From assembly GCA_023910605.1 (NCBI GenBank), contig JAAVVV010000001.1, positions 2,842,698 to 2,906,697 of the forward strand: a stretch of 64,000 nucleotides of DNA, given 5' to 3'. The translations under genes were made by a program, and so were the position numbers. This DNA comes from Bosea sp. (in: a-proteobacteria). Lineage in GTDB: Bacteria; Pseudomonadota; Alphaproteobacteria; Rhizobiales; Beijerinckiaceae. Below are positions 1 through 64,000 of this stretch, in pieces (the first letter of the stretch is position 1; each line of letters begins with the position of its first letter). The notes beneath the pieces were generated by a model. That model made no database searches. It was not told where the DNA came from and was given only the letters and a program-made list of their open reading frames with translations.

Positions 1-2
1 AT

Positions 3-272
3 CATGTCACCGATGCCACCATCACCCTTGCCCGGCGGATCGTGAGAGGTGAAAAGCTGACCGAGGCCCACCGGACGCATGCCTACCAACGGGCCACCCA
101 GAAGGGGCTCACCCATGCCGATGTCTGCATTCGGATCGCCATGCTGAAGGCCGCTCTCGTCAGTCTTGCCCTGGCATCTGCTGCTGCGCCGCTGATGGCG
201 GTCGTGGTCGCGTATGGCCTGAGCGGCATGCTCTACCACTACCTGCTGCACCATGAGCGCTTCCGGCGATGA
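3..272 (+). CDS. Glycosyltransferase family 4 (WecA/MraY-like), C-terminal fragment
   Basis: The reading frame is open from the first bases, so the gene begins before the window and only about 89 codons are visible. The segment AHRTHAYQRATQKGLTHADV is the conserved cytoplasmic loop of polyprenyl-phosphate sugar-1-phosphate transferases, which carry an SHR/HRxHxYQ motif. It is followed by a hydrophobic stretch (about LKAALVSLALASAAAPLMAV) and the terminal YHYLLHHERF. The family transfers a sugar-1-phosphate to undecaprenyl phosphate at the inner membrane, starting O-antigen or exopolysaccharide synthesis. The next gene is a GT4-type glycosyltransferase with almost no gap, so the two probably belong to one polysaccharide cluster. 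The sugar donor cannot be told from this fragment. Confidence 0.8.
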   Translation, partial: HVTDATITLARRIVRGEKLTEAHRTHAYQRATQKGLTHADVCIRIAMLKAALVSLALASAAAPLMAVVVAYGLSGMLYHYLLHHERFRR

Positions 273-282
273 TTGCCTGGCC

Positions 283-1407
283 ATGAATGTGCTCTATGTC
301 TGCAACGACCATGCCTATTTCGAGGCGCACCGGCGCTGGCTGGCCGAGGAGGCCCGGCGGCAGGGCATGGCGGTGAGCGTGGCCTGCGGCCATGTCCGCA
401 CGGATGACGAGAGCCTCGGACCCGTGGACTTTCCGCTGCAGGTGGAGCGGCACAGCCTGTCCGTCCCGGGCGACCTCGCGCTTGCCTTGGCCATCCTGAG
501 GGCCGTACGCAGCACGAAGGCTGATGTCGTTCATCTCATCACCATCAAGCCCGTGCTGGTGGGGCTCCTCGCGCTATGGCTTGTGCCATCCGTACGGCGC
601 GTGGTCGCGACCTTTCCCGGTCTGGGCCGTCTGTTCGACCCTGCCGACGACAGCGCCAAGGCGCGGCTGCGGCGCAGGCTCGTGCTGCTCGGGCTCAAGC
701 TCGGGCTTGCCCCATCTCGCGTGAAGGCGGTGTTCGAGACGGAGGCTGACCGGGCGACGCTGGTCGGCCTTGGCGTGGCGCCGCCCAACCAGGCCTTCCA
801 TATCGCGGGGGCGGGAGTGGACCCGGGCGCCTTTAGGCGGGCGCCGCTCCCGGAAGGTCGCTTCACGGTGCTTTTCGCAGGGCGCCTGCTGCGTGCCAAG
901 GGCGTGCTTGTCGTTACCGAGGCTGCCCGGCAGGTGGCGGCCACACGCCATGACATCCACTTCGTCATTGCTGGCGGCGCGCAGGCGGGCGATCCAGACG
1001 GGCTCGACGGCGCGGAATTGGCCGCGCTCGCACGTGATCCGCATGTGGAGTTGCTGGGCCCGGTTCCCATCCAGCAGATACCGGATCTGCTCGCCAGGGC
1101 ACATGTTGTTGTGCTCCCCACCAGTTATCAGGAGGGCGTGCCCCGCATCCTGATCGAGGCAGGGGCCGTGGGCCGGCCGGCCATCGTCTCGGACAATGAG
1201 GGCTGCAAGGCTTTCGTCGAGGATGGTCAAAGCGGGCTTGTCCTTGAAAGCCTCACCGCCGATGCGCTTGCCGCGGCAGTGATCCAGCTCGCCAGCGACA
1301 GGACGCTTATCGAGAAGCTCGCCGCAGGCGCGTCGGCGCGGGTGAGCGAAGGCCGCTTTTCGCAGCGAGACGTAGCCATCACTACTCTGGCACTCTACAG
1401 GGCCTAG
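283..1407 (+). CDS. GT4-family (GT-B fold) glycosyltransferase
   Basis: About 374 residues. The start MNVLYVCND is chosen because the Rossmann strand begins at once; an in-frame ATG at 253 would overlap the preceding gene by 20 bases. The N-terminal half carries GT-B acceptor-domain features (HRRWLAEEARRQG, a TFPGLGRLF loop). The C-terminal half has the donor-domain signature of GT4 enzymes: LLFAGRLLRAKGV-like strand, a LLGPVP strand, and the EX7E motif EGVPRILIE at about residues 284-292. The family moves a nucleotide-activated sugar onto a lipid-linked acceptor with retention of configuration. Proximity to the WecA-like gene points to O-antigen or exopolysaccharide assembly. Donor and acceptor are unknown. 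Confidence 0.88.
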   Translation: MNVLYVCNDHAYFEAHRRWLAEEARRQGMAVSVACGHVRTDDESLGPVDFPLQVERHSLSVPGDLALALAILRAVRSTKADVVHLITIKPVLVGLLALWLVPSVRRVVATFPGLGRLFDPADDSAKARLRRRLVLLGLKLGLAPSRVKAVFETEADRATLVGLGVAPPNQAFHIAGAGVDPGAFRRAPLPEGRFTVLFAGRLLRAKGVLVVTEAARQVAATRHDIHFVIAGGAQAGDPDGLDGAELAALARDPHVELLGPVPIQQIPDLLARAHVVVLPTSYQEGVPRILIEAGAVGRPAIVSDNEGCKAFVEDGQSGLVLESLTADALAAAVIQLASDRTLIEKLAAGASARVSEGRFSQRDVAITTLALYRA

Positions 1408-1475
1408 CTGATCGGTCCCGGCGCACCCCCGCATCCCGGAAAGCTGAGCAGCCTGATGCCAAGTGCTTGATAAAA

Positions 1476-1552
1476 TGGCGCGCCCGAAAGGATTCGAACC
1501 TCTGACCCTCAGATTCGTAGTCTGATGCTCTATCCAGCTGAGCTACGGGCGC
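1476..1552 (-). tRNA. tRNA-Arg (anticodon ACG)
   Basis: On the minus strand a 77-nt cloverleaf reads from 1552 to 1476. The 7-bp acceptor stem is GCGCCCG with CGGGCGC, followed by discriminator G and an encoded CCA (the tgg at 1476-1478). The D arm contains AGCTCAGCTGGATAGAGC, the anticodon loop reads CTACGAA giving ACG, and the T loop is TTCGAAT. ACG (A34 edited to inosine) reads CGU, CGC and CGA. It stands alone between the glycosyltransferase and the ABC ATPase gene. tRNA genes can be integration sites, but I see no integrase or island beside it. Confidence 0.97.
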
Positions 1553-1732
1553 GTTCTCAATGCGGCGTCGACCGCTGAGTTGGCGAGTGTCTACCGGGTC
1601 GCTGCGACCTTGGCAACCCTCTTTTGAAGCGCGAGGGAGCCGTTCTGCCGAAGGCCTCCCCCCGCCCCCATCGACGCTTCCAGGACCAAGGAAAGACAGG
1701 GCGGCGACCAGCCGGATATGGACCACGACAGA

Positions 1733-2791
<1,059 letters not shown>

Positions 2792-2981
2792 GCTGGGTTC
2801 CTGTGTCGCGGACGGACGGCATTCTGGTTCAACCGGCACGCCCGCGCAATCGCGAACCGGGAGGCTGGCGAGCCCGGCCGGACGTCGCGCGCCCCGGCGG
2901 CCATTCCGGACGGGGTTGCCCCTTCAGCGCCATCGACCGCCATCCAACGGGCGGCCCAGCCGTGGCTGGCGGACGCCATGG

Positions 2982-2996
2982 TTAACCATTTCTTAA
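2982..2996. promoter_or_regulatory. CtrA-type box upstream of rpfF-like gene
   Basis: Perfect TTAA-N7-TTAA (ttaa at 2982-2985, spacer ccatttc, ttaa at 2993-2996), the alphaproteobacterial CtrA consensus. It lies 84 bases before the preferred ATG of the DSF-synthase-like gene at 3080, a sensible distance for a CtrA-activated promoter. It also lies in the region shared with the divergent ABC ATPase gene. One of three perfect copies in the window, all intergenic. Binding itself is inferred. Confidence 0.65.
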
Positions 2997-3079
2997 TGCT
3001 TTAGTTGAAAAGCACCGGAATCTGGGCCAATTTCGGTGTCGGACCAAGCCAGAACAGCCCCATCGAACCGGTGTTTCCC

Positions 3080-4003
3080 ATGTTGCTCGTCGCCCCGAAG
3101 CAGACCCTGCCGACGCCATCCGCGCAGAATGCGAGCCTGACCGATCTTCCCATCGAGCTGACCTTCCCGGCGCTCGCCTATGACGAGATGAAGGTGCAGT
3201 TCGATCCGAACGAGCGCGCGGCCTGGTGCCAGTTCAACCCCAAGGGCGCACCGAGCTTCACCCGGCCGCTCCTGCGCGACATGCTGCGTTTCAAGAGCGC
3301 TGTCGAGGCGGCGTTCGGCGCCGCGCCCGCTCAGGAGGCGCCGCTGCGCTTTGTGGTCGGCCATTCCGCCCTCCAGGGCGTCTACAATCTTGGCGGCGAC
3401 CTCACCTACTTTGCAGAGGCGATCCGCGCCGGCAATCGCGCTGCGCTCAGCGGCTACGCCCGAGAATGCTGCGAGATGATCTTCAACGTCTACTCCGGCT
3501 TTGGCCTGCCGCTCATCGTGGTGGGCCTGATCGAGGGGGATGCTCTCGGCGGCGGCTTCGAATCGGCGCTGTCCTGCAATGTCCTGGTGGCCGAGAAGCG
3601 CGCGCGCTTCGGCCTGCCCGAGATCATGTTCAATCTCTTTCCCGGCATGGGTGCCTACAGCCTGCTCTCGCGGCGCGTGGGCGCGATCAAGGCCGAGGAG
3701 ATGATCGCCAGCGGGCGGATTTACTCTGCCCAGGAGCTTCACGCCCTCGGCCTTGTCGATGTGCTGGCGGAGGATGGCGAAGGCCCGCAGGCCGTGCGTC
3801 GCTGGATTTCGCAGAACCAGAAACGGCACAGCGTCCTGACCGCGCTGCACGACGTGCGCCGCCGCGTCGGCGGGCTGACGTTGCAGGAGCTCTACGACAT
3901 CACGGATCGCTGGGTCGATGAGGCCATGCGGCTCGATGAATCCAGCCTGCGCCGCATGGAACGCCTTCGTTCCGCCCAAGGCCGCCTGCGTATGGTGAGC
4001 TGA
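3080..4003 (+). CDS. rpfF: RpfF-like DSF synthase (crotonase superfamily)
   Basis: 307 residues. The ATG at 3080 is chosen over an in-frame TTG at 3005 because the TTG lies only 9 bases past the CtrA box. This is a crotonase-fold protein with the details of Xanthomonas RpfF, which makes cis-2-unsaturated fatty acid signals (DSF) by dehydrating 3-hydroxyacyl-ACP and then releasing the acid by thioesterase action. The two catalytic glutamates are visible as GGGFE161 and GLPE181, with the same 20-residue spacing as RpfF Glu141/Glu161. Around them are ALSCNVLVAEKRA and NLFPGMGAYS, and the C-terminal YSAQELHALGLVD and WVDEAMRLDESSLRRMERL match the family along its length. Ordinary enoyl-CoA hydratases lack this combination. 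It is convergent with the rpfC-like gene, as in Xanthomonas. No rpfB (acyl-CoA ligase) is adjacent. Confidence 0.9.
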   Translation: MLLVAPKQTLPTPSAQNASLTDLPIELTFPALAYDEMKVQFDPNERAAWCQFNPKGAPSFTRPLLRDMLRFKSAVEAAFGAAPAQEAPLRFVVGHSALQGVYNLGGDLTYFAEAIRAGNRAALSGYARECCEMIFNVYSGFGLPLIVVGLIEGDALGGGFESALSCNVLVAEKRARFGLPEIMFNLFPGMGAYSLLSRRVGAIKAEEMIASGRIYSAQELHALGLVDVLAEDGEGPQAVRRWISQNQKRHSVLTALHDVRRRVGGLTLQELYDITDRWVDEAMRLDESSLRRMERLRSAQGRLRMVS

Positions 4004-4028
4004 AACGCTTCAGCTCACCATGCGCAGG
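3985..4028. terminator. Shared 20-bp inverted repeat at the rpfF/rpfC convergent ends
   Basis: Arms 3985-4004 and 4009-4028 are complementary over 20 positions with one mismatch (t/c, a wobble in RNA) and a 4-base acgc loop. Both stop codons (tga 4001-4003 on plus; tca 4010-4012 read on minus) lie inside the arms, so RpfF and RpfC both end in LRMVS. There is no following U-tract on either side, so this is probably a bidirectional structural barrier or Rho-assisted end and not a classical intrinsic terminator. Confidence 0.7.
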
Positions 4029-6622
4029 TGGCGCTGCCCCCGCAGCCAGGCCCGCAGCGCTGCATCAGCCTCGGCGAAGCTGTCGCGCAGCAACGCCAGG
4101 CGCTGGTCGCCCGAGCGGGCGAGATCATCCTGGCTGCATTGGCGCCATTCAAGCGCCAGCGTGAACAGCCGTCTGGCGCCGATGTTGGCCGCGCTGCTGC
4201 GCAGGGCGTGAAGGATATCCTGGAATGCGGCCGCATCGAGCCGCTCGGCGGCGGCTTCCATGCGGTTGAGCGTCTGTGTCGAGCTCGACAGGAACTCCTC
4301 GATGAGTTCGCCCATGAAGCCGAGATCGCCCAGCTGCAGCAGGTTCGACAGCGCGACCTCATCTACGACCGGAATCGCTTCAAGATCGACGATGAGCGGC
4401 CCGGGCGCAGCGGTCCCAGGACCGATCATGGGCACGGCGCCGAGCGCGGGAGCGCCATCAGCAACCGGCCCGCGGTCCGCCTCCTGGGGCGGCGCGGAGT
4501 TGCGGCGCGTGCTCATCCGCAGCGCATCGGCCAGTTCGCCCTGCTCGATCGGCTTGTGCAGGCACCCTTCCATACCCGCGTCAAGGCAGCGCTTGCGGGT
4601 GTCTTCGGTGACATCGGCGGTGAGCGCGTAGATGGGGATGCGGATGCCGCCCAGCATCGCGAAGCGGGCCAGTTTTGTGGCCTCCAGCCCGTTCATCACA
4701 GGCATGTTGATGTCCATGAGCACGATATCGAAGCTCTGCTTGACCAGCGCTTCGACGGCATCCTCGCCATTCGACACGATGGTGACCGAGTGGCCATCGC
4801 GCTCCAGCAGCTTACGGATGACGATCTGGTTCGTGGTGTTGTCTTCGGCGACGAGGATGCGCAGGTCGGGAATCGCCTGCCTGGGGTCAGCCGCCAGGTC
4901 GGCATCGCCGGCGGGACCCTTGCCAACGATTTCACCGCCGCCTGCCGCCAGCATGGCCAGCTGCGTGAGCTCCGCCGGCTTCACCGGTCGCGACAGATGC
5001 ACGAGCAGCGGCATCGGCGCCTCCTCAATGCGGCTGTCCGGCCCCCGCATCAGGCCGATGACGCTGCGGCGCAGGGCGCCAAAGTCGCGGTCCATCGCCA
5101 TCAGCCCGGTGCAGACCGACTCGGGCATGGTGTCCGCATCGATCAGCAGCAACCCGCGGCAGCCGCTTTCCATGGTGGCCCTCAGCTCGGCCAGCGCCGC
5201 CGCGCCATCGGTGACGCGAAGGACCTGGCGGCCGCTGCTGGACAAGCGTGTGTAGAGCGCGAAGTCGTGCGACAGAAGCACCACCGGGTGGCGCGCCGCA
5301 GCAGGCGTCTCATCCGGGGCCGGTGCCAGCGCGACAGGCAGGGTGAACCAGAACTCGCTGCCCATGCCCGGCACGCTTATCACGCCGACCTGCCCGCCCT
5401 GCCGCTCGACCAGCTGCTTGACGATGGCGAGGCCAAGGCCGGTGCCGCCGAACCGGTCCATGATCGTGTGGTCGGCCTGCGTGAACTGCTCGAAGATGCT
5501 GGCCTGCGCCGATTTATGGATGCCAATGCCGGTGTCATGCACGCTGAAGCGGAGCGTCGCATTGTCTGGCCCGATCTCCGCAACATCGACCAACACGCGG
5601 ATGCCGCCGCTGCTGGTGAATTTGGTGGCGTTGCCGATCAGGTTGGTGAGGATCTCCTCCAGTTTCTGACGGTTGCCGATGATGCTGGACGGCATGCCTG
5701 CGCCGATTTCGACGCTGAGATAGAGCCCCTTCGCCTCCGCCGAAACGGCCAGCACGCGGCGCACGCCCAGCACCGTCTCGAGAACGGACAGCGGCGCGGT
5801 CTGCATGCGGTCGGCATTGGCTTCCATCCGCGACAGATCGAGGATGGAGTTGATGAGCTTGAGCAGGGAACGGCCGGACATGCCGATCGTCTCGCTCATC
5901 TCGCGCTGCTCACGCGGAATGGCCGAGCCGCGCAGCAGGTCGCTCAGCGTGATGATGGCGTTGAGCGGCGTCCTCAACTCATGGCTGACGCTGGCAAGGA
6001 ACAGGCTCTTGGCCTTGGAAGCCTCCTCAGCCTGCTGCTTGGCCTCCGACAGCTTGCGGATCAGCGCGGAGACATAGGCCGGCAGGAGGAAAAGCCCGGC
6101 CATCAGCCCGAAGGACATCTCGAGATTGTTGTGCCAGGGCGGCGTTGTCAGGATGAGGAGGGCGAAGGCGATGATGGCGCTGATCGCGGCTCCGAGCAGA
6201 TACTTCACGCCAAAGCGGAAGCCATTGCCGAAGATGATCCAGAGATAAAGCGGATAGCCGATGGCGAAAGCGCTCTCGCCCATGTGCATGCCATAGGTCA
6301 GCATGCCGATGTCGAGGCTGATGGCGAGGATGCGCCGGCCGTGCGAGACGCCCGGCTTCGCAAGGATATGCACGAAAAGAACGAGCGAAGCGGCGTAGTA
6401 GATGCCGAACAGCACGAGCGCGTCGTGGAACACATCCTGCGCGGCGTCATGCCCCTTGGACTGTGCGATGACGAGATAAGCCAGCACCACCGTGGAGAGC
6501 ACGATGCGGTTGATCGTCATCTCGTGTTCGCTGTCGGGGCGGCCCTTCAGCCGCCTGCGCACCGCCGACATCATGCGGCGAAGCCTTCCGGGCCTGCGCG
6601 CGGGGTTCGTGGGAGCGTTCAT
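4010..6622 (-). CDS. rpfC: RpfC-like hybrid sensor histidine kinase
   Basis: 870 residues. The N-terminus carries RPDSEHE followed by five to six membrane segments (about 38-188) and no large periplasmic domain. Recognisable RpfC landmarks are PGVSHGRR and WIIFGNGFRFGVKYL. HisKA has SHELRTPLN with His214. HATPase shows the N box (about 323-335), DTGIGI (363-368), FEQF and GTGLGLA. A degenerate receiver-like stretch lies at about 445-555, a true receiver at 586-700 with Asp637 in VLMDINMP, and a C-terminal HPt domain at about 755-860 with His805 in HALRSSAANIG. In Xanthomonas RpfC senses DSF, phosphorylates RpfG and restrains RpfF through its receiver. It overlaps the upstream regulator gene by ATGA, so the two are translationally coupled. 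Confidence 0.9.
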   Translation of the reverse strand: MNAPTNPARRPGRLRRMMSAVRRRLKGRPDSEHEMTINRIVLSTVVLAYLVIAQSKGHDAAQDVFHDALVLFGIYYAASLVLFVHILAKPGVSHGRRILAISLDIGMLTYGMHMGESAFAIGYPLYLWIIFGNGFRFGVKYLLGAAISAIIAFALLILTTPPWHNNLEMSFGLMAGLFLLPAYVSALIRKLSEAKQQAEEASKAKSLFLASVSHELRTPLNAIITLSDLLRGSAIPREQREMSETIGMSGRSLLKLINSILDLSRMEANADRMQTAPLSVLETVLGVRRVLAVSAEAKGLYLSVEIGAGMPSSIIGNRQKLEEILTNLIGNATKFTSSGGIRVLVDVAEIGPDNATLRFSVHDTGIGIHKSAQASIFEQFTQADHTIMDRFGGTGLGLAIVKQLVERQGGQVGVISVPGMGSEFWFTLPVALAPAPDETPAAARHPVVLLSHDFALYTRLSSSGRQVLRVTDGAAALAELRATMESGCRGLLLIDADTMPESVCTGLMAMDRDFGALRRSVIGLMRGPDSRIEEAPMPLLVHLSRPVKPAELTQLAMLAAGGGEIVGKGPAGDADLAADPRQAIPDLRILVAEDNTTNQIVIRKLLERDGHSVTIVSNGEDAVEALVKQSFDIVLMDINMPVMNGLEATKLARFAMLGGIRIPIYALTADVTEDTRKRCLDAGMEGCLHKPIEQGELADALRMSTRRNSAPPQEADRGPVADGAPALGAVPMIGPGTAAPGPLIVDLEAIPVVDEVALSNLLQLGDLGFMGELIEEFLSSSTQTLNRMEAAAERLDAAAFQDILHALRSSAANIGARRLFTLALEWRQCSQDDLARSGDQRLALLRDSFAEADAALRAWLRGQRHLRMVS

Positions 6623-8766
6623 GCCTTGCGGGCCAGACCGGCGCGTCCCAGGGCGAATTCCACGAAGGCGTCGAAGGGCAGCGGCTTGCTGAACAGGTAG
6701 CCCTGGAACTCGTCGCAGCCTTCGCTGGCAAGGAAGTCGCGCTGCGCTTCGGTCTCCACGCCCTCTGCAATGATGGACAAATCAAGGCTGTGGCCAAGCG
6801 CCATCACCGTGCGCACGATCGCGACGTCGTTGGGATCGTGCGGCAGGTTGCGGATGAAGGACTGGTCGATCTTCAGCCGATCCACGGGGAAGCGCTTCAC
6901 ATAGCGCAGCGAGGAATATCCCGTGCCGAAATCGTCGATCGAAATCTCGCAGCCCAGCGCGCGGATCTGCGCAAGCTCCCCCACGAGCGTCTCGCTGTCC
7001 TCCAGCACCGAGCTTTCCGTCAGCTCGAGATCGAGCAGATGCGGATCGAGCCCGCTCTGGCCCAGCGCCCGCGTGACCAGCAGCGGCACGTTGTTCCGCG
7101 TGAACTGCAGCGGCGAGAGGTTCACGCCCACGCGCACCCCCGTCATGCCAAGCTGCTGCCACAGGCGGCCGGCGCGGCAGGCCTCCATCACCACCCATTC
7201 ATTGATCTGGACGATGAAGCCGGTGGCTTCGGCGCGCGGCAGGAAGGCGGCTGGGCTTTGCAGGCCATGGCCCGGCCGGTTCCAGCGGATCAACGCCTCC
7301 CCGCCCGTCAGCCGCCCCGTGGCGGCCTCGATCTGCGGCTGGTAGTGCAGCACGAACTCGCCCCGCTCAAGCGCGAGCTTCAGCTCGGTGTCGAGCGTGG
7401 CGTTGCCGAGCGCTGCGCTCTGCATGTCCGAGGCGTAGAACGCCATGCGGTTGCCGCCATCGGATTTGGCACGGTACATGGCCGTGTCGGCGTGCTTGAG
7501 CAGCGTCGCTCCGTCGGCGGCATCGGCCGGATGCATCGTTACGCCGATGCTGCCTGTGGAGGCCACAAGGCCTGAATCACCCACGAAAGGCTGCGCGATG
7601 ACCTGCAGCATCAGGTCGGAGAACTGGCGTACATCCTCGGGCTTTGCGACAGCGGTCTGCAGCACGGCGAATTCGTCGCCGCCGATGCGCGCGACCGTGT
7701 CCTGCCTGCGTGCGATGTCAGAGAGACGCTGCCCGATGGCGGCGATGTAGGAATCGCCGACGCCATGGCCATGCACATCGTTGATCGCCTTGAAGTCGTC
7801 GAGATCGATCAGATGCAGCGCGAAGGCGCGGTCGCCGCGCCGGGCGCGGGCGATTTCGCGATTGACGCGCTGATGCAGCAAGGTCCTGTTCGGCAGTCCC
7901 GTCAGCGCATCATGATGCGCCATGTGGCGCAGGTAGTTTTCGGCCGCCTTGCGCTCGGAAATGTCGATCGAAGTGGTGAGGACGCCGCAGACGTGTCCAT
8001 TGGCGTCCATCAACGGGGTCTTCGACGACAGGAGGACCCGCTTGGTCCCGGCCTGGTCGGTCAGATCCTCTTCATAGGAGTTGGCGGCGCGGCCGGTTTC
8101 CCAGACCATGCGATCGAGCGCTTTCGAGCGCGCGCCCTGCTCTTCTCCGATGAGGCCCGCAACGGGCTGGCCGACGACCTCGGTCGCGCTCTTGCCAAGC
8201 AGATCAGCCTGGAACGCGTTGGCGAACAGCACCTTGCCGTCGAAATCGGCGCAGCGGACGACCGCCGGAATGCTGTCGATCACCTGCGCGAGGCGCTCGC
8301 GGGAATCACGCATGGCTGACTCATGCGTGCGCTCGCTCTCGATCAGTTCGGCGCGCAGATGATCGGCGCGCTCGGCAAGCAGCAGCTGCTGCCGGCGCAG
8401 CCGGAGCAGGTTGCGCGCCCGGGTGACGAACTCCTGATGATCGACCGGGCTCTGCAGGAAGTCGGTGGCGCCGCATTCGAGCGCGCGCAGCCTGAGGCTG
8501 CGCTCCTCATAGACCGTCAGGACCACCACAGGCACATCCGCCGCGCCGGGCAACTCGCGGAACTGACGCACGAAATCGGCGCCGTCCATATGGGGCATCT
8601 TGAAGTCAGTGATGACCAGATCGACCTGCCGTCCGGCCAGCGAGGCCAACGCGGCCAGCGGGTCCGGAAACGTCTCGACCGTAATGTCATCGGCAATCGA
8701 CTTCGCGAGCCGCGCGAAGATCTGGCGGTTCGTGTACTGATCGTCGAGAATGGCGACTAACGGCAT
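6619..8766 (-). CDS. REC-PAS-GGDEF-EAL response regulator (RpfG position, cyclic-di-GMP turnover)
   Basis: 715 residues. Receiver 1-120 with Asp8/Asp9 and phospho-acceptor Asp54 (ITDFKMPHMDG); its FPDPLAAL, TDFLQSPVD and RARNLLRLRRQQ resemble the RpfG receiver. A helical linker follows to about 155, then PAS to about 275. GGDEF has an intact GGDEF at 362-366 and an intact RxxD inhibitory site (RRQD 353-356). EAL starts at EALIRW (490) and keeps ELTES, DDFGTGYSSL, KIDQSFI, IAEGVE and QGYLF. Both cyclase and phosphodiesterase active sites therefore look competent. It is the first gene of the operon and ends by ATGA overlap at the rpfC-like start, the position rpfG holds in rpfGHC. The usual HD-GYP output domain is absent. 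Confidence 0.93.
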   Translation of the reverse strand: MPLVAILDDQYTNRQIFARLAKSIADDITVETFPDPLAALASLAGRQVDLVITDFKMPHMDGADFVRQFRELPGAADVPVVVLTVYEERSLRLRALECGATDFLQSPVDHQEFVTRARNLLRLRRQQLLLAERADHLRAELIESERTHESAMRDSRERLAQVIDSIPAVVRCADFDGKVLFANAFQADLLGKSATEVVGQPVAGLIGEEQGARSKALDRMVWETGRAANSYEEDLTDQAGTKRVLLSSKTPLMDANGHVCGVLTTSIDISERKAAENYLRHMAHHDALTGLPNRTLLHQRVNREIARARRGDRAFALHLIDLDDFKAINDVHGHGVGDSYIAAIGQRLSDIARRQDTVARIGGDEFAVLQTAVAKPEDVRQFSDLMLQVIAQPFVGDSGLVASTGSIGVTMHPADAADGATLLKHADTAMYRAKSDGGNRMAFYASDMQSAALGNATLDTELKLALERGEFVLHYQPQIEAATGRLTGGEALIRWNRPGHGLQSPAAFLPRAEATGFIVQINEWVVMEACRAGRLWQQLGMTGVRVGVNLSPLQFTRNNVPLLVTRALGQSGLDPHLLDLELTESSVLEDSETLVGELAQIRALGCEISIDDFGTGYSSLRYVKRFPVDRLKIDQSFIRNLPHDPNDVAIVRTVMALGHSLDLSIIAEGVETEAQRDFLASEGCDEFQGYLFSKPLPFDAFVEFALGRAGLARKA

Positions 8767-8871
8767 GGGGGTTAGATCTTTGTTGCACGTGACGACGCGC
8801 GAAAAGCTGACGGATCAATGCGGCCCCGGTATGCGGACCCCTGCATTTTCACAGACTTTGGTTAACGATGC

Positions 8872-8886
8872 GTTCGAGAGCGCCCG
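8872..8886. promoter_or_regulatory. Near-consensus CtrA box before the rpfG/rpfC-like operon
   Basis: ttaa at 8872-8875, spacer cgatgcg, then ttcg at 8883-8886: six of the eight consensus bases with correct spacing. It lies 106 bases upstream of the regulator start at 8766 on the minus strand. Degenerate, so weaker evidence than the box before rpfF, but the matching position on the partner operon is suggestive. Confidence 0.35.
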
Positions 8887-8948
8887 ACCCGGCCGGCCGC
8901 GCATGTCCGGCTCGGGCGCAAGCGGGTTTCAGGCCTTGCACCAAAATG

Positions 8949-8962
8949 TTTTAAGCTTAAAA
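8949..8962. promoter_or_regulatory. AT-rich palindrome upstream of aryl-CoA monooxygenase gene
   Basis: ttttaagcttaaaa is a perfect 14-bp palindrome in otherwise GC-rich DNA, 47 bases before the ATG at 9010. Position and symmetry suit an operator for a dimeric regulator such as MarR or TetR type, or a promoter element. The regulator is not in the window, so function is inferred. Confidence 0.4.
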
Positions 8963-9009
8963 TATTAATGGTTCGTCAGGCGCCGGGATCGGCAGCGAGG
9001 GAGCGGGCC

Positions 9010-11358
9010 ATGAAGATTGCGGTGATCGGCGGCGGTCCTGCGGGCCTCTATTTCTCGATCCTGCTCAGGCAGTCGCGGCCCGATGCGGCCATCACCATCC
9101 ATGAGCGCAACCAGGCGGACGACACGTTCGGCTTTGGCGTCGTGTTTTCGGACCAGACGCTGGACACCTTCAAGGCGCATGATCTGGAGAGCTACGAGGC
9201 GATCCGCCGGTCCTTCGCCTACTGGGACGACATAGAGGTGCACTTCAAGGACACGGTGCACCGCATCGGCGGCAACGGCTTCTGCGGCTGCTCACGCCGC
9301 ACCTTGCTGCTTTTGCTCCAGCAGCGAGCGCGCCAGCTCGGCGTGGCGATGGAGTTCGGCGTCGAGATCGCAGACGATACAGGTCTGGATGCCGACCTTA
9401 TCGTCATCGCCGACGGGCTGAACTCGCGCCTGCGCGAGCGCCACCGCGAGCATTTCGGCACGAAGGTCGATCTCAGGCCCAACAAGTTCTCCTGGATGGG
9501 CTCGACCCGCCCCTTCGACGCCTTCAACTACTTCTTCCGCGAGACGGAAGCCGGCGTCTTCATCGCCCATTGCTACCAGTATGAGGCCAATGCCTCGACC
9601 TGGGTGCTCGAGACGACGCCCGAGACCTGGGCCCGCGCCGGCCTCGACATCATGGATGAGCAAGAGAGCGCCCGCTACATGGAGGGCGTCTTCGCGGCCG
9701 AGCTTCAGGGCCACCGCCTTCAGACCAACCGGTCGATCTGGCGCTCCTTCCCCATGCTGCGCAACGAGCGCTGGGTGAAGGACAACATGGTCCTGATCGG
9801 CGACGCCAAGGCCACCGCGCATTACTCGATCGGCTCGGGAACCAAGCTGGCGATGGAGGATGCAATCGCCCTGCACAAGTCGCTGCTGGCGACGGGCAGC
9901 GTGTCGGAGGCGCTGGCCCACTTCGAGACCACCCGCCGCAACGAGGTCGAGCGGACCCAGCACGCGGCCGACACCTCGCTTGTCTGGTTCGAGGAGGTGG
10001 AGCGCTTCTGGGACATGGACCCGACCCAGTTCGCCTTCGGCCTGATGACGCGCGCCAAGGCCATCACCTACGACAACCTCAGGCTGCGCGCTCCGCAATT
10101 CGTTGCGGCGGTCGATGACATGATGGCGCGGGATGTCGCGGCCCGCGGCATCACCGCCGAGCCGCACACGGCCGTGGCGCCCATGTTCCAGCCCTATCGC
10201 CTGCGCGACATGGCTTTGGCCAACCGCGTTGTGGTGTCGCCGATGTGCATGTACTCCGCCAAGGATGGCAGGCCCGGCGACTTCCACCTCGTGCATTACG
10301 GCGCGCGCGCCATGGGCGGCGCAGGGCTGATCTTCACCGAGATGACATGCCCTTCGCCGGAAGCCCGGATCACGCCCGGCTGCACCGGCCTGTGGAACGA
10401 GGCCCAGACGCTGGCGTGGAAGCGCATCGTCGACTTCGTGCATGCCAATGGCGACAGCCGCATCTGCCTCCAGCTCGGCCATGCCGGCCGCAAGGGCGCG
10501 TCAAAACTGATGTGGGACGGCATGGACCGCCCCCTCGCCGAGGGTGGCTGGCCCCTCATCGCCCCATCTGCGCTGCCGTACTATCCGGAAAGCCAGACGC
10601 CGCGCGCAATGGACGAGCAGGACATGGCGCGGGTGACGGCGGATTTCGTGGGGGCCGTGCGCCGCGCGGAGGAGGCCGGCTTCGACATGCTGGAGCTGCA
10701 TTGCGCACATGGCTACCTCTTGGCTTCGTTCATCTCGCCGGTGACCAACCACCGCACCGATGACCATGGCGGCGCTCTGGAAAACCGGCTGCGTTTCCCG
10801 CTACGTGTCTTCGAGGCGATGCGGGCGGCGTGGCCGGCGCACAAGCCGATGTCCGTGCGCATTTCCGCCTCCGACTGGATGGCGGGCGGCCTCACGGCTG
10901 ACGAGGCGGTAGAGGTTTCCAAAGCCTTCGGCCGCGCAGGCGCAGACCTCATCGACGTGTCCTCGGGGCAGACCGCGCCTCAATCGCGGCCGCAATACGG
11001 GCGCATGTTCCAGACGCCCTTCTCGGACCAGATCCGCAACGAGGCCAAGGTGGCCACCATGGCCGTGGGCTCGATCACGGGCGCCGATCAGATCAACACG
11101 ATCATCGCGGCCGGCCGCGCTGATCTGGTGGCGCTAGGCCGTCCGCATCTGGCCGATCCAGCCTTCACCCTGCGCGCGGCGGCCTGGTATGGCGATGCCG
11201 ACCATGTTTCGCCGCGCCAGTATGGCCCCGGCCGCGACGCGCTCTATCGCCAGCTTGAGAAGGAGCGGACCGACCTCGCCGAACTCAGACTCAAGGCCCG
11301 GCCCACCAGCCACGCACCCGCCATGGAGGACACGCTGCCCAGCCTCGCGGCGCAGTGA
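9010..11358 (+). CDS. Bifunctional aryl-CoA monooxygenase/reductase (salicylyl-CoA 5-hydroxylase / 2-aminobenzoyl-CoA monooxygenase-reductase type)
   Basis: 782 residues, start MKIAVIGGGPAGLYF. The N-terminal half is a class A FAD monooxygenase: GGGPAG dinucleotide motif at 7-12, VLIGDAKATAHYSIGSG for FAD ribityl contact. The C-terminal half, from about residue 392 (MFQPYRLRDMALANR), is an Old Yellow Enzyme-type FMN oxidoreductase with PMCMYS, LQLGHAGRKG and HCAHGYLLASF. This fusion is known from the 2-aminobenzoyl-CoA monooxygenase/reductase of Azoarcus evansii and from proteins annotated as salicylyl-CoA 5-hydroxylase/oxidoreductase; both dearomatise or hydroxylate CoA-activated aromatics. 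The CoA ligase and downstream beta-oxidation genes are not beside it, so the substrate is open. Preceded by a palindromic operator candidate. Confidence 0.88.
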   Translation: MKIAVIGGGPAGLYFSILLRQSRPDAAITIHERNQADDTFGFGVVFSDQTLDTFKAHDLESYEAIRRSFAYWDDIEVHFKDTVHRIGGNGFCGCSRRTLLLLLQQRARQLGVAMEFGVEIADDTGLDADLIVIADGLNSRLRERHREHFGTKVDLRPNKFSWMGSTRPFDAFNYFFRETEAGVFIAHCYQYEANASTWVLETTPETWARAGLDIMDEQESARYMEGVFAAELQGHRLQTNRSIWRSFPMLRNERWVKDNMVLIGDAKATAHYSIGSGTKLAMEDAIALHKSLLATGSVSEALAHFETTRRNEVERTQHAADTSLVWFEEVERFWDMDPTQFAFGLMTRAKAITYDNLRLRAPQFVAAVDDMMARDVAARGITAEPHTAVAPMFQPYRLRDMALANRVVVSPMCMYSAKDGRPGDFHLVHYGARAMGGAGLIFTEMTCPSPEARITPGCTGLWNEAQTLAWKRIVDFVHANGDSRICLQLGHAGRKGASKLMWDGMDRPLAEGGWPLIAPSALPYYPESQTPRAMDEQDMARVTADFVGAVRRAEEAGFDMLELHCAHGYLLASFISPVTNHRTDDHGGALENRLRFPLRVFEAMRAAWPAHKPMSVRISASDWMAGGLTADEAVEVSKAFGRAGADLIDVSSGQTAPQSRPQYGRMFQTPFSDQIRNEAKVATMAVGSITGADQINTIIAAGRADLVALGRPHLADPAFTLRAAAWYGDADHVSPRQYGPGRDALYRQLEKERTDLAELRLKARPTSHAPAMEDTLPSLAAQ

Positions 11359-12170
11359 TCTCCAGGCGGCGGCCCAACCTCAGTTGCGGCTGAACTGCGT
11401 GCTTGCCTTCTCTTCGCGGTTGTTCTGATGGGCGCCCCGGGCATTGGTCGGCGAAACCTTGCGCGGCGGGAGGCTGACATCAGGCCCTCCCGCCTTCACG
11501 GCGTCGGCGCTTGCGCGGCTCGACATCACCACAAGCGGCTGGCCAGGCAGCGCCAGGCTGACACCACGCCCTTGCAATCGCCATGACCGTCGGAGCGCGC
11601 ACAGAACAAGCCGCTCCAGCGGGAGTCACAGGCCCGCGCAGCCAATCAGGGCAGCGTCAGGACCGGCGAAGGCGCAGGCGGCGTGGCCGGCCTGGTCTGG
11701 CGGAGGCACAGCTTGCCGATCATCAGAACGGCCAACGAGCCGGGGGGCAAGGCCCGGATCTTCATGGACTCAGTCCATTTCAACATGGGCGGGGCGGGCG
11801 CAGCGCTGAGCCTGCAAGAGGCCGCTGCCCGGGACCGCATCGCGATTTGCCGGACCTGAGGTTGTTGCGGCTCGCCGTGATCCGCCTTTTGCACAGTCGA
11901 ATGACGCCTTCCGGCCGCAGCCGCGCATTCAGCGGCATCTCGCGAAACTGCACGAAAACCTGCGCGTTTCGGCATCAGATATTTTCTGGCTCTGGCTTGA
12001 CGCTTGAATCAAGCGGGTTGAATATGGATTTGGAGCAGTTCAAACCTGCCGCCCGGGTCACACTGGCGGCGCTGCCGAAGGCGCACCCGGCGCGGCTGGC
12101 GGGAGCTGCCAAGATCAAAGGACCGTGCGCGCTATCCCGCGACGACGCGGCAATTCGAAGGAGGTATGAC
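11359..12170. other. Long intergenic region without a convincing gene
   Basis: About 810 bases between the fused flavoenzyme and coxS. A minus-strand frame from about 11975 to 11646 contains [19 protein letters not shown], and another open frame, about 80 codons with no ATG at its head, ends at 11380 with VSPTNARGAHQNNREEK; a frameshift would be needed to join anything. These may be remnants of a decayed small gene, but nothing is recognisable. The right end should hold the cox promoter. Confidence 0.4.
12001..12015. promoter_or_regulatory. 7-1-7 inverted repeat upstream of the cox-like operon
   Basis: cgcttga-a-tcaagcg forms a perfect 7-bp inverted repeat with a one-base spacer, about 155 bases before coxS. 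Its symmetry suits a dimeric regulator at the cox promoter. No adjacent regulator gene exists, so this is a weak inference. Confidence 0.3.
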
Positions 12171-12668
<498 letters not shown>

Positions 12669-12853
12669 ACCGCGCCTGAGCTGCGCCACGGGTCGGCGCG
12701 CTGTCGGCCTGCCGCAACCATGCGGCCCATGAACCAGCCGGAGCCTCTCGAACGGGCGTCAATGATCGGGTCATCCACCCGTGCTCCGGACCAGTCCCGA
12801 CAAAGACGGCGGACAACGCCACAGGATCCATCATCTCCGGGAGGAGCCTCACC

Positions 12854-15217
12854 ATGACAGCCACGGGCATAGGCGCTTCGGTCAAGCGCAAGGAAGATCA
12901 CCGCTTCATCACCGGCGCAGGCCGCTACACCGACGACATCAACCGGCCCGGCCAGGCCCATGCCTATTTCCTGCGTTCGCCTCACGCGCACGCCACCATC
13001 AAGGGCATCGACGCCTCGGCCGCCAGGGCGATGCCGGGTGTGCTGGCGGTGCTGACGGGCGAGGATCTCGCGGCCGACAAGATCGGCGGCCTGATCTGCG
13101 GCTGGATGATCCACAACAAGGATGGCACGCCGATGAAGGCCGGCGCCCACCCTGCCCTCGCCCAGGGCAAGGTGCGCTATGTCGGCGATCATGTCGCCGT
13201 CGTCGTGGCGGACACCCTGGCGCAGGCGCGCGACGCCGCCGAGGCCGTCATCGTGGACTACGGCGTGCTGCCGGCGGTGGTGGACACTGCGGGCGCGACG
13301 CGCGCCGGTGTCACGATCCATGACGTCGCTCCCGACAACACCGTCTATAACTGGCACCTCGGCAACAAGGCCGAGACGGATGCGGCCTTTGCGGCGGCGA
13401 AGCACGTCGTCAGGATGAACATCGTCAACAACCGCCTCGCGCCGAACCCGATGGAGCCGCGCGCCGCGATCGGGGTCTATGAAAAGGCCGAGGATCACTA
13501 CACGCTCTACACCACGAGCCAGAACCCGCATGTCGCGCGCCTCGTGCTCTCCGCCTTCATCGGCATCGCGCCGGAGAACAAGCTTCGGGTCATCGCCCCC
13601 GATGTCGGCGGCGGCTTCGGCTCGAAGATCTTCATCTATGCCGAGGAGACGGTCTGCGTCTGGGCCTCGAAGAAGGTCGGCCGGCCGGTGAAGTGGAACT
13701 CTGACCGCACCGAGGCCTTCCTCTGCGACGCCCATGGCCGCGACCATGTCACGGAGGCCCAGATGGCGGTCGACGCCAATGGCAGGATCACGGGCCTCAA
13801 GGTCCACACCATCGCGAACCTCGGCGCCTATCTCTCGACCTTCTCGTCCTCTGTGCCGACCTATCTCTACGCGCCGCTGCTCAGTGGCCAGTACAACATC
13901 CCGGCCATCTATGCCGAGGTGGATGCGGTCTACACCACCACCGCTCCCGTCGACGCCTATCGCGGGGCGGGCCGGCCGGAGGCGACCTTCGTGGTCGAGC
14001 GCCTTGTCGAGGTGGCCGCGCGCCAGCTTGGCATCGACCCGGCCAAGTTCCGCGAGATGAACTACATCACCAAGTTCCCGCACCAGACGCCGGTGATCAT
14101 GTGCTACGACGCGGGCAACTATAACGCCTCGATGAAAAAGGCGCTGGAAGCGGCTGACTACAAGGGCTTCGGCAAGCGCCGCAAGGAGGCCGAAAAGCGC
14201 GGCAAGCTGCGCGGCATCGGCTTCTCCTCCTACATCGAGGCCTGCGGCATCGCCCCGTCAGCGGCGGTGGGTTCGCTCGGCGCAGGCGTGGGCCTGTGGG
14301 AATCGGCCGAGGTGCGCGTCAACCCGATCGGTACGGTGGAGATCCTGACCGGCTCGCACAGCCACGGCCAGGGCCACGAAACCACCTTCGCCCAGCTCGT
14401 CTGCGACAGGCTCGGTGTGCCGCTCGAGGCCGTCTCCATCATCCATGGCGACACCGACAAGGTGCAGATGGGCATGGGCACCTATGGATCGCGCTCTGGC
14501 GCGGTCGGCATGTCCGCCATTGCCAAGGCTCTCGACAAGGTGATCGCCAAGGGCAAGAAGGTCGCCGCCTATGTCCTTGAGGCGTCCGAACAGGACATCG
14601 ACTTCAAGGATGGCAAGTTCAGCGTGCGGGGCACCGACAAGACGCTGGATTTCGGCGCCTGCGCCCTTCAGGCCTACATCGCGCACAAGTTCAACGGGCA
14701 GGACCTTGAGCCCGGCATGAAGGAAGGCGCCTTCTATGACCCGACAAACTTCACCTTCCCTGCCGGCGTGCACATCGCCGAGGTCGAGATCGACCCCGAG
14801 ACGGGCGTGACGAAGGTGGTGAACTGGACGGCCGTGGATGATTTCGGCGTCGTCATCAATCCGATGATCGTCGAGGGCCAGGTGCATGGCGGCATCGCCC
14901 AGGGCATCGGCCAGGCCATGCTGGAGGGCGTCGTCTACAATGCCGACGGCCAGCTCATGACCGCGAGCTACATGGACTACTGCATGCCGCGCGCCGACGA
15001 CCTGCCTTCCTTCTCGGTTGGCATGACGGTGACCGCATGCCCGTCCAATCCGCTCGGCATCAAGGGCTGCGGCGAGGCCGGGGCGATCGCCGCCCCGCCC
15101 GCGCTGATCAACGCCATCACCGATGCGGTCGGCCATGAAGATGTCACCATGCCTGCCACGCCGAAGGTTGTGTGGCGCGCGGCGCAGAAAGCCATGAAGA
15201 AGATGGCTGCCGAGTAA
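12854..15217 (+). CDS. coxL: CoxL-like molybdopterin-binding large subunit (form II)
   Basis: 787 residues with ribosome binding site gggagga. It is the molybdenum-binding subunit of the xanthine dehydrogenase family. The active-site loop reads AYRGAGR at 368-374, the form-II motif; genuine CO dehydrogenases (form I) have AYXCSFR with a catalytic cysteine. The C-terminal [17 protein letters not shown] carries the conserved glutamate next to Mo. [10 protein letters not shown] and [14 protein letters not shown] contact the cofactor. The enzyme therefore probably oxidises an aldehyde, N-heterocycle or other organic substrate and not CO. It sits between coxS and coxM and is followed by maturation genes coxD, coxE and coxG. 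Confidence 0.93.
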
Positions 15218-15230
15218 GCCGCGCTTTTGC

Positions 15231-15360
15231 TCCCTCTCCCCCTGCGGGAGAGGGCCGGGGAGGCGTTTCACTACTCTTCCCGGTTTCGATTTCATCCCGA
15301 GGGGCGGCGGCATTGGCCGCATGGTCCCTCTCCCTAACCCTCTTCCGTCGGGCAGAGGGA
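15231..15360. repeat. Pair of hairpin-forming CCCTCTCCC elements between coxL and coxM
   Basis: The first element has arms ccctctccc (15232-15240) and gggagaggg (15246-15254). The second has tccctct (15325-15331) and agaggga (15354-15360) and repeats the ccctctccc core. Such purine/pyrimidine-rich palindromes are a common dispersed intergenic repeat in alphaproteobacteria. Lying inside an operon they could stabilise or attenuate the message between the large and medium subunits. Confidence 0.55.
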
Positions 15361-15379
15361 ACAGAGCGGAGGACACATC

Positions 15380-16183
15380 ATGTACGCATTCACCTATCAT
15401 CGCCCCGATACCGTTCGGCAGGCGGCCGGCCTTGTTGCCCGCAAGGAGGACGCCAAGCTTCTGGCCGGCGGCCACACGCTGCTGCCCACCATGAAGCAGC
15501 GGCTCGCCTCCCCGGCCAGCCTGATCGACCTTGGCGGCGTCGCCGAGCTCAAGGGGATCGAGCGCAAGGGCCGCGCCGTCGTCGTGGGCGCGATGACCAC
15601 CCACGCGGAGGTGGCCGCAAGCCCCGTGATGCGCGAGGCCATACCGGGCCTCGCCGACCTCGCCGGCAACATTGGCGACCCGCATGTGCGCCATCGCGGC
15701 ACCATAGGCGGCTCCGTAGCCAACAACGACCCGGCGGCGTGCTACCCCTCAGCCTGCATCGCGCTGGGCGCTACGATCGTCACCAGCAAGCGGCGCATTC
15801 CGGCCGATGAGTTCTTCCAGGGCATGTTCGGCACCGCCCTCGAGGATGGCGAGATCATCACGAAGGTGATCTTTCCCGTGCCCTCGCGGGCGGCCTACGC
15901 CAAGTTCGCCAATCCGGCCTCGCGCTATGCGCTGGTGGGCGTGTTCGTGGCCAAGCGTGGCGGCGAGGTTCGCGTCGCGGTCACCGGCGCGGGCGCTTCG
16001 GGCGTGTTCCGCTGGACAGCGGCGGAACTGGCTCTGGACCAGCGCTACTCTTCCAAGTCGCTGATCGGCCTTCAGGCCAGCGCCGAGAACCTGAACTCCG
16101 ACATCCATGCGGATGCGGAATACCGCGCCCATCTGATTGGCGTCATGGCCCGCCGCGCGGTGGATGCTTCGCTCGGCAAGTGA
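15380..16183 (+). CDS. coxM: CoxM-like FAD-binding medium subunit
   Basis: 267 residues beginning MYAFTYHRPDTVRQAA, with aggac as upstream binding site. This is the vanillyl-alcohol-oxidase-fold FAD subunit: LLAGGHTLLP (32-41) and GNIGDPHVRHRGTIGGSVANNDPA (part: HRGTIGGSVANND) are the two FAD motifs of CO dehydrogenase medium subunits. It passes electrons from the Fe-S subunit to the quinone pool or NAD. It is slightly short for the family but has the complete C-terminal CODH-type domain. Gene order S-L-M differs from the classical coxMSL order. Confidence 0.92.
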   Translation: MYAFTYHRPDTVRQAAGLVARKEDAKLLAGGHTLLPTMKQRLASPASLIDLGGVAELKGIERKGRAVVVGAMTTHAEVAASPVMREAIPGLADLAGNIGDPHVRHRGTIGGSVANNDPAACYPSACIALGATIVTSKRRIPADEFFQGMFGTALEDGEIITKVIFPVPSRAAYAKFANPASRYALVGVFVAKRGGEVRVAVTGAGASGVFRWTAAELALDQRYSSKSLIGLQASAENLNSDIHADAEYRAHLIGVMARRAVDASLGK

Positions 16184-16280
16184 ATGTCCCGCATGTGGTC
16201 ATCATGCATGTAAGGGGCTCAGCATGACGCACTTGCGACTGTCCCGTCACCCGACGGGGCGGTCGCAACGGTTCGCAGGC

Positions 16281-16634
16281 TCAGCAGAAGAAGCGTTCCA
16301 CGGCGATCTTGCTGTCCCTGACCGTGTAAAGCCCAACGTCGCGCGAATGGCGGCGCACGCCGGTCGCCTTGACCGTGAAGTCCGTATCGAACACCACCGC
16401 GAACTGGTCGCCATTCACGAACGGCCCCTCCGTCGTCATGGCGTGGACCTCATGGTTCTCAAACCACCACTGAACCTTGGCGGCGACCGCCTCCGCCCCT
16501 TCCAGCCGCGCCATCGGACCCTCCATGGCCTCGATGCTGACAATGTCGGGGGCGTTGAACTGCATGCCTGCGGCATGATGATCACCGGCCTTGAGCAGCG
16601 CGGTGAAGGCTTGGGCGATGTCGGCAACAGACAT
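16281..16634 (-). CDS. NTF2/SnoaL-like family protein
   Basis: 117 residues from MSVADIAQAFTALLKAG; in-frame ATGs at 16664 and 16697 would add a poorly conserved leader. The fold is suggested by the alternating pattern with VSIEAMEGPMARLEGAEAV, a tryptophan-rich helix VQWWFENHEVH and strand FVNGDQFAVVFDTDFT, ending GLYTVRDSKIAVERFF. Such proteins are small cone-shaped dimers with varied or no enzymatic activity. It interrupts the cox cluster on the opposite strand between coxM and coxD, and may be an unrelated insertion or a substrate-binding accessory. No function can be assigned. Confidence 0.75.
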   Translation of the reverse strand: MSVADIAQAFTALLKAGDHHAAGMQFNAPDIVSIEAMEGPMARLEGAEAVAAKVQWWFENHEVHAMTTEGPFVNGDQFAVVFDTDFTVKATGVRRHSRDVGLYTVRDSKIAVERFFC

Positions 16635-16768
16635 GATGGGACCTGTTGTTTCCGATTTGTTCATGATATTGGAAGCTATGTCATGCCCCCGTGTCATGTC
16701 AACGTGGTGACGCCATCGCCGGCATGGGCCATAACCAACGACATCCGCCCTCTGTCCCGGCTTGCCTG

Positions 16769-17665
16769 ATGATCGCGCTTCCCACCTCCATCGATGCCAC
16801 TGCCGCGCTGCTCAAGTCGGGCGGCTACGTCGCCGATCGGGCGCTGGCGACCGTGCTGTTCCTGGCCTTGCGCATGGGCCGCCCCCTCCTGCTGGAGGGC
16901 GAGGCCGGCGTCGGCAAGACCGAGATCGCCAAGGTCCTGAGCGCGACGCTTGGACGGCGGCTGATCCGCCTGCAATGCTATGAGGGGCTCGATATCTCCT
17001 CCGCCGTCTATGAGTGGAACTATGCCCAGCAGATGATGGCGATCCGCCTCGCGGAAGCGGGCGGCAATGTCGATCGCGGCCGGTTGGAGAGCGAACTGTT
17101 CTCCGAGCGCTATCTCATCCGCCGCCCGCTTCTGCAGGCGCTGGAGCCCGATGCCGCCGGCCCGCCCATCCTGCTGATCGACGAGCTTGACCGCACGGAC
17201 GAAGCCTTCGAGGCCTTCCTGCTCGAAGTGCTGTCCGATGCGCAGGTCACCATTCCCGAGCTGGGCACCATCCGCGCGGCGCAGCCGCCGATTGTGATCG
17301 TGACGTCGAACCGCACGCGCGAAATCCACGACGCGCTGAAGCGGCGCTGCCTCTATCACTGGGTCGATTATCCGGATTCCGAGCGCGAGCTGGCCATCCT
17401 GAAGGCGCGCGCGCCGCAGGCCCCGGCGAGGCTCTCACGCCAGATCGTCGCCTTCGTGCAGGCCATCCGCAAGGAAGAGCTGTTCAAGGCCCCGGGCGTG
17501 GCCGAGACGATCGATTGGGCGACCGCCCTTGTCGAGCTTGACGCGGTGGCGCTCGACCCCGCGCTGGTCTCCGACACCATCGGCGCCCTGCTGAAGTATC
17601 AGGACGACATCCAGAAGATGCAGGGCAGCGCGGTCAAGAAGCTGCTCGACGAGGCGCGGCGCTGA
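16769..17665 (+). CDS. coxD: MoxR/CoxD-like AAA+ ATPase
   Basis: 298 residues. Start MIALPTSIDATAALL is preferred; ATGs at 16691 and 16724 would run back over the start of the divergent gene. Walker A GEAGVGKT is at 44-51, Walker B LLIDELDRTDE at about 134-144, with the MoxR sensor region VIVTSNRTREIHDALKRRC. CoxD is a membrane-associated AAA+ chaperone that helps install the sulfurated Cu/Mo centre of CO dehydrogenase; related MoxR ATPases work with VWA proteins. The next gene is that VWA partner, overlapping by one base (TGATG). Confidence 0.9.
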   Translation: MIALPTSIDATAALLKSGGYVADRALATVLFLALRMGRPLLLEGEAGVGKTEIAKVLSATLGRRLIRLQCYEGLDISSAVYEWNYAQQMMAIRLAEAGGNVDRGRLESELFSERYLIRRPLLQALEPDAAGPPILLIDELDRTDEAFEAFLLEVLSDAQVTIPELGTIRAAQPPIVIVTSNRTREIHDALKRRCLYHWVDYPDSERELAILKARAPQAPARLSRQIVAFVQAIRKEELFKAPGVAETIDWATALVELDAVALDPALVSDTIGALLKYQDDIQKMQGSAVKKLLDEARR

Positions 17666-18882
17666 TGGATGATGCGCCGCCCGGCGTCATCGCCGACAAT
17701 GTCGCCTATTTCGCCCGCGCCCTGCGCGGCGCTGGCCTCAAGGTCGGCCCCGGCGCCGTGCTTGAGGCTGTGCGGGCGCTGGAGAGCGGCGCGCTGGGCG
17801 GGCGGGAGGACGTGTTCTGGACGCTTCATGCCGTCTTCGTGAAGCGGCGCGAGGATATGGGCGTGTTTGCCCAGGCATTCGCGCTGTTCTGGCGCCGCCG
17901 CGCCCTCATCGAAAAGATGATGGCCATGCTCTCGCCCGAGGCGCTGGCTCCGCCCAGGCCCGAAGGCCGCCCGGAGGCCGGCGCGCTGCGGGTGCAGGAT
18001 GCCTTCAACCCGCCGCGCCAGCGCGACGAGGATGTGGTTCAGGAATTGAAGGAGCTTACGGGCCGTCTGACCATCTCGGACAAGGAAACCTTGAAGGCGC
18101 GGGATTTCGCGCAGATGACGGCCGCCGAGATCGACAATGCGCGCCGCATGATCGCCGCGATGCGCCTGCCCGATGATCGTGTGCCAACCCGCCGTTTCCG
18201 CCCCATCGCGAACGGCCGCCGCATAGACCTGCGCCGCACCTTGCGCCGGTCGATGCGCGGCGGCGGGGCCGGCATCGAGCTTGCTTTCCGCGAGCGGGAT
18301 GAACGCCAGCCGCCCGTCGTGGCGCTGGTCGACATCTCCGGCTCGATGGCGGAATACAGCCGCATCCTCCTGCATTTCCTGCACACGCTGACGGCAAGCC
18401 GGCGCAGCGTCCACAGCTTCACCTTCGGGACCCGGCTCACCAATGTCTCGCGCCTGCTGCGCACGCGCGACCCGGACGAGGCGCTTGCCCTTTGCGGCCG
18501 GGCCGCGCCGGACTGGGAGGGCGGCACGCGCATCGGCCAGGCGCTGCACGATTTCAACCGGCTCTGGTCGCGCCGCGTCCTGTCGGGGGGAGCTGTCGTG
18601 CTGCTGTTCACCGACGGGCTGGAACGGCAGGGGCTCGACCAGCTTGCCTTCGAGGCGGATCGGCTTCACCGTTCCTGCCGGCGGCTGATCTGGCTCAATC
18701 CCCTGCTGCGCTTCGACGCATTCGAGGCGCGCGCCGGCGGGATCAGGGCGCTCCTGCCCCATGTCGACGAATTCCGCACCATCCACAACCTCAGGGCGAT
18801 GGAAGGGCTGATTGCAGCGCTCGGCCCGGCAGGCGCCGGCCGCGGCGTTGATCCGCGGGCCTGGCTCAGCGCCGCGGCCTAG
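17665..18882 (+). CDS. coxE: CoxE-like VWA-domain protein
   Basis: 405 residues, starting in a TGATG overlap with coxD. The C-terminal half is a von Willebrand A domain with MIDAS DISGSMAEYS (Asp223, Ser225, Ser227). The N-terminal half (FARALRGAGLKVGPGAVLEAVRALE, PTRRFRPIANGRRIDLRRTLRRSMR) is typical of CoxE. CoxE works with the CoxD ATPase during metal-cofactor maturation of the molybdenum hydroxylase. Its presence with CoxD and CoxG beside a form-II enzyme suggests that the enzyme also needs post-translational maturation. It overlaps the end of coxG on the other strand by four bases. Confidence 0.9.
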   Translation: MDDAPPGVIADNVAYFARALRGAGLKVGPGAVLEAVRALESGALGGREDVFWTLHAVFVKRREDMGVFAQAFALFWRRRALIEKMMAMLSPEALAPPRPEGRPEAGALRVQDAFNPPRQRDEDVVQELKELTGRLTISDKETLKARDFAQMTAAEIDNARRMIAAMRLPDDRVPTRRFRPIANGRRIDLRRTLRRSMRGGGAGIELAFRERDERQPPVVALVDISGSMAEYSRILLHFLHTLTASRRSVHSFTFGTRLTNVSRLLRTRDPDEALALCGRAAPDWEGGTRIGQALHDFNRLWSRRVLSGGAVVLLFTDGLERQGLDQLAFEADRLHRSCRRLIWLNPLLRFDAFEARAGGIRALLPHVDEFRTIHNLRAMEGLIAALGPAGAGRGVDPRAWLSAAA

Positions 18883-19328
18883 GCCGCCACGGCTACAGCG
18901 AACCTGGCGAAGAACTCGTCGGCATATTTCTTGGCCACCGAGTCGATCAGGCGCGAGCCTAGCTGCATGATCTTGCCGCCCACCTGTGCGTCAACGTCAT
19001 AGCTCAGCAAGGTGCCCCCGCCTTCGGCGTCGCTCAGCGCCACCTTGGCGCCGCCCTTGGCGAAGCCTGCGATGCCGCCCTCGCCTTCGCCGCTGATCGT
19101 GTAGCCATTGGGCGGGTCGAGGTCACGCAGCTCGACCTTGCCCTTGAACGTGGCCTTCACGGGACCGAGCTTGATCTTGGCCACGGCCGAGAAATGCGTG
19201 TCGTCATCCTTGTTGAGCGCCTCGCAGCCCGGAATGCACGCTTTCAGCACCTCCGGATCGTTGAGCTTGGCCCAAACCACCTCGCGGCTGGCGGGAAGCG
19301 TCACCTCGCCGCTCATCTTCATTGCCAT
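18879..19328 (-). CDS. coxG: CoxG-like SRPBCC-family protein
   Basis: 149 residues, MAMKMSGEVTLPASREVVW. The SRPBCC/START-like fold is recognised from VWAKLNDPEVLKACIPGCEAL, LGPVKATFKGKVEL and the GEGEGGIAGFAKGGAKVAL strand pair, the standard CoxG pattern. In Oligotropha CoxG anchors CO dehydrogenase to the membrane. Here the terminal hydrophobic tail is short (about FARFAVAVAA), so membrane attachment is uncertain. It is convergent with coxE and divergent from the following lyase gene, so it has its own promoter. Confidence 0.9.
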   Translation of the reverse strand: MAMKMSGEVTLPASREVVWAKLNDPEVLKACIPGCEALNKDDDTHFSAVAKIKLGPVKATFKGKVELRDLDPPNGYTISGEGEGGIAGFAKGGAKVALSDAEGGGTLLSYDVDAQVGGKIMQLGSRLIDSVAKKYADEFFARFAVAVAA

Positions 19329-19426
19329 TACAGCCTCCTCATGTGGTTATTGCTTGCAGCCGCGACGCAGACCCCGCTATCGAAGCTAAAATTCGTGCAC
19401 GCGCAAGAGGGCGAAAGGAACTTACC

Positions 19427-20824
19427 ATGTCCGGGAGCCAGAGCCACGCGCATCACGCCGCGCGCCTGTTCGATGCGCTGATGGTGGATGACCGCGCTGC
19501 CGCGCTGCTCTCGGATGTTTCCTATGTGCGCTGCATGATGCGCTTCGAGGCAGCGCTGGCCCGGGCCGAGGCCTCGGTCGGGCTCATCCCTTCCGAGGCC
19601 GCCGAGGCGATCACGCGCGCCGTGGACACGGTCCATGCCGATGAGATCGACGCCATGGCGGCTGCCATAGCCGAAGGCACGGCGAGGGCCGGCACACCTG
19701 TCATCCCCTTCGTGAAACTGCTGACCGCGCGGACAGACGCAGCGGGCCAACCCTATGTGCATTGGGGCGCGACGACGCAGGATGTGATGGACACCGCACT
19801 GACGCTTCAGTTGCGGGGCATCGTTACGCTTGTCGACGATGGCCTGGCCGCACTGGGGGCGGCGCTGGCCGGGCAGGCGCGCAGTCATCGCAGCACGCCG
19901 ATGGTGGCCCGCACCGTGCTCCAGCACGCCCTGCCGACCACTTTCGGGCTGAAGGCCGCCGGCTGGCTCGACATGGTCACGCGGCATCGCCAGCGCCTTG
20001 GCGAAATCGGCCCGCGCATACTCGCCCTCCAGTTCGGCGGCGCCGCCGGCACGCTCGCCTCGCTGGGCGGCAAGGGCGCGGAGGTCGGGTCCTTGCTCGC
20101 CGGAGAGCTTGGCCTGTCCTGGCCGGCGACGCCCTGGCATGGCGCCCGCGACCGCATCGGCGAAACTGCGGCCTATTGCGGCCTGCTGTGCGGCAGCCTC
20201 GGCAAGATCGGGCGCGACGTGGCGCTGATGATGCAGACCGACGTGGCCGAGGCTGTGGAGCCCGCTGCGCCGGGGCGTGGCAGCTCCTCCACCATGCCGC
20301 ACAAGCGCAACCCCGTTCTCAGCGCCGTCATGATCGGGGCCGCCACATCCGCGCCCGGGCTGGTAGCCACGATCCTCGCCGCGCAGATGCAAGAGCATGA
20401 GCGGGCGGCTGGCCCCGCCCATGCCGAATGGCGGACGCTGCCTGAACTCCTGCGGATCACCACCGGCTCGCTCGCGGCCGCCGTGACGCTGATCGAGGGA
20501 CTCCAGATAAACGCCAGGCGGATGCGCGCCAATCTCGATGTGACGCAAGGGCTGGTCATGGCGGAGGCGGTCATGATGGCGCTGGCCGACGCTATGGGCC
20601 GGCTCGAAGCGCATCATCTCGTCGATGGCGCCTGCCGCCGCGCCATCGCGGAAGGGCGGCATCTGCGCGAGGTTCTGTCGGAGGAGCAGGCGGTGACGGC
20701 GCAGCTCGATCCTCAGGCGCTGGCGGGGCTTTTCGAACCCCGCGCCTATCTGGGTTCCGCCGATGCCTTCATGGATGCCGCACTTTCGGCTCATGCCGCC
20801 TTGCCGAATGAGGCCCTGCCATGA
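19427..20824 (+). CDS. Fumarase/aspartase-superfamily lyase (3-carboxy-cis,cis-muconate cycloisomerase-like)
   Basis: 465 residues from MSGSQSHAHHAARLFDALMV, with aaagga upstream; longer readings are not conserved. The superfamily signature SSSTMPHKRNP is at 286-296, and THWGATTQDVMDT-type residues (HWGATTQDVMDTAL) mark the second conserved block. It most resembles PcaB-like lactonising enzymes and argininosuccinate/adenylosuccinate lyases. No other protocatechuate genes are present. Its stop overlaps the start of the aconitase-X large subunit by ATGA, so it is translationally coupled to that enzyme and probably acts in the same pathway, eliminating or adding across a C-C bond of an acidic intermediate. 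The real substrate is unknown. Confidence 0.82.
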   Translation: MSGSQSHAHHAARLFDALMVDDRAAALLSDVSYVRCMMRFEAALARAEASVGLIPSEAAEAITRAVDTVHADEIDAMAAAIAEGTARAGTPVIPFVKLLTARTDAAGQPYVHWGATTQDVMDTALTLQLRGIVTLVDDGLAALGAALAGQARSHRSTPMVARTVLQHALPTTFGLKAAGWLDMVTRHRQRLGEIGPRILALQFGGAAGTLASLGGKGAEVGSLLAGELGLSWPATPWHGARDRIGETAAYCGLLCGSLGKIGRDVALMMQTDVAEAVEPAAPGRGSSSTMPHKRNPVLSAVMIGAATSAPGLVATILAAQMQEHERAAGPAHAEWRTLPELLRITTGSLAAAVTLIEGLQINARRMRANLDVTQGLVMAEAVMMALADAMGRLEAHHLVDGACRRAIAEGRHLREVLSEEQAVTAQLDPQALAGLFEPRAYLGSADAFMDAALSAHAALPNEALP

Positions 20825-22074
20825 GCGTGTTGAGCGAAGAGGAACGGGCCATCGCGGCCGGCGATGACGGCACGGCCATGGCGATGCGCATCGTAGCGGA
20901 AAGCGCGCGGCTCCTTGGCGCGCCGCGGCTCATCCCCGTCGCCTCGGCCCATATCGATGGCGCGCTCTACCATGGCGACGCCGGCACCCTTTTCGCGGAG
21001 GAACTGGTGAGGCGCGGAGCCAGTGTTGCTGTGCGCGCCACGCTGAACGTCGGCGCGCTCGATCTCACCGGCTGCTCGAAGAGCCGCCTGGCAGGGGCGA
21101 CACGTGACATGGCCAGGCGCCTGATGCTGGCCTACGAGGCCATGGGCTGCGAGCGCACCTGGACTTGCGCGCCCTATCAGGCCGGTCACCGCCCGGCCCG
21201 CGGCAGCGATGTCGCATGGGGCGAGAGCAACGCCGTCGCTTTCTGCAATTCCGTGCTCGGCGCCCGCACCAACCGCTATGGCGATTATCTCGACATTGCC
21301 TGCGCCATAACCGGCCGCGCGCCAGATTGCGGGCTTCACAGGCCCGAGAACCGCCGCGCCACCGTCCTGCTCGACGCCAGCGCGCTGCCCCCTGCCCTGC
21401 TGGCGAGCGACTGGATCTGGCCCGTGCTGGGGACAGTGTTCGGCCGCAAGGTAGGCACAGCCATCGGCGTGCTCGGCGGTGTCGGCGTGGCGGTCAGCGA
21501 GGACAGGCTGAAGGCCTTCGGCGCTGCGGCGGCCTCCGCCGGCGGGGTCGGCCTGTTCCACATCGCAGGCGTCACGCCCGAGGCGCCAGGCATTGATGCG
21601 GCGCTCGGCGGGGTCGCGCCAGCCGAGACCATGGTCCTCACGCGCGAGATGGTGCGGGACGCGCAGGCCGGGCTGTCCACCGTCCATGGCGCGGGCGCGA
21701 TCGACGCCGTGGCGGTGGGCAGTCCCCACCTCTCGCTCGACGAGCTGGAGGGCCTGGCGAGATTGCTGGGGGGACGGCGGGCGCAGGCGCCTATCTATGC
21801 CTGCACGGGCCGGCATGTCTTGCGAGAGATCGATCGAACAGGTCTGCGCAAATCGCTGGAAAGACTCAATGTCGTGGTCGTGGCGGACACTTGCGTGGTC
21901 GTCACCCCGATCCTGCCTGCCATCGACGGCGTGCTCATGACCAATTCCGGCAAGTTCGCCCATTATGCGCCCGGCAACACCGGCTACGGCGTGGTCTATG
22001 GCTCCATGGCCGATTGCATCGAGAGCGCGGTGGCCGGCCGCGCGCTCCTTGCCGAAAGCGGGGCTTCGCCATGA
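20821..22074 (+). CDS. Aconitase X catalytic (large) subunit
   Basis: 417 residues, beginning MSVLSEEERAIAAGDDGTAM. It matches the AcnX (DUF521) family: VASAHIDGALYHGDAGTLFAEEL near the N-terminus (part: ASAHIDGALYHGDAG), TCAPYQ, WGESNAVAFCNSVLGARTNR (exact landmarks WGESNAVAF and GARTNRYGDYLD), and ADTCVVV/TNSGKFAHYAPG at the C-terminus. AcnX enzymes are Fe-S hydrolyases; characterised members are cis-3-hydroxy-L-proline dehydratases in bacteria and mevalonate-5-phosphate dehydratase in archaea. It is flanked by ATGA overlaps with the lyase upstream and its small subunit downstream. Confidence 0.9.
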   Translation: MSVLSEEERAIAAGDDGTAMAMRIVAESARLLGAPRLIPVASAHIDGALYHGDAGTLFAEELVRRGASVAVRATLNVGALDLTGCSKSRLAGATRDMARRLMLAYEAMGCERTWTCAPYQAGHRPARGSDVAWGESNAVAFCNSVLGARTNRYGDYLDIACAITGRAPDCGLHRPENRRATVLLDASALPPALLASDWIWPVLGTVFGRKVGTAIGVLGGVGVAVSEDRLKAFGAAAASAGGVGLFHIAGVTPEAPGIDAALGGVAPAETMVLTREMVRDAQAGLSTVHGAGAIDAVAVGSPHLSLDELEGLARLLGGRRAQAPIYACTGRHVLREIDRTGLRKSLERLNVVVVADTCVVVTPILPAIDGVLMTNSGKFAHYAPGNTGYGVVYGSMADCIESAVAGRALLAESGASP

Positions 22075-22493
22075 CCGCAAGCCTTGCCATTCAGGCCGAA
22101 GTGCTTCTGCCAGGCCCAGCGGCGTGCGGCCCCGTCCTCGCGCTGTCGGCGCCGATCAGCTTCTGGGGCGGGGTCGATCCTGCCACGGCGGCCATCATCG
22201 ATGCGCGCCACCCCGATCGCGGACGCAACATCGCGGGCACGGTGCTGGCCCTGCCGGGCACCATCGGCTCGTCATCGGCCTCGGCCGTGCTGCTCGAACT
22301 GGTGCGCGCGGGCCGTGCCCCGGCCGCCATCATCCTGCACGAGCCTGACGCCATCCTGCTGCTTGGCATCATCGTGGCGCGCGAGATGGGCTGGCGCACA
22401 CCGATCGCGCTGAGGCTTGCCCGCGAGAGCCAGCACGCCCTGTGCGGCAGCGCCAGCGTCGACGAGGCGGGCGCCATCAGTTGCACGCCCTGA
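22071..22493 (+). CDS. Aconitase X swivel (small) subunit
   Basis: 140 residues starting in an ATGA overlap with the large subunit. The DUF126 swivel domain is recognised by EVLLPGPAACGPVLAL, SFWGGVDPATAAIIDARHPDRG (part: WGGVDPATAAIID) and the active-site LPGTIGSSSASAVLLEL, whose serine-rich loop completes the active site of the two-subunit bacterial enzyme. Its separation from the large subunit is the usual type-II arrangement of bacterial cis-3-hydroxyproline dehydratases. It ends 15 bases from the convergent flavin reductase gene. Confidence 0.9.
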   Translation: MTASLAIQAEVLLPGPAACGPVLALSAPISFWGGVDPATAAIIDARHPDRGRNIAGTVLALPGTIGSSSASAVLLELVRAGRAPAAIILHEPDAILLLGIIVAREMGWRTPIALRLARESQHALCGSASVDEAGAISCTP

Positions 22494-22508
22494 CGAGAAT
22501 CGCTGCCT

Positions 22509-23039
22509 CTAGAAGGTCCCGAACAGCCGGTTGCGGTAGATAAGCCCCGGGCCCTGCTGACGCCCGCCCAGAGCCAGCACCTCGCCGACCACGATGCGGT
22601 GCGTGGCCATGGTGCGCACATCGACGAGGCGGCAGTCGAAGCAATTCAGCGAGTTTCCCAGCACGGGCGAACCCGTGACCAGCCGTGTCCAGGCGCCCAC
22701 CGTGAAGCGCGCCTCGCCCTCCAGCCCCTTGCGCCCCGCGAACACTTCCGCCACCGCCTGGTCCTCGCCGGACAGGGTGTTGATGCAGAACACGCCGTTT
22801 GCCTCGATCTGCGCGAGCGTGTTGCTGTCGGAATGGATGCAGGCCAGCATCATGGGCGGCGCATCGGACAGCGAGGTGACGGCGCTGGCGGTGAGCCCGG
22901 CGCGATGTTCGCCCGAGGCTGTGGTGATGACATGCACAGAGGCCGTGACCTGCGCCATCGCCTGGCGGAAGGCCGCTGAAGGAACCGGCGCGGGCGTAAT
23001 GGCTCCGGGCGCGGGAAAGATCGGTCTTGCGGTCATCAT
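22509..23039 (-). CDS. Flavin reductase-like (FMN-binding split barrel) protein
   Basis: 176 residues. The start is one of two adjacent ATGs (23039 or 23036), giving MMTARPIFPAPG; longer readings are non-homologous. Conserved landmarks are FRQAMAQVTASVHVITT, GLTASAVTSLSDAPPMMLACI (part: LTASAVTSLSDAPP), FCINTL, GSPVLGNSLNCFDCRL and HRIVVGEV, all standard for HpaC/RutF-type NAD(P)H:flavin reductases. Such proteins feed reduced FMN or FAD to a monooxygenase. No obvious two-component monooxygenase is beside it. It is convergent with the AcnX operon and divergent from the DadA-like gene, so a link to hydroxyproline metabolism is only by position. Confidence 0.87.
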   Translation of the reverse strand: MMTARPIFPAPGAITPAPVPSAAFRQAMAQVTASVHVITTASGEHRAGLTASAVTSLSDAPPMMLACIHSDSNTLAQIEANGVFCINTLSGEDQAVAEVFAGRKGLEGEARFTVGAWTRLVTGSPVLGNSLNCFDCRLVDVRTMATHRIVVGEVLALGGRQQGPGLIYRNRLFGTF

Positions 23040-23287
23040 CGCCCGGAGTTGGCAGCGTGGCTGCTGCATCTGTCTAATCCATGTAGGTCGCTGGCGCGGT
23101 GAAAGCCAGCGTCGCAGCAGCAGGACCGCGCCGAATTGCCCCCTCCCGGCGCTGCGCGCAAGGCGGCGTGACCTGCACGCCATTGGCAGAAGCGCCCTGC
23201 CTGTCCTATCTGCCGTGTCTCCTGCCCTGTTCAGCCCCAATCGGAAGACTCCCGCCATGCTCCACGCCAAGCCCGGAAGGTCCTGAC

Positions 23288-24529
23288 ATGCATGTGCTGA
23301 TTGTCGGCGCCGGCATCACCGGGACCGCCTGCGCCCATGCCCTGCTGGACGAGGGCCACAGCGTGACGCTGCTCGACCCCGACGGCAGCGCCCGGCGAAG
23401 CTCCGGCGCACCCTCGGCCGGGAACGCAGGGTGGATCGCCCATGCCGACATCCTGCCGCTGGCCCATCCGAAGATCCTGCGGGAAGCGCCGCGCATGTTG
23501 TTCGATCCGCTTGGGCCGCTGGCCATCAGGCCATCCTATCTGCCCTGGCTGCTGCCATGGTTCGCCCGATTCCTGAGCGCTTCACGTCCCTCCGCCGTCG
23601 AGGCCTCGACACGGGCTCTGGTCGATCTGCAGAGCCGGGCGCTGCCCGGCTGGCTCGCCCGCGCCAAGGCCCTGGGGCTCGAGCGGCACATTCACCGCAA
23701 GGGCGGGCTCTACATGCTCGACACGCCGGCCAGCGTGACGAAGGCGAAGCTCGAAACATTGCAGCAGCGCGATTTCGGCATCGAGGTCGACGTCATCAGC
23801 TTCAACGAGGCGAAACAGCTTGAACCGGCCCTGCGAGAGGTCTTCGCCGGCGCGCTGTTCCACGCGGATTCCGCCCATATTTCCGATCCGCTGTGGCTGA
23901 CCACCGCCCTGCACGATGCGGCGCTGGCGCGCGGCGCGGTCACCCGGCGCGCGAGCGTCCGCGCGCTTTCGGCCGACGGCAAGCCTGCCGCCCTCACCGA
24001 CGGCGGCGTGATGGAGGCCGACGCCATCGTGCTCGCCGCCGGCATCTGGTCGCGCCCCCTCGCCGCAGGCCTCGGCGACAAGATCCCGCTCGACACGGAG
24101 CGCGGCTACAATGTCAGCTTCAAGGGCGTGACGGACCTTGTTTCGCGCCCCATCGCCTTCAAGGACCACGGCTTCATCATCAACGCGCTCGATTCAGGCG
24201 TGCGGATCGGCGGAGCGGTCGAGTTCGGCGGCGTGAAGGCCAAGCCCAACCATGCCCGCACAAAGGCGCTCTACGACAGGTGCGACGGCTTCATCGAGGG
24301 CCTGCCCTCCTTCGGGAGCGGCGAGGTCTGGATGGGCTTTCGGCCCTCGCTTCCTGACTCTGTGCCGGTGATCGGCCCCTCGCGGGCCTCGCCGCGGATC
24401 ATCTACGCCTTCGGCCATGGCCATCTGGGCATGACCCAGAGCCAGGTCACTGCATCAATGGTGGCCGACCTCATCGCCGGCCGGCCGAGCGGCTTCGACA
24501 TCTCGCCCTTCCGCGCGCAGCGTTTCTGA
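23288..24529 (+). CDS. DadA-like FAD-dependent D-amino-acid (possibly D-hydroxyproline) dehydrogenase
   Basis: 413 residues from MHVLIVGAGITGTACA, with ggaagg upstream. The FAD-binding GAGITG is at 7-12, and ERGYNVSF and WMGFRPSLPDSVPVIGPS are the DadA-family landmarks; the C-terminal FGHGHLGMTQS closes the FAD site. The family oxidises D-amino acids to imino acids and passes electrons to the respiratory chain. It lies 87 bases before a 4-hydroxyproline-epimerase-type gene, the usual partner of D-hydroxyproline dehydrogenase, which oxidises cis-4-hydroxy-D-proline. The deaminase and the semialdehyde dehydrogenase that finish that route are not in the window. Confidence 0.85.
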   Translation: MHVLIVGAGITGTACAHALLDEGHSVTLLDPDGSARRSSGAPSAGNAGWIAHADILPLAHPKILREAPRMLFDPLGPLAIRPSYLPWLLPWFARFLSASRPSAVEASTRALVDLQSRALPGWLARAKALGLERHIHRKGGLYMLDTPASVTKAKLETLQQRDFGIEVDVISFNEAKQLEPALREVFAGALFHADSAHISDPLWLTTALHDAALARGAVTRRASVRALSADGKPAALTDGGVMEADAIVLAAGIWSRPLAAGLGDKIPLDTERGYNVSFKGVTDLVSRPIAFKDHGFIINALDSGVRIGGAVEFGGVKAKPNHARTKALYDRCDGFIEGLPSFGSGEVWMGFRPSLPDSVPVIGPSRASPRIIYAFGHGHLGMTQSQVTASMVADLIAGRPSGFDISPFRAQRF

Positions 24530-24616
24530 CAGCATTGCGCCGACAGGGCCTCGCCTTGCGGTTGAATCATTGCGATAACGACCGGAATCGATTTCGCCGC
24601 AATCCGGGCCAACCCC

Positions 24617-25621
24617 ATGACCTCACACACCTTCTTCTGCCTTGACGGCCACACCTGCGGCAACCCCGTGCGCCTTGTGGCGGGCGGCGGGCCGAACCTG
24701 CACGGCGCCAGCATGGTCGAGAAACGCGCCCATTTCCTCGCCGAGTTCGACTGGATCCGCACAGGCCTGATGTTCGAGCCGCGCGGCCACGACATGATGT
24801 CGGGCGCGATCCTCTATCCGCCGACGCGGCCCGATGCGGACATCGCCTTCCTCTTCATCGAGACGTCGGGCTGCCTGCCCATGTGCGGGCATGGCACCAT
24901 CGGCACCGTGACCATGGCCCTCGAGCGCGGGCTGGTGACGCCCCGCACCCCCGGCATTCTGAAGATCGACACGCCCGCGGGCCTCGTCACCGCCACCTAC
25001 GTCCAGGACGGCCCTTACGTGAGTTCCGTGCGCATCACCAATGTCGCGTCCTACCTGCACGCAAGCGGCCTCACCGCGCATGTGGAGGGGCTGGGCGAGA
25101 TCACGGCCGATGTGGCCTATGGCGGCAACTTTTACGCGATCATCGACCCGCAATCCGCCTTCTGCGACATTGCCGACGTCACGCCATCGGATCTGCTGCG
25201 CTGGAGCCCGAAGGTCCGCGAGGCCTTCCGCGCCCGCTACAGCTTCGTCCATCCCGAGAACCCGGCCATCAACGGTCTGAGCCATGTGCAATGGACCGGC
25301 CGGCCGCAGCACCCCGAAGCCCATGCGCGCAACGCCGTGTTCTATGGCGACAAGGCCATCGACCGCAGCCCCTGCGGCACCGGCACCTCCGCGCGCATGG
25401 CGCAATGGGCCGCGCAGGGAAAGCTGAAGGTCGGCGATGATTTCGTGCATGAAAGCATCATCGGCACGCTGTTCCGCGGCCGCGTCGAGGCGGCTGCCAA
25501 GGTCGGCGCCTTCGACGCCATCATCCCCTCCATAGAGGGTTGGGCGCGCCTCACCGGCTACAACACGATTCTCATCGACGATCGCGATCCGCTCGCCCAC
25601 GGCTTCCAGCTGCGGGACTGA
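24617..25621 (+). CDS. Proline racemase family, 4-hydroxyproline 2-epimerase type
   Basis: 334 residues. Two catalytic cysteines are present: Cys90 in MCGHGTIG and Cys253 in DRSPCGTGTSAR. Trans-3-hydroxy-L-proline dehydratases of the same family have threonine at the second position, so this is an epimerase or racemase. The pocket and the DadA-like neighbour favour 4-hydroxyproline 2-epimerase, which converts trans-4-hydroxy-L-proline to cis-4-hydroxy-D-proline. The AcnX pair upstream would handle cis-3-hydroxy-L-proline, so the region may serve several collagen-derived hydroxyprolines. Proline racemase activity cannot be excluded from sequence alone. Confidence 0.87.
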   Translation: MTSHTFFCLDGHTCGNPVRLVAGGGPNLHGASMVEKRAHFLAEFDWIRTGLMFEPRGHDMMSGAILYPPTRPDADIAFLFIETSGCLPMCGHGTIGTVTMALERGLVTPRTPGILKIDTPAGLVTATYVQDGPYVSSVRITNVASYLHASGLTAHVEGLGEITADVAYGGNFYAIIDPQSAFCDIADVTPSDLLRWSPKVREAFRARYSFVHPENPAINGLSHVQWTGRPQHPEAHARNAVFYGDKAIDRSPCGTGTSARMAQWAAQGKLKVGDDFVHESIIGTLFRGRVEAAAKVGAFDAIIPSIEGWARLTGYNTILIDDRDPLAHGFQLRD

Positions 25622-26021
25622 GCGGGGTCAACTTCACTTGCTTGCTCATTTCATGATCAGGACGCGCCTGGCGGAGTGCCGCAATGAAATCCGGCACAAA
25701 CAAGGCCGCCCCTGCATCACTCAATCGATTATCATGATAGCATAAAACTGTTCCACCCCATCAAATTGGTCCACCTTGAATCATCCCGCATGACAACGAG
25801 TGAGCGGGCGCGGCTGCGCTCGCTGGCGCAGGCTTCACGGCAGCGGCCGGCCCATATGCACAGTTTGTGGGCACTTATTCACGCCCCGCCTGCGGAAAGG
25901 CTTGTTCGCGTTCCGCGCCGTTGCTAGCAATGGTCGGCATGGTCGCAGGGCGGCGAACGGCGCGCATTCCGCGCCGAGAAGAACCCGCCAGGGCCAAGCC
26001 ACAGAGGGGTTGCGCGTCTAC
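25622..26021. other. Intergenic region upstream of the liv operon
   Basis: 400 bases without a supportable gene. The stretch 25700-25790 is noticeably less GC-rich and includes the palindrome tatcatgata (25730-25739) next to atcgatt, a plausible operator. It should hold the promoter for livH. An in-frame extension of livH back to 25800 has no conserved content. Confidence 0.45.
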
Positions 26022-26939
26022 ATGGAAATCTTTCTCCAGCAGCTCATCAACGGGCTGACCCTGGGGTCGATCTACGGCCTCATCGCCATTGGCTACACGA
26101 TGGTCTTCGGCATCATCGGGATGGTGAACTTCGCCCATGGCGACGTGTTCATGCTCTCGTGCTTCATCGCGCTCATCATTTTCATGCTGATCTCGGCGGC
26201 CCTGGGCGCCGGCATGGTGGTGGTCGCGCTTCTGCTGGTGCTGGTCATCGGCATGGCGCTGACCTCGCTCTGGAGCTGGACGATCGAGCGCGTGGCCTAT
26301 CGCCCGCTGCGCGGCTCCTTCCGCCTCGCGCCGCTGATCTCGGCGATCGGCATGTCGATCTTCCTGATGAACTTCGTCCAGCTCGTGCAGGGCCCGCGCA
26401 ACAAGTCGATCCCGCCCATCGTCGACGGCGGCTTCGTCTTCTTCGCCCTGAGCGATTACCCCGTGCGCCTCGCCTACAAGCAGATCGTCATCATGGCCGT
26501 GACCGCAGTGCTGCTGCTTGGCTTCTGGTATCTCGTGCAGAAGACCTCGCTCGGCCGCGCCCAGCGCGCCTGCGAGCAGGACCGCAAGATGGCCGCGCTG
26601 CTCGGCATCGACGTTGACCGCACGATCTCGATCACCTTCGTCATCGGCGCGGCGCTCGCGGCCGTGGCGGGCGTGATGTACCTGCTGCAATATGGCGTTA
26701 TCAGCTTCACCGATGGCTTCATCCCGGGCGTCAAGGCCTTCACCGCCGCCGTGCTTGGAGGCATCGGCTCGCTGCCCGGAGCGGTTCTGGGCGGGCTCAT
26801 CATCGGGCTGATCGAAGTGTTCTGGTCAGCCTACTTCTCGATTGACTACAAGGACGTGGCAGCCTTCTCGATCCTCGCGATCACCCTCATCTTCCTGCCC
26901 TCCGGCATCCTTGGCCGGCCTGAAGTGGAGAAGGTGTGA
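26022..26939 (+). CDS. livH: Branched-chain/hydrophobic amino acid ABC transporter permease LivH
   Basis: 305 residues from MEIFLQQLINGLTLGSIYGL, the typical LivH N-terminus. About eight membrane helices; the EAA-like cytoplasmic loop is FRACEQD-type (RAQRACEQDRKMAALLGIDVD). The C-terminal FIPGVKAFTAAVLGGIGSLPGA is the family signature. It forms the membrane channel with LivM. It overlaps livM by TGATG. Because the genes just upstream look like hydroxyproline catabolism, the transporter could bring in proline-type or branched-chain substrates; sequence does not decide. Confidence 0.92.
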   Translation: MEIFLQQLINGLTLGSIYGLIAIGYTMVFGIIGMVNFAHGDVFMLSCFIALIIFMLISAALGAGMVVVALLLVLVIGMALTSLWSWTIERVAYRPLRGSFRLAPLISAIGMSIFLMNFVQLVQGPRNKSIPPIVDGGFVFFALSDYPVRLAYKQIVIMAVTAVLLLGFWYLVQKTSLGRAQRACEQDRKMAALLGIDVDRTISITFVIGAALAAVAGVMYLLQYGVISFTDGFIPGVKAFTAAVLGGIGSLPGAVLGGLIIGLIEVFWSAYFSIDYKDVAAFSILAITLIFLPSGILGRPEVEKV

Positions 26940-28360
26940 TGGCCAAGGCTGGCGGACAACTCGTGGACCAGGGCAAGCCGGTGAAGACGGGCCTGGCCCC
27001 GGCGCTGAAGGAGGCGGCCTTCGCGGGGCTCATCACCTTCGGGCTGTGCATTCCCATCATCGCCTACGGCACCCGGCAGGACCTCAACAACAGGCTCATC
27101 CTCGACGCGCGCTGGGATGCGGTCGCCTGGGCCGTGGCCATCGTGTTCATAGGCCGCCTGCTGGTGACGCTGAACACCCAGCGCCGGGCGGCTGGCGGCG
27201 CGGCGATCATGCGCGTGCCGCAAGCCGTGAAGCCCTTCCTCGCCCGGCTCTCGCCTGTGCTGGCCCCCATCGCCATCGGCTTTCTCTTCGCCTTCCCGGT
27301 GATCTCCATCATGCTTTCGGGTTGGCAGGGCTCGACCAAGTGGATCGACAATTTCGGTGTGCAGATCCTGATCTACGTCATGCTCGGCTGGGGTCTGAAC
27401 ATCGTGGTGGGCCTCGCCGGCCTTCTGGACCTGGGCTATGTCGCTTTCTACGCGGTCGGCGCCTATTCCTATGCGCTCTTCGCCACCAGCGTCATTCCCG
27501 CGACCTACCCTGCGCTCGGCGTCTGGGCCTTCTGGATCTGTCTGCCCGTTGCAGGCATCCTGGCGGCCTTCTGGGGCATATTGCTGGGCTTTCCCGTGCT
27601 GCGCCTGCGGGGCGATTACCTAGCCATCGTCACGCTTGCCTTTGGCGAGATGATCCGCCTCGTGCTGATAAACTGGGTGGATTTCTCGGGCGGCTATGCG
27701 GGCATCTCCGGCATTCCGCGCCCGAGCTTCTTCGGCATTCCGTTCAACGCCAGCGACAAAGGCTTTGCTGCGACCTTCGGGCTTGAGTTCACGCCGCTCT
27801 ACCGCACCATCTTCCTGTATTACGTGATCCTGGTGCTCGCGCTGCTCACCGCCTTCGTCACCATCCGCCTGCGCCGCATGCCGGTTGGCCGCGCCTGGGA
27901 AGCCCTTCGCGAAGATGAGATCGCCTGCCGTTCGCTGGGCATCAACACCACCACCACCAAGCTCACCGCCTTTTCGCTGGGCGCGGGCTTTGGCGGGATC
28001 GCCGGCGCCTTCTTTGCGGCCAAGCAGGGCTTCATCAGTCCCGAGAGCTTCACCTTCATGGAATCGGCGGTGATCCTGGCCATCGTCGTGCTCGGCGGCA
28101 TGGGCTCGCTCTGGGGTGTCGCCATCGCGGCGGCCGTCATGACGGGCGGCCCCGAACTGATGCGCGAGATGGAATTCACCAAGCAGATCTTCGGGCCGGA
28201 GTTCGACCCCACGCAATATCGCATGCTGCTGTTCGGCCTCGCCATGGTCGTCATCATGATCTGGAAGCCGCGCGGGCTGATTTCGACCCGCGAGCCGACT
28301 GCCTTCCTGAAGCAAAGCAAGGCCGTCTCGGGTTCGCACGTCAAGGAGGGGCACGGCTGA
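26939..28360 (+). CDS. livM: Branched-chain/hydrophobic amino acid ABC transporter permease LivM
   Basis: 473 residues, start ATG in a TGATG overlap with livH (a GTG one codon earlier is also possible). The N-terminal ~120 residues, with two extra membrane segments, are an extension seen in many alphaproteobacterial LivM proteins. The core is recognised by YVMLGWGLNIVVGLAGLLDLGY (part: LNIVVGLAGLLDLGYVAFYA), the cytoplasmic EAA loop GRAWEALREDEIACRSLGIN, and FISPESFTFMESAVILAIVVLGG (part: ESFTFMESAVILA). With LivH it forms the translocation pore. The stop overlaps the livG start by one base. Confidence 0.92.
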   Translation: MAKAGGQLVDQGKPVKTGLAPALKEAAFAGLITFGLCIPIIAYGTRQDLNNRLILDARWDAVAWAVAIVFIGRLLVTLNTQRRAAGGAAIMRVPQAVKPFLARLSPVLAPIAIGFLFAFPVISIMLSGWQGSTKWIDNFGVQILIYVMLGWGLNIVVGLAGLLDLGYVAFYAVGAYSYALFATSVIPATYPALGVWAFWICLPVAGILAAFWGILLGFPVLRLRGDYLAIVTLAFGEMIRLVLINWVDFSGGYAGISGIPRPSFFGIPFNASDKGFAATFGLEFTPLYRTIFLYYVILVLALLTAFVTIRLRRMPVGRAWEALREDEIACRSLGINTTTTKLTAFSLGAGFGGIAGAFFAAKQGFISPESFTFMESAVILAIVVLGGMGSLWGVAIAAAVMTGGPELMREMEFTKQIFGPEFDPTQYRMLLFGLAMVVIMIWKPRGLISTREPTAFLKQSKAVSGSHVKEGHG

Positions 28361-29192
28361 TGGATACGCCCCCCCTCCTCAGGGTCGAGCATCTCACCAT
28401 GCGCTTTGGCGGCCTCGTGGCCGTCAACGACCTGTCCTTCGATGTCCACAAGGGCGACATCACCGCCCTGATCGGCCCCAATGGCGCTGGCAAGACCACG
28501 GTGTTCAACTGCATCACGGGCTTTTACAAGCCGACCGAAGGCATGATGACGCTCAGCTTCGACGATGGGCGGCAACTGCTGCTGGAGCGCCTGCCCGATT
28601 TCAGGATCGCGGCGGAAGCCCGCGTGGCCCGCACCTTCCAGAACATCCGCCTGTTCACCGGCATGACCGTGCTGGAGAACCTGCTTGTCGCGCAGCACAA
28701 TGTCCTGATGAAGGCCTCCGGCTATACCATTCTGGGCCTGCTCGGGATCGGCGGCTACAAGGCCGCCTCCCGCGCTTCGATCGAAAAGGCGAAGTACTGG
28801 CTGGACAAGACGCGCCTCACCGAGCGCGCCGACGATCCGGCCGGCGATCTGCCCTATGGCGACCAGCGCCGCCTCGAGATCGCGCGCGCCATGTGCACCG
28901 ATCCGATCCTGCTCTGCCTCGACGAGCCGGCCGCGGGCCTCAACCCGCGCGAAAGCCTTGAGCTGAACAACCTCCTTCGCTCGATCCGCAAGGATGACGG
29001 CGTCTCGATCCTGCTGATCGAGCATGACATGAGCGTCGTGATGGAAATCTCCGACCATGTCGTGGTGCTCGACTACGGCACCAAGATTTCCGACGGGACG
29101 CCTGCCCATGTGCAGAACGACCCGAAGGTCATCGCCGCGTATCTCGGCGTCGAGGATGAAGAGGTCGAGGCCGTGGAAGCCGAGGTGGGCCT

Positions 29193-29196
<4 letters not shown>
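28360..29196 (+). CDS. livG: ABC transporter ATP-binding protein LivG
   Basis: 278 residues. Walker A GPNGAGKTT, signature region LPYGDQRRLEIARAM, Walker B LLCLDEPAAGLNP and the switch histidine in LLIEHDMSVV are all intact. The LivG marker NCITGFYKPTEG follows Walker A. The helical insert (about 95-150) is longer than in E. coli, as usual in this order. It hydrolyses ATP on the cytoplasmic face with LivF. The start overlaps livM by one base, and the stop overlaps the GTG start of livF, so translation is coupled along the operon. Confidence 0.93.
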
Positions 29197-29962
<766 letters not shown>

Positions 29963-29963
<1 letters not shown>

Positions 29964-30040
29964 TGACGCGCACCGCAACAACACCGCAGCGCCCGCGCAG
30001 CAAGGCAGGCGCGTCCAGCGGCAGCAAAGGAGCCGAGTGA
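29963..30040 (+). CDS. 25-residue basic micro-ORF bridging livF and the DUF6867 gene
   Basis: MTRTATTPQRPRSKAGASSG and five more residues (SKGAE). Its ATG overlaps the livF stop (TGATG) and its TGA overlaps the next gene's ATG in the same way. This exact tiling of the gap suggests a translated coupling peptide that carries ribosomes across 73 bases between livF and the membrane-protein gene. It is rich in Arg, Lys, Ser and Thr and has no recognisable domain. It could also be a decayed C-terminal tail of LivF. Whether the peptide is stable is unknown. Confidence 0.5.
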
Positions 30041-30390
30041 TGCAGGGCATCCTTTATGAGGAACAGTCTGTCTGGCTGTTCGCGCTCGTCACCCTGATCA
30101 TCGGCGGCTGGACGGCCTGGATGACGGGCCGCGCCATCGCGCTGACCTGGCGTCCGCTCTGGCAACTGCCGCTCTACATCCTCGTCCTCGGGTTGTTCGT
30201 CAGGTTCATCCACTTTGCGCTGTTCCACGGCACCTTGCTGACGACCTACTACTACATGATCGACACCGCCTTTCTGGTTGTCTTCGCGCTGGCGGGCTAT
30301 CGCTACACCCGCACCACGCAGATGACGACGCAGTATCGCTGGCTTTACGAGCGCAAGGGTCCCTTCAACTGGTCCCCACGCGGCGGCTGA
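30040..30390 (+). CDS. DUF6867-type small membrane protein
   Basis: 116 residues from MQGILYEEQSVWLFALVTLI. Three to four membrane segments can be seen (about 12-33, 43-62, 75-95), followed by a basic tail RYTRTTQMTTQYRWLYERKG ending in FNWSPRGG. Proteins of this kind are regularly encoded at the end of liv operons in this order. The function is unknown; placement between the ATPase and binding-protein genes suggests an accessory to the transporter. The start overlaps the micro-ORF stop. Confidence 0.8.
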   Translation: MQGILYEEQSVWLFALVTLIIGGWTAWMTGRAIALTWRPLWQLPLYILVLGLFVRFIHFALFHGTLLTTYYYMIDTAFLVVFALAGYRYTRTTQMTTQYRWLYERKGPFNWSPRGG

Positions 30391-30566
30391 GGCAGAACGC
30401 AACGGCAGGTCGGGCCGGAACCAGAAAAAGGTTCACATTGCACGAGCTTGACGGGTGACATCCCCATGAAAACGCGCAAGACTGCGGCTCACGGTGGTTT
30501 CACGCGCCGGGACGGGCCACGCCTCATGGCGAGCGGACCGTGTCAAAAACGAGGGAGAAGGTATCC

Positions 30567-31682
30567 ATGAAGAAGACCATGTTGAGCGGCATTGCACTTG
30601 GTGCGATGATCGCGTTTTCCGGTGCCGCGCAGGCGCAGATCAAGATGGGCGTCGCAGGCCCCATCACCGGCCCCAACGCCGCCTTCGGCGCACAGCTCAA
30701 GAACGGCACCGAACAGGCCGTCGAAGACATCAACGCCGCTGGCGGCATCCTTGGCCAGCGCATCACGCTCTCCATCGGAGACGATCGCTCGGACCCGAAG
30801 GAAGGCGTCTCGGTCGCCAACAAGTTCTCCGCTGACGGCATCAAGTTCGTCGTCGGGCACTTCAACTCCGGCGTCGTCATGCCGGCCTCGGAAGTCTACG
30901 CCGAGAACGGCATCCTGATGATCTCGCCCTCGGCGACCAACCCGCGCATCACCGAGCGTGGTCTTTGGAATGCGTTCCGCACCTGCGGCCGTGACGACCA
31001 GCAGGGCGCGGTGGCTGCCGACTTCATCGCGAAGAATCTGAAGGGCAAGAAGATCGCCGTCGCCCATGACAAGACCACCTATGGTCAGGGCCTTGCCGAC
31101 GAAACCCGCAAGGCGATGCGCGCGGCTGGCGTCAACGACGTGCTCTATGAAGGCGTGAACGCCGGCGAGAAGGATTTCTCGGCGCTCGTCTCCAAGATCA
31201 AGGCCTCCGGCGCGGACGTGCTGTACTGGGGCGGCCTGCACACCGAAGGCGGTCTGATCGTGCGGCAGATGCGCGACCAGGGCCTCAAGACCATCATGAT
31301 GTCGGGCGACGGCATCACCTCCGACGAGTTCGCCGCGATCGGCGGTCCTGGTGTCGAAGGCACGCTGATGACCTTCCCGCCCGATCCGCGCAAGCGCCCG
31401 GAAGCGGCGGCCGTGGTGAAGCGCTTTGAATCCAAGCGTTTCAACCCCGAATCCTACACACTCTACAGCTATGCCGCTGTCGAGGTCATGAAGCAGGCTG
31501 CGGAAGGCGCGAAGTCGCTCGATCCGAAGAAGATGGCCGAGTTCATGAAGACCGGCGCGAAGTTCAAGACCGTGATCGGCGAACTCTCCTTCGACAAGAA
31601 GGGTGACATCACCCGTCCGGACTACACCATGTACACTTGGAAGAAAGGCGCTGACGGCAAGATCACTTACATCGAGAATTGA
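30567..31682 (+). CDS. Periplasmic branched-chain amino acid-type substrate-binding protein
   Basis: 371 residues. Start MKKTMLSGIALGAMIAFSG, preceded by gagggagaagg; a signal peptide ends near AQA (about 23-25). The mature part starts with IKMGVAGPITGPNAAFGAQL, the type-I periplasmic binding fold of LivJ/LivK. ISPSATNPRITERG and DKTTYGQGLADE are family landmarks. It delivers the solute to LivHM. It is separated from the DUF6867 gene by 176 bases and probably has its own promoter, as abundant binding proteins often do. An intrinsic terminator follows. Confidence 0.93.
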   Translation: MKKTMLSGIALGAMIAFSGAAQAQIKMGVAGPITGPNAAFGAQLKNGTEQAVEDINAAGGILGQRITLSIGDDRSDPKEGVSVANKFSADGIKFVVGHFNSGVVMPASEVYAENGILMISPSATNPRITERGLWNAFRTCGRDDQQGAVAADFIAKNLKGKKIAVAHDKTTYGQGLADETRKAMRAAGVNDVLYEGVNAGEKDFSALVSKIKASGADVLYWGGLHTEGGLIVRQMRDQGLKTIMMSGDGITSDEFAAIGGPGVEGTLMTFPPDPRKRPEAAAVVKRFESKRFNPESYTLYSYAAVEVMKQAAEGAKSLDPKKMAEFMKTGAKFKTVIGELSFDKKGDITRPDYTMYTWKKGADGKITYIEN

Positions 31683-31727
31683 TCGCCGGAGGCTTGGCCC
31701 GGGCCATGCGCCCGGGCTCATGGCTTG

Positions 31728-31758
31728 ACCCGCCCGGTTCATTCCGGGCGGGTTTTTT
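31728..31758 (+). terminator. Intrinsic terminator of the liv region
   Basis: Ten-bp stem acccgcccgg (31728-31737) with ccgggcgggt (31744-31753), a 6-base loop and a run of six T (31753-31758). It is a textbook Rho-independent terminator 45 bases after the binding-protein stop. Confidence 0.9.
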
Positions 31759-31970
31759 CATGGCCTGATCCGGTTCAGCCGCGGGCAGCGCCGATCACGC
31801 GGCACATGGCGCCGCGCACCATGTCGGGGCTGGCCGTGAGCGCCAGCGCATTTGGTTCGGATCAATCATCACCTTTCAAGGTGTCGGCTAATCGCATTTG
31901 CTACGGACATCACTGCAAGGCTTGACCGGAGCCGCAAGCCGCAACCAAGGGTCAGGAACCGGAGCAGCGC

Positions 31971-32705
31971 TTATCCCAGCGTGGCGAGCTGCGGGAAGGT
32001 TTCCAGCAGCCAGAACGCCGTGCGCTCCATTCCGCCCGTGAGGAATGCCACGCCTGTCACCACCAGCAGCCCGCCCATGGCGAGTTCGATCTTGCGGAAA
32101 TGGGGCTTCACGCCCGCCATCGCCCCGATGAAGCGCTCGATGCCGAAGGCGGCGATGATGAAGGGGATGCCAAGCCCCAGCGAATAGACCGCCAACAGCG
32201 ACATGCCGCGATACAAGGTCTCGGTGGAGCCGGCCACGGCCAGGATCGCGGCAAGGATCGGGCCGATGCAGGGCGTCCAGCCGAAGGCGAAGGCAAGGCC
32301 CATGAGATAGGCCCCGCCCGGCCCGGCCGGTGTCGCGACATCGAGCCGCTTTTCCCGGTAGAGCATTGCAAGGCGGAACACTCCGAGGAAATGCAGACCC
32401 ATGACGATGATGGCGGCGCCGGCGGCCCATGACAGCGCCCACATGTAATCGCGCAGCACCTGGCCCAGCGCGCTGGCCGTGGCGCCCAGCAGCACGAAGA
32501 CAGTGCTGAAGCCCGCGACGAAGGAGAACGCAGCCAACATCACGTCACGGCGGGCCGCGATGCGGTTCGCGCCCTCCTCCCGCATCTCCTCGACAGTGGT
32601 GCCCGCCAGATAGCACAGATAGGGAGGCACGAGCGGCAGCACGCAGGGGCTCAGGAACGAGAGCACGCCCGCGATCAGCGCCGCAAGAAAACCGACATCA
32701 GCCAT
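31971..32705 (-). CDS. ccdA: Cytochrome c biogenesis protein CcdA
   Basis: 244 residues, MADVGFLAALIAGVLSFLSP. Six membrane helices, with the reactive cysteines in SPCVLPLVPPYL and GWTPCIGPIL. CcdA moves reducing power from cytoplasmic thioredoxin to periplasmic thiol partners needed for haem attachment to c-type cytochromes. The protein is the short DsbD-less form usual in alphaproteobacteria. It stands alone, divergent from cysE. The 212 bases between the liv terminator and its stop hold only a short remnant-like frame. Confidence 0.93.
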   Translation of the reverse strand: MADVGFLAALIAGVLSFLSPCVLPLVPPYLCYLAGTTVEEMREEGANRIAARRDVMLAAFSFVAGFSTVFVLLGATASALGQVLRDYMWALSWAAGAAIIVMGLHFLGVFRLAMLYREKRLDVATPAGPGGAYLMGLAFAFGWTPCIGPILAAILAVAGSTETLYRGMSLLAVYSLGLGIPFIIAAFGIERFIGAMAGVKPHFRKIELAMGGLLVVTGVAFLTGGMERTAFWLLETFPQLATLG

Positions 32706-32880
32706 GCTCGCGCTGATAGCGCGAGTTTGTGGATGAATCCTAGTGCGCTCTCACACAGCGCTTCACGCTTTTGGCCACGATGCTGAGCTCTTCAAGCGCG
32801 CAGGGCCGCTTGCTGTCTGGCCGATGGGGCTGCCCTCATGCTAGATTCGGCCCCGATCGATCCGACATGGACGGGTGAAC

Positions 32881-33717
32881 ATGACAACTCACGGCAATGC
32901 GGCCCATATCGGACGGACCCCAAACCAGGTCGACAACTTCGATCCGGCCTGGGCGCGCTTGCGGCAGGAGGCGCAGCGCGTCGTGGAGACGGAGCCGACG
33001 CTGGCGGGCTTGGTTCTGTCCACCATCATCAACCAGCCTTCGCTCGATGCCGCCATAACCCACCGCGTCGCCGCGCGGCTCGGCCATCCTGTCGTCCCGG
33101 CCGATCTCATCGCCCAGAGTTTCGACGAGGCGCTGGCCGCCGATCCCGGCATCCGCGAGGCGTTCCGCGCCGACATGGTGGCTGTGGTGGATCGTGATCC
33201 GGCCTGCACCCGGCTGGTCGAGCCTGTGCTCTACTTCAAGGGCTTCCATGCCATCCAGACGCACCGGCTCGCCCACTGGCTCTGGAGCCGCGGCCGCGTC
33301 GACCTTGCGCTCTACCTGCAGAGCCGATCCTCCGAGGTGTTCCAGACCGACATCCATCCTGCCGCCCGCATCGGCCGCGGCGTCTTCCTCGATCACGCCA
33401 CCGGGCTGGTCGTGGGCTCCACCGCCATCATCGGCGACAATGTCTCGATGCTGCAGGACGTGACCCTGGGCGGCACCGGCAAGGAGAAAGGCGACCGGCA
33501 CCCCAAGGTCCGGTCGGGCGTGCTGATCGGCGCCGGCGCAAAGATCCTGGGCAACATCGAGGTCGGCGAGTGCGCGCGCGTGGCTGCTGGTTCCGTCGTG
33601 CTGGCGAACGTGCCGCGCAACAGCACTGTGGCCGGCGTTCCGGCCCGCGTGGTCGGCGAGGCCGGCTGCGCCGAGCCTGCCAGGGCCATGGACCAATTGC
33701 TCGCTGATCTGGGCTGA
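32881..33717 (+). CDS. cysE: Serine O-acetyltransferase CysE
   Basis: 278 residues from MTTHGNAAHIG; a GTG two codons earlier is an alternative. The N-terminal helical domain (FDPAWARLRQEAQRVVETEP) is followed by the left-handed beta-helix: KGFHAIQTHRLAHWLW, DIHPAARIGRGVFLDHATGLVVG (part: HPAARIGRGVFLDHATG) and GVLIGAGAKILGNIEVG. The catalytic Asp/His are in the LDHATG segment. It makes O-acetylserine from serine and acetyl-CoA for cysteine synthesis and is normally feedback-inhibited by cysteine through its C-terminal tail. It is followed after 107 bases by the DUF3126 gene, a pairing I recall from related genomes. Confidence 0.95.
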   Translation: MTTHGNAAHIGRTPNQVDNFDPAWARLRQEAQRVVETEPTLAGLVLSTIINQPSLDAAITHRVAARLGHPVVPADLIAQSFDEALAADPGIREAFRADMVAVVDRDPACTRLVEPVLYFKGFHAIQTHRLAHWLWSRGRVDLALYLQSRSSEVFQTDIHPAARIGRGVFLDHATGLVVGSTAIIGDNVSMLQDVTLGGTGKEKGDRHPKVRSGVLIGAGAKILGNIEVGECARVAAGSVVLANVPRNSTVAGVPARVVGEAGCAEPARAMDQLLADLG

Positions 33718-33824
33718 ACCCGGGCCTCGCGCTTTCCAAAGGGCTATCTTGCCTTGCCCTAGCGCGCCTGCCATGGCATCGCTCAGCTCTGAATCGACCC
33801 CTCCTCCATCGCTGGATTTGACCC

Positions 33825-34037
33825 GTGGACAAGACCGAACTCGCCAAGCTGGAGCGCTTCTTGCGCCGCACCTTCTCGAACCACGGCATTGCCGTGAAGG
33901 CACGCCCCAAGAAGAACGATTCCGCCGAGGTCTATATCGGCGACGAATACATCGGCATCCTGCATGTCGATGACGAGGACGGCGACCGCTCGTTCAACTT
34001 CACCATGGCAATCCTCGACGTCGATCTCGAGGACTGA
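33825..34037 (+). CDS. DUF3126-family protein
   Basis: 70 residues from a GTG start, MDKTELAKLERFLRRTF. The acidic C-terminal part with EVYIGDEYIGILHVDDEDGD and FNFTMAILDVDLED is characteristic of this small conserved alphaproteobacterial family. It has no signal peptide or membrane segment and is probably cytoplasmic. Function unknown. Confidence 0.88.
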   Translation: MDKTELAKLERFLRRTFSNHGIAVKARPKKNDSAEVYIGDEYIGILHVDDEDGDRSFNFTMAILDVDLED

Positions 34038-34052
34038 TCGAGCGCCTTGCCC

Positions 34053-34718
34053 TCACTCGGGCCGGCGGAAGCCGTCGACCAGTTGCTTCACCGCATCCGA
34101 AAGCGCGCGCCACTCCGCCAGCGCCTCGCGCGGGAAGCGCAGCCTTATGTCGATGCCGGTATGCTTGATCACGGCGCGGCAGCCCTCGTCGAAACCGATG
34201 CGGGCGAGATCCGCCGTGCAGCGGGCGAAGAACTCCGCGCCATCAGGCAGTGACATGTAGAGCTCCTCGCTCTCGAAGGGTGAACCCTTCTTGAAGTTCC
34301 GCACCACGAGCCCGCCCGGATTGGACCATGCGCCGGGCGTGAGGAACCGCGCCAGTGTGGCGAATTGGGCCGCCGGATCCGTTGAGGCGTCGGAAGGTCC
34401 CAGCGTGATATGGACCTGCGCCACCTCCTCCGCCGTCGCGGCGAGCAGTCCGGGCCACGTCACGCGCAGGCGCGTCATGCCCACCTCGCGCCCCATGTCG
34501 GCGGTGCGCGGTCCCTTGTAGTTCGAGGGGATCACGAGCCGCTCGCCGCCGATCCGCATGTCGAGCAGTTGGGGCGGCTGCGCGGGCCTGTTGATCCACC
34601 ACAGCCCGGCAGCGAGGCAGCCGCCGGCCATCAGCAGCAGCAGCGCGACAAAGGTCCAGATCATGCCATCGGCGCGCGGCACGGGCCGAACCGGGACAGC
34701 CTTTCGGCTGCGCGTCAT
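34053..34718 (-). CDS. Single-pass membrane protein of unknown function
   Basis: 221 residues from MTRSRKAVPVRPVPRADG; an ATG at 34763 would add 15 residues. A basic cytoplasmic leader is followed by one membrane segment (about IWTFVALLLLMAGGCLAAGL) and a soluble, probably periplasmic domain of about 170 residues. It includes ERLVIPSNYKGPRTADMG and YMSLPDGAEFFARC, with two cysteines (FARCTADL, EGCRAVI) that could form a disulfide. I do not recognise the family. The divergent promoter region contains a perfect CtrA box. Confidence 0.75.
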   Translation of the reverse strand: MTRSRKAVPVRPVPRADGMIWTFVALLLLMAGGCLAAGLWWINRPAQPPQLLDMRIGGERLVIPSNYKGPRTADMGREVGMTRLRVTWPGLLAATAEEVAQVHITLGPSDASTDPAAQFATLARFLTPGAWSNPGGLVVRNFKKGSPFESEELYMSLPDGAEFFARCTADLARIGFDEGCRAVIKHTGIDIRLRFPREALAEWRALSDAVKQLVDGFRRPE

Positions 34719-34831
34719 GTTTGCGGCGGCGCGGCCGCTGCTGATGATCTGGTATGCCGTCATGGTCAGGCCGTAAGCGGGATTGCGCAGGAAGGCGCGG
34801 CTGCGCCGTTAATCATGTCAGCATGAAGCGC

Positions 34832-34846
34832 TTAACGCCTGCTTAA
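34832..34846. promoter_or_regulatory. CtrA-type box between divergent hypothetical genes
   Basis: Perfect TTAA-N7-TTAA (34832-34835, spacer cgcctgc, 34843-34846). It lies 56 bases before the DUF6949 start and 114 bases before the membrane-protein start on the other strand, so it could control either. Confidence 0.6.
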
Positions 34847-34901
34847 GGATGGCGGATAACGGATCATTAACGATGGCGCGGATGAAAAAGGGGCGCTGAG
34901 A

Positions 34902-35231
34902 GTGCAGCTCGATCCCGAATCCATTCAGGCTTTCCAGGCCCTCTTCATCGGCTTCGCGTTCGCGGGCCTCGTAGCGAGCGCCTTCGAGCTGTTCACCCAG
35001 CGCAAGGCCAGCTTCACCCTGCTGCAGACCGGCGGCATGCTGGCGATGGCCAGCGTCCCGGTTGTCGTCTTCTCCGCGCCGTTCATCATCCTGCGCAACA
35101 CGGTTCTCGGCAGCGCCATCGAAGGCAGGCCCTTCCCCTTTGTGATGATCGCCACCATCATCGCCGGCTTCTGGAGCCTGGCATGCGGCCAGGTCGTGCT
35201 GAAGTTCGCAGCGCCCATCTTCGGCATCTGA
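34902..35231 (+). CDS. DUF6949-type small membrane protein
   Basis: 109 residues from a GTG start, MQLDPESIQAFQALFIGFAF. Three membrane segments: about 14-28, 47-68 and 80-105. QRKASFTLLQTGG forms a basic loop. The size and topology fit a conserved Hyphomicrobiales membrane family of unknown role. A perfect CtrA box lies 56 bases upstream, suggesting cell-cycle-linked or motility-linked expression. Confidence 0.75.
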   Translation: MQLDPESIQAFQALFIGFAFAGLVASAFELFTQRKASFTLLQTGGMLAMASVPVVVFSAPFIILRNTVLGSAIEGRPFPFVMIATIIAGFWSLACGQVVLKFAAPIFGI

Positions 35232-35334
35232 GGCGATATCCTGCAATCCCAGTTACCTGAAACGATAAGCGGACTCAGTTTGCGAGGTCGTTGAATCGGT
35301 TTCGCAGGCGCTTCGAGCCAAGGTCCGGCGCCGA

Positions 35335-35889
35335 TCAGCCCAGCGAGCGCAGGAACCCGGCAAAGCGCATCAACCCCTCCGGCCAGGGCCCATGCCCCGA
35401 TGCCACGTTGATGTGGCCGGCGTCGCCCGCATCGGAGAACTCCGCGCCCCAGGCTCCCGCCAGCTCCTGCGCCTCGTCCACGGTGCAATAAGGATCGCTC
35501 GTGCTGGCCGCGAGCACGGCCCTGAACGGCAGCTTGGCGCGACTATGCCGGGCGAAGTCGGCGGGCACGGCGGGGATGGCATGCAGCGCCTTCTCCGAAG
35601 CCGGCGCGACCAGGAAGGCCCCGGCCACCTTGCCGTGGCCAAGCCCGGCGGCAGCATGGCCGACAGATGAATTCCCGGCGCTGTGCGCCACCAGAACGAC
35701 AGGGCGGGACGCGGCCTGCACGGCGGCCACGATATTGGCAGCCCAGATCTGCCGGTCAGGCTTGTTCCAGTCCGGCTGGATGATGCGGCGTGCGGTCGAG
35801 AGCTTGCCCTCCCAGCGCGTCTGCCAGTGTTCGGGGCCCGAGCCGCCCCAGCCCGGTATGATGAGAATGTCGACGTCGGAGGTCCGCAT
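35335..35889 (-). CDS. RBBP9/YdeN-type serine hydrolase
   Basis: 184 residues from MRTSDVDILIIPGWGGSGPE. Small alpha/beta hydrolase with likely triad Ser70 (VAHSAGN), Asp132 (STSDPYC) and His159 (DAGHINV). The family motif PGWGGSGPEHWQTRWE is at 12-27. In most relatives the elbow reads HSLG; here it is HSAG. Substrate unknown. It starts 5 bases after the purB stop, so it is very probably co-transcribed as the last gene of rpe-purB-hydrolase. Confidence 0.88.
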   Translation of the reverse strand: MRTSDVDILIIPGWGGSGPEHWQTRWEGKLSTARRIIQPDWNKPDRQIWAANIVAAVQAASRPVVLVAHSAGNSSVGHAAAGLGHGKVAGAFLVAPASEKALHAIPAVPADFARHSRAKLPFRAVLAASTSDPYCTVDEAQELAGAWGAEFSDAGDAGHINVASGHGPWPEGLMRFAGFLRSLG

Positions 35890-35894
35890 CGGCT

Positions 35895-37202
35895 TCAGCC
35901 CTCGCCAAAGACGCGGGCGAAGATCGTGTCGACATGCTTGAAGTGATAGCCCTCGTCGAACATCGCCTCGAGTTCGGCGCGCGACAGCCGCGCGCTGACC
36001 TCTGCATCGGCACTGAGGTTGGTGAGGAAATCCTCGCCATGCTCCCATGTGCGCATCGCGTTGCGCTGCACGAGGCTGTAGCTCTCCTCGCGGCTCGCGC
36101 CGGCCTGCGTCAGCGCCAGCAGCACGCGCTGCGAGTTGTGAAGCCCGCCCAGCCGGTCGAGGTTCCTGCGCATGTTGGCGGGATAGATCAGCAGCTTGTC
36201 GACCACGCCGGTGAGCCGCACCAGCGCGAAATCGAGCGTGATCGTGGCATCGGGGCCGATCATGCGCTCTACCGAGGAGTGCGAGATGTCCCGCTCGTGC
36301 CAGAGCGCGACATTTTCCATGGCGGGAAGCGCCATGCCGCGCACGAGGCGGGCCAGGCCAGTGAGGTTTTCCGTGAGCACAGGGTTGCGCTTGTGCGGCA
36401 TGGCCGACGAGCCCTTCTGCCCGGGGGAGAAATACTCCTCCGCTTCATAGACTTCAGTCCGCTGCAGATGCCTGATCTCGGTGGCAAGACGCTCGACGCA
36501 GGAGGCCACCACGCCCAGTGTGGCGAAGAACATGGCGTGCCGGTCGCGCGGGATCACCTGCGTCGAGATCGGCTCCACCTCAAGGCCCATTTTCGCCGCC
36601 ACATGGGCCTCGACCGCCGGGTCGATGTTGGCGAAGGTGCCGACAGCCCCCGAAATCGCGCAGGTCGCCACCTCTGCCCTCGCCGTCACCAGCCGGGCGC
36701 GGCAGCGCGAGAACTCGGCATAGGCCTGCGCAAGCTTGAGGCCGAATGTCACCGGCTCGGCATGGATGCCGTGGGAGCGGCCGATGGTGGGCGTGAACTT
36801 GTGCTCCATCGCCCGGCGCTTCAAAGCGGCAAGCAGCGCGTCCACATCGGCGATCAGGATGTCCGCCGCGCGCGCCAGTTGCACGGCCAGCGTCGTGTCC
36901 AGCACATCCGACGATGTCATGCCCTGATGCACGAACCGCGCCTCGGACCCGACGATCTCGGCCAGATGGGTCAGGAAGGCGATGACGTCATGCTTGGTGA
37001 CGCGCTCGATCTCGTCGATGCGCGCCACATCGAAGGTCGCATCCTTCGCCTTGGCCCAGATCGTCGCCGCCGCCTCCCTGGGCACCACGCCGAGTTCGGC
37101 CAGCTTGTCGGTGGCGTGGGCCTCGATCTCGAACCAGATGCGGAAGCGCGCCTGCGGCTCCCAGATCGCAACCATGTCCGGGCGGGAATAGCGTGGGATC
37201 AT
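35895..37202 (-). CDS. purB: Adenylosuccinate lyase
   Basis: 435 residues from MIPRYSRPDMVAIWEPQARF; a longer reading to 37415 is not conserved. The signature GSSAMPHKRNP lies at 264-274. TSSDVLDTTLAVQL and GRSHGIHAEP carry catalytic residues including the general-acid histidine (about His144-147). It removes fumarate from SAICAR and adenylosuccinate in purine synthesis. It is the second fumarase-superfamily protein in the window; unlike the lyase at 19.4 kb it has all purB features. Confidence 0.95.
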   Translation of the reverse strand: MIPRYSRPDMVAIWEPQARFRIWFEIEAHATDKLAELGVVPREAAATIWAKAKDATFDVARIDEIERVTKHDVIAFLTHLAEIVGSEARFVHQGMTSSDVLDTTLAVQLARAADILIADVDALLAALKRRAMEHKFTPTIGRSHGIHAEPVTFGLKLAQAYAEFSRCRARLVTARAEVATCAISGAVGTFANIDPAVEAHVAAKMGLEVEPISTQVIPRDRHAMFFATLGVVASCVERLATEIRHLQRTEVYEAEEYFSPGQKGSSAMPHKRNPVLTENLTGLARLVRGMALPAMENVALWHERDISHSSVERMIGPDATITLDFALVRLTGVVDKLLIYPANMRRNLDRLGGLHNSQRVLLALTQAGASREESYSLVQRNAMRTWEHGEDFLTNLSADAEVSARLSRAELEAMFDEGYHFKHVDTIFARVFGEG

Positions 37203-37305
37203 GTGGACCTCATTGAGCGTTCGCAGAACATCGCCGCACCTATGCGGATCCCCTTCCGGGCCCTGCGGGCCGCCGGACATGACACCGCAAAGCAAGCGCG
37301 GCTTC

Positions 37306-37989
37306 TCAAGCCCGTTCCCCCCGCGCGGCTTCAGCCGCATTGCGGATGCCGGCGATGTTTGGGCCATAGGCGCCCTCGCCGCCCTTGAACACGGCGGAGC
37401 CGGCCACGAGCACATTGGCGCCGGCCCTGATGCAGAGGGGCGCCGTCTCGGCCGTGACGCCGCCGTCGATCTCGATGTCGATGGGCCGGCCGCCGATCAG
37501 CGCGCGCAAGCGCTCGACCTTGGGCATCATGCCGGCGATGAAGGACTGACCGCCAAAGCCAGGGTTCACCGTCATCACGAGCACGAGGTCGACCTCGTCG
37601 ATGAGGTGCTCCACCGCGCTCGCAGGTGTCTGCGGCGTCAGCACGATGCCGCTCTTCTTGCCGAGTGAGCGGATCAGCCTGAGCGTGCGGTGGGCGTGCG
37701 GACCCGCCTCGACATGGAAGGAGATGAGGTCCGCGCCAGCCTTGGCGAAGGCCTCGATGAAGGGGTCCACCGGCTCGATCATCAGGTGCACGTCGAGGAG
37801 CTTATTCGTGTGCGGCCGGATCGCCTTCAGCACGTCGGGGCCGAAGCTGATGTTCGGCACGAAACGCCCGTCCATCACGTCGCAATGGATCCAGTCCGCT
37901 CCGGCCCGGTCTATGGCTGCGACCTCGGCGCCGAGGCGCGCGAAATCGGCGGACAGGATCGATGGCGAAATGATGAGCGGACGCGTCAT
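37306..37989 (-). CDS. rpe: Ribulose-phosphate 3-epimerase
   Basis: 227 residues, MTRPLIISPSILSADFARLG. TIM-barrel metalloenzyme with DWIHCDVMDGRFVPNISFGP (His and Asp metal ligands), HLMIEPVDPF, VMTVNPGFGGQ and EIDGGV. It interconverts ribulose-5-phosphate and xylulose-5-phosphate in the pentose phosphate or Calvin pathway. It is upstream of purB with a 103-base gap and probably leads that transcript. Confidence 0.95.
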   Translation of the reverse strand: MTRPLIISPSILSADFARLGAEVAAIDRAGADWIHCDVMDGRFVPNISFGPDVLKAIRPHTNKLLDVHLMIEPVDPFIEAFAKAGADLISFHVEAGPHAHRTLRLIRSLGKKSGIVLTPQTPASAVEHLIDEVDLVLVMTVNPGFGGQSFIAGMMPKVERLRALIGGRPIDIEIDGGVTAETAPLCIRAGANVLVAGSAVFKGGEGAYGPNIAGIRNAAEAARGERA

Positions 37990-38065
37990 GGGGGCGGGTT
38001 AGCACCCCGCCGCCCGCCGGGCAATCGCGGCGCGCACGCTGTCCCCATCGCGCGCGCCGCGCCGC

Positions 38066-39058
38066 TCAGGCCGCGAATCGCCTGGCCAGCGGCTTGATGA
38101 TCTGGGGCATCAGGTAGATCGGGAACTGCGCCAGCGCGAAGAACAGGAAGGTCGTCTCCGGCGTCGCAGCGCCGAGCGCTGCGATCAACACGCCCATGTT
38201 GCGCTGTCCCGTGCCATAGCCGAGCAGGAAACGATCCCCTGGCTTGACGAAGGGCCTGAGCAGCACCCAGGCCAGCACGAAGCCCATCAGCGCGATCGCA
38301 GTCGCGATCGCCAGGAACAGCAGCACCGTGCGCGGACGTTCGAGGAAGGCGTTGGTGACGCCATCCATCGCGGCGATGGCGAACAGGAAGTACATGATCA
38401 CTCCGAAGCCATCGAGAGAGGCCTTGTGCTTCACAAGCCGCGCATAGCCCACAAGCCAGCGGAACAGCCCCGCCAGCACGATGGCCCCGAAGACAAGGCC
38501 GAACAGCCTCAGCATCAGCACCGACCGGTCTAGCGGGACGTGGCCTCCCAGCACGAAATCAGCCAGCGGCGGCGCCACGAAGGGCGCGGCCGTGGTGGTG
38601 ATGATGGTGGCTGCCAGCAGCACCGTCGGCTCGATGTTGAGCATCATCGCCACTGCCGGGCCCGACATGATCGGCGGCGCAGCGGCCACAATCACCAGCC
38701 CGAGCAGCAGGCCCGGATCGAGCGCCTCTCGGCCGAATATGGCGAGCACGGTGAGCACCATGGCCGCAGGGGCGAGCGAGAGCCAGGCCACGCCGATGAG
38801 CAGCGCCGCAGGCTTGCGCAGGGCGGCCTTCAACGCCGGCCAGTCCGCCCGCGCGAAGGACATGGCCACGAACAGGAAGATGGTGACCGGCAGGAGCGGC
38901 CGCGCCGCGGCGGCAAATTGCGGCAGCGCCAGGCCCAGGAAGATCGACGCGGCAAATCCTTGCGTGCCGTAACGGCCAAGCAGGGACAAGGCTGACAGGA
39001 CAAGGCTCACGGCAGATGGCTTCCAGCCGAGGCCGGACGGCGCGCTTGCCGTCGGCAT
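38066..39058 (-). CDS. Bile acid:sodium symporter (BASS)-like transporter
   Basis: 330 residues from MPTASAPSGLGWKPS; an upstream ATG at 39187 would add a non-homologous 43 residues. Nine to ten hydrophobic segments. APPIMSGPAVAMMLNIEPTV and GYGTGQRNMGVLIAALG correspond to the two unwound core helices of the BASS family, the second being the GxxxxRNxG motif. Members carry organic anions, often with sodium. Its neighbours are a metabolic operon and a flavoprotein on the other strand, giving no substrate clue. It is only 77 bases from rpe and could be co-transcribed with it. Confidence 0.85.
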   Translation of the reverse strand: MPTASAPSGLGWKPSAVSLVLSALSLLGRYGTQGFAASIFLGLALPQFAAAARPLLPVTIFLFVAMSFARADWPALKAALRKPAALLIGVAWLSLAPAAMVLTVLAIFGREALDPGLLLGLVIVAAAPPIMSGPAVAMMLNIEPTVLLAATIITTTAAPFVAPPLADFVLGGHVPLDRSVLMLRLFGLVFGAIVLAGLFRWLVGYARLVKHKASLDGFGVIMYFLFAIAAMDGVTNAFLERPRTVLLFLAIATAIALMGFVLAWVLLRPFVKPGDRFLLGYGTGQRNMGVLIAALGAATPETTFLFFALAQFPIYLMPQIIKPLARRFAA

Positions 39059-39248
39059 GGATCGGACGATCCGAGCCCTAGCAGATTGCCACGCGGCGGC
39101 AACCGGCGGCCGTGCAGACGCTCCATGTTGCGCGAGCCCAACGCGAGCGGGCCGCTGTTGATATTTTATTGCGATTGCATGAGACAATTAGGCAGGTCAT
39201 TGCGAACATATCCACTTATCCTGACAGTTCAGATGGGGAACAGGTTCA

Positions 39249-40496
39249 ATGCGCGTGGATTGCATCGTCTTGGGCGGCGGCATCGTCGGCGTATCCATCG
39301 CGGTTCATCTGCAGAAGCGTGGACGATCCACGGTGCTGCTCGACAGGCGCGGCGTTGCGGAGGAGACCTCCTTCGGCAATGCTGGCCTGATCCAGCGCGA
39401 GGGCGTCTATCCTTACGGCTTCCCGCATGATTTCGGCGCGCTCGTGCGTTACGCCATGAACAACACCATCGACGCGCATTATCACCTGAGCGCCTTGCCA
39501 AGGCTTGCGCCGTTTCTGTGGTCCTACTGGATGCACTCACGCCAGTCCCGCCACGAGGCGATCGCGCGGCAATATGCGAAGCTGATCGAGCATTGCGTGA
39601 CGGAACATGAGGCGCTCGCCGCAGAATCGGGCGCGACGCATCTGCTGCGCCGCAAGGGCTGGATCAAGGTTTTCCGAACGGCGGCGGAACGCGACCTGCG
39701 CTTTGCGGAGGCCGATCGCTGGAACCGTGAATTCGGCCTCAACCACCGCAAGCTCTCCGTGCCCGAGCTGCGCGAGACCGAGCCCCACATCACACCGGAC
39801 CTGATTGGCGGCCTGCACTGGACGGATCCGGTGTCGGTCAGCGATCCGCACGGTCTGGGCATCGCCTATCTCGATCGCTTCAAGGCGCTGGGGGGGCAAT
39901 TCATGCTCGGCGATGCGACGACGCTTGCCGAGGGCAAGGACGGTTCGTGGACGGCGCTGGGCTTCGACGGCGCCATCGTTTCGGCCAGCGAGGCCGTGGT
40001 GAGCCTTGGGCCATGGTCAGACCTCGTGACGAGGAACCTGGGCTATCGCTTCCCGCTGGCGGTCAAGCGCGGCTATCACATGCACTACAGGGCCGCCGGC
40101 AACGCCGTGCTCAACCACCCGGTCCTTGATTCCGAGCGCGGCTATTTCCTCGCTCCGATGCTCAAGGGCATCCGCCTGACCACGGGCGCGGAGTTCGCGC
40201 TGCGCGACGCGCCGAAGACGCCGGTGCAACTGGCCCGCGCCGAGCCGATCGCGCGCAGCTTCTTCCCGCTCGCGGAGCGGCTGGACCCGGAGCCCTGGCT
40301 CGGCAACCGCCCCTGCACGCCCGACATGATGCCGATCATCGGCCGGGCGCCCAAACACAGGAACCTCACCTTTGCCTTCGGCCACGCCCATCACGGGCTG
40401 ACGCTGGCGGCTGTGACAGGCCGCATGGTTGGCGAGATCGTCACCCACGAGACGCCCTTTGTCGATCCGGCGCCGTTCAGCCCGGCGCGGTTCTGA
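39249..40496 (+). CDS. DadA-like FAD-dependent oxidoreductase (second copy)
   Basis: 415 residues, MRVDCIVLGGGIVGVSIAVH. GGGIVG nucleotide-binding motif at 9-14; EETSFGNAGLI, KRGYHMHY and RPCTPDMMPIIGRAP are D-amino-acid dehydrogenase landmarks, with FGHAHHGLTLA near the end. It is only distantly similar to the copy at 23.3 kb, for example lacking that protein's WMGFRPSLPDS wording. Likely a membrane-associated dehydrogenase of a D-amino acid or N-methyl amino acid. The upstream 190 bases include an AT-rich promoter-like stretch around 39160-39200. Confidence 0.85.
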   Translation: MRVDCIVLGGGIVGVSIAVHLQKRGRSTVLLDRRGVAEETSFGNAGLIQREGVYPYGFPHDFGALVRYAMNNTIDAHYHLSALPRLAPFLWSYWMHSRQSRHEAIARQYAKLIEHCVTEHEALAAESGATHLLRRKGWIKVFRTAAERDLRFAEADRWNREFGLNHRKLSVPELRETEPHITPDLIGGLHWTDPVSVSDPHGLGIAYLDRFKALGGQFMLGDATTLAEGKDGSWTALGFDGAIVSASEAVVSLGPWSDLVTRNLGYRFPLAVKRGYHMHYRAAGNAVLNHPVLDSERGYFLAPMLKGIRLTTGAEFALRDAPKTPVQLARAEPIARSFFPLAERLDPEPWLGNRPCTPDMMPIIGRAPKHRNLTFAFGHAHHGLTLAAVTGRMVGEIVTHETPFVDPAPFSPARF

Positions 40497-40643
40497 GAGA
40501 ATTTGCATGGGCGCAAGTCGGATCATGCGCGGCGCCTCGCGAAGCCGTGACCAAAGCGCAACGGCTGCGCGTTGAATTCGTCTCCGCCAGCCCTACCCTC
40601 CTGTCCGAAGCATCTGTTTCACATAACAGGAGGAACTTCCCCC

Positions 40644-41618
40644 ATGATCGATCTGTCACGCCGCGAGGCCTTCATGACCGCTGCCGCCGTCACCCTTGCA
40701 TCCGGAGGCGCTGCCATGTCCCAGCCCGCAGCCGCGCAGGCCGCCGCCACGTCTCAGGCGCCGGGGTTCTACCGCTACAAGGTCGGCGACATGATGGTCA
40801 CGGCCATCAATGACGGCTTCGCCCGCCGGCCGCTCGAAGGCTTCGTGCGCAATGCCGAGCTGTCCGCCGTGCAGTCGGCCATGGCCGCCGCCTTCCTGCC
40901 CTCCGATGCGCTGCCGATCAGCTTCACCACGCTGGTGGTGCAGAACGGCGCCCAGCTCACGCTGCTCGACACCGGCAACGGCGACAGCGGCGCGCCGACC
41001 TCGGCCGTGTGGATGCGCAATTTCCGTGCGGCCGGCTTCACGCCCGAACAGGTCACCCGCGTCGTGTTCAGCCACTTCCATGGCGACCACATCAACGGCC
41101 TGCGCCTGAAGGATGGCGCGCTGGTGTTCCCCAATGCCGAGCTGGTCGTGCCGGCGCCGGAATGGACCTTCTGGATGGATGACGCCCGCATGGGCTCCGC
41201 GCCGGAAGCCATGCGCGGCGCGTTCCAGAACGTGCGGCGCGTGTTTGCGCCCGTGGCCGCCAATGTGAAGCGCTTCGAGCCCGGCGCGGAAGTCGCCCCC
41301 GGGATCACCTCGGTCGCCGCCTTCGGCCATACGCCCGGCCATTGCGTGTTCATGATCTCGTCCGGTTCGGGCAAGCTCATGTTCATGGCCGACACCACCA
41401 ACCACCCGGCCCTTTTCGTGCGCAACCCGGACTGGTCGGCCGTGTTCGACATGGACGCCGATGTTGCCCGCGCCACGCGCCGCCGTCTGCTCGACATGGC
41501 CGCCGCCGAAAAGACCCAGGTCCATTTCTACCACGCGCCCTTCCCGGCCACTGGCTTCATCACCAAGGCCGGCAACGGCTTCGAGATGGTGCCCGTGCAA
41601 TGGTCCAGCGCGACCTGA
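40644..41618 (+). CDS. Exported MBL-fold metallo-hydrolase (Tat-type leader)
   Basis: 324 residues from MIDLSRREAFMTAAAVTLAS, with aggagga just upstream. SRREAFM followed by a hydrophobic run and an AQA-type cleavage region (about 31-34) suggests Tat export to the periplasm. Zinc ligands are in HFHGDH (144-149), TPGHC and ADTTNHP, the full set for a binuclear MBL enzyme. It resembles quorum-quenching-lactonase or N-acyl-homoserine-lactonase-like and alkylsulfatase-like hydrolases in general layout. The substrate cannot be read from sequence. Confidence 0.87.
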   Translation: MIDLSRREAFMTAAAVTLASGGAAMSQPAAAQAAATSQAPGFYRYKVGDMMVTAINDGFARRPLEGFVRNAELSAVQSAMAAAFLPSDALPISFTTLVVQNGAQLTLLDTGNGDSGAPTSAVWMRNFRAAGFTPEQVTRVVFSHFHGDHINGLRLKDGALVFPNAELVVPAPEWTFWMDDARMGSAPEAMRGAFQNVRRVFAPVAANVKRFEPGAEVAPGITSVAAFGHTPGHCVFMISSGSGKLMFMADTTNHPALFVRNPDWSAVFDMDADVARATRRRLLDMAAAEKTQVHFYHAPFPATGFITKAGNGFEMVPVQWSSAT

Positions 41619-41735
41619 TGACCGCTCCGCGCCCAGCCTCCTGCCGGAGGCTGGACGGCAAAGACCGGTTTCATGCTATGAACGATGCGCCGGAGCCTGC
41701 GGGCTCCCGCGTTGTCTTCAGAATCAGGGGCAAGC

Positions 41736-42551
41736 ATGAACTCGGCGGCCAAGACCTCGCCTGAAAGGCTGCGCGGCGCGATCGAGAGAATCGCCTTCGT
41801 GGCCGGCGACACGGCAGGCGCGAGCCGGGCCCTCGGTCGCCTCACGAAGCTCTACGGCAATGCCGACCCCGACAGCGCCGACGTGATCGTCGCGCTCGGC
41901 GGCGATGGCCTGATGCTCCAGACCCTGCACCGCTTCATGAACGGCAAGGGCGCGTCCAAGCCGATCTACGGCATGCACCGCGGCACGGTTGGCTTTCTGA
42001 TGAATGACTTCAAGGAGGAAGGCCTCATCGAGCGCCTGCGCAGCGCTGAAATCTCCATCGTCCATCCGCTGCAGATGCGGGCCACGGACAAGCGCGGAGA
42101 GGTGCATTCCGCCCGCGCGATCAACGAGGTGCATCTGCTCCGGCGCTCCTATCAGGCCGCCAAGCTCTCGATCCACATCGATGGCAAGGAGCGCATGCCC
42201 GAACTGATCGCCGATGGCGTGCTGCTGGCCACCCCGGCCGGCTCGACCGCCTACAACCTTTCGGCGAACGGCCCCATCCTGCCGCTCAACGCCACCTTGA
42301 TGGCGTTGACCCCGATCTCGGCGTTCAGGCCGCGGCGCTGGCGCGGGGCTCTGCTCCCCGACCGTGCGCAAGTCACCGTCGAGGTGCTGGAGGCGGAGAA
42401 GCGCCCGGTCAGCGCCGTCGCCGACCACACGCAGGTCGATGACGTGGTGCGCGTCGACATCGCCATGGACCACGGCATAGACCTTTTAATGATGCACGAC
42501 CCCGGCCATAGCCTTGACGAACGCATCTTGCGGGAACAGTTTGGTTACTAA
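41736..42551 (+). CDS. nadK: NAD kinase
   Basis: 271 residues from [17 protein letters not shown]. The GGDG motif is at 55-58 ([14 protein letters not shown]) and the second family motif is [22 protein letters not shown] kinase phosphorylates NAD to NADP with [13 protein letters not shown] replaces the common G(N)xGFL motif with only small changes. It is 84 bases before the receiver gene, with an AT-richer spacer that may hold a separate promoter. Confidence 0.94.
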
Positions 42552-42635
42552 TGGGAGTATAATCTTAAATTGGTCATCTGCGGGCTTAAGCCGGCCAATT
42601 CATGAATTGATGATCGTCACTGGATAATCGTCGCG

Positions 42636-43187
42636 ATGCGGGTGGACTTTGCCAAGCTGGGATTTCTCGTCATTGACGACAATCCGTTCATGCGGAAGGT
42701 CACCAAGGCCCTGCTGCACGGCTTCGGCTCGCGTGACGTGCTTGAGGCCGATAATGGCGCTTCCGGACTCGAGGTCTTCATGACCTATTCGCCCGACATC
42801 GTGCTGCTTGACTGGGAAATGCCTGTCTTGGACGGACTCGAGGTGACGCGCATGATCCGCGAGCCCAACAGGAGCGTGAACCCGTTCGCGCCGATCATCA
42901 TGGTCTCGGGCCATACAGAGCGGCGACGCATCGCGATGGCGCGTGATGCCGGCGTTCACGAGTTTCTTGCCAAGCCGATTTCGTCGAAGGCGCTTTACGA
43001 CCGCATTCTGGCGGTTGTCGCGTTCCCACGGCCCTTCATCCGCACCAAGTCCTACTTCGGGCCTGAACGGCGGCGTGGCGCAAGCAACAGTTATTCGGGA
43101 CCGGAACGGCGGCAGGGCGGCGCGGACGCGGACGCGGAGACGATCCGCACCCGGCCCCTCGCCGAGAATGCAAGGAACAAGACATGA
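42636..43187 (+). CDS. Single-domain response regulator with C-terminal GPERR tail
   Basis: 183 residues. Receiver domain 1-125 with acidic pocket DD14-15, phospho-acceptor Asp59 (VLLDWEMPVLDG) and Lys in EFLAKPISS. Beyond it is a tail with two copies of a GPERRR/Q element (YFGPERRRG and YSGPERRQG), probably disordered. No DNA-binding output domain is present. It overlaps the next gene by ATGA, and that gene encodes an HPt-like protein, so the pair looks like a phosphorelay module without a dedicated kinase. Confidence 0.85.
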   Translation: MRVDFAKLGFLVIDDNPFMRKVTKALLHGFGSRDVLEADNGASGLEVFMTYSPDIVLLDWEMPVLDGLEVTRMIREPNRSVNPFAPIIMVSGHTERRRIAMARDAGVHEFLAKPISSKALYDRILAVVAFPRPFIRTKSYFGPERRRGASNSYSGPERRQGGADADAETIRTRPLAENARNKT

Positions 43188-43741
43188 CCCAGTCACGCTT
43201 GGGCAAGACTCCCTCGTCTGTGGAGCATGAGACCCATTCCGTCATCGAGCCCCCGCGCAATCTGGCGGAGCGCGCCATCACCGGCGGCTCGGCGCGCGAT
43301 GTCGCACGCATCCTCGCGGAGGCCGAGCACAGCCTTGCATCGCTGCGGCAGGAGTTCCCGGCCTGGATGGCGTCAGAGCTTTCCGAATTGGAATCCGTCT
43401 TGCAACACTACAAGACCGGCGCCGAAGACGGGCCTCGCCTGCTGTTCCGCAAGGTCCATGACATGCGCGGCCATGCCGCCACCTTAGGCTTTCCGCTGGC
43501 CGGGCGTGCCGCAGACAACCTGTGCAAGCTGCTCGATGCGCTCCAGCGCGTGCCTGACAGTGCGATTGAGACGCACCTTCACACCATCCGCATCATCATC
43601 CGCGAGAAGATCTCCATCCAGGACCATCCGGTCGCGCTGGAAATGGTGATAAGCCTTGAGGATCTCGGTCAGAGACTCATTCAAAAGGCCTTGGACGCGT
43701 CGAAGGCCGCCAAGGGCAGAAAGCCGCCAGCTGCGGAATAA
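43184..43741 (+). CDS. HPt-like phosphotransfer protein
   Basis: 185 residues starting in an ATGA overlap with the receiver gene. Mostly helical. FRKVHDMRGHAATLGFPLAG matches the HPt consensus HxxxGxAxxxG with candidate phospho-acceptor His92, and LDALQRV and IIIREKISIQ form the remaining helices of a four-helix bundle. It would shuttle phosphate between the partner receiver and an unlinked kinase. An N-terminal 40 residues look disordered. It is convergent with the DUF2336 gene, 29 bases away. Confidence 0.78.
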   Translation: MTQSRLGKTPSSVEHETHSVIEPPRNLAERAITGGSARDVARILAEAEHSLASLRQEFPAWMASELSELESVLQHYKTGAEDGPRLLFRKVHDMRGHAATLGFPLAGRAADNLCKLLDALQRVPDSAIETHLHTIRIIIREKISIQDHPVALEMVISLEDLGQRLIQKALDASKAAKGRKPPAAE

Positions 43742-43770
43742 GCCGGCGCCGCACGGGCCGGCATGCGCCT

Positions 43771-44991
43771 TCAGGCGGCGCGTGCGAGGACCCGCTCGTC
43801 GGCGAGCAGGGTCAGTTCCGGATCGATTTCCAGCAGCGCAGCCAGCGCGGCGGAGTCAGCCATGGCGCGGGCGGCCTCCTGGGCCTCCTCCCGCGCAGCT
43901 TCTGCCTCGAAGCGGCGCAGCAGCGCCATCAGCGGGGCGTTCTCTGCCTCGTCCGCCATGTCGCAGACGATCAGCACCCGTTCGATGATGCGCCGCGATG
44001 TAGCGGCTCGGGCGGCTTCCGATGCCGGCGCGCCGATCTCGCGCACCGCCTCGACCGCCGCCACGAAGGCCGGCAGCAACGCGGCCGGGATCTGGGCCTT
44101 GCGGCACAGGGCCGCCACGCCGGCGCTGCGGCGATCGTGGATGATCGCCGACGCCCGCGCCAACGGAAGCCCTGCGAGATCCGCCAGCGCAGCCTCGGCC
44201 AGCGCGGTCTCGCCGGTCAGCAGCGAACGCAGGATCAGGCTGGGCGTCAGGCGATGGCTGCGTCGCAGATGCGCGATCAGCGCCATCAATTCGGCCTCGA
44301 ATCCCTCGCTGGTCCGCGCCAGGCTCAGCGCGACCTTCTCGCTCGATTCGCGGGCGATGCGTTCCGCGCGCTCGGGGCTCATCAGACCGCATCCCCCTGC
44401 CCAGCTGGACAAGCTTTCCGCGACGCTCACGGCAATCTGGTGACGGATGGCGGCAGGCAGGTCGGGGTGCGCCAGCAGCGCCTCGCGGATCGCCGGCACG
44501 TTGCCAAGCCGTTCCGCAGCTCGTTCGATCGATGAGGGCGCGATGGTCGCCTCGGCGTTGCGGAGCAACACGCGAACGGCCTCTGCGCTTCCCACCTCGA
44601 TGAGCGCGGCGGCGAGCGCCACGCCGACATCCCGCCGCATGGCCACGGCGGACTGCGCCAGTTCCCCCCCGATCGCGACAGCGTCGACAAGATCCGCCAC
44701 GGTCAGCACGGGCGACGCCATCAGCACCAGCGCCGCGATGTCGGGCTGGTCCTGGGCGAGGCCCAGGATCACGGCGCGCGGCGCCTCCTCGCCGGCGAGA
44801 GCCTCGGCCAGAGCGCGGCGCACGGGCGCGGATGGATCGTCGAGCAGCGAGAGCATCGCGGTCTCGGCCTCGCGCCTGTCCTCGATAGTCATGGGCGACT
44901 GCAGATAGGCCCGCGCCAGTGCGTGAGCGCCGGCGGCCCGGTCGGCGGTGCTGGCAGTGCGGGCCCAGAGCAGGAAACGGCGAACGATCAT
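43771..44991 (-). CDS. DUF2336-family protein
   Basis: 406 residues, MIVRRFLLWARTASTADRAA. The alpha-helical repeat pattern (APVRRALAEALAGEEAPRAVILGLAQDQPDIAALVL; key words APVRRALAEALAG and DIAALVL) is HEAT-like and typical of DUF2336, an alphaproteobacterial family found near signalling and motility genes. No enzymatic residues are recognisable. It starts inside the last codons of the lytic transglycosylase gene (ATGA at 44988-44991), so the two are translationally coupled. Confidence 0.83.
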   Translation of the reverse strand: MIVRRFLLWARTASTADRAAGAHALARAYLQSPMTIEDRREAETAMLSLLDDPSAPVRRALAEALAGEEAPRAVILGLAQDQPDIAALVLMASPVLTVADLVDAVAIGGELAQSAVAMRRDVGVALAAALIEVGSAEAVRVLLRNAEATIAPSSIERAAERLGNVPAIREALLAHPDLPAAIRHQIAVSVAESLSSWAGGCGLMSPERAERIARESSEKVALSLARTSEGFEAELMALIAHLRRSHRLTPSLILRSLLTGETALAEAALADLAGLPLARASAIIHDRRSAGVAALCRKAQIPAALLPAFVAAVEAVREIGAPASEAARAATSRRIIERVLIVCDMADEAENAPLMALLRRFEAEAAREEAQEAARAMADSAALAALLEIDPELTLLADERVLARAA

Positions 44992-45983
44992 GGGATGGTG
45001 CCCGGACGGAGGAAGGCGTTGAGATCAAGCGGCTTGCGTCTCTTCTGCCCGGCAGCGGCCTGAGGCGAAAGCTCCTGCGGACGCACTGGCGGCTGTGGCG
45101 CTTCCACAAGGCGCGGCGGCGGCTCGGCCTGCACGTTCGCCACGCTCAACGCGCCGCCCTGGCTTGGAAAGAAGCGCTGCGCCGGCTCGAGCGAGGCGAG
45201 TTGCACGCGCTGGCCACGCTGGCCGCTCCACAAGGCCGCCACCTGATCCGAGATGGGCTTGCGGCCCCCTTCGGTGGAGAACAGGCCCATCAGGCCTTTG
45301 CGGTCCGGCAAGGGCGCTGCGGCAGGGGCTGAGACGGCGCTGTCGGCCTGCCCGAGCTGTGCATGCTGGGCCGCGAGCACATGATAGACTTCCGCCGCGC
45401 TGCGCGGCTTTCCGGCCTTGTCGAAGAAGATGTTGCGGTTGGCGGCCGCGGCATCGGGGAAATCCCGGGCCGCGACGCGGGTGGGCGAGGACTGGGCCGC
45501 GCCGATCAGGTCCTGCGCGCCGCGCGCGCCCAGGACATGGGCGATGTAAAGCTCGCCCTTCGTCGGCTCGCGACCGAGCGCGGATTGAAGCTGTTCATTG
45601 TTGCGCTGGGTGAATGCCCCGGCCATCACGGCGGCGATCTCGGGATCACGCCTCAGCGCCATGATCTGGTCGCGCATGGCCACGTCGGGCACGGTCAGTC
45701 GCCCATCGGCTCCCTGCACGATCGCCTTGGCCGCATCGTCGAGACCGTGGCGGGCGCCATCGCTGCGCACCATGCTCAGCCAGGTCTGCTCTATGAACTG
45801 GAACAGGCCAGTGGCGCTGGACGTGCGCGCCCGCGCGTCCGGATTCAGCGCCGATTCCCGTTGGGCTGTCTTCACCAGATAGTCGAAGCTCGTGCCTGTC
45901 CGGTCGGCGCCCTGCCGAATGGCCTCGATCACCGGACTGGCCGGCGCTGCCTGGGGAGTTCCGCTGGTTCTGAAAAGGAACAT
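44988..45983 (-). CDS. Lytic transglycosylase (SLT domain) protein
   Basis: 331 residues from MFLFRTSGTPQAAPASP; a longer reading to 46286 covers the intergenic region and is rejected. The SLT fold is shown by TAQRESALNPDARARTSSAT (catalytic Glu in RESALNP) and GLFQFIEQTWLSMV. AHVLGARGAQDLIGAAQ follows as in relatives. The C-terminal 120 residues are proline-rich and low-complexity. It cuts the glycan of peptidoglycan. No clear signal peptide is seen at the chosen start, so export may be unusual. Coupled to DUF2336. Confidence 0.86.
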   Translation of the reverse strand: MFLFRTSGTPQAAPASPVIEAIRQGADRTGTSFDYLVKTAQRESALNPDARARTSSATGLFQFIEQTWLSMVRSDGARHGLDDAAKAIVQGADGRLTVPDVAMRDQIMALRRDPEIAAVMAGAFTQRNNEQLQSALGREPTKGELYIAHVLGARGAQDLIGAAQSSPTRVAARDFPDAAAANRNIFFDKAGKPRSAAEVYHVLAAQHAQLGQADSAVSAPAAAPLPDRKGLMGLFSTEGGRKPISDQVAALWSGQRGQRVQLASLEPAQRFFPSQGGALSVANVQAEPPPRLVEAPQPPVRPQELSPQAAAGQKRRKPLDLNAFLRPGTIP

Positions 45984-46112
45984 GAAGGACTGGTTGCCTC
46001 GAAGGCGCGCGGCGCGGGAATCCGCAGTGAGTGCCGCGCAACGATGCGACGGATATGGTAAGCGAATCGTTAAGCGGGCTCGATGCGCGCTGTGCGGAAC
46101 AGGGAATAACCG

Positions 46113-46610
46113 ATGAGCAGCACATCTGATGCGGATGGCCGCCACTGGCGCGGCGGGCGCTATTTCGAGGATTTCGCGGTTGGCGAGGTTATCCGCCACC
46201 GCCTCACCCGCACTGTAACGCAGATGGACAACATGTTGTTCTCCAACATGACGCTCAATCCGCAGCCTCTGCATATCGACGCGCATTTCTGCGCAACCGA
46301 GACCGAGTGGGGCAAGCCGCTGATGAATTCACTCTTCACGCTCGGGCTGATGATCGGGATTTCGGTCAACGACACCACCGTCGGCACGACCATCGCCAAT
46401 CTCGGCATGTCGGACGTGAAGTTCCCCGCGCCCCTCTTCGAGGGCGACACCATCAGCTGCACCACCGAAGTCGCCGCCCTGCGTGAATCGCGGTCCCGGC
46501 CAGACGCGGGCATCGTCGACTTCATCCACCGGGCCCAGCGTCAGGATGGCGTGCTTGTGGCCGAGTGCCGCCGACAGGCCTTCATGCGCAAGCGCCCCCC
46601 GCAGGCTTGA
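46113..46610 (+). CDS. MaoC-like hot-dog dehydratase
   Basis: 165 residues, MSSTSDADGRHWRGGRYFED. Single hot-dog fold; YFEDFAVGEVIRHRLTRTVT is the typical N-terminus and LNPQPLHIDAHFC the active-site helix. The canonical catalytic Asp of R-specific enoyl-CoA hydratases (GDxNPxH) is not in its usual place, where the sequence reads MTLNPQPLH; this variant is common in MaoC proteins paired with CitE-like lyases. It probably hydrates an acyl-CoA. The CitE-like gene follows after 29 bases in the same direction. Confidence 0.87.
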   Translation: MSSTSDADGRHWRGGRYFEDFAVGEVIRHRLTRTVTQMDNMLFSNMTLNPQPLHIDAHFCATETEWGKPLMNSLFTLGLMIGISVNDTTVGTTIANLGMSDVKFPAPLFEGDTISCTTEVAALRESRSRPDAGIVDFIHRAQRQDGVLVAECRRQAFMRKRPPQA

Positions 46611-46639
46611 GCGCGGCCTCAACCGGAAAGATATCCGCG

Positions 46640-47503
46640 ATGCGATCCTTGCTGTTCGTGCCCGCCGACGATGAGCGGAAACTGGAGAAGGCGCTTGCCT
46701 CGGGTGCGGATGCGCTCATCCTTGATCTTGAGGATTCGGTTGCCCTCGAGCGCAAGCCACAGGCCCGGCGCATCGCGGCCGGGTTCATGAAGGCTCACTC
46801 TGGCGTTGTTGCCCGTCCGCGGCTGATCGTGCGCGTCAACGGCCTCACCAGCCGCCTGACCGATGCCGATCTCGATGGGGTCATGCAGGCCAGCCCCGAT
46901 GCGATCATGCTGCCCAAGGCCGAAGGCGGGATGAGCGTCCAGCACATCGGCGCGAAAATGGCCGTGCGCGAAGCCGAGCATGATGTCGGCGATGGTGCCG
47001 TGAAGATCATCGCGATCGGCACGGAAACGGCGCGCGGCGTGTTCCAGCTCGGCACCTATGCCGGCGCGTCCCACCGGCTCATCGGGCTGACCTGGGGCGG
47101 AGAGGACCTCTCGGCCGATCTGGGCGCCGAGGCCAACCGCCTGGCCGATGGCAGCTATGCCGACCCCTACCGTCTGGCCCGCGCCCTGACCCTGATCGGC
47201 GCCGCCGCAGCCGAGATCGACCCCATCGATTCCGTCTACACCAGCTTCAGGGACATGGACGGGCTGCGCGCCGAATGCGAGGCGGCGCGGCGTGACGGCT
47301 TCGTCGCCAAGATGGCGATTCATCCAGCCCAGGTCCCGGTCATCAACGCCGTGTTCACGCCCTCCGCCGAGGCGCTGGAGCGGGCCCGCGCCATCGTGGC
47401 CGCCTTCGCCGCAAATCCGGACCTCGGCGTCATCGGGATCGATGGCGAGATGATCGACCTGCCCCACCTCAAGCGGGCTGAGCGCCTGCTGCGTCGCATC
47501 TGA
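46640..47503 (+). CDS. CitE-like HpcH/HpaI-family CoA-ester lyase
   Basis: 287 residues from MRSLLFVPADDERKLEKALA, the classic CitE start. TIM-barrel features: ALILDLEDSV, RPRLIVRVNGL, IMLPKAEGG (Asp/Glu metal ligands), GTETARGVF and LTWGGEDLSADLGA. Members cleave or form malyl-CoA-like or citryl-CoA-like thioesters. Together with the MaoC protein it suggests breakdown of a branched dicarboxylic acyl-CoA. It is shorter than the ethylmalonyl-CoA-pathway malyl-CoA lyase, and there are no other genes of that pathway here. Confidence 0.87.
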   Translation: MRSLLFVPADDERKLEKALASGADALILDLEDSVALERKPQARRIAAGFMKAHSGVVARPRLIVRVNGLTSRLTDADLDGVMQASPDAIMLPKAEGGMSVQHIGAKMAVREAEHDVGDGAVKIIAIGTETARGVFQLGTYAGASHRLIGLTWGGEDLSADLGAEANRLADGSYADPYRLARALTLIGAAAAEIDPIDSVYTSFRDMDGLRAECEAARRDGFVAKMAIHPAQVPVINAVFTPSAEALERARAIVAAFAANPDLGVIGIDGEMIDLPHLKRAERLLRRI

Positions 47504-47515
47504 ACCAGGCAAGGC

Positions 47516-47713
47516 TCAGCGGGTCTGGATGATGGCGCAGTTGCGCCGGCCTGATTCCAGGCACTCCTGCGCGCGCCGGGCCTTGTCGAGTTCGAATACG
47601 AGCCACAGACCGCACCCGCCCAGCAGCGCGATCATGCCCAGCCGCACCGCCACGGCCAGCCGGCGGCGCCGATGGGCCTCATGCGCGAGCGTGGGATCAA
47701 GAGGCGGCAGCAT
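47516..47713 (-). CDS. Small single-pass membrane protein
   Basis: 65 residues, MLPPLDPTLAHEAHRRRRLA, with a basic stretch, one membrane segment (about 22-40, VRLGMIALLGGCGLWLVF) and a short tail with two cysteines (QECLESGRRNCAI). It starts in an ATGA overlap with the flavin reductase-like gene, which argues that it is translated. Function unknown. Confidence 0.68.
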   Translation of the reverse strand: MLPPLDPTLAHEAHRRRRLAVAVRLGMIALLGGCGLWLVFELDKARRAQECLESGRRNCAIIQTR

Positions 47714-48324
47714 CAGCCGCCGGGCGGCCGCTGGATCGAGAAGACCTGATCGACCACGGCATAATCCGAATAGCCGCAGCGCGCGATGGTGCGGGCCCTG
47801 GCGATGTCGAAGCGGCCATCGACGACATAGCGCTCATCGATATAGACGCCGATCACCTGGCCCAGCACCATGAAGCGATCGATTTTGCGACCCTCGAGGT
47901 CGGTCAGCTCGCTGATCGACAGCAGCCGGCATTCGAGCGCTGCGGGCGTGCCCTTCACGCGGGGCGGCTTCACCAGTTGCGATTCCTCCGTCTCGAGGCC
48001 AGCATGGCCAAACTCGCTGGTTCCGCGCGGCAGCGGCGCGGAGGTCAGGCTCATCTGCTGCGCCATATCGTAGGTGGCCAGCGAGCAGGTGAACTCGCCC
48101 GTCTCCTCGACGAAGGTCACGGCATCCTTGCGGCCCTCGGACGAGAAGACCACGATCGGCGTCGGCGGCGACGAGAGCAGGTTGAAGAAGGAATAGGGCG
48201 AGAGGTTCAGTTCACCCGCCCGGCTCATGGCGCTGATCCAGCCGATGGGCCGCGGCGCCACGATGGCCTTGATGGGATCATGGGGCAGCAGCCGGGTGTC
48301 GCGCGCCTCCGGACGGTAATGCAT
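47713..48324 (-). CDS. Flavoprotein, FMN-binding split-barrel family
   Basis: 203 residues from MHYRPEARDTRLLPHDPIKA. IVAPRPIGWISAMSRAGELNLSPYSFFNLLS (key words APRPIGWIS and NLSPYSFFN) is the signature of the DIM6/NTAB-type flavin reductase-like family, distinct from the HpaC-like protein at 22.5 kb. HAGLETEES and VLGQVIGVYID follow. It probably binds FMN and reduces a flavin or small electrophile. It lies 8 bases downstream of the nitroreductase gene. Confidence 0.86.
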   Translation of the reverse strand: MHYRPEARDTRLLPHDPIKAIVAPRPIGWISAMSRAGELNLSPYSFFNLLSSPPTPIVVFSSEGRKDAVTFVEETGEFTCSLATYDMAQQMSLTSAPLPRGTSEFGHAGLETEESQLVKPPRVKGTPAALECRLLSISELTDLEGRKIDRFMVLGQVIGVYIDERYVVDGRFDIARARTIARCGYSDYAVVDQVFSIQRPPGG

Positions 48325-48332
48325 GACGCCTC

Positions 48333-48899
48333 TCAGAAATGGGTGACGATGGTGGCGAGCGATGGCCGCTCGCGATCCTCCACCGGCGCATCGCTGCGGC
48401 CGACATGCAGGAAGCCGGCCAGCCTTTCGTGCGGCGCAAGGCCGAGGCGGTCCAGCACCCGCCTGTCGTAGCCATACCATTCCGTTAGCCAGTTGGTGCC
48501 GTAGCCCAGCGCATTGGCCGCGAACGTGAGGTTCATGCACACGGCCCCGGCCGACAGCACCTGCTCCCATTCAGGGATGCGCGGATGAGCCGCCGCCCGC
48601 GATACCACGCCAACCACGAGCGGAGCCCGCGCGAGGCGCCGCCGCTCGAAGCCGAGCGCGTCCTCGTCCGCCTGCGGATTGTCGGCTGCGAAGACGTCCG
48701 CGATGATCGCGCCGGCCCGTTCCCGCGCAGCGCCCTCGAACACGATGAAACGCCAGGGCGCCAGCTTGCCATGATCGGGCGTGCGCGCCGCCACTGTCAG
48801 GATCTGCTCAAGCTCTGCGGGGCTCGGTCCGCCACCTTTCATCAGCATCGGCTTGACCGAGCGCCGTGTCTTGAGAAGCTCCAGCATGACGTCCCTCAT
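48333..48899 (-). CDS. Nitroreductase family protein (YdjA-like)
   Basis: 188 residues, MRDVMLELLKTRRSVKPMLM. RRSVK near the N-terminus binds FMN phosphate; TPDHGKLAPWRFIVFEG and SAGAVCMNLTFAANALGYGTNWLT (key words GAVCMNLTFAANALGYGTNW) are the FMN-dependent nitroreductase landmarks, and the size is that of the short YdjA group. Substrate unknown. First gene of a three-gene operon with the split-barrel flavoprotein and the small membrane protein. Confidence 0.9.
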   Translation of the reverse strand: MRDVMLELLKTRRSVKPMLMKGGGPSPAELEQILTVAARTPDHGKLAPWRFIVFEGAARERAGAIIADVFAADNPQADEDALGFERRRLARAPLVVGVVSRAAAHPRIPEWEQVLSAGAVCMNLTFAANALGYGTNWLTEWYGYDRRVLDRLGLAPHERLAGFLHVGRSDAPVEDRERPSLATIVTHF

Positions 48900-48968
48900 C
48901 TATCAGGCGAAGCGTCGGTAGCCCAAGCACCCGCGCACGGCAACTGGCCATGCCATCCGGCGCGCGCT

Positions 48969-49907
48969 ATGAGAGCGTCCATGTCATCGGCGCGAACCCT
49001 CCGCAACGCCGCATTGCCTGCGGCCTTGGCGACCCTCGTCGCGGGCTGGCCGTATCTGGCCGGCATCGCGCAGGCCCAGATGCCGGCGCTGCCGCCGCTG
49101 CAGTGGCCCGGCGCCGCGCCGCCGTCCCCTCAGCCGCTCACGCCCGCGCCGCGCCGGGGACTGTCCCTCACTGCGCTTTACGCCACAGAGAACAAGCCCA
49201 TCACCTCGGGCGTGCTCTGGCGCATCCTCGAGGAAGATGCCGGCGGCGGCCCTCCCCGCATCGTCGCGCGTTCCGATCTGGCCACCCCGGTCTTCAATCT
49301 TCAGCCCGGCGCCTATGTCGTGCATGCCGCCTATGGCTTCGCCAGCGGCTGGAAGCGCGTGACCGTGCCGCAGGGGGGAACGCTGACGGAGCGGGTGACG
49401 CTCAGCGCCGGGGGCCTCAAGCTCGGCGGCGTCGTCATCGACCGGCCGATCCCGGCCAACATGCTTGTCTTCTCGGTTTTCGTGCCGCTGGCAGGCAACT
49501 CCGAAGGGCGCCTCGTCGCCGACAATGTCAGGCCTGACGATATCCTGCGCCTGCCGGAAGGCACCTACCATGTCGTCTCGACCTATGGCGACGCCAACGC
49601 CATCCGGCGCGCCGACGTGAAGGTGGAGAGCGGCAAGCTTGTCGAGGCGACGCTGTTTCACCGCGCCGCCAAGGCCACGCTCAAGCTTGTGGCCGCACCC
49701 GGAGGCGAAGCCTTCGCCGGAACCGCCTTTTCAGTGCTGACCCCCGGCGGCGACATCATCCGCGAAGCCATCGGTGCCTTTCCCCAGGTCATCCTCGCGG
49801 AGGGCGAGTATGTGCTGATCGCCCGCCAGGGCGGGCAGGTTCATACCCACGAGTTCCGGATCGAGGCCGGGCTGGACCGCGACATCGAGGTGGTGGCCGG
49901 CCGCTGA
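48969..49907 (+). CDS. Secreted beta-sandwich protein of unknown function
   Basis: 312 residues (an ATG at 48981 is an alternative start). A signal peptide is followed by AQAQMPALPPLQWPG and a proline-rich linker. Three similar all-beta segments follow, each ending in a YVVHAAYG/YHVVSTYG/YVLIARQG strand, at about 95-120, 190-215 and 280-300; they look like repeated carboxypeptidase-regulatory-like or Cna-B-like sandwiches. No catalytic residues are evident. Convergent with the GDYXXLXY gene. Confidence 0.72.
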   Translation: MRASMSSARTLRNAALPAALATLVAGWPYLAGIAQAQMPALPPLQWPGAAPPSPQPLTPAPRRGLSLTALYATENKPITSGVLWRILEEDAGGGPPRIVARSDLATPVFNLQPGAYVVHAAYGFASGWKRVTVPQGGTLTERVTLSAGGLKLGGVVIDRPIPANMLVFSVFVPLAGNSEGRLVADNVRPDDILRLPEGTYHVVSTYGDANAIRRADVKVESGKLVEATLFHRAAKATLKLVAAPGGEAFAGTAFSVLTPGGDIIREAIGAFPQVILAEGEYVLIARQGGQVHTHEFRIEAGLDRDIEVVAGR

Positions 49908-49919
49908 GGCGCGCGCGGC

Positions 49920-50576
49920 CTAGTAGGGCGGCTCGTCGTAGACCTTCTTGCCATCGATCAGCAGCCGCTTGATCGCGGCCTTGCCGGAGGGCGCGACGGC
50001 CGCGACGACCTCCATCCGCGCACGCGGCGTGCGCTCGATGGCAAGCCCCTCGCCTTGCGGCACGAAATAGCTTTCGAGCCCATAGGTCACCCGCACCATT
50101 TCATCCTCGCTGGAGCACTGGCGCGGTGGTTCTGGCGGGGGCATGCAGCGCCGCGAATCGGCGACGCGTCCCTCGATCACCACATCCCCCGCAGCCGGCG
50201 CGGGCGCTGCGCGTGACATTGCGACAGCCTGCGCCAGCCCATCGGGCCCGGGGCGCAGCGTCACATGGACCCGCTCACCCAAGGCGAGAGGCCCGTCCAG
50301 GCCGAGCCGGCCTGGACGAAGCCGCGAGATGTCATAGGTCAGAACCACATAATCGCCCCGGAAAAGATCGCGCGGGTCCACGGGCGCGGTGGCGAGCCTC
50401 ACCTCCCGCCCCCCGCTCAGGATCGCGGCGCGTTCCCTCACCATGGCCCCGATCAGCCCGCACAGGATGAGCGCCGCAAGCGCAGCCCGCAGCGCGAGCG
50501 GCACGCGGGCTATCCATGCGTCGAGGCCGGATGGCGGCGCTTCCGTCATGGTCGGGTTCGTTGTCGTCAGGTTCAT
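49920..50576 (-). CDS. GDYXXLXY-domain membrane protein
   Basis: 218 residues from MNLTTTNPTMTEAPPSGLDA. One membrane segment (about 28-45) precedes PVDPRDLFRGDYVVLTYDIS, which contains the family-naming GDYxxLxY motif. A PPPEPPRQCSSEDEM loop and a C-terminal RLLIDGKKVYDEPPY follow. The start overlaps the DUF2157 gene by ATGA. These two families regularly occur together and are thought to form a membrane complex of unknown function. Confidence 0.86.
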   Translation of the reverse strand: MNLTTTNPTMTEAPPSGLDAWIARVPLALRAALAALILCGLIGAMVRERAAILSGGREVRLATAPVDPRDLFRGDYVVLTYDISRLRPGRLGLDGPLALGERVHVTLRPGPDGLAQAVAMSRAAPAPAAGDVVIEGRVADSRRCMPPPEPPRQCSSEDEMVRVTYGLESYFVPQGEGLAIERTPRARMEVVAAVAPSGKAAIKRLLIDGKKVYDEPPY

Positions 50577-51859
50577 GGCTGGCTCCCCTCGGGCGGGGTG
50601 ATGCGGGCGAGCATGCGGCGCGCCACCGAGGCGATGGCGATCAGCGCGACGCCGCCGACAAGGAAGAACAGCGACTGGTCGAGCAGCGTCCCCACCGTCC
50701 GGGCGAGCAGGGCCAGCACGGCCAGCCCGAAGGCGGCGATGCCGGCCATGCCGACGCGCCGCTGGCCGCCGGATGTGCCGGCGGCCACCATCAGGGCCGT
50801 CGAGCCGAGCACCAGAGCGGCCACCACGAGCCTGCCCATGAGCAGCTTGTCCACACCGGCCCAGACCATCAGAGGACTGACGCACGCAAGGCCAAGCGCG
50901 CCGGCCAGAAGCGCGGCGCTGCGCCTGTCGCGCGCCAGCACCGAGAGTGCGGCCAGCGCGCCCACCGCGGCAAGGCCCGCCAGCACAACCGTCAGGTTGA
51001 CGATCCCGGCGCCCAACCCGCGCGCCTCCAGAACGAGGTTAAGCTGGGCAGCAAGCACGGCGACATAGCCCAAAAGCCCCCAAGGCAGGAAAGCGGTGAG
51101 CAGATGATGCCAGCCCCGGTCTGTCGCCAGCGCGCCGAGCGAGGTGGCGACCACGGCGATGAACAGCCAGTAGGCAAGCTGTGCGCCGAACAGCTGCGAG
51201 CCGAGCAGGTCTCCGTCCGCCAGGAAGAGCCACAGTCCTAGCGTGAGGACGGCCGCATGGTGCACGACGCGTTGCTCTCGCCCGAGCGCCAGCGCGAAGG
51301 CCGGCGCGAGCAAGAGCAGGTTCATCGGCGTAACGCCCGCGCCATCCGTCGTGAGGCCGGCGAACCACGCGCCCATGCAGGCGAAGGCGGTGAGCAAGGC
51401 CCCGTCCGACCTGAGCAAGGCCGCGACCGCCAGCGCCCCGCAGCCCACCAGAAGCGAGCCCGCAGGCCAGTCCGCCGGCAAATGATACATTTGCCCGACA
51501 AGCGCGACACCGGCGCCGAAGATCAGGGCGGCGCAGGTCGCCGCCGCATCGGACGCGCGCTCGGAGCCCCGGCATGCTGACCGATAGGCAACGAACAGCG
51601 CTGCGATGATGGCGCCAAGGATAGCCGCGAGCTTGAGCAGGCGCGGGATCCCCTGCCAGTTTGCGGCGACGAAGGCCACCACGCTGGCGGCGATAAGCAG
51701 CCCTCCCAGCATGCCGAGCACGGAAGGCAGCTTCATCCCGCCCTTGTCGGCGAAGGCCGTCTTGCGGATCGCGGCGGCCTGCTCTGCGGCGATGAGGCCT
51801 GCCCGCGTCCATTCGGCAAGGTCGGCCTCGAGACGCCTGCGGTAACTATGCAACATCAT
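50573..51859 (-). CDS. DUF2157-family polytopic membrane protein
   Basis: 428 residues. A soluble N-terminal domain LEADLAEWTRAGLIAAEQAAA (1-45) precedes about twelve hydrophobic segments. The GMLGGLLIAASVVAFVAANWQ region (key words GLLIAASVVAFVAANW) is the DUF2157 hallmark. Many relatives encode a separate DUF4401 protein between DUF2157 and GDYXXLXY; here it is missing or absorbed into the long membrane region. Function unknown. Confidence 0.85.
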   Translation of the reverse strand: MMLHSYRRRLEADLAEWTRAGLIAAEQAAAIRKTAFADKGGMKLPSVLGMLGGLLIAASVVAFVAANWQGIPRLLKLAAILGAIIAALFVAYRSACRGSERASDAAATCAALIFGAGVALVGQMYHLPADWPAGSLLVGCGALAVAALLRSDGALLTAFACMGAWFAGLTTDGAGVTPMNLLLLAPAFALALGREQRVVHHAAVLTLGLWLFLADGDLLGSQLFGAQLAYWLFIAVVATSLGALATDRGWHHLLTAFLPWGLLGYVAVLAAQLNLVLEARGLGAGIVNLTVVLAGLAAVGALAALSVLARDRRSAALLAGALGLACVSPLMVWAGVDKLLMGRLVVAALVLGSTALMVAAGTSGGQRRVGMAGIAAFGLAVLALLARTVGTLLDQSLFFLVGGVALIAIASVARRMLARITPPEGSQP

Positions 51860-51979
51860 GGCTGGACGCCCACCCTGTCACCGCGCACTCCTGTGGGGAA
51901 GCGTATACGCGAGAAAACGGTGCCATGTGAAGAGGAGCCGGGAGACCCGGCGCCCTGGCGGTTTCGGCGTGCAGAACAG

Positions 51980-53986
51980 TCAGGCTTGCAGCGCGGCCCT
52001 CGCCCGCTTCTCGTCCGGGGCCATCGCCTCATCGACGAGTGAGTCGATCGCACCCTTCAGGCTCATCACGGTCTGGGCTTGCGAGCCCAGCCGGCGGATG
52101 GTCACGGTGCTGTCCTCCGCCTCGCGCTTGCCCACGGCGATGATGACCGGGACCTTGGCGAGGGAGTGCTCGCGCACCTTGTAGTTGATCTTCTCATTGC
52201 GCAGGTCGGCCCGCGCACGCAGCCCGTGGGCGATCATCAGGTTCGTCACCTTTTCGGCGTAGGCATCGGCCTCGGAGGTGATCGGAGCCACGATGATCTG
52301 CTCGGGCGACAGCCAGAGCGGGAAATGGCCGGCATGGCTTTCGATCAGGATGCCGAGGAAGCGCTCCAGCGAGCCGCAGATCGCGCGATGCACCATCACC
52401 GGCTGCGTCTTGTCGCCATTGGCGTCGATGTAGAAGGCCCCGAAGCGCTCGGGCAGGTTGAAGTCCACCTGCGTCGTGCCGCACTGCCAGTCGCGCCCGA
52501 TCGCATCGCGAAGAGTGTATTCGAACTTCGGACCGTAGAACGCGCCCTCGCCCGGGTTCAGACCCGTCCTGATCTTGCCCCCCGACTGCGTCTCGATCTG
52601 CTCGAGCACACGCATCATGACGCTTTCGGCGCGGTCCCACAGCGCATCAGACCCCACCCGCTTCTCGGGACGGGTCGAGAGCTTGACCACCAGTTCGTCG
52701 AAGCCGAAATCGGCATAGACCGAGAGCATGAGTTCGTTGATCTTGAGGCATTCGGCCTCAAGCTGCTCATCCGTGCAGAAGATGTGCGCGTCATCCTGCG
52801 TGAAGGCGCGCACGCGCATCAGCCCATGCAGCGCGCCCGACGGCTCGTAGCGGTGGACCATGCCGAATTCGGCAAGCCGGATCGGAAGATCACGATAGCT
52901 CTTGAGACCATGCTTGAAGAGCTGGACATGGCCCGGGCAGTTCATCGGCTTGAGCGCGAAGACGCGCTGGTCGCGGGTCGAATCAAGCGGATTCATAAGA
53001 GCCGTGGCGCTCTTGGAGGCGAACATGTTGTCCGCATACCAGCCCCAGTGCCCGGATGTTTCCCACAGCGACTTGTCGAGCAGCTGGGGGGCGTTGACCT
53101 CGTCATAGTCGCCTCGCAGGCGACGGCGCATGTAGGCGGTCAGTTGCTGGAACATCGTCCAGCCCTTGGCGTGCCAGAAAACCGTGCCGGGGCCCTCATC
53201 CTGAAAATGGAACAGGTCCATCTCCCGGCCGAGCTTGCGGTGATCGCGCTTCTCGGCTTCCTCGATCTGCTTGAGGTGCGCGTCCAGCTCCTCCTGTCTG
53301 GCGAAGGCGGTGCCATAGATGCGCGTCAGCATCGGGTTGTTGGAATCCCCGCGCCAGTAGGCGCCGGCCACCTTCATAAGCTTGAAGGCGTTGCCGACCT
53401 TGCCGGTGGAGGTCATGTGCGGGCCGCGGCACAAGTCGATCCAGTCGCCCTGCGCATACATCTTGAGCGTCTGGTCTTCCGGGATCGCATCGACCAGCTC
53501 GACCTTGAACAGCTCGCCCTTGTCGCGGAAGAATTGCTTCGCCCGCTCGCGGCTCCACTCTTCCTTGGTGAAGGGCCTGTCCTGCGCGATGATCTGGCGC
53601 ATCTTCTGCTCGATCGCGGCGAAATCCTCCGGGCTGAAGGGCTGATCGCGGTGGAAATCGTAGAAGAAGCCATTCTCGATCACGGGACCGATCGTCACTT
53701 GCGTGCCCGGGAACAGCGCCTGCACCGCCTCCGCGAGCACATGGGCGCAATCGTGCCGGATCAGCCCCAGCGCGCGCGGGTCCTCGCGGTTGAGCAGTTC
53801 GATCCGCGCATCGGCGGTGATCGGATCATTGAGGTCGTGCAGTTCGCCGTCGAGCGCCATCGCAACGGTGCGCTTGAGCAGCGAGGGCGAGATGCCGCCC
53901 GCGATCGCCGTGCCGGTGGTGCCGGCGGCATAGGGGCGCACGGCGCCATCGGGAAATGTCAGGGAGATCGTGTCGGGGTTCGACAT
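51980..53986 (-). CDS. thrS: Threonyl-tRNA synthetase
   Basis: 668 residues, [20 protein letters not shown]. An N-terminal TGS domain (1-65) is followed by the editing domain with [12 protein letters not shown], then the class II core: motif 2 ([20 protein letters not shown], Arg at about 385-395), CTDEQLEAE and motif 3 ([14 protein letters not shown]). The C-terminal anticodon-binding domain includes [16 protein letters not shown]. Standard length. It charges tRNA-Thr in the cytoplasm. I see no T-box or attenuator-like leader in the 450 bases upstream. Confidence 0.97.
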
Positions 53987-54455
53987 GGCAGTCGCTCCTG
54001 CTCACTCGGGGATACGAACCCCGTAAGTCAGTCCAGGCGCGGATGTGATGCGCGACGGCGGGCCCGCGCCCGGAAATGCAGCGCCATCGACGAGGGCTTG
54101 CCAATGCGCGTGGCTGCAAACACCTTGCGTTGCGCAATAGCTGACGCGACAGGGCCAAACAAGCGCGATGTTCCGTGCCTCTTGTCTCTGCATGACGGCC
54201 CGCCTTCCGCAGGACCGAAACCCGCGCCGCTGGCTGGCGGCGCTCGCGCCTGGCGCAACAGCCCGTCCCGGTCGCGAGCGCACGGCTCGACAGCGGCGGC
54301 CGGGACTTCATCTTCCGCGCGCCCGGCCGGGGCCTGGCATCGACACGGCGGGGCGTGATCTGTGGATGCGCCGCAGCGCGCCGCGCAAGGCCTTCGAGGA
54401 TGCATCGGCCAATCAGCGGTGATGATCGAGATTGCGGCGCCGGGCCGACCCGCGC
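53987..54455. other. Gap between thrS and yidD without a convincing gene
   Basis: About 470 bases. Open frames on both strands exist but show no family-like content. The region near 54130-54150 is locally AT-richer (gcgttgcgcaatagctgacg) and could hold the thrS promoter on the minus strand. I see no terminator hairpin with a T-run for yidD. Confidence 0.4.
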
Positions 54456-54857
54456 TCAACCAGAGCCTTTATGATCCATCGCTGAGCCGTCTGCTCCCCG
54501 AACTGGCTCGCCGCTGCAATGCGCAGCCGGGCCGGGTGCCGGCGGGGCCGAATCCGCGGCGCTGACGGGCGGTCCGTTCACGCCGCGCCAGCGGCCATAG
54601 CGCCATGGCGCCAGGGCCGTCGCTCCGGCGGCAACCTCCTCGCAGACCAGATCGATTCCGTCCGTGCCGTAAGGGTTGCAGCGGCAGATGCGGGCGAGCC
54701 CCATCCAGCCCCCGGCCCACAGGCCATGGCGCTGGATGGCCTCATCGGTGTAGTCAGAGCAGGATGGCCAGTGCCGGCACTGGCGGCCCACAAGGGCGGA
54801 GAAGGTGAGCTGGTAGCCCCGGATTGCATAATGCGCGGCGCGGCGGACGGGCCTCAC
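54456..54857 (-). CDS. yidD: Membrane protein insertion efficiency factor YidD
   Basis: 133 residues from a GTG start with a strong Shine-Dalgarno (aaggagg) lying inside the last codons of the MAPEG gene; the much longer reading to 55325 is an overlap artefact. CRHWPSCSDYTDEAIQRHGL and GLARICRCNPYG are the YidD core with its conserved cysteines. An amphipathic N-terminal helix attaches it to the inner membrane beside YidC. The C-terminal ~45 residues after CEEVAAG are Pro/Ala-rich and longer than usual. Confidence 0.9.
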   Translation of the reverse strand: MRPVRRAAHYAIRGYQLTFSALVGRQCRHWPSCSDYTDEAIQRHGLWAGGWMGLARICRCNPYGTDGIDLVCEEVAAGATALAPWRYGRWRGVNGPPVSAADSAPPAPGPAAHCSGEPVRGADGSAMDHKGSG

Positions 54858-54868
54858 GCGCCCCTCCT

Positions 54869-55276
54869 TCAGCGCCAGAGCGCCGCAGCGATGAGCGCGA
54901 GCGCAGACAAGCCGAGGGCGCACACGGTCATGAGCATGCCCGCGACCCGGCCCGCACTCTTGCCGGCCGAGCGGCTGAGCCCGACCGCATGCGCAATGCG
55001 GCCCGCGAGCAGCAGCAGGCCCACGCCATGGATCAGCACGGCCTGCGCGTCGATGAGAGCCAGCATGATGAGCCCGGCCATGCCGAACGGCACACTCTCC
55101 GTGAAGTTGCCATGCACGCGGATGGCGCGCGCGAGATCCTTGTCCTGCCCGTCGCCGATGCCGATCAGTTTCCTGCGTCGCAGCCGAATCACGAGGAACT
55201 GCAGGACGATCGACATGAGGATGAGCAGGCCGACATAGAGGCCTGCCGCGGCGATGTGCGCTGGAACGTGATGCAT
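54869..55276 (-). CDS. MAPEG-family membrane protein
   Basis: 135 residues from MHHVPAHIAAAGLYVGLLIL. Four membrane helices. The loop RLRRRKLIGIGDGQDKDLARAIRVHGNFTESVP (key words GDGQDKDLARAIRVHGNFTE) is the MAPEG signature, with ARAIRVHGNFTE contacting glutathione or lipid in relatives. Function in bacteria is poorly defined. It sits between the Fe-S scaffold gene and yidD, all on the minus strand with short gaps. Confidence 0.9.
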   Translation of the reverse strand: MHHVPAHIAAAGLYVGLLILMSIVLQFLVIRLRRRKLIGIGDGQDKDLARAIRVHGNFTESVPFGMAGLIMLALIDAQAVLIHGVGLLLLAGRIAHAVGLSRSAGKSAGRVAGMLMTVCALGLSALALIAAALWR

Positions 55277-55311
55277 CAATGCGACCTTGGCATGCGTCTT
55301 TGGCTTCAACT

Positions 55312-55761
55312 CTACTCGGCAGCATCGACCGCCTGCCGGGCCTCGACCTGCGCGATGGCGTCCACGACGGCGTCGAAGGTCAGCAAGGTCGAGGCATGGC
55401 GCGCCTTGTAGTCGCGCACGGGCTGCAGCACCGCCAGGTCGCTCCACTTGCCCTCGGGCGGATCACCGCCCTCCTTCAGCATCCGCCGCGCGATGTCGCG
55501 GACGGCGCGCAGTTCTGACGCCGTGGAGCCGACGACATGCAGCGCCATGATCGCGGAGGAGGCCTGCCCCAACGCGCAGGCCTTCACGTCGTGGGCGAAA
55601 TCGACCACCCGGTCGCCATCCATGGCGATGTCCACCGTCACCTTCGAGCCGCAGAGCTTCGAGTGGGCTACCGCCGTTGCGTCAGGCTTCGCCAACCGCC
55701 CGATCCGGCCGATATGGGCCGCGAGTTCCAGAATCCGCTTGTTGTAGACGTCATTGAGCAT
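55312..55761 (-). CDS. IscU/NifU-like iron-sulfur cluster scaffold protein
   Basis: 149 residues from MLNDVYNKRILELAAHIGRI. Cluster-ligand cysteines: Cys in SKLCGSKVTVDI, Cys in VKACALGQASSAIMA; the third usual cysteine (near the C-terminus, GRxxC in IscU) is not visible, as in many alphaproteobacterial members of this subgroup. It probably assembles or transfers Fe-S clusters in the SUF system. It is divergent from folE and followed by the MAPEG gene after 35 bases. Confidence 0.85.
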   Translation of the reverse strand: MLNDVYNKRILELAAHIGRIGRLAKPDATAVAHSKLCGSKVTVDIAMDGDRVVDFAHDVKACALGQASSAIMALHVVGSTASELRAVRDIARRMLKEGGDPPEGKWSDLAVLQPVRDYKARHASTLLTFDAVVDAIAQVEARQAVDAAE

Positions 55762-55962
55762 GATCTTGCCAATATACCGCGCCCGGACCCGGTTTGCGAG
55801 GACCATCCGCACCGGCTTGAGCCAGAAGAGCCTCATTTCATGCGCGGCCTGATCACTGTCATGTGATGCCTGCATGTGAATCTTTTGGCCAGGCCCCGCG
55901 CCTGTGGTCCACCGCCGCGGCCACCTCGTAGAACTCGTACAAATCCATGAAAGGCAGGCTCC

Positions 55963-56655
55963 ATGAACCGCGTGGTTAAGCCCTCTGCCATCACGTCCAA
56001 TGCCGTGGCGGCTCCCATGTCTCCCCCCACCGCGCAGATCGCGCCGCAGAAAGACCAGTTCCTGATCCGTCAGCCCACGCGCGAGGAGGCAGAGGCGGCC
56101 GTGCGCACGCTGATCCTTTGGGCGGGCGATGATCCGTCTCGCGAGGGCCTTCTCGACACGCCCAAGCGCGTGACCAAGGCCTTCAAGGAATTCTACAAGG
56201 GCTATGACGAGGATGCCGCCGACATTCTCGACCGCATCTTCGAGGAGGTGGATGGCTACTCCGACATCGTGCTCGTGCGCGACATCCCCTTCTATTCGCA
56301 TTGCGAACATCATCTCGTGCCCTTCGTCGGCAAGGCGCACATCGCCTATTATCCCGCAAAGGGCGTGGTCGGCCTGTCGAAGCTGGCTCGGGTGGTCGAG
56401 GTCTATGCCCGCCGCATGCAGACCCAGGAGACGATGACCGCACAGATCGCCAACGTGATCGACGAGGTGCTCCAGCCGCGCGGCGTCGCGGTGCTGCTTG
56501 AAGCCGAGCACATGTGCATGTCGATGCGCGGCGTGCAGAAGCATGGCTCGTCGACCATGACCACGCAGTACCGGGGCGTGTTCGAGACCGACCCGGCCGA
56601 GCAGGTCAAGTTCTTCACGATGGTGAAGTCTCCCTCCCTGCGCAGCTTCCTTTGA
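55963..56655 (+). CDS. folE: GTP cyclohydrolase I
   Basis: 230 residues, [20 protein letters not shown]. The first ~45 residues are a non-conserved leader. [15 protein letters not shown]-type sequence ([19 protein letters not shown]), [13 protein letters not shown] (zinc Cys and His) and [20 protein letters not shown] (key word [14 protein letters not shown]) are diagnostic, and MCMSMRGV carries the second zinc cysteine. It starts tetrahydrofolate synthesis from GTP. hisI follows 73 bases later. Confidence 0.95.
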
Positions 56656-56728
56656 CGCGCCTGCGCGTCACGGGCTAGAGCAGGGCCGCGCCGCACAGGC
56701 GCGCCATGCGCCTGGCCAGGAGACACCG

Positions 56729-57130
56729 ATGAGCCCGTTCCCGACGCTCGCCAGCAAGAAGGAGCTGGAGGAAGGCCTTCGTCTGGCCCCGCGCTTCGAT
56801 GCTGCGGGCCTGGTGACGTGCGTCGCCACCGAAGCCGATGGCGGCGAGGTGCTGATGGTCGCCCACATGAACGCGGAAGCGCTCCAGCGCACCATCGAGA
56901 CAGGCGAAGCCTGGTACTGGTCCCGTTCGCGGCAGGAGCTCTGGCGCAAGGGCGCGACCTCGGGACAGATCCAGACGGTGGTCGAGATGCGGGTCGATTG
57001 CGACCAGGACGCGGTCTGGATCAAGGTCAAGGTCGCGGGGGATGGCGGCTGCTGCCACACCGGGCGGCGAAGCTGTTTTTACAGGGTCCAGCCCGCGCGA
57101 CAAACAGGTCTAGAATTGCTAGAAGAATAG
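56729..57130 (+). CDS. hisI: Phosphoribosyl-AMP cyclohydrolase
   Basis: 133 residues, [58 protein letters not shown] (key words [20 protein letters not shown] and WRKGATSG) and [11 protein letters not shown] carry the Mg-binding aspartates; [12 protein letters not shown] has the zinc cysteines. It performs the third step of histidine synthesis. The last few codons (TGLELLEE) run into DNA of lower GC content, so the original 3' end may have been altered by insertion of the next gene. Confidence 0.95.
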
Positions 57131-57218
57131 TACTTTCAAGCTGCCTATTATGAATGTTTGCAAGAATCAGAATTACAAGCTAAGCAATTTCATTCGAAAA
57201 ATGACTGCGGGTCTTGTT

Positions 57219-57722
57219 ATGAAACATGTAGTTATCGCGATGCTGATCTCCGGAATTTTGACCGCGTGTCAGACGGTAACGATCGATTCCCAGTTCGATA
57301 TTCGACAAGCACAGACAGCACTCGAGCCTGGAACAAATAGAATTGAAGGCAACGCTTTTTTGAGGCAACGCGGCGGAAGCGTTGTAACTGCTGCAGGCGA
57401 AGTTGTTCGACTTATTCCAGCAACGAGATACGCTGAAGAAAGATTTCAGAAAATTTATGGGGGCAACAAATTTGCTCCACTTCTCTTCGCAAATCGAACC
57501 GAAAACACGAACGCCGATTATATTCGTTTAACTCGCGAGACTAAAGCAGACGCGCAGGGGAATTTTCAATTCGAGAACGTGAAACCGGGTCGATACATTG
57601 TAATGACAAGAGTTGTTTGGGCAGTGCCAGGCAGCAGCCTGCCGGAAGGTGGTTCAATTTTTGATTATGTTGAAATTCGAGGCGAAAGACAAACAGTAAA
57701 AACGGTCATTTCTGGAAATTGA
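57219..57722 (+). CDS. Lipoprotein with carboxypeptidase-regulatory-like domain, low GC
   Basis: 167 residues from MKHVVIAMLISGILTACQTV, a lipoprotein signal with lipobox LTAC (Cys17). An in-frame ATG at 57150 is possible but would spoil the signal peptide. The mature part has EGNAFLRQRGGSVVTAAGEV and GNFQFENVKPGRYIVMTRVV, matching transthyretin-like/Cna-B-type folds. Codon use is strikingly A/T-rich (aaatagaattgaagg, tttatgggggcaac) against flanking genes. It interrupts an otherwise conserved hisI-patatin neighbourhood, so it looks horizontally acquired. Function unknown. Confidence 0.8.
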   Translation: MKHVVIAMLISGILTACQTVTIDSQFDIRQAQTALEPGTNRIEGNAFLRQRGGSVVTAAGEVVRLIPATRYAEERFQKIYGGNKFAPLLFANRTENTNADYIRLTRETKADAQGNFQFENVKPGRYIVMTRVVWAVPGSSLPEGGSIFDYVEIRGERQTVKTVISGN

Positions 57723-57893
57723 ACAGGATTCATTTGGAAATTTGACTGCTTCGAATGAGGTTCTGACGCTACTGGAAATTGGTTGTTATAAAATCGCCAA
57801 GAATATTTTGTACCCTGCAGCTAGCGCTTGCCGTATGGGGCCGCATCACGCGCCACACAATGAGGCTCGGAGAGGGGTGGCAACGCAGTGAAC

Positions 57894-58871
57894 ATGGAAA
57901 CCCTAGGACTACAGGAAGCGCCCTCAGGCAAGCCGAGGCTCGGGCTTGCGCTGGGAGGCGGCGCGGCCCGCGGCTGGGCGCATATAGGGGTACTTCGTAC
58001 CCTCGCCCGCGCGGGCGTGAAGCCGGACATCATCGCCGGCACGTCGATCGGCTCTCTGGTGGGCGGCATCCATGCTGCCGGACGGCTCGATGACCTGCAG
58101 GACTGGGCCGTGTCGCTTACCAAGCGGCGCATTGTCGGCTTGATGGACTTCCACATTGGCGGCTCGGGTCTGATTTCCGGCGACAGGCTCCGGCGCCTGC
58201 TGGGCGCCGAGCTGATGGACGTCCGCATAGAGGACCTTGCTACCAAATATGCCGCAATCGCGACCGAGCTTGGCACCGGCCACGAGATCTGGCTGACCCA
58301 TGGCTCGCTTGTCGATGCGATGCGCGCCTCCTATGCCCTGCCCGGCGTATTCGATCCCGTCAGGCTGGGCGGGCGCTGGCTCATGGATGGCGCACTGGTC
58401 AACCCGATCCCCGTCTCGGCGGCCCGGGCCATGGGCGCGGATGTCGTGGTGTGCGTGAACCTCAACGGCGATCCCGGCGGGCGCGGCACCACGATCCAGT
58501 CCCATCGCGCCGAGCGCGACCCGACGTCATTGACGCCAGACCTTGAGGTGCGGCCTTCGGCGCCTTGGCTGTCATCCTTCTCCGGAGCGGCGCGACGCGT
58601 GCGCTCGCTAGTCGGCCGAGCGCAGGATGACAATCCGGCGCCGGGGCTCGTGGGCGTGATGATCGACGCCTTCAACATCACGCAGGACAGGATCTCGCGC
58701 TCGCGCCTGGCAGGCGATCCGCCCGACGTGATGATCTCGCTCCGTCTGGCGAAGTTAGGCCTGTTCGACTTTCACCGCGCCGCTGAGGCGATCGAGCAAG
58801 GCGCGGCCGCCGCGGTGCGTATCGTGGACGACATCCACGCGGCGGTTGCCGCCTGCCCGCGCCTGCGCTGA
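57894..58871 (+). CDS. Patatin-like phospholipase (RssA-like)
   Basis: 325 residues from METLGLQEAPSGKPRLGLAL; a GTG two codons earlier is an alternative. The oxyanion loop GGGAARGWAHIG is at 21-32, the nucleophile Ser51 in GTSIGS and the catalytic Asp165 in LMDGALVNP, completing a Ser-Asp dyad. SYALPGVFDPVRLGG is the usual connecting block. A lipid acyl hydrolase acting at the cytoplasmic membrane. Convergent with the CBS gene, 22 bases away. Confidence 0.92.
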   Translation: METLGLQEAPSGKPRLGLALGGGAARGWAHIGVLRTLARAGVKPDIIAGTSIGSLVGGIHAAGRLDDLQDWAVSLTKRRIVGLMDFHIGGSGLISGDRLRRLLGAELMDVRIEDLATKYAAIATELGTGHEIWLTHGSLVDAMRASYALPGVFDPVRLGGRWLMDGALVNPIPVSAARAMGADVVVCVNLNGDPGGRGTTIQSHRAERDPTSLTPDLEVRPSAPWLSSFSGAARRVRSLVGRAQDDNPAPGLVGVMIDAFNITQDRISRSRLAGDPPDVMISLRLAKLGLFDFHRAAEAIEQGAAAAVRIVDDIHAAVAACPRLR

Positions 58872-58893
58872 GGCGCGCGCCGATCCGGCTGCG

Positions 58894-59325
58894 TCAGGCC
58901 GTTGCGATGTAATCGCGCATCGCCCGCGTCTCGGCCTCCATCTTCTCGATGTGCCGCTTCACGACGTCGCCGATGGAAATGATGCCGGAAAGCCGGCCTG
59001 CCTCCACGACGGGCAGATGGCGGAACTTGCCGGTCGTCATGATCTCCATCGCGCTCTCGATGCTCATGGCTTCGGTGCAGGTCGTCACGCGCGCCGTCAT
59101 GCGGCGCGAAACCGGCTCGTCGAGCCCGGCCGGCCCCGTCTCGGCGACGGCCCGCACGATGTCGCGCTCCGAAAGGATTCCGAGGACCGCCCCATCGGCG
59201 CCGGTCACCACCGCGGCCCCGATTCGGCGCTCGGCGAGGATGCGCGCGGCCTCGGCCAGCGTGCGATGGGGCAGGATCGTCTGAACCTCGCGGCCCTTCT
59301 CGGCCAGGATGCTGGAAACGCTCAT
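58894..59325 (-). CDS. Tandem CBS-domain protein
   Basis: 143 residues from MSVSSILAEKGREVQTILPH, with aaggagg upstream. Two CBS domains: first about 15-65 (LAERRIGAAVVTGADGAVLG, ILSERDIVRAV), second about 80-130 (TGKFRHLPVVEAGRLSGIIS, IGDVVKRH). The pair forms a Bateman module that binds adenine nucleotides. No enzymatic domain is attached, so it is a free-standing regulatory or sensor protein. Confidence 0.92.
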   Translation of the reverse strand: MSVSSILAEKGREVQTILPHRTLAEAARILAERRIGAAVVTGADGAVLGILSERDIVRAVAETGPAGLDEPVSRRMTARVTTCTEAMSIESAMEIMTTGKFRHLPVVEAGRLSGIISIGDVVKRHIEKMEAETRAMRDYIATA

Positions 59326-59441
59326 TGCAAATCCTCCTTGTGGCTGGCGCCGTTGGAAGTCGGCGCGCATCGTCTTGAGGGCTGATGCCCGCACCGAGTG
59401 TGCGACGAAAGTCGGATGCGCCGCAAGCGCTGCCTGTCGCC

Positions 59442-60278
59442 TCAGCCGCGCGCGCCGTGGCGGTCGAGCAAAGGAAAAAGCACAAGCCCCGCCACGAATC
59501 CGCCGATATGGGCTTCCCAGGCAATGGATGACTCGGCCGAGCCGAAGGCCGGAACCCCAGCGCCGAACAGCCAGTTGCTGGCGAACCAGACCAGCACGAA
59601 GACAAGCGCGGCGCGGTTGCGGACCATCCCCATGAGGGAGAGCGCAGGCAGCGCCCTCGCGGCATCTGGCGTCTTCACCGATCCCAGTTGCATCCCGCGC
59701 GAGAACACGAATCGCGCGGCCGCGCCGGTGGCCGCCGACACCCCGGCCGAGGCGCCGACCAGCGGCACGACATCAGCCGCATGCGCCCACAGGTGCAGCA
59801 CCGCGCCCGCAACGATGCCCGCAACGATCAGCGCTGCGAAAGGCAAGACGCCGAGCCGCCGCGCGACGGGCGAGCCGAACACCGCAAGCCAGAGGCAGTT
59901 CATCGCCACATGAGCCGTGCCGCCATGCAGCACGCCATAGCTGACGAGGCTCCACCAGCGCGGACCGCCGCCATCCAGGAGGTAGCGCGCCACGGCCATG
60001 CGCTCCGCCGCTTCCGCCGCGCTCGCTCCCGCCGTCAGGGCCTCGACAATGCGGCGCTGGTCGAACCAGCCGAATTCGAGCGCGAAGCGAGCGGGCACGA
60101 CCGCGAACTCGCGCAGGATTGCGAGGTCATCCTCGAGCGCAAGGCCAAGTCTTGCGAGATGCACCGCGAAGAAGGTGCCGATCAGGCCGATGACGACGCC
60201 AGGAATGTTGAAGATGGGCTCAGCCCCAGCGGGGCCCGCCCTGCCCACAGCTTCGCGCGGCTCATCCGACATGCTCAT
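59442..60278 (-). CDS. Rhomboid-family intramembrane serine protease
   Basis: 278 residues from MSMSDEPREAVGRAG (an ATG two codons later is possible). Six membrane helices. Catalytic Ser178 lies in GASAG and His257 in EAHIGGFVAG; the supporting TM2 motif is HGGTAHVAMNCLWLAVFG. All active-site positions are intact, so it is likely a functional protease that cleaves membrane-protein helices. The gene stands alone on the minus strand; a minus-strand terminator lies just upstream of it (60356-60389). Confidence 0.9.
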   Translation of the reverse strand: MSMSDEPREAVGRAGPAGAEPIFNIPGVVIGLIGTFFAVHLARLGLALEDDLAILREFAVVPARFALEFGWFDQRRIVEALTAGASAAEAAERMAVARYLLDGGGPRWWSLVSYGVLHGGTAHVAMNCLWLAVFGSPVARRLGVLPFAALIVAGIVAGAVLHLWAHAADVVPLVGASAGVSAATGAAARFVFSRGMQLGSVKTPDAARALPALSLMGMVRNRAALVFVLVWFASNWLFGAGVPAFGSAESSIAWEAHIGGFVAGLVLFPLLDRHGARG

Positions 60279-60355
60279 GCCGCACGATTGCTGATCCAGT
60301 CTCAAGGGGCAAGCGCCAAGGGCATCAGGCTTTGCCCAAGTCCGCGGCGGCGCAC

Positions 60356-60389
60356 AAAAAAAGGGGAGGCTGCCATCGGGCAACCTCCC
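60356..60389 (-). terminator. Intrinsic terminator on the minus strand, no ORF before it
   Basis: In the minus-strand RNA, an 11-bp stem GGGAGGUUGCC / GGCAGCCUCCC (with one G-U pair that would be a C-A mismatch on the other strand) closes a CGAU loop and is followed by C and seven U (60362-60356). The wobble asymmetry and the U-tract both say it works on the minus strand. No coding frame ends at it. Confidence 0.82.
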
Positions 60390-60545
60390 TGCTTGACGAT
60401 CGGTCGCTGCCGGTTGGGTCTCGGTAAGAGCCCGGCCGCGTCCCGCCACCCGTCAGTAAATGCCGGCGCCGCGCGGTGGAGTGAAAGCCGCTTTGCCGGA
60501 AGATCCGTGCGTGTCGGGACCATCCCACCGCCCACTCGGGCTGGC
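60356..60545 (-). ncRNA. Candidate small RNA upstream of rhomboid gene
   Basis: A strong minus-strand terminator (60356-60389) has no gene upstream of it before the divergent PAS gene, so a short transcript must start between about 60390 and 60600. A perfect CtrA box lies at 60567-60581; transcription beginning near 60545 would give an RNA of about 190 nt. The segment can form further GC hairpins. It could alternatively be a terminated leader (attenuator) for the rhomboid gene. I do not recognise the family. The 5' end is a guess. Confidence 0.5.
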
Positions 60546-60566
60546 AACGGCAAGATCTTGTTAACC

Positions 60567-60581
60567 TTAACGAAAACTTAA
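60567..60581. promoter_or_regulatory. CtrA-type box before the candidate sRNA and the PAS gene
   Basis: Perfect TTAA-N7-TTAA (60567-60570, spacer cgaaaac, 60578-60581), with an extra ttaa at 60561-60564. It could drive the minus-strand small RNA or the PAS gene at 60735, or both. Confidence 0.6.
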
Positions 60582-60734
60582 TCAGACAGACTGCCCCGCC
60601 CGGCATAAGCATCGCAGGTGATGAGGCAAGGCGAGCGTTGCGAGGGGCCGCTGTCCCAGTCGGGCACGGCCTCGCTCCGTTCCGGGATATTGTTCGTGCG
60701 CATGCCGCACGGCGCGGCTGCGACTGGATGCACG

Positions 60735-61304
60735 ATGAAAACGACGAGCACGAAGCTTATCTTTCAGTACTGGGACGAGCTTCGCGGCTCGCGCGCGGCG
60801 CCGGAGCGCGGCGAGATCGAGCCCGGCGCCGTGCGTCACGCCCTGCTTGACACGTTCATCCTCGAGAATGAGGGCCAGGCCCTCACCTTCCGGCTGGCGG
60901 GCACGCGCCTCAATGCGCTCTTCGGCGGCGAGCTCAAGGACCGCCCCTTCGCCTCGCTCTGGCCCGATGCCGCCACGCGCGTGGAACTGTGCCGCATGGT
61001 CGATGCGGTGATGGACGAAAGCGCCGGCGCGGTGACTGGCCTGACCGTCCGTACCGAGCGCGAGGCTGTCGCCGAACTGGAGCTGCTCGTCCTTCCGCTT
61101 CGCCACCGGGGCCGCACCCACAGCCGCCTTCTGGGCGCGCTCAGCCCTGTTGCCGTGCCGATCTGGCTTGGCCTGGACCGAATCGCCTCCGTCGAGGTCC
61201 GGTCGATGAGGATCATCTGGCCATCCGGCATGCCCCGCGCCGCCACGGCGGGGCCGGAGGAAAGGCGCTCTCGCTTCACATTGGTCAATGGCGGGCGGGC
61301 CTGA
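60735..61304 (+). CDS. PAS-like sensory protein
   Basis: 189 residues from MKTTSTKLIFQYWDELRGSR; longer readings to 60618 are unlikely. RAAPERGEIEPGAVRHALLDTFILE (key words RAAPERGEIEPGA and LDTFILE) and LAGTRLNALFGGELKDRPFASLW are typical of the PAS_5-type family of alphaproteobacteria, which frequently precede PilZ genes. No kinase or cyclase output is attached. A tandem-PilZ gene follows after 56 bases in the same direction. Confidence 0.82.
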   Translation: MKTTSTKLIFQYWDELRGSRAAPERGEIEPGAVRHALLDTFILENEGQALTFRLAGTRLNALFGGELKDRPFASLWPDAATRVELCRMVDAVMDESAGAVTGLTVRTEREAVAELELLVLPLRHRGRTHSRLLGALSPVAVPIWLGLDRIASVEVRSMRIIWPSGMPRAATAGPEERRSRFTLVNGGRA

Positions 61305-61360
61305 GCGATAAATTGCCGAACTACCTGTCTATCCGCCGCCATCACCGCCATATGTAAGGC

Positions 61361-62017
61361 ATGGTTAACCTGCGGGTGGCTATGGTGAATCGTTCTTTCA
61401 ACGATGAAGACCGCATGTCCGCCGCACCCAAGATTGCATCCCGAAGCATCGAACGACGCAGGCATGCCCGCGTGAAGGTGTCGTTGCTGGGACGCTACAT
61501 GTTGACGAACCGCTCCGAGTTTCCGTGCCAGAGCATCGACATGTCGGTGGGCGGGCTTTTGCTGACCGCCCCGGTCAAGGGCCGCATCGGCGAGCGCGTC
61601 ATCGTCTATCTGGAGAATATCGGCCGCATTGAGGGCGAGATCGCGCGCATCACCGTGGAAGGCTTCGCGATGAGCTTTCGGGCCACCACGCGCAAGCGCG
61701 AGAAGCTCGCCGCGCAGCTCACCTGGCTCGCCAACCGCGCAACGCTCGGATTGCCGGAGGACCGCCGGCATGATCGCGTGCAGCCGCGGCAGAGCAGCAT
61801 CATTCTGACGCTCGACGACGGCAGGCAGGTGCCCGTCAAGCTCTTGGACATCTCGCTGTCCGGCGCCGCCTTCTCCGCCGACGTGAAGCTGATGGTGACG
61901 GATTTGGTGACGCTCGGAAAGACCCAGGCGCGCGTCATGCGCAAGTTCGAGGGCGGCTACGCGGTCGAGTTCCGCAAGGCCCTCCAGGTCGATAGCATCG
62001 ACCAGATCGAGCTCTGA
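61361..62017 (+). CDS. Tandem PilZ-domain cyclic-di-GMP-binding protein
   Basis: 218 residues if started at 61361; ATGs at 61382 and 61415 (MSAAPKIASRSIERRRHAR) are alternatives and the last fits the domain best. The first PilZ domain (about 30-115) has RRRHARVKVSL and DMSVGG. The second (about 130-215) has RRHDRVQPRQS and DISLSGA. RxxxR with D/NxSxxG is the cyclic-di-GMP binding pattern, so both domains may bind. It is a soluble effector of unknown output, and a possible reader for the GGDEF-EAL protein at 6.6-8.8 kb. Confidence 0.88.
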   Translation: MVNLRVAMVNRSFNDEDRMSAAPKIASRSIERRRHARVKVSLLGRYMLTNRSEFPCQSIDMSVGGLLLTAPVKGRIGERVIVYLENIGRIEGEIARITVEGFAMSFRATTRKREKLAAQLTWLANRATLGLPEDRRHDRVQPRQSSIILTLDDGRQVPVKLLDISLSGAAFSADVKLMVTDLVTLGKTQARVMRKFEGGYAVEFRKALQVDSIDQIEL

Positions 62018-62026
62018 CGGCTCCGT

Positions 62027-62779
62027 TCAGCGACCTCCGCTGACATCCAGCACCGCACCGGTCGTGTAGGACGCCGCATCCGAGAGCAGGAACATCACGG
62101 CCTGCGCGATCTCGACCGGCTGGCCGATGCGCTGCATGGGAATGAGCGGCGTGATTCTGTCCACGCGCCCGGCATCCTCCGTGCTGCGGGCGTGGATCTC
62201 GGTCTCGATGAGGCCCGGCGACACGGCGTTGACCCTGACGCCGTCTGTCGCAAGTTCCTTGGCGAGGCCCAGCGTCAGGGCATTGATCGCGCCCTTGGAG
62301 GCGGCATACCAAACATACTCTCCCGGGCTGCCGATCCGGGCGGCGACCGATGAGATGTTCACCAGTGCGCCTCCCGACCCGCCATGGCGTGTCGCCATGC
62401 GCCGTGCAGCCTCGCGCGCCACGAGAATGGCGCCGGTGACGTTGAGATCGATGCAGCCACGGATCACGCTCGCCTCGGTGGCGTCGAGGCGGCCCGAGCG
62501 GCCGGTGATGCCGGCATTGTTGACGACGCCCGTCACCTGCCCCAGCCGGCGCGCGACCTCATCGAACACGGCGATGACGTCCGCCTCGCTGGCCATATCG
62601 CCCTGGACCGGAATGACGCGCCGGCCTGTGGCCGAGACCAGCTCCGCGGCCAGGGCCTCGGCAGCGGCCTTCTCGCTGCGATAATTGATCGCGACGTCAT
62701 GACCAGCCTCGGCGGCAAGACGCGCGCAGGCCGCACCGATGCCGCGGCTGCCACCCGTGATAAGCGTGATTCTGGTCAT
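62027..62779 (-). CDS. Short-chain dehydrogenase/reductase (FabG/glucose dehydrogenase-like)
   Basis: 250 residues from MTRITLITGGSRGIGAACAR. TGGSRGIG (8-15) binds the nucleotide; NNAG at 87-90; catalytic Ser143/144 and Tyr158-x3-Lys162 (YAASK) are intact. VSPGLIETEIHA and YTTGAVLDVSGGR follow. The Asn-Tyr-Arg after the second strand (NYRSEK) suggests NADP preference. Substrate unknown. Convergent with the PilZ gene, 10 bases away. Confidence 0.92.
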   Translation of the reverse strand: MTRITLITGGSRGIGAACARLAAEAGHDVAINYRSEKAAAEALAAELVSATGRRVIPVQGDMASEADVIAVFDEVARRLGQVTGVVNNAGITGRSGRLDATEASVIRGCIDLNVTGAILVAREAARRMATRHGGSGGALVNISSVAARIGSPGEYVWYAASKGAINALTLGLAKELATDGVRVNAVSPGLIETEIHARSTEDAGRVDRITPLIPMQRIGQPVEIAQAVMFLLSDAASYTTGAVLDVSGGR

Positions 62780-63049
62780 GTCGCGTCCCCGCCGTTTTTC
62801 CAGCACCGATCATGACCGGCGGACCGCAGCGATGGCAAGGGCATGGCTGCGAAGCGCGCCCCTGAAGAAGCCCTGAAGCCCTTGCCGACAATTTGAATCA
62901 TCGGCCTCAAAAGCCGTTCACGCTGGCGCAAGGACGCCAGCTCCGCAGCGGCCGCAGGCGCCCGATCCATAAAATGCGAGGCAATTCAGTCAGCCGATTG
63001 AGCACGAACGCATGCGATCCCCGAAACCGGACAGGGTTTGGAGAAAGAC

Positions 63050-63730
63050 ATGCCAAAGAAGCATGGTTCTGACAGGGGATGGATCGGAGCGGTCTGCATC
63101 GCCGCGATGCTGGCGGGAGCCGGCGCCGCGCAGGCTCAATCATCGCAGGCTCAATCATCGCGGCAGACGCCGCTCACGACCGGCGCCTTGCCGCCGGTGA
63201 TGAGCCTTGACGTGGCGCGCACTGGCGACAGCCGCCCACCCATTGGCTGGGTGCAGTTCTGCGCGGACAAGCGCTATGCGGCGGAATGCGCTGTGGACCC
63301 GGCCGAGCCGGCCAAGGTGGAGCTGACGCCCCGCCTGTGGAAGATGGTGACCACGCTCAATACGAAGATCAACCAGGAGATCAACCCCGTGACCGACATG
63401 GATCACTGGGGCACGGTCGAACGCTGGGACATGGCCGAGGATGGCCGAGGCGATTGCGAGGAATATGTCCTCGTCAAGCGCAAGCGCCTCGTCGAGGCCG
63501 GCATCCCGCGCCGCGCGCTGCGCGTTGTTGTCGTGATCGATGATGAGAACGCGGGACATGCCGTGCTGATGCTGCGCTCTGACAAGGGCGACTTCATCCT
63601 CGACAACAAGCGCAATGCCGTTCTGCCCTGGCACCAGACGGGATATGTCTACGTCAAGCGCGAGAGCCAGGAGAACATCGGCTGGGTCGCGCTCGGCGGC
63701 GTCACAGGCCCGCAACTCGCCTCCCGCTGA
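63050..63730 (+). CDS. BTLCP-type transglutaminase-like cysteine protease
   Basis: 226 residues from MPKKHGSDRGWIGAVCIAAM, with ggagaaag upstream. A signal peptide is followed by a short QAQSS repeat linker. The likely triad is Cys136 (GDCEEYV), His170 (AGHAVLM) and Asp185 (ILDNKR); GWVQFCADKRYAAEC adds conserved cysteines. Bacterial transglutaminase-like cysteine proteases act in the periplasm; in gammaproteobacteria the related LapG is controlled by cyclic di-GMP and cuts surface adhesins, but this alphaproteobacterial family is distinct and no adhesin is nearby. A terminator follows. Confidence 0.9.
   Translation: MPKKHGSDRGWIGAVCIAAMLAGAGAAQAQSSQAQSSRQTPLTTGALPPVMSLDVARTGDSRPPIGWVQFCADKRYAAECAVDPAEPAKVELTPRLWKMVTTLNTKINQEINPVTDMDHWGTVERWDMAEDGRGDCEEYVLVKRKRLVEAGIPRRALRVVVVIDDENAGHAVLMLRSDKGDFILDNKRNAVLPWHQTGYVYVKRESQENIGWVALGGVTGPQLASR
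63131..63160 (+). repeat. Tandem 15-bp repeat in the BTLCP linker
   Basis: caggctcaatcatcg occurs twice in direct succession (63131-63145, 63146-63160) and encodes QAQSSQAQSS right after the signal peptide. It is in frame, so copy-number changes by slippage would only alter linker length. Confidence 0.85.
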
Positions 63731-63853
63731 GACCAAACCACTTTCCAACCGCTGCCGTGAGGACCTAAGGCAGGCAGGTTTCATCCACCAGTTCATGCGA
63801 TTGCGAGGCCCGGCCACGTCCCCACCCACCCGTCCAGATCGGGTTTCGCGAGA

Positions 63854-63893
63854 CGGGTCCGGCATTCGAAAGGGTGCCGGACCCGGTCTTTTT
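63854..63893 (+). terminator. Intrinsic terminator after the BTLCP gene
   Basis: An 11-bp stem (cgggtccggca 63854-63864; tgccggacccg 63875-63885) with a 10-base loop is followed by gtcttttt (63886-63893). It lies 124 bases after the protease stop and just before the end of the convergent gene. Confidence 0.8.
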
Positions 63894-63913
63894 CATCCAT
63901 AGCCCGTCCTGGC

Positions 63914-64000
63914 TCAGGCCGCAGCAGCGGCTCCGTCCTGGACAGGCAGCACATTGCGCCAGGCCAGAGCCCTGGCCTCGGGCCGGCGCTCCGCGTCCCG
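63914..64000 (-). CDS. C-terminal end of an unidentified protein (runs off the window)
   Basis: On the minus strand a frame open to the window edge ends at TGA (63914-63916) with RDAERRPEARALAWRNVLPV and QDGAAAAA. Codon composition is like the neighbouring genes, and the convergent terminator between it and the BTLCP gene fits a real gene end. Only 28 codons are visible and I do not recognise the family. Confidence 0.5.
   Translation of the reverse strand, partial: RDAERRPEARALAWRNVLPVQDGAAAAA

Follow-up and report, generated by a model that had tools for sequence, protein, structure and literature searches.

Genes at the locus

The window, by which we mean the whole stretch of 64,000 nucleotides from Bosea sp. 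that was analysed, contains an rpfF-type gene that converges on an operon in which a regulator gene is followed by the gene of an RpfC-type kinase. The RpfF-type crotonase (3080..4003, plus strand) comprises 307 aa counted from the ATG at 3080; an in-frame TTG lies upstream of this start at 3005. The RpfC-type hybrid histidine kinase (4010..6622, minus strand; 870 aa) was resolved by domain calls and a structure model into a membrane sensor, HisKA, HATPase, a receiver (residues 589-701 with Asp637; 4520..4858, minus strand) and an HPt domain (residues 772-854 with His805; 4061..4309, minus strand). Its gene overlaps by an ATGA at 6619-6622 on the minus strand with the upstream gene for a 715-aa regulator (6619..8766, minus strand), which occupies the place of rpfG and which ORF and domain calls identify as REC-PAS_4-GGDEF-EAL. 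The initial annotation had likened this layout to the Xanthomonas rpfGHC operon, which holds for the gene order but not for the regulator, as it has PAS_4-GGDEF-EAL in place of HD-GYP; it had also noted that rpfB and rpfH are missing, and indeed neither is present at the locus. Among 125 inspected loci (including three pairs with identical sensor sequences, L044/L153, L045/L154 and L206/L207), rpfF converged on rpfC in 95 and lay on the same strand in 3, while none was found in the available stretch for 27, some of them at contig edges.

The convergent genes rpfF and rpfC meet in a palindrome (3981..4032, assigned to neither strand), which from its sequence is probably a two-way terminator hairpin. 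Both proteins end in LRMVS because this palindrome spans the two gene ends. LRMVS was ruled out as a conserved tag, since it is missing from both proteins of L043-L045 and from the RpfF of L046, L150 and the remaining rows of alignment A6.

Identity of the putative signal synthase

Alignment to Xanthomonas RpfF confirmed the early observation of a crotonase-fold protein with both RpfF glutamates correctly spaced: Glu161 and Glu181 align with Glu141 and Glu161 of the Xanthomonas protein, 20 residues apart in both. A sequence search of the PDB returned RpfF/DfsA as the best matches (E 2e-52 to 2e-49), with the next at 3e-17. Two of the checks proposed in the initial annotation, a phylogeny against catabolic enoyl-CoA hydratases and a structure prediction of the acyl pocket, both placed the protein with RpfF. 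In a tree of 80 rows, it grouped with the crystallised RpfF/DfsA proteins, separate from six catabolic crotonases that the same Bosea genome encodes (SH-aLRT 99). The predicted fold (pLDDT 91.4) retrieved RpfF/DfsA in the top 12 rows of a PDB fold search (E up to 3e-22), followed by a generic hydratase (5e-15), and all catalytic and acyl-pocket positions, as given in the relevant part of PMC9864630, were identical to Xanthomonas RpfF (10/10). Identity as a catabolic enoyl-CoA hydratase was thus ruled out by the tree, the fold search and the pocket residues. That such an enzyme might stand by chance beside an unrelated two-component operon would suit its best NCBIfam model, the general NF006452 ("crotonase/enoyl-CoA hydratase family protein"; 334 bits, cut-off 177), but is contradicted by these same results and further by the co-occurrence and conserved layout described below, which makes this explanation extremely improbable.

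With 210.6 bits, the protein stayed well below the cut-off of the strict NCBIfam RpfF equivalog model, which is set at 550. This cut-off fits close kin of the Xanthomonas protein, and we therefore use the name RpfF-type and not RpfF equivalog; since the synthase passes only the general crotonase model of NCBI, other genes of this sort probably go unnoticed under its name. The low score on the strict model would also agree with an RpfF whose main role is to bind a partner, or that makes another product (e.g., free saturated acids via thioesterase activity), such that the locus reports lipid state and not density, and a passage in PMC4504480 describes Xylella RpfF as also acting in signalling without its catalytic glutamates. 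However, none of the 35 RpfF rows of alignment A6 deviates at either glutamate or at the pocket residues, and RpfF distances do not track those of the RpfC receiver, the site at which RpfF is bound in Xanthomonas (partial r 0.11; 0.16 in the thinned set), so we consider a mainly non-synthetic or differently acting RpfF quite improbable here.

Sensor, regulator and proposed relay

The kinase was initially described as a hybrid kinase with the RpfC N-terminus, HisKA, receiver and HPt, and all of its motifs (RPDSEHE, PGVSH and FGNGFRFG) and domains were found, with HATPase between HisKA and the receiver. A sensor profile covers its first 198 residues (6029..6622, minus strand), for which the structure model, only fair overall (pTM 0.43), gives five to six N-terminal helices. 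Comparison with Xanthomonas RpfC places the DSF hook at residues 28-39 (RPDSEHEMTINR; 6506..6541, minus strand). Four of the five DSF-sensing residues of Xanthomonas RpfC (R15, D17, S18, E19 and Q22) are kept here as R, D, S and E, and Met35 stands at the Gln22 position, where replacement by Ala, Glu or Asn abolished the response according to the pertinent passage of PMC5391125. The pattern used to count hooks allowed only M, Q, I or T at position 22 and N, I, V or L at position 25, and 5 of the 125 loci fell outside it. Together with the rapid and coupled divergence of RpfF and the sensor (see below), the Gln22-to-Met hook suggests that the signal, or its read-out, may be unlike Xanthomonas DSF; the separate signal chemistry raised in the initial annotation is no more than suggested by these two observations. 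The two hook states with their co-diverging synthases offer a natural series for the determinants of signal specificity.

For the regulator, previously seen as a receiver protein translationally coupled upstream of the kinase, the position and the ATGA overlap stood, whereas its full identity proved to be other than RpfG. Domain calls, all on the minus strand, comprise a receiver with Asp54 (8416..8757), PAS_4 (7948..8277), GGDEF with an intact motif at residues 362-366 (7447..7920) and EAL (6682..7386). The last has EAL, N549, E581, D611-D612, K632, E668 and Q688 all in place, residues that we take to be catalytic. No HD or HD-GYP domain was called in a domain search of the 715-aa protein, and RpfG was ruled out on this architecture; RpfR (FI-PAS-GGDEF-EAL) was ruled out as well, the N-terminus here being a receiver.

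We read these genes as a DSF-family quorum-sensing locus whose RpfC controls a c-di-GMP enzyme through a phosphorelay, with a probability of roughly 0.78. Against this reading count the low score on the strict RpfF model, the Met at the Gln22 position, the absence of rpfB and rpfH from the locus and the fair quality of the RpfC model. That this is a DSF-type synthase/sensor locus, as first proposed, is strongly supported by sequence matches, tree, fold, residues and co-occurrence. As expected from its family, RpfF would dehydrate 3-hydroxyacyl-ACP and free a cis-2-unsaturated fatty acid, which would exit the cell and be detected by the RpfC-type kinase through its membrane sensor. Judging from domains and operon structure, phosphate would then be relayed from the kinase His, via the kinase receiver and HPt, to the receiver of the REC-PAS_4-GGDEF-EAL protein. 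With the GGDEF and EAL motifs both intact, the regulator would alter c-di-GMP; by analogy with RpfG, net breakdown might be expected at high density, and at low density RpfC may restrain RpfF via its receiver, as in Xanthomonas. Taken together, the three genes are expected to produce and detect a fatty-acid signal that serves to count neighbours. Such systems are best known from plant pathogens, but the switch here is a different one.

Alternatively, the regulator might be the main reader of the fatty acid, inside the cell and through PAS_4, much as RpfR and RpfS use their PAS domains; the kinase would then mainly restrain RpfF or report another cue, and REC-PAS_4 would be a two-input receptor. 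REC-PAS_4 is indeed constant while outputs vary, with PAS_4 called in all three regulator types tested (one GGDEF-EAL, one kinase-type and one output-less protein) and the PAS of the window matched by 17 of 19 kinase-type regulators. Yet PAS_4 is a broad family, and the regulator PAS alone found BvgS first in the PDB, with RpfR not among its 16 matches. Moreover, R, D, S and E are retained in the RpfC hook, and RpfF distances track those of the RpfC sensor domain (r 0.88) more closely than those of the regulator PAS (0.81). Intracellular sensing is therefore unlikely to be the main route, and we retain the relay from RpfC as the preferred reading.

Distribution, exchange and relation to known systems

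In 385 sampled alphaproteobacterial genomes, the RpfC sensor occurred in 24 and RpfF in 24 (E up to 1e-45, counted in the same 385 genomes), with both present in 22 (Fisher p ~2e-31). The initial annotation was right about an alphaproteobacterial version, but this is no isolated case: the sensor was found in 20 of the 277 genera sampled, and the locus is best read as one of a broad alphaproteobacterial DSF branch. The layout is conserved among loci, and the RpfG slot varies, holding GGDEF-EAL, a histidine kinase, HD-GYP (outside the class) or none; three Roseomonas records have no output domain behind REC-PAS_4. This regulator set behind related receivers makes the rewiring of a quorum-sensing input testable. 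The receiver tree resolves the class poorly, leaving 31 of its 57 inner branches open. A further point against our reading is that an RpfC sensor is missing from most other members of the genus to which the window belongs; their RpfF is more distant (~32-34 percent identity) and lies beside another GGDEF-EAL protein. Passages of the literature describe DSF systems in Xanthomonadaceae, Burkholderia, Enterobacteriaceae, Pseudomonas, Leptospirillum, Acidithiobacillus, a few methylotrophs and Thiobacillus, and we found no report in the open-licence PMC literature of an alphaproteobacterial DSF branch with RpfC setting a c-di-GMP enzyme. One alphaproteobacterium has an RpfB-like FadD that may degrade foreign DSF, in a passage of PMC10226988 that is not on RpfF or RpfC.

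RpfF diverges in closer step with the sensor domain than with other parts of the relay (partial r against the sensor domain is 0.66-0.67, with 0 of 500 permutations, and 0.32 when the loci are thinned to 49, with 0 of 1000 permutations). Plain vertical descent of rpfC within the genus is disfavoured, as the mutS-derived grouping was rejected for RpfC (p-AU 4.5e-5); RpfF (0.27) and the regulator (0.09) do not reject it, so that exchange is argued for RpfC and merely fits for RpfF. Support for the mutS order is moderate (90/93), and rpoB identities (window versus G026, 98.6 percent over 875 residues; versus L151, 97.2 percent over 1374) point in a slightly different direction, so that any species order is provisional. 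Between species of the genus, RpfC and RpfF differ far more than the regulator and flanks do.

More tentatively, and at somewhat below even odds, these patterns may reflect a broad, unrecognised plug-in DSF branch of alphaproteobacteria, in which synthase and sensor evolve together as a cassette that acts on an unchanging REC-PAS_4 adaptor, with several swaps of the output half behind it (c-di-GMP enzyme, histidine kinase or none). In the lineage of the window, the hook would have changed at Gln22, and rpfC-rpfF would occur in two strongly divergent allelic classes that occupy a single chromosomal site, with regulator and flanks alike, as in pherotype switching. If so, lineage-private signal variants would follow.

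With RpfF-RpfC-RpfG of Xanthomonas and relatives, the locus shares the synthase, the sensor domain, the kinase-receiver-HPt order, a regulator gene before the sensor gene, a convergent rpfF and c-di-GMP as the likely output. It differs in its regulator (REC-HD-GYP in Xanthomonas), in Met at Gln22 of the hook and in having no rpfB or rpfH alongside; its kinase of 870 aa is longer than those of most HD-GYP loci (717-761 aa in L135, L137, L139 and L144), but 841-910 aa occur in L136, L141 and L142. RpfF-RpfR of Burkholderia, Cronobacter and others likewise has RpfF adjoining a PAS-GGDEF-EAL protein, whereas here a receiver replaces the FI domain, the membrane kinase is separate and the PAS does not closely resemble RpfR in sequence. 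PA1396/PA1397 of Pseudomonas aeruginosa shares an RpfC-like five-helix input domain, as a passage in PMC6536496 indicates, but PA1396 is described in part of PMC4504480 as lacking HPt, having a DNA-binding regulator as its partner and sensing the DSF of other species. Finally, rpf-1 and rpf-2 of Stenotrophomonas maltophilia, in the account given in PMC4504480, are also two RpfF-RpfC classes at one locus, while here the difference is seen among species of a single genus, the regulator is REC-PAS_4-GGDEF-EAL, and it and the flanks are conserved well beyond RpfC and RpfF.

Identity and layout of the locus

The crotonase gene (RpfF-type; 3080-4003, plus strand) faces a two-gene minus-strand operon, in which a regulator (6619-8766; receiver, PAS_4, GGDEF, and EAL by Pfam, with GGDEF and EAL motifs both intact) is followed by a hybrid kinase (RpfC-type; 4010-6622; HisKA, HATPase, receiver, and HPt by Pfam), the two genes overlapping at ATGA. 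The nearest named loci among the best 80 of 531 confirmed ones were L150-L152, from metagenome-assembled "Hyphomicrobiales bacterium". Where the 3' ends of rpfF and rpfC face each other, a 24-nt inverted repeat (3981-4032; 92%, 4-nt loop) runs across both ends, and as a result the two proteins end alike in LRMVS; folded as RNA the repeat reached -51 kcal/mol (z -9.2), and no hairpin of this kind was found at the corresponding place in L150 or L045 (z 0.0 and -1.0, respectively). Adjoining the locus, one gene (8968-11358) fuses an FAD-binding monooxygenase part to an FMN oxidoreductase part and is kept there in L150, L152, and L043-L045 with 84-85% identity.

The crotonase is RpfF-type. RpfF/DfsA led a PDB sequence search, with generic hydratases far behind, and filled rows 1-12 of a PDB fold search with the predicted structure (mean pLDDT 91.4); all 10 of the 10 catalytic and pocket residues checked were retained. 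An 80-row tree, made by a quick method and carrying a long-branch warning for the outgroup, placed it with RpfF/DfsA, split from six crotonases encoded by the same genome (SH-aLRT 99). It scored 210.6 bits against the strict NCBIfam RpfF model, below the cut-off of 550, and passed the general crotonase model only.

The kinase is RpfC-type and is the likely sensor of the fatty acid; the main rival reading places sensing in the regulator's PAS_4. The structure model of the kinase, only fair (mean pLDDT 77.1, pTM 0.43), has five to six N-terminal helices, as would be expected for an RpfC sensor. Between ATPase and receiver (4942-5290; residues about 445-560), the model also contains an alternating strand-helix domain to which Pfam gave no name, perhaps a degenerate second receiver. 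Elsewhere, the RpfC of L141 (6588-9320) carries a tandem pair of sensor domains, and the RpfF of that locus lies at near-zero distance from PDB 7zq7 in the tree.

RpfF and RpfC go together. A five-row sensor profile (kinase residues 1-198) matched 81 of 398 genomes sampled phylum-wide and 24 of 385 sampled from the class (20/277 genera); RpfF matches (E up to 1e-45) were likewise present in 24 of these 385, and both occurred in 22 (p about 2e-31). The exceptions were two genomes with the sensor and no RpfF match (G105, 85% complete, and G376, with the locus on a 5.4-kb contig) and two with RpfF and no sensor (G205 and G343). RpfF was adjoining and convergent in 17 of the 24 class-sample sensor loci. 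Of the remaining seven, five are at contig edges; the last two, L121 and L128, genuinely lack a neighboring RpfF, which is found elsewhere in both genomes.

Records of Inquilinus limosus, and L224, have, between the regulator and the full RpfC, one or two additional short genes of RpfC-like type (L198 6737-8729; L224 4870-6587; L225 7858-8769; L228 3107-4871); their products combine sensor and HisKA, have no ATPase domain (274-303 aa, except for an open frame of 453), and could be decoy or helper receptors. L224 (labelled Mycobacterium sp. KBS0706) and L158 (Burkholderiales bacterium, metagenome bin) have loci of typical alphaproteobacterial kind; the labels or bins are probably wrong. In further members of the window's genus, the RpfF is distant (about 32-34%), lies on a long branch of the crotonase tree, and stands beside a 775-776 aa PAS_7-GGDEF-EAL protein (L052 5981-9403; L054 4421-7888; L049; L051); these loci have no RpfC sensor and possibly represent an RpfR-like second type. 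Several RpfF-like genes are present in each of two genomes (G009 and G024).

An exchanged regulator output

Among 125 loci, 83 have a REC regulator with GGDEF-EAL next to rpfC, 19 one with a histidine-kinase domain, seven REC-HD-GYP, and three, all Roseomonas, REC-PAS alone; no neighboring regulator was found in 13. Types were assigned by single-sequence profiles and motifs, and Pfam confirmed one of each kind. The Roseomonas proteins (254 aa; L203 2746-3510; L215 8204-8968; L226 8204-8968) occupy the same operon place, and Pfam identified PAS_4 in that of L203. The window's PAS was matched by 17 of the 19 kinase-type regulators. When REC-PAS from one such regulator (L112) was searched against the window's genome, the window regulator came first (E 7e-69, 46%, residues 11-273), far ahead of the next-best match (1e-12). 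These matches indicate common descent of REC and PAS_4 in kinase-type and GGDEF-EAL regulators, with a different output half.

The output slot of the locus is exchanged. On the RpfC tree, the HD-GYP loci form one side of a branch (95), the starred branches require three or more changes each for GGDEF-EAL and kinase output, and all output labels together need seven changes vs 21.7 in shuffles. The even class sample had kinase output most commonly (19/24), followed by GGDEF-EAL (4/24) and none (1/24).

Sensor alleles and co-divergence with the synthase

DSF sensing by Xanthomonas RpfC is described as needing R15, D17, S18, E19, and Q22 (PMC5391125); the window equivalents are R28, D30, S31, E32, and Met35. 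This hook was readable in 120 of 125 loci and took two states: Gln22 always with Ile, Val, or Leu at position 25 (33/33), and Met, Ile, or Thr22 always with Asn25 (87/87). The Met-type rows entered in an RpfC tree (33, including the unreadable L143) formed a single group there (SH-aLRT 99); that tree itself included sensor columns. The named loci, as the best 80 of 531, are biased toward the window's type, and in the even class sample Met type made up a minority of the loci (3/24).

Within the genus, loci at this chromosomal position were 81-85% identical to the window's in the two flanking genes compared, 75-81% in the regulator, 60-76% in RpfF, and 52-64% in RpfC. The window and L150-L152 (class A) form a single RpfC group (support 100/100), opposed to L043-L045 (class B). 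Between L150 and L045, mutS was 82.5% identical and the flanks 85 and 89%, vs 77% for the regulator, 62% for RpfF, and 48% for RpfC. RpfC rejected the grouping derived from mutS (L150/L152 with class B; p-AU 4.5e-5), and neither RpfF (p-AU 0.27) nor the regulator (p-AU 0.09) did so. The pattern, from seven records with a tentative species order, resembles swapping or prolonged retention of a signal cassette.

Synthase and sensor evolve together. Over 68 GGDEF-EAL loci, pairwise distances of RpfF and of the RpfC sensor were correlated (r 0.88), and remained so after controlling for the regulator and kinase domains (partial r 0.66 to 0.67, 0/500 permutations). The Xanthomonas RpfC receiver binds RpfF; in these 68 loci, RpfF hardly tracked the receiver (partial r 0.11, 17/500). 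Including every output type and thinning 90 loci to 49 gave weaker values in the same order, i.e., sensor 0.32 (0/1000), ATPase 0.22 (3/1000), and receiver 0.16 (37/1000).

Comparison with known systems

Systems of rpfF-rpfG-rpfC have been named for Methylophaga, Leptospirillum, Thiobacillus, and Methylobacillus (PMC4504480), and RpfF/RpfC-type ones for Leptospirillum and Acidithiobacillus (PMC9040811); the available text of the latter reports none for Acidiphilium, an alphaproteobacterial genus studied there. Our searches of open-licence papers brought up no report of an RpfF-RpfC pair in Alphaproteobacteria. The window locus is predicted to work like RpfF-RpfC-RpfG, although its regulator is not a member of that system; with RpfR this regulator shares the kind of output enzyme, yet it does not belong there either.
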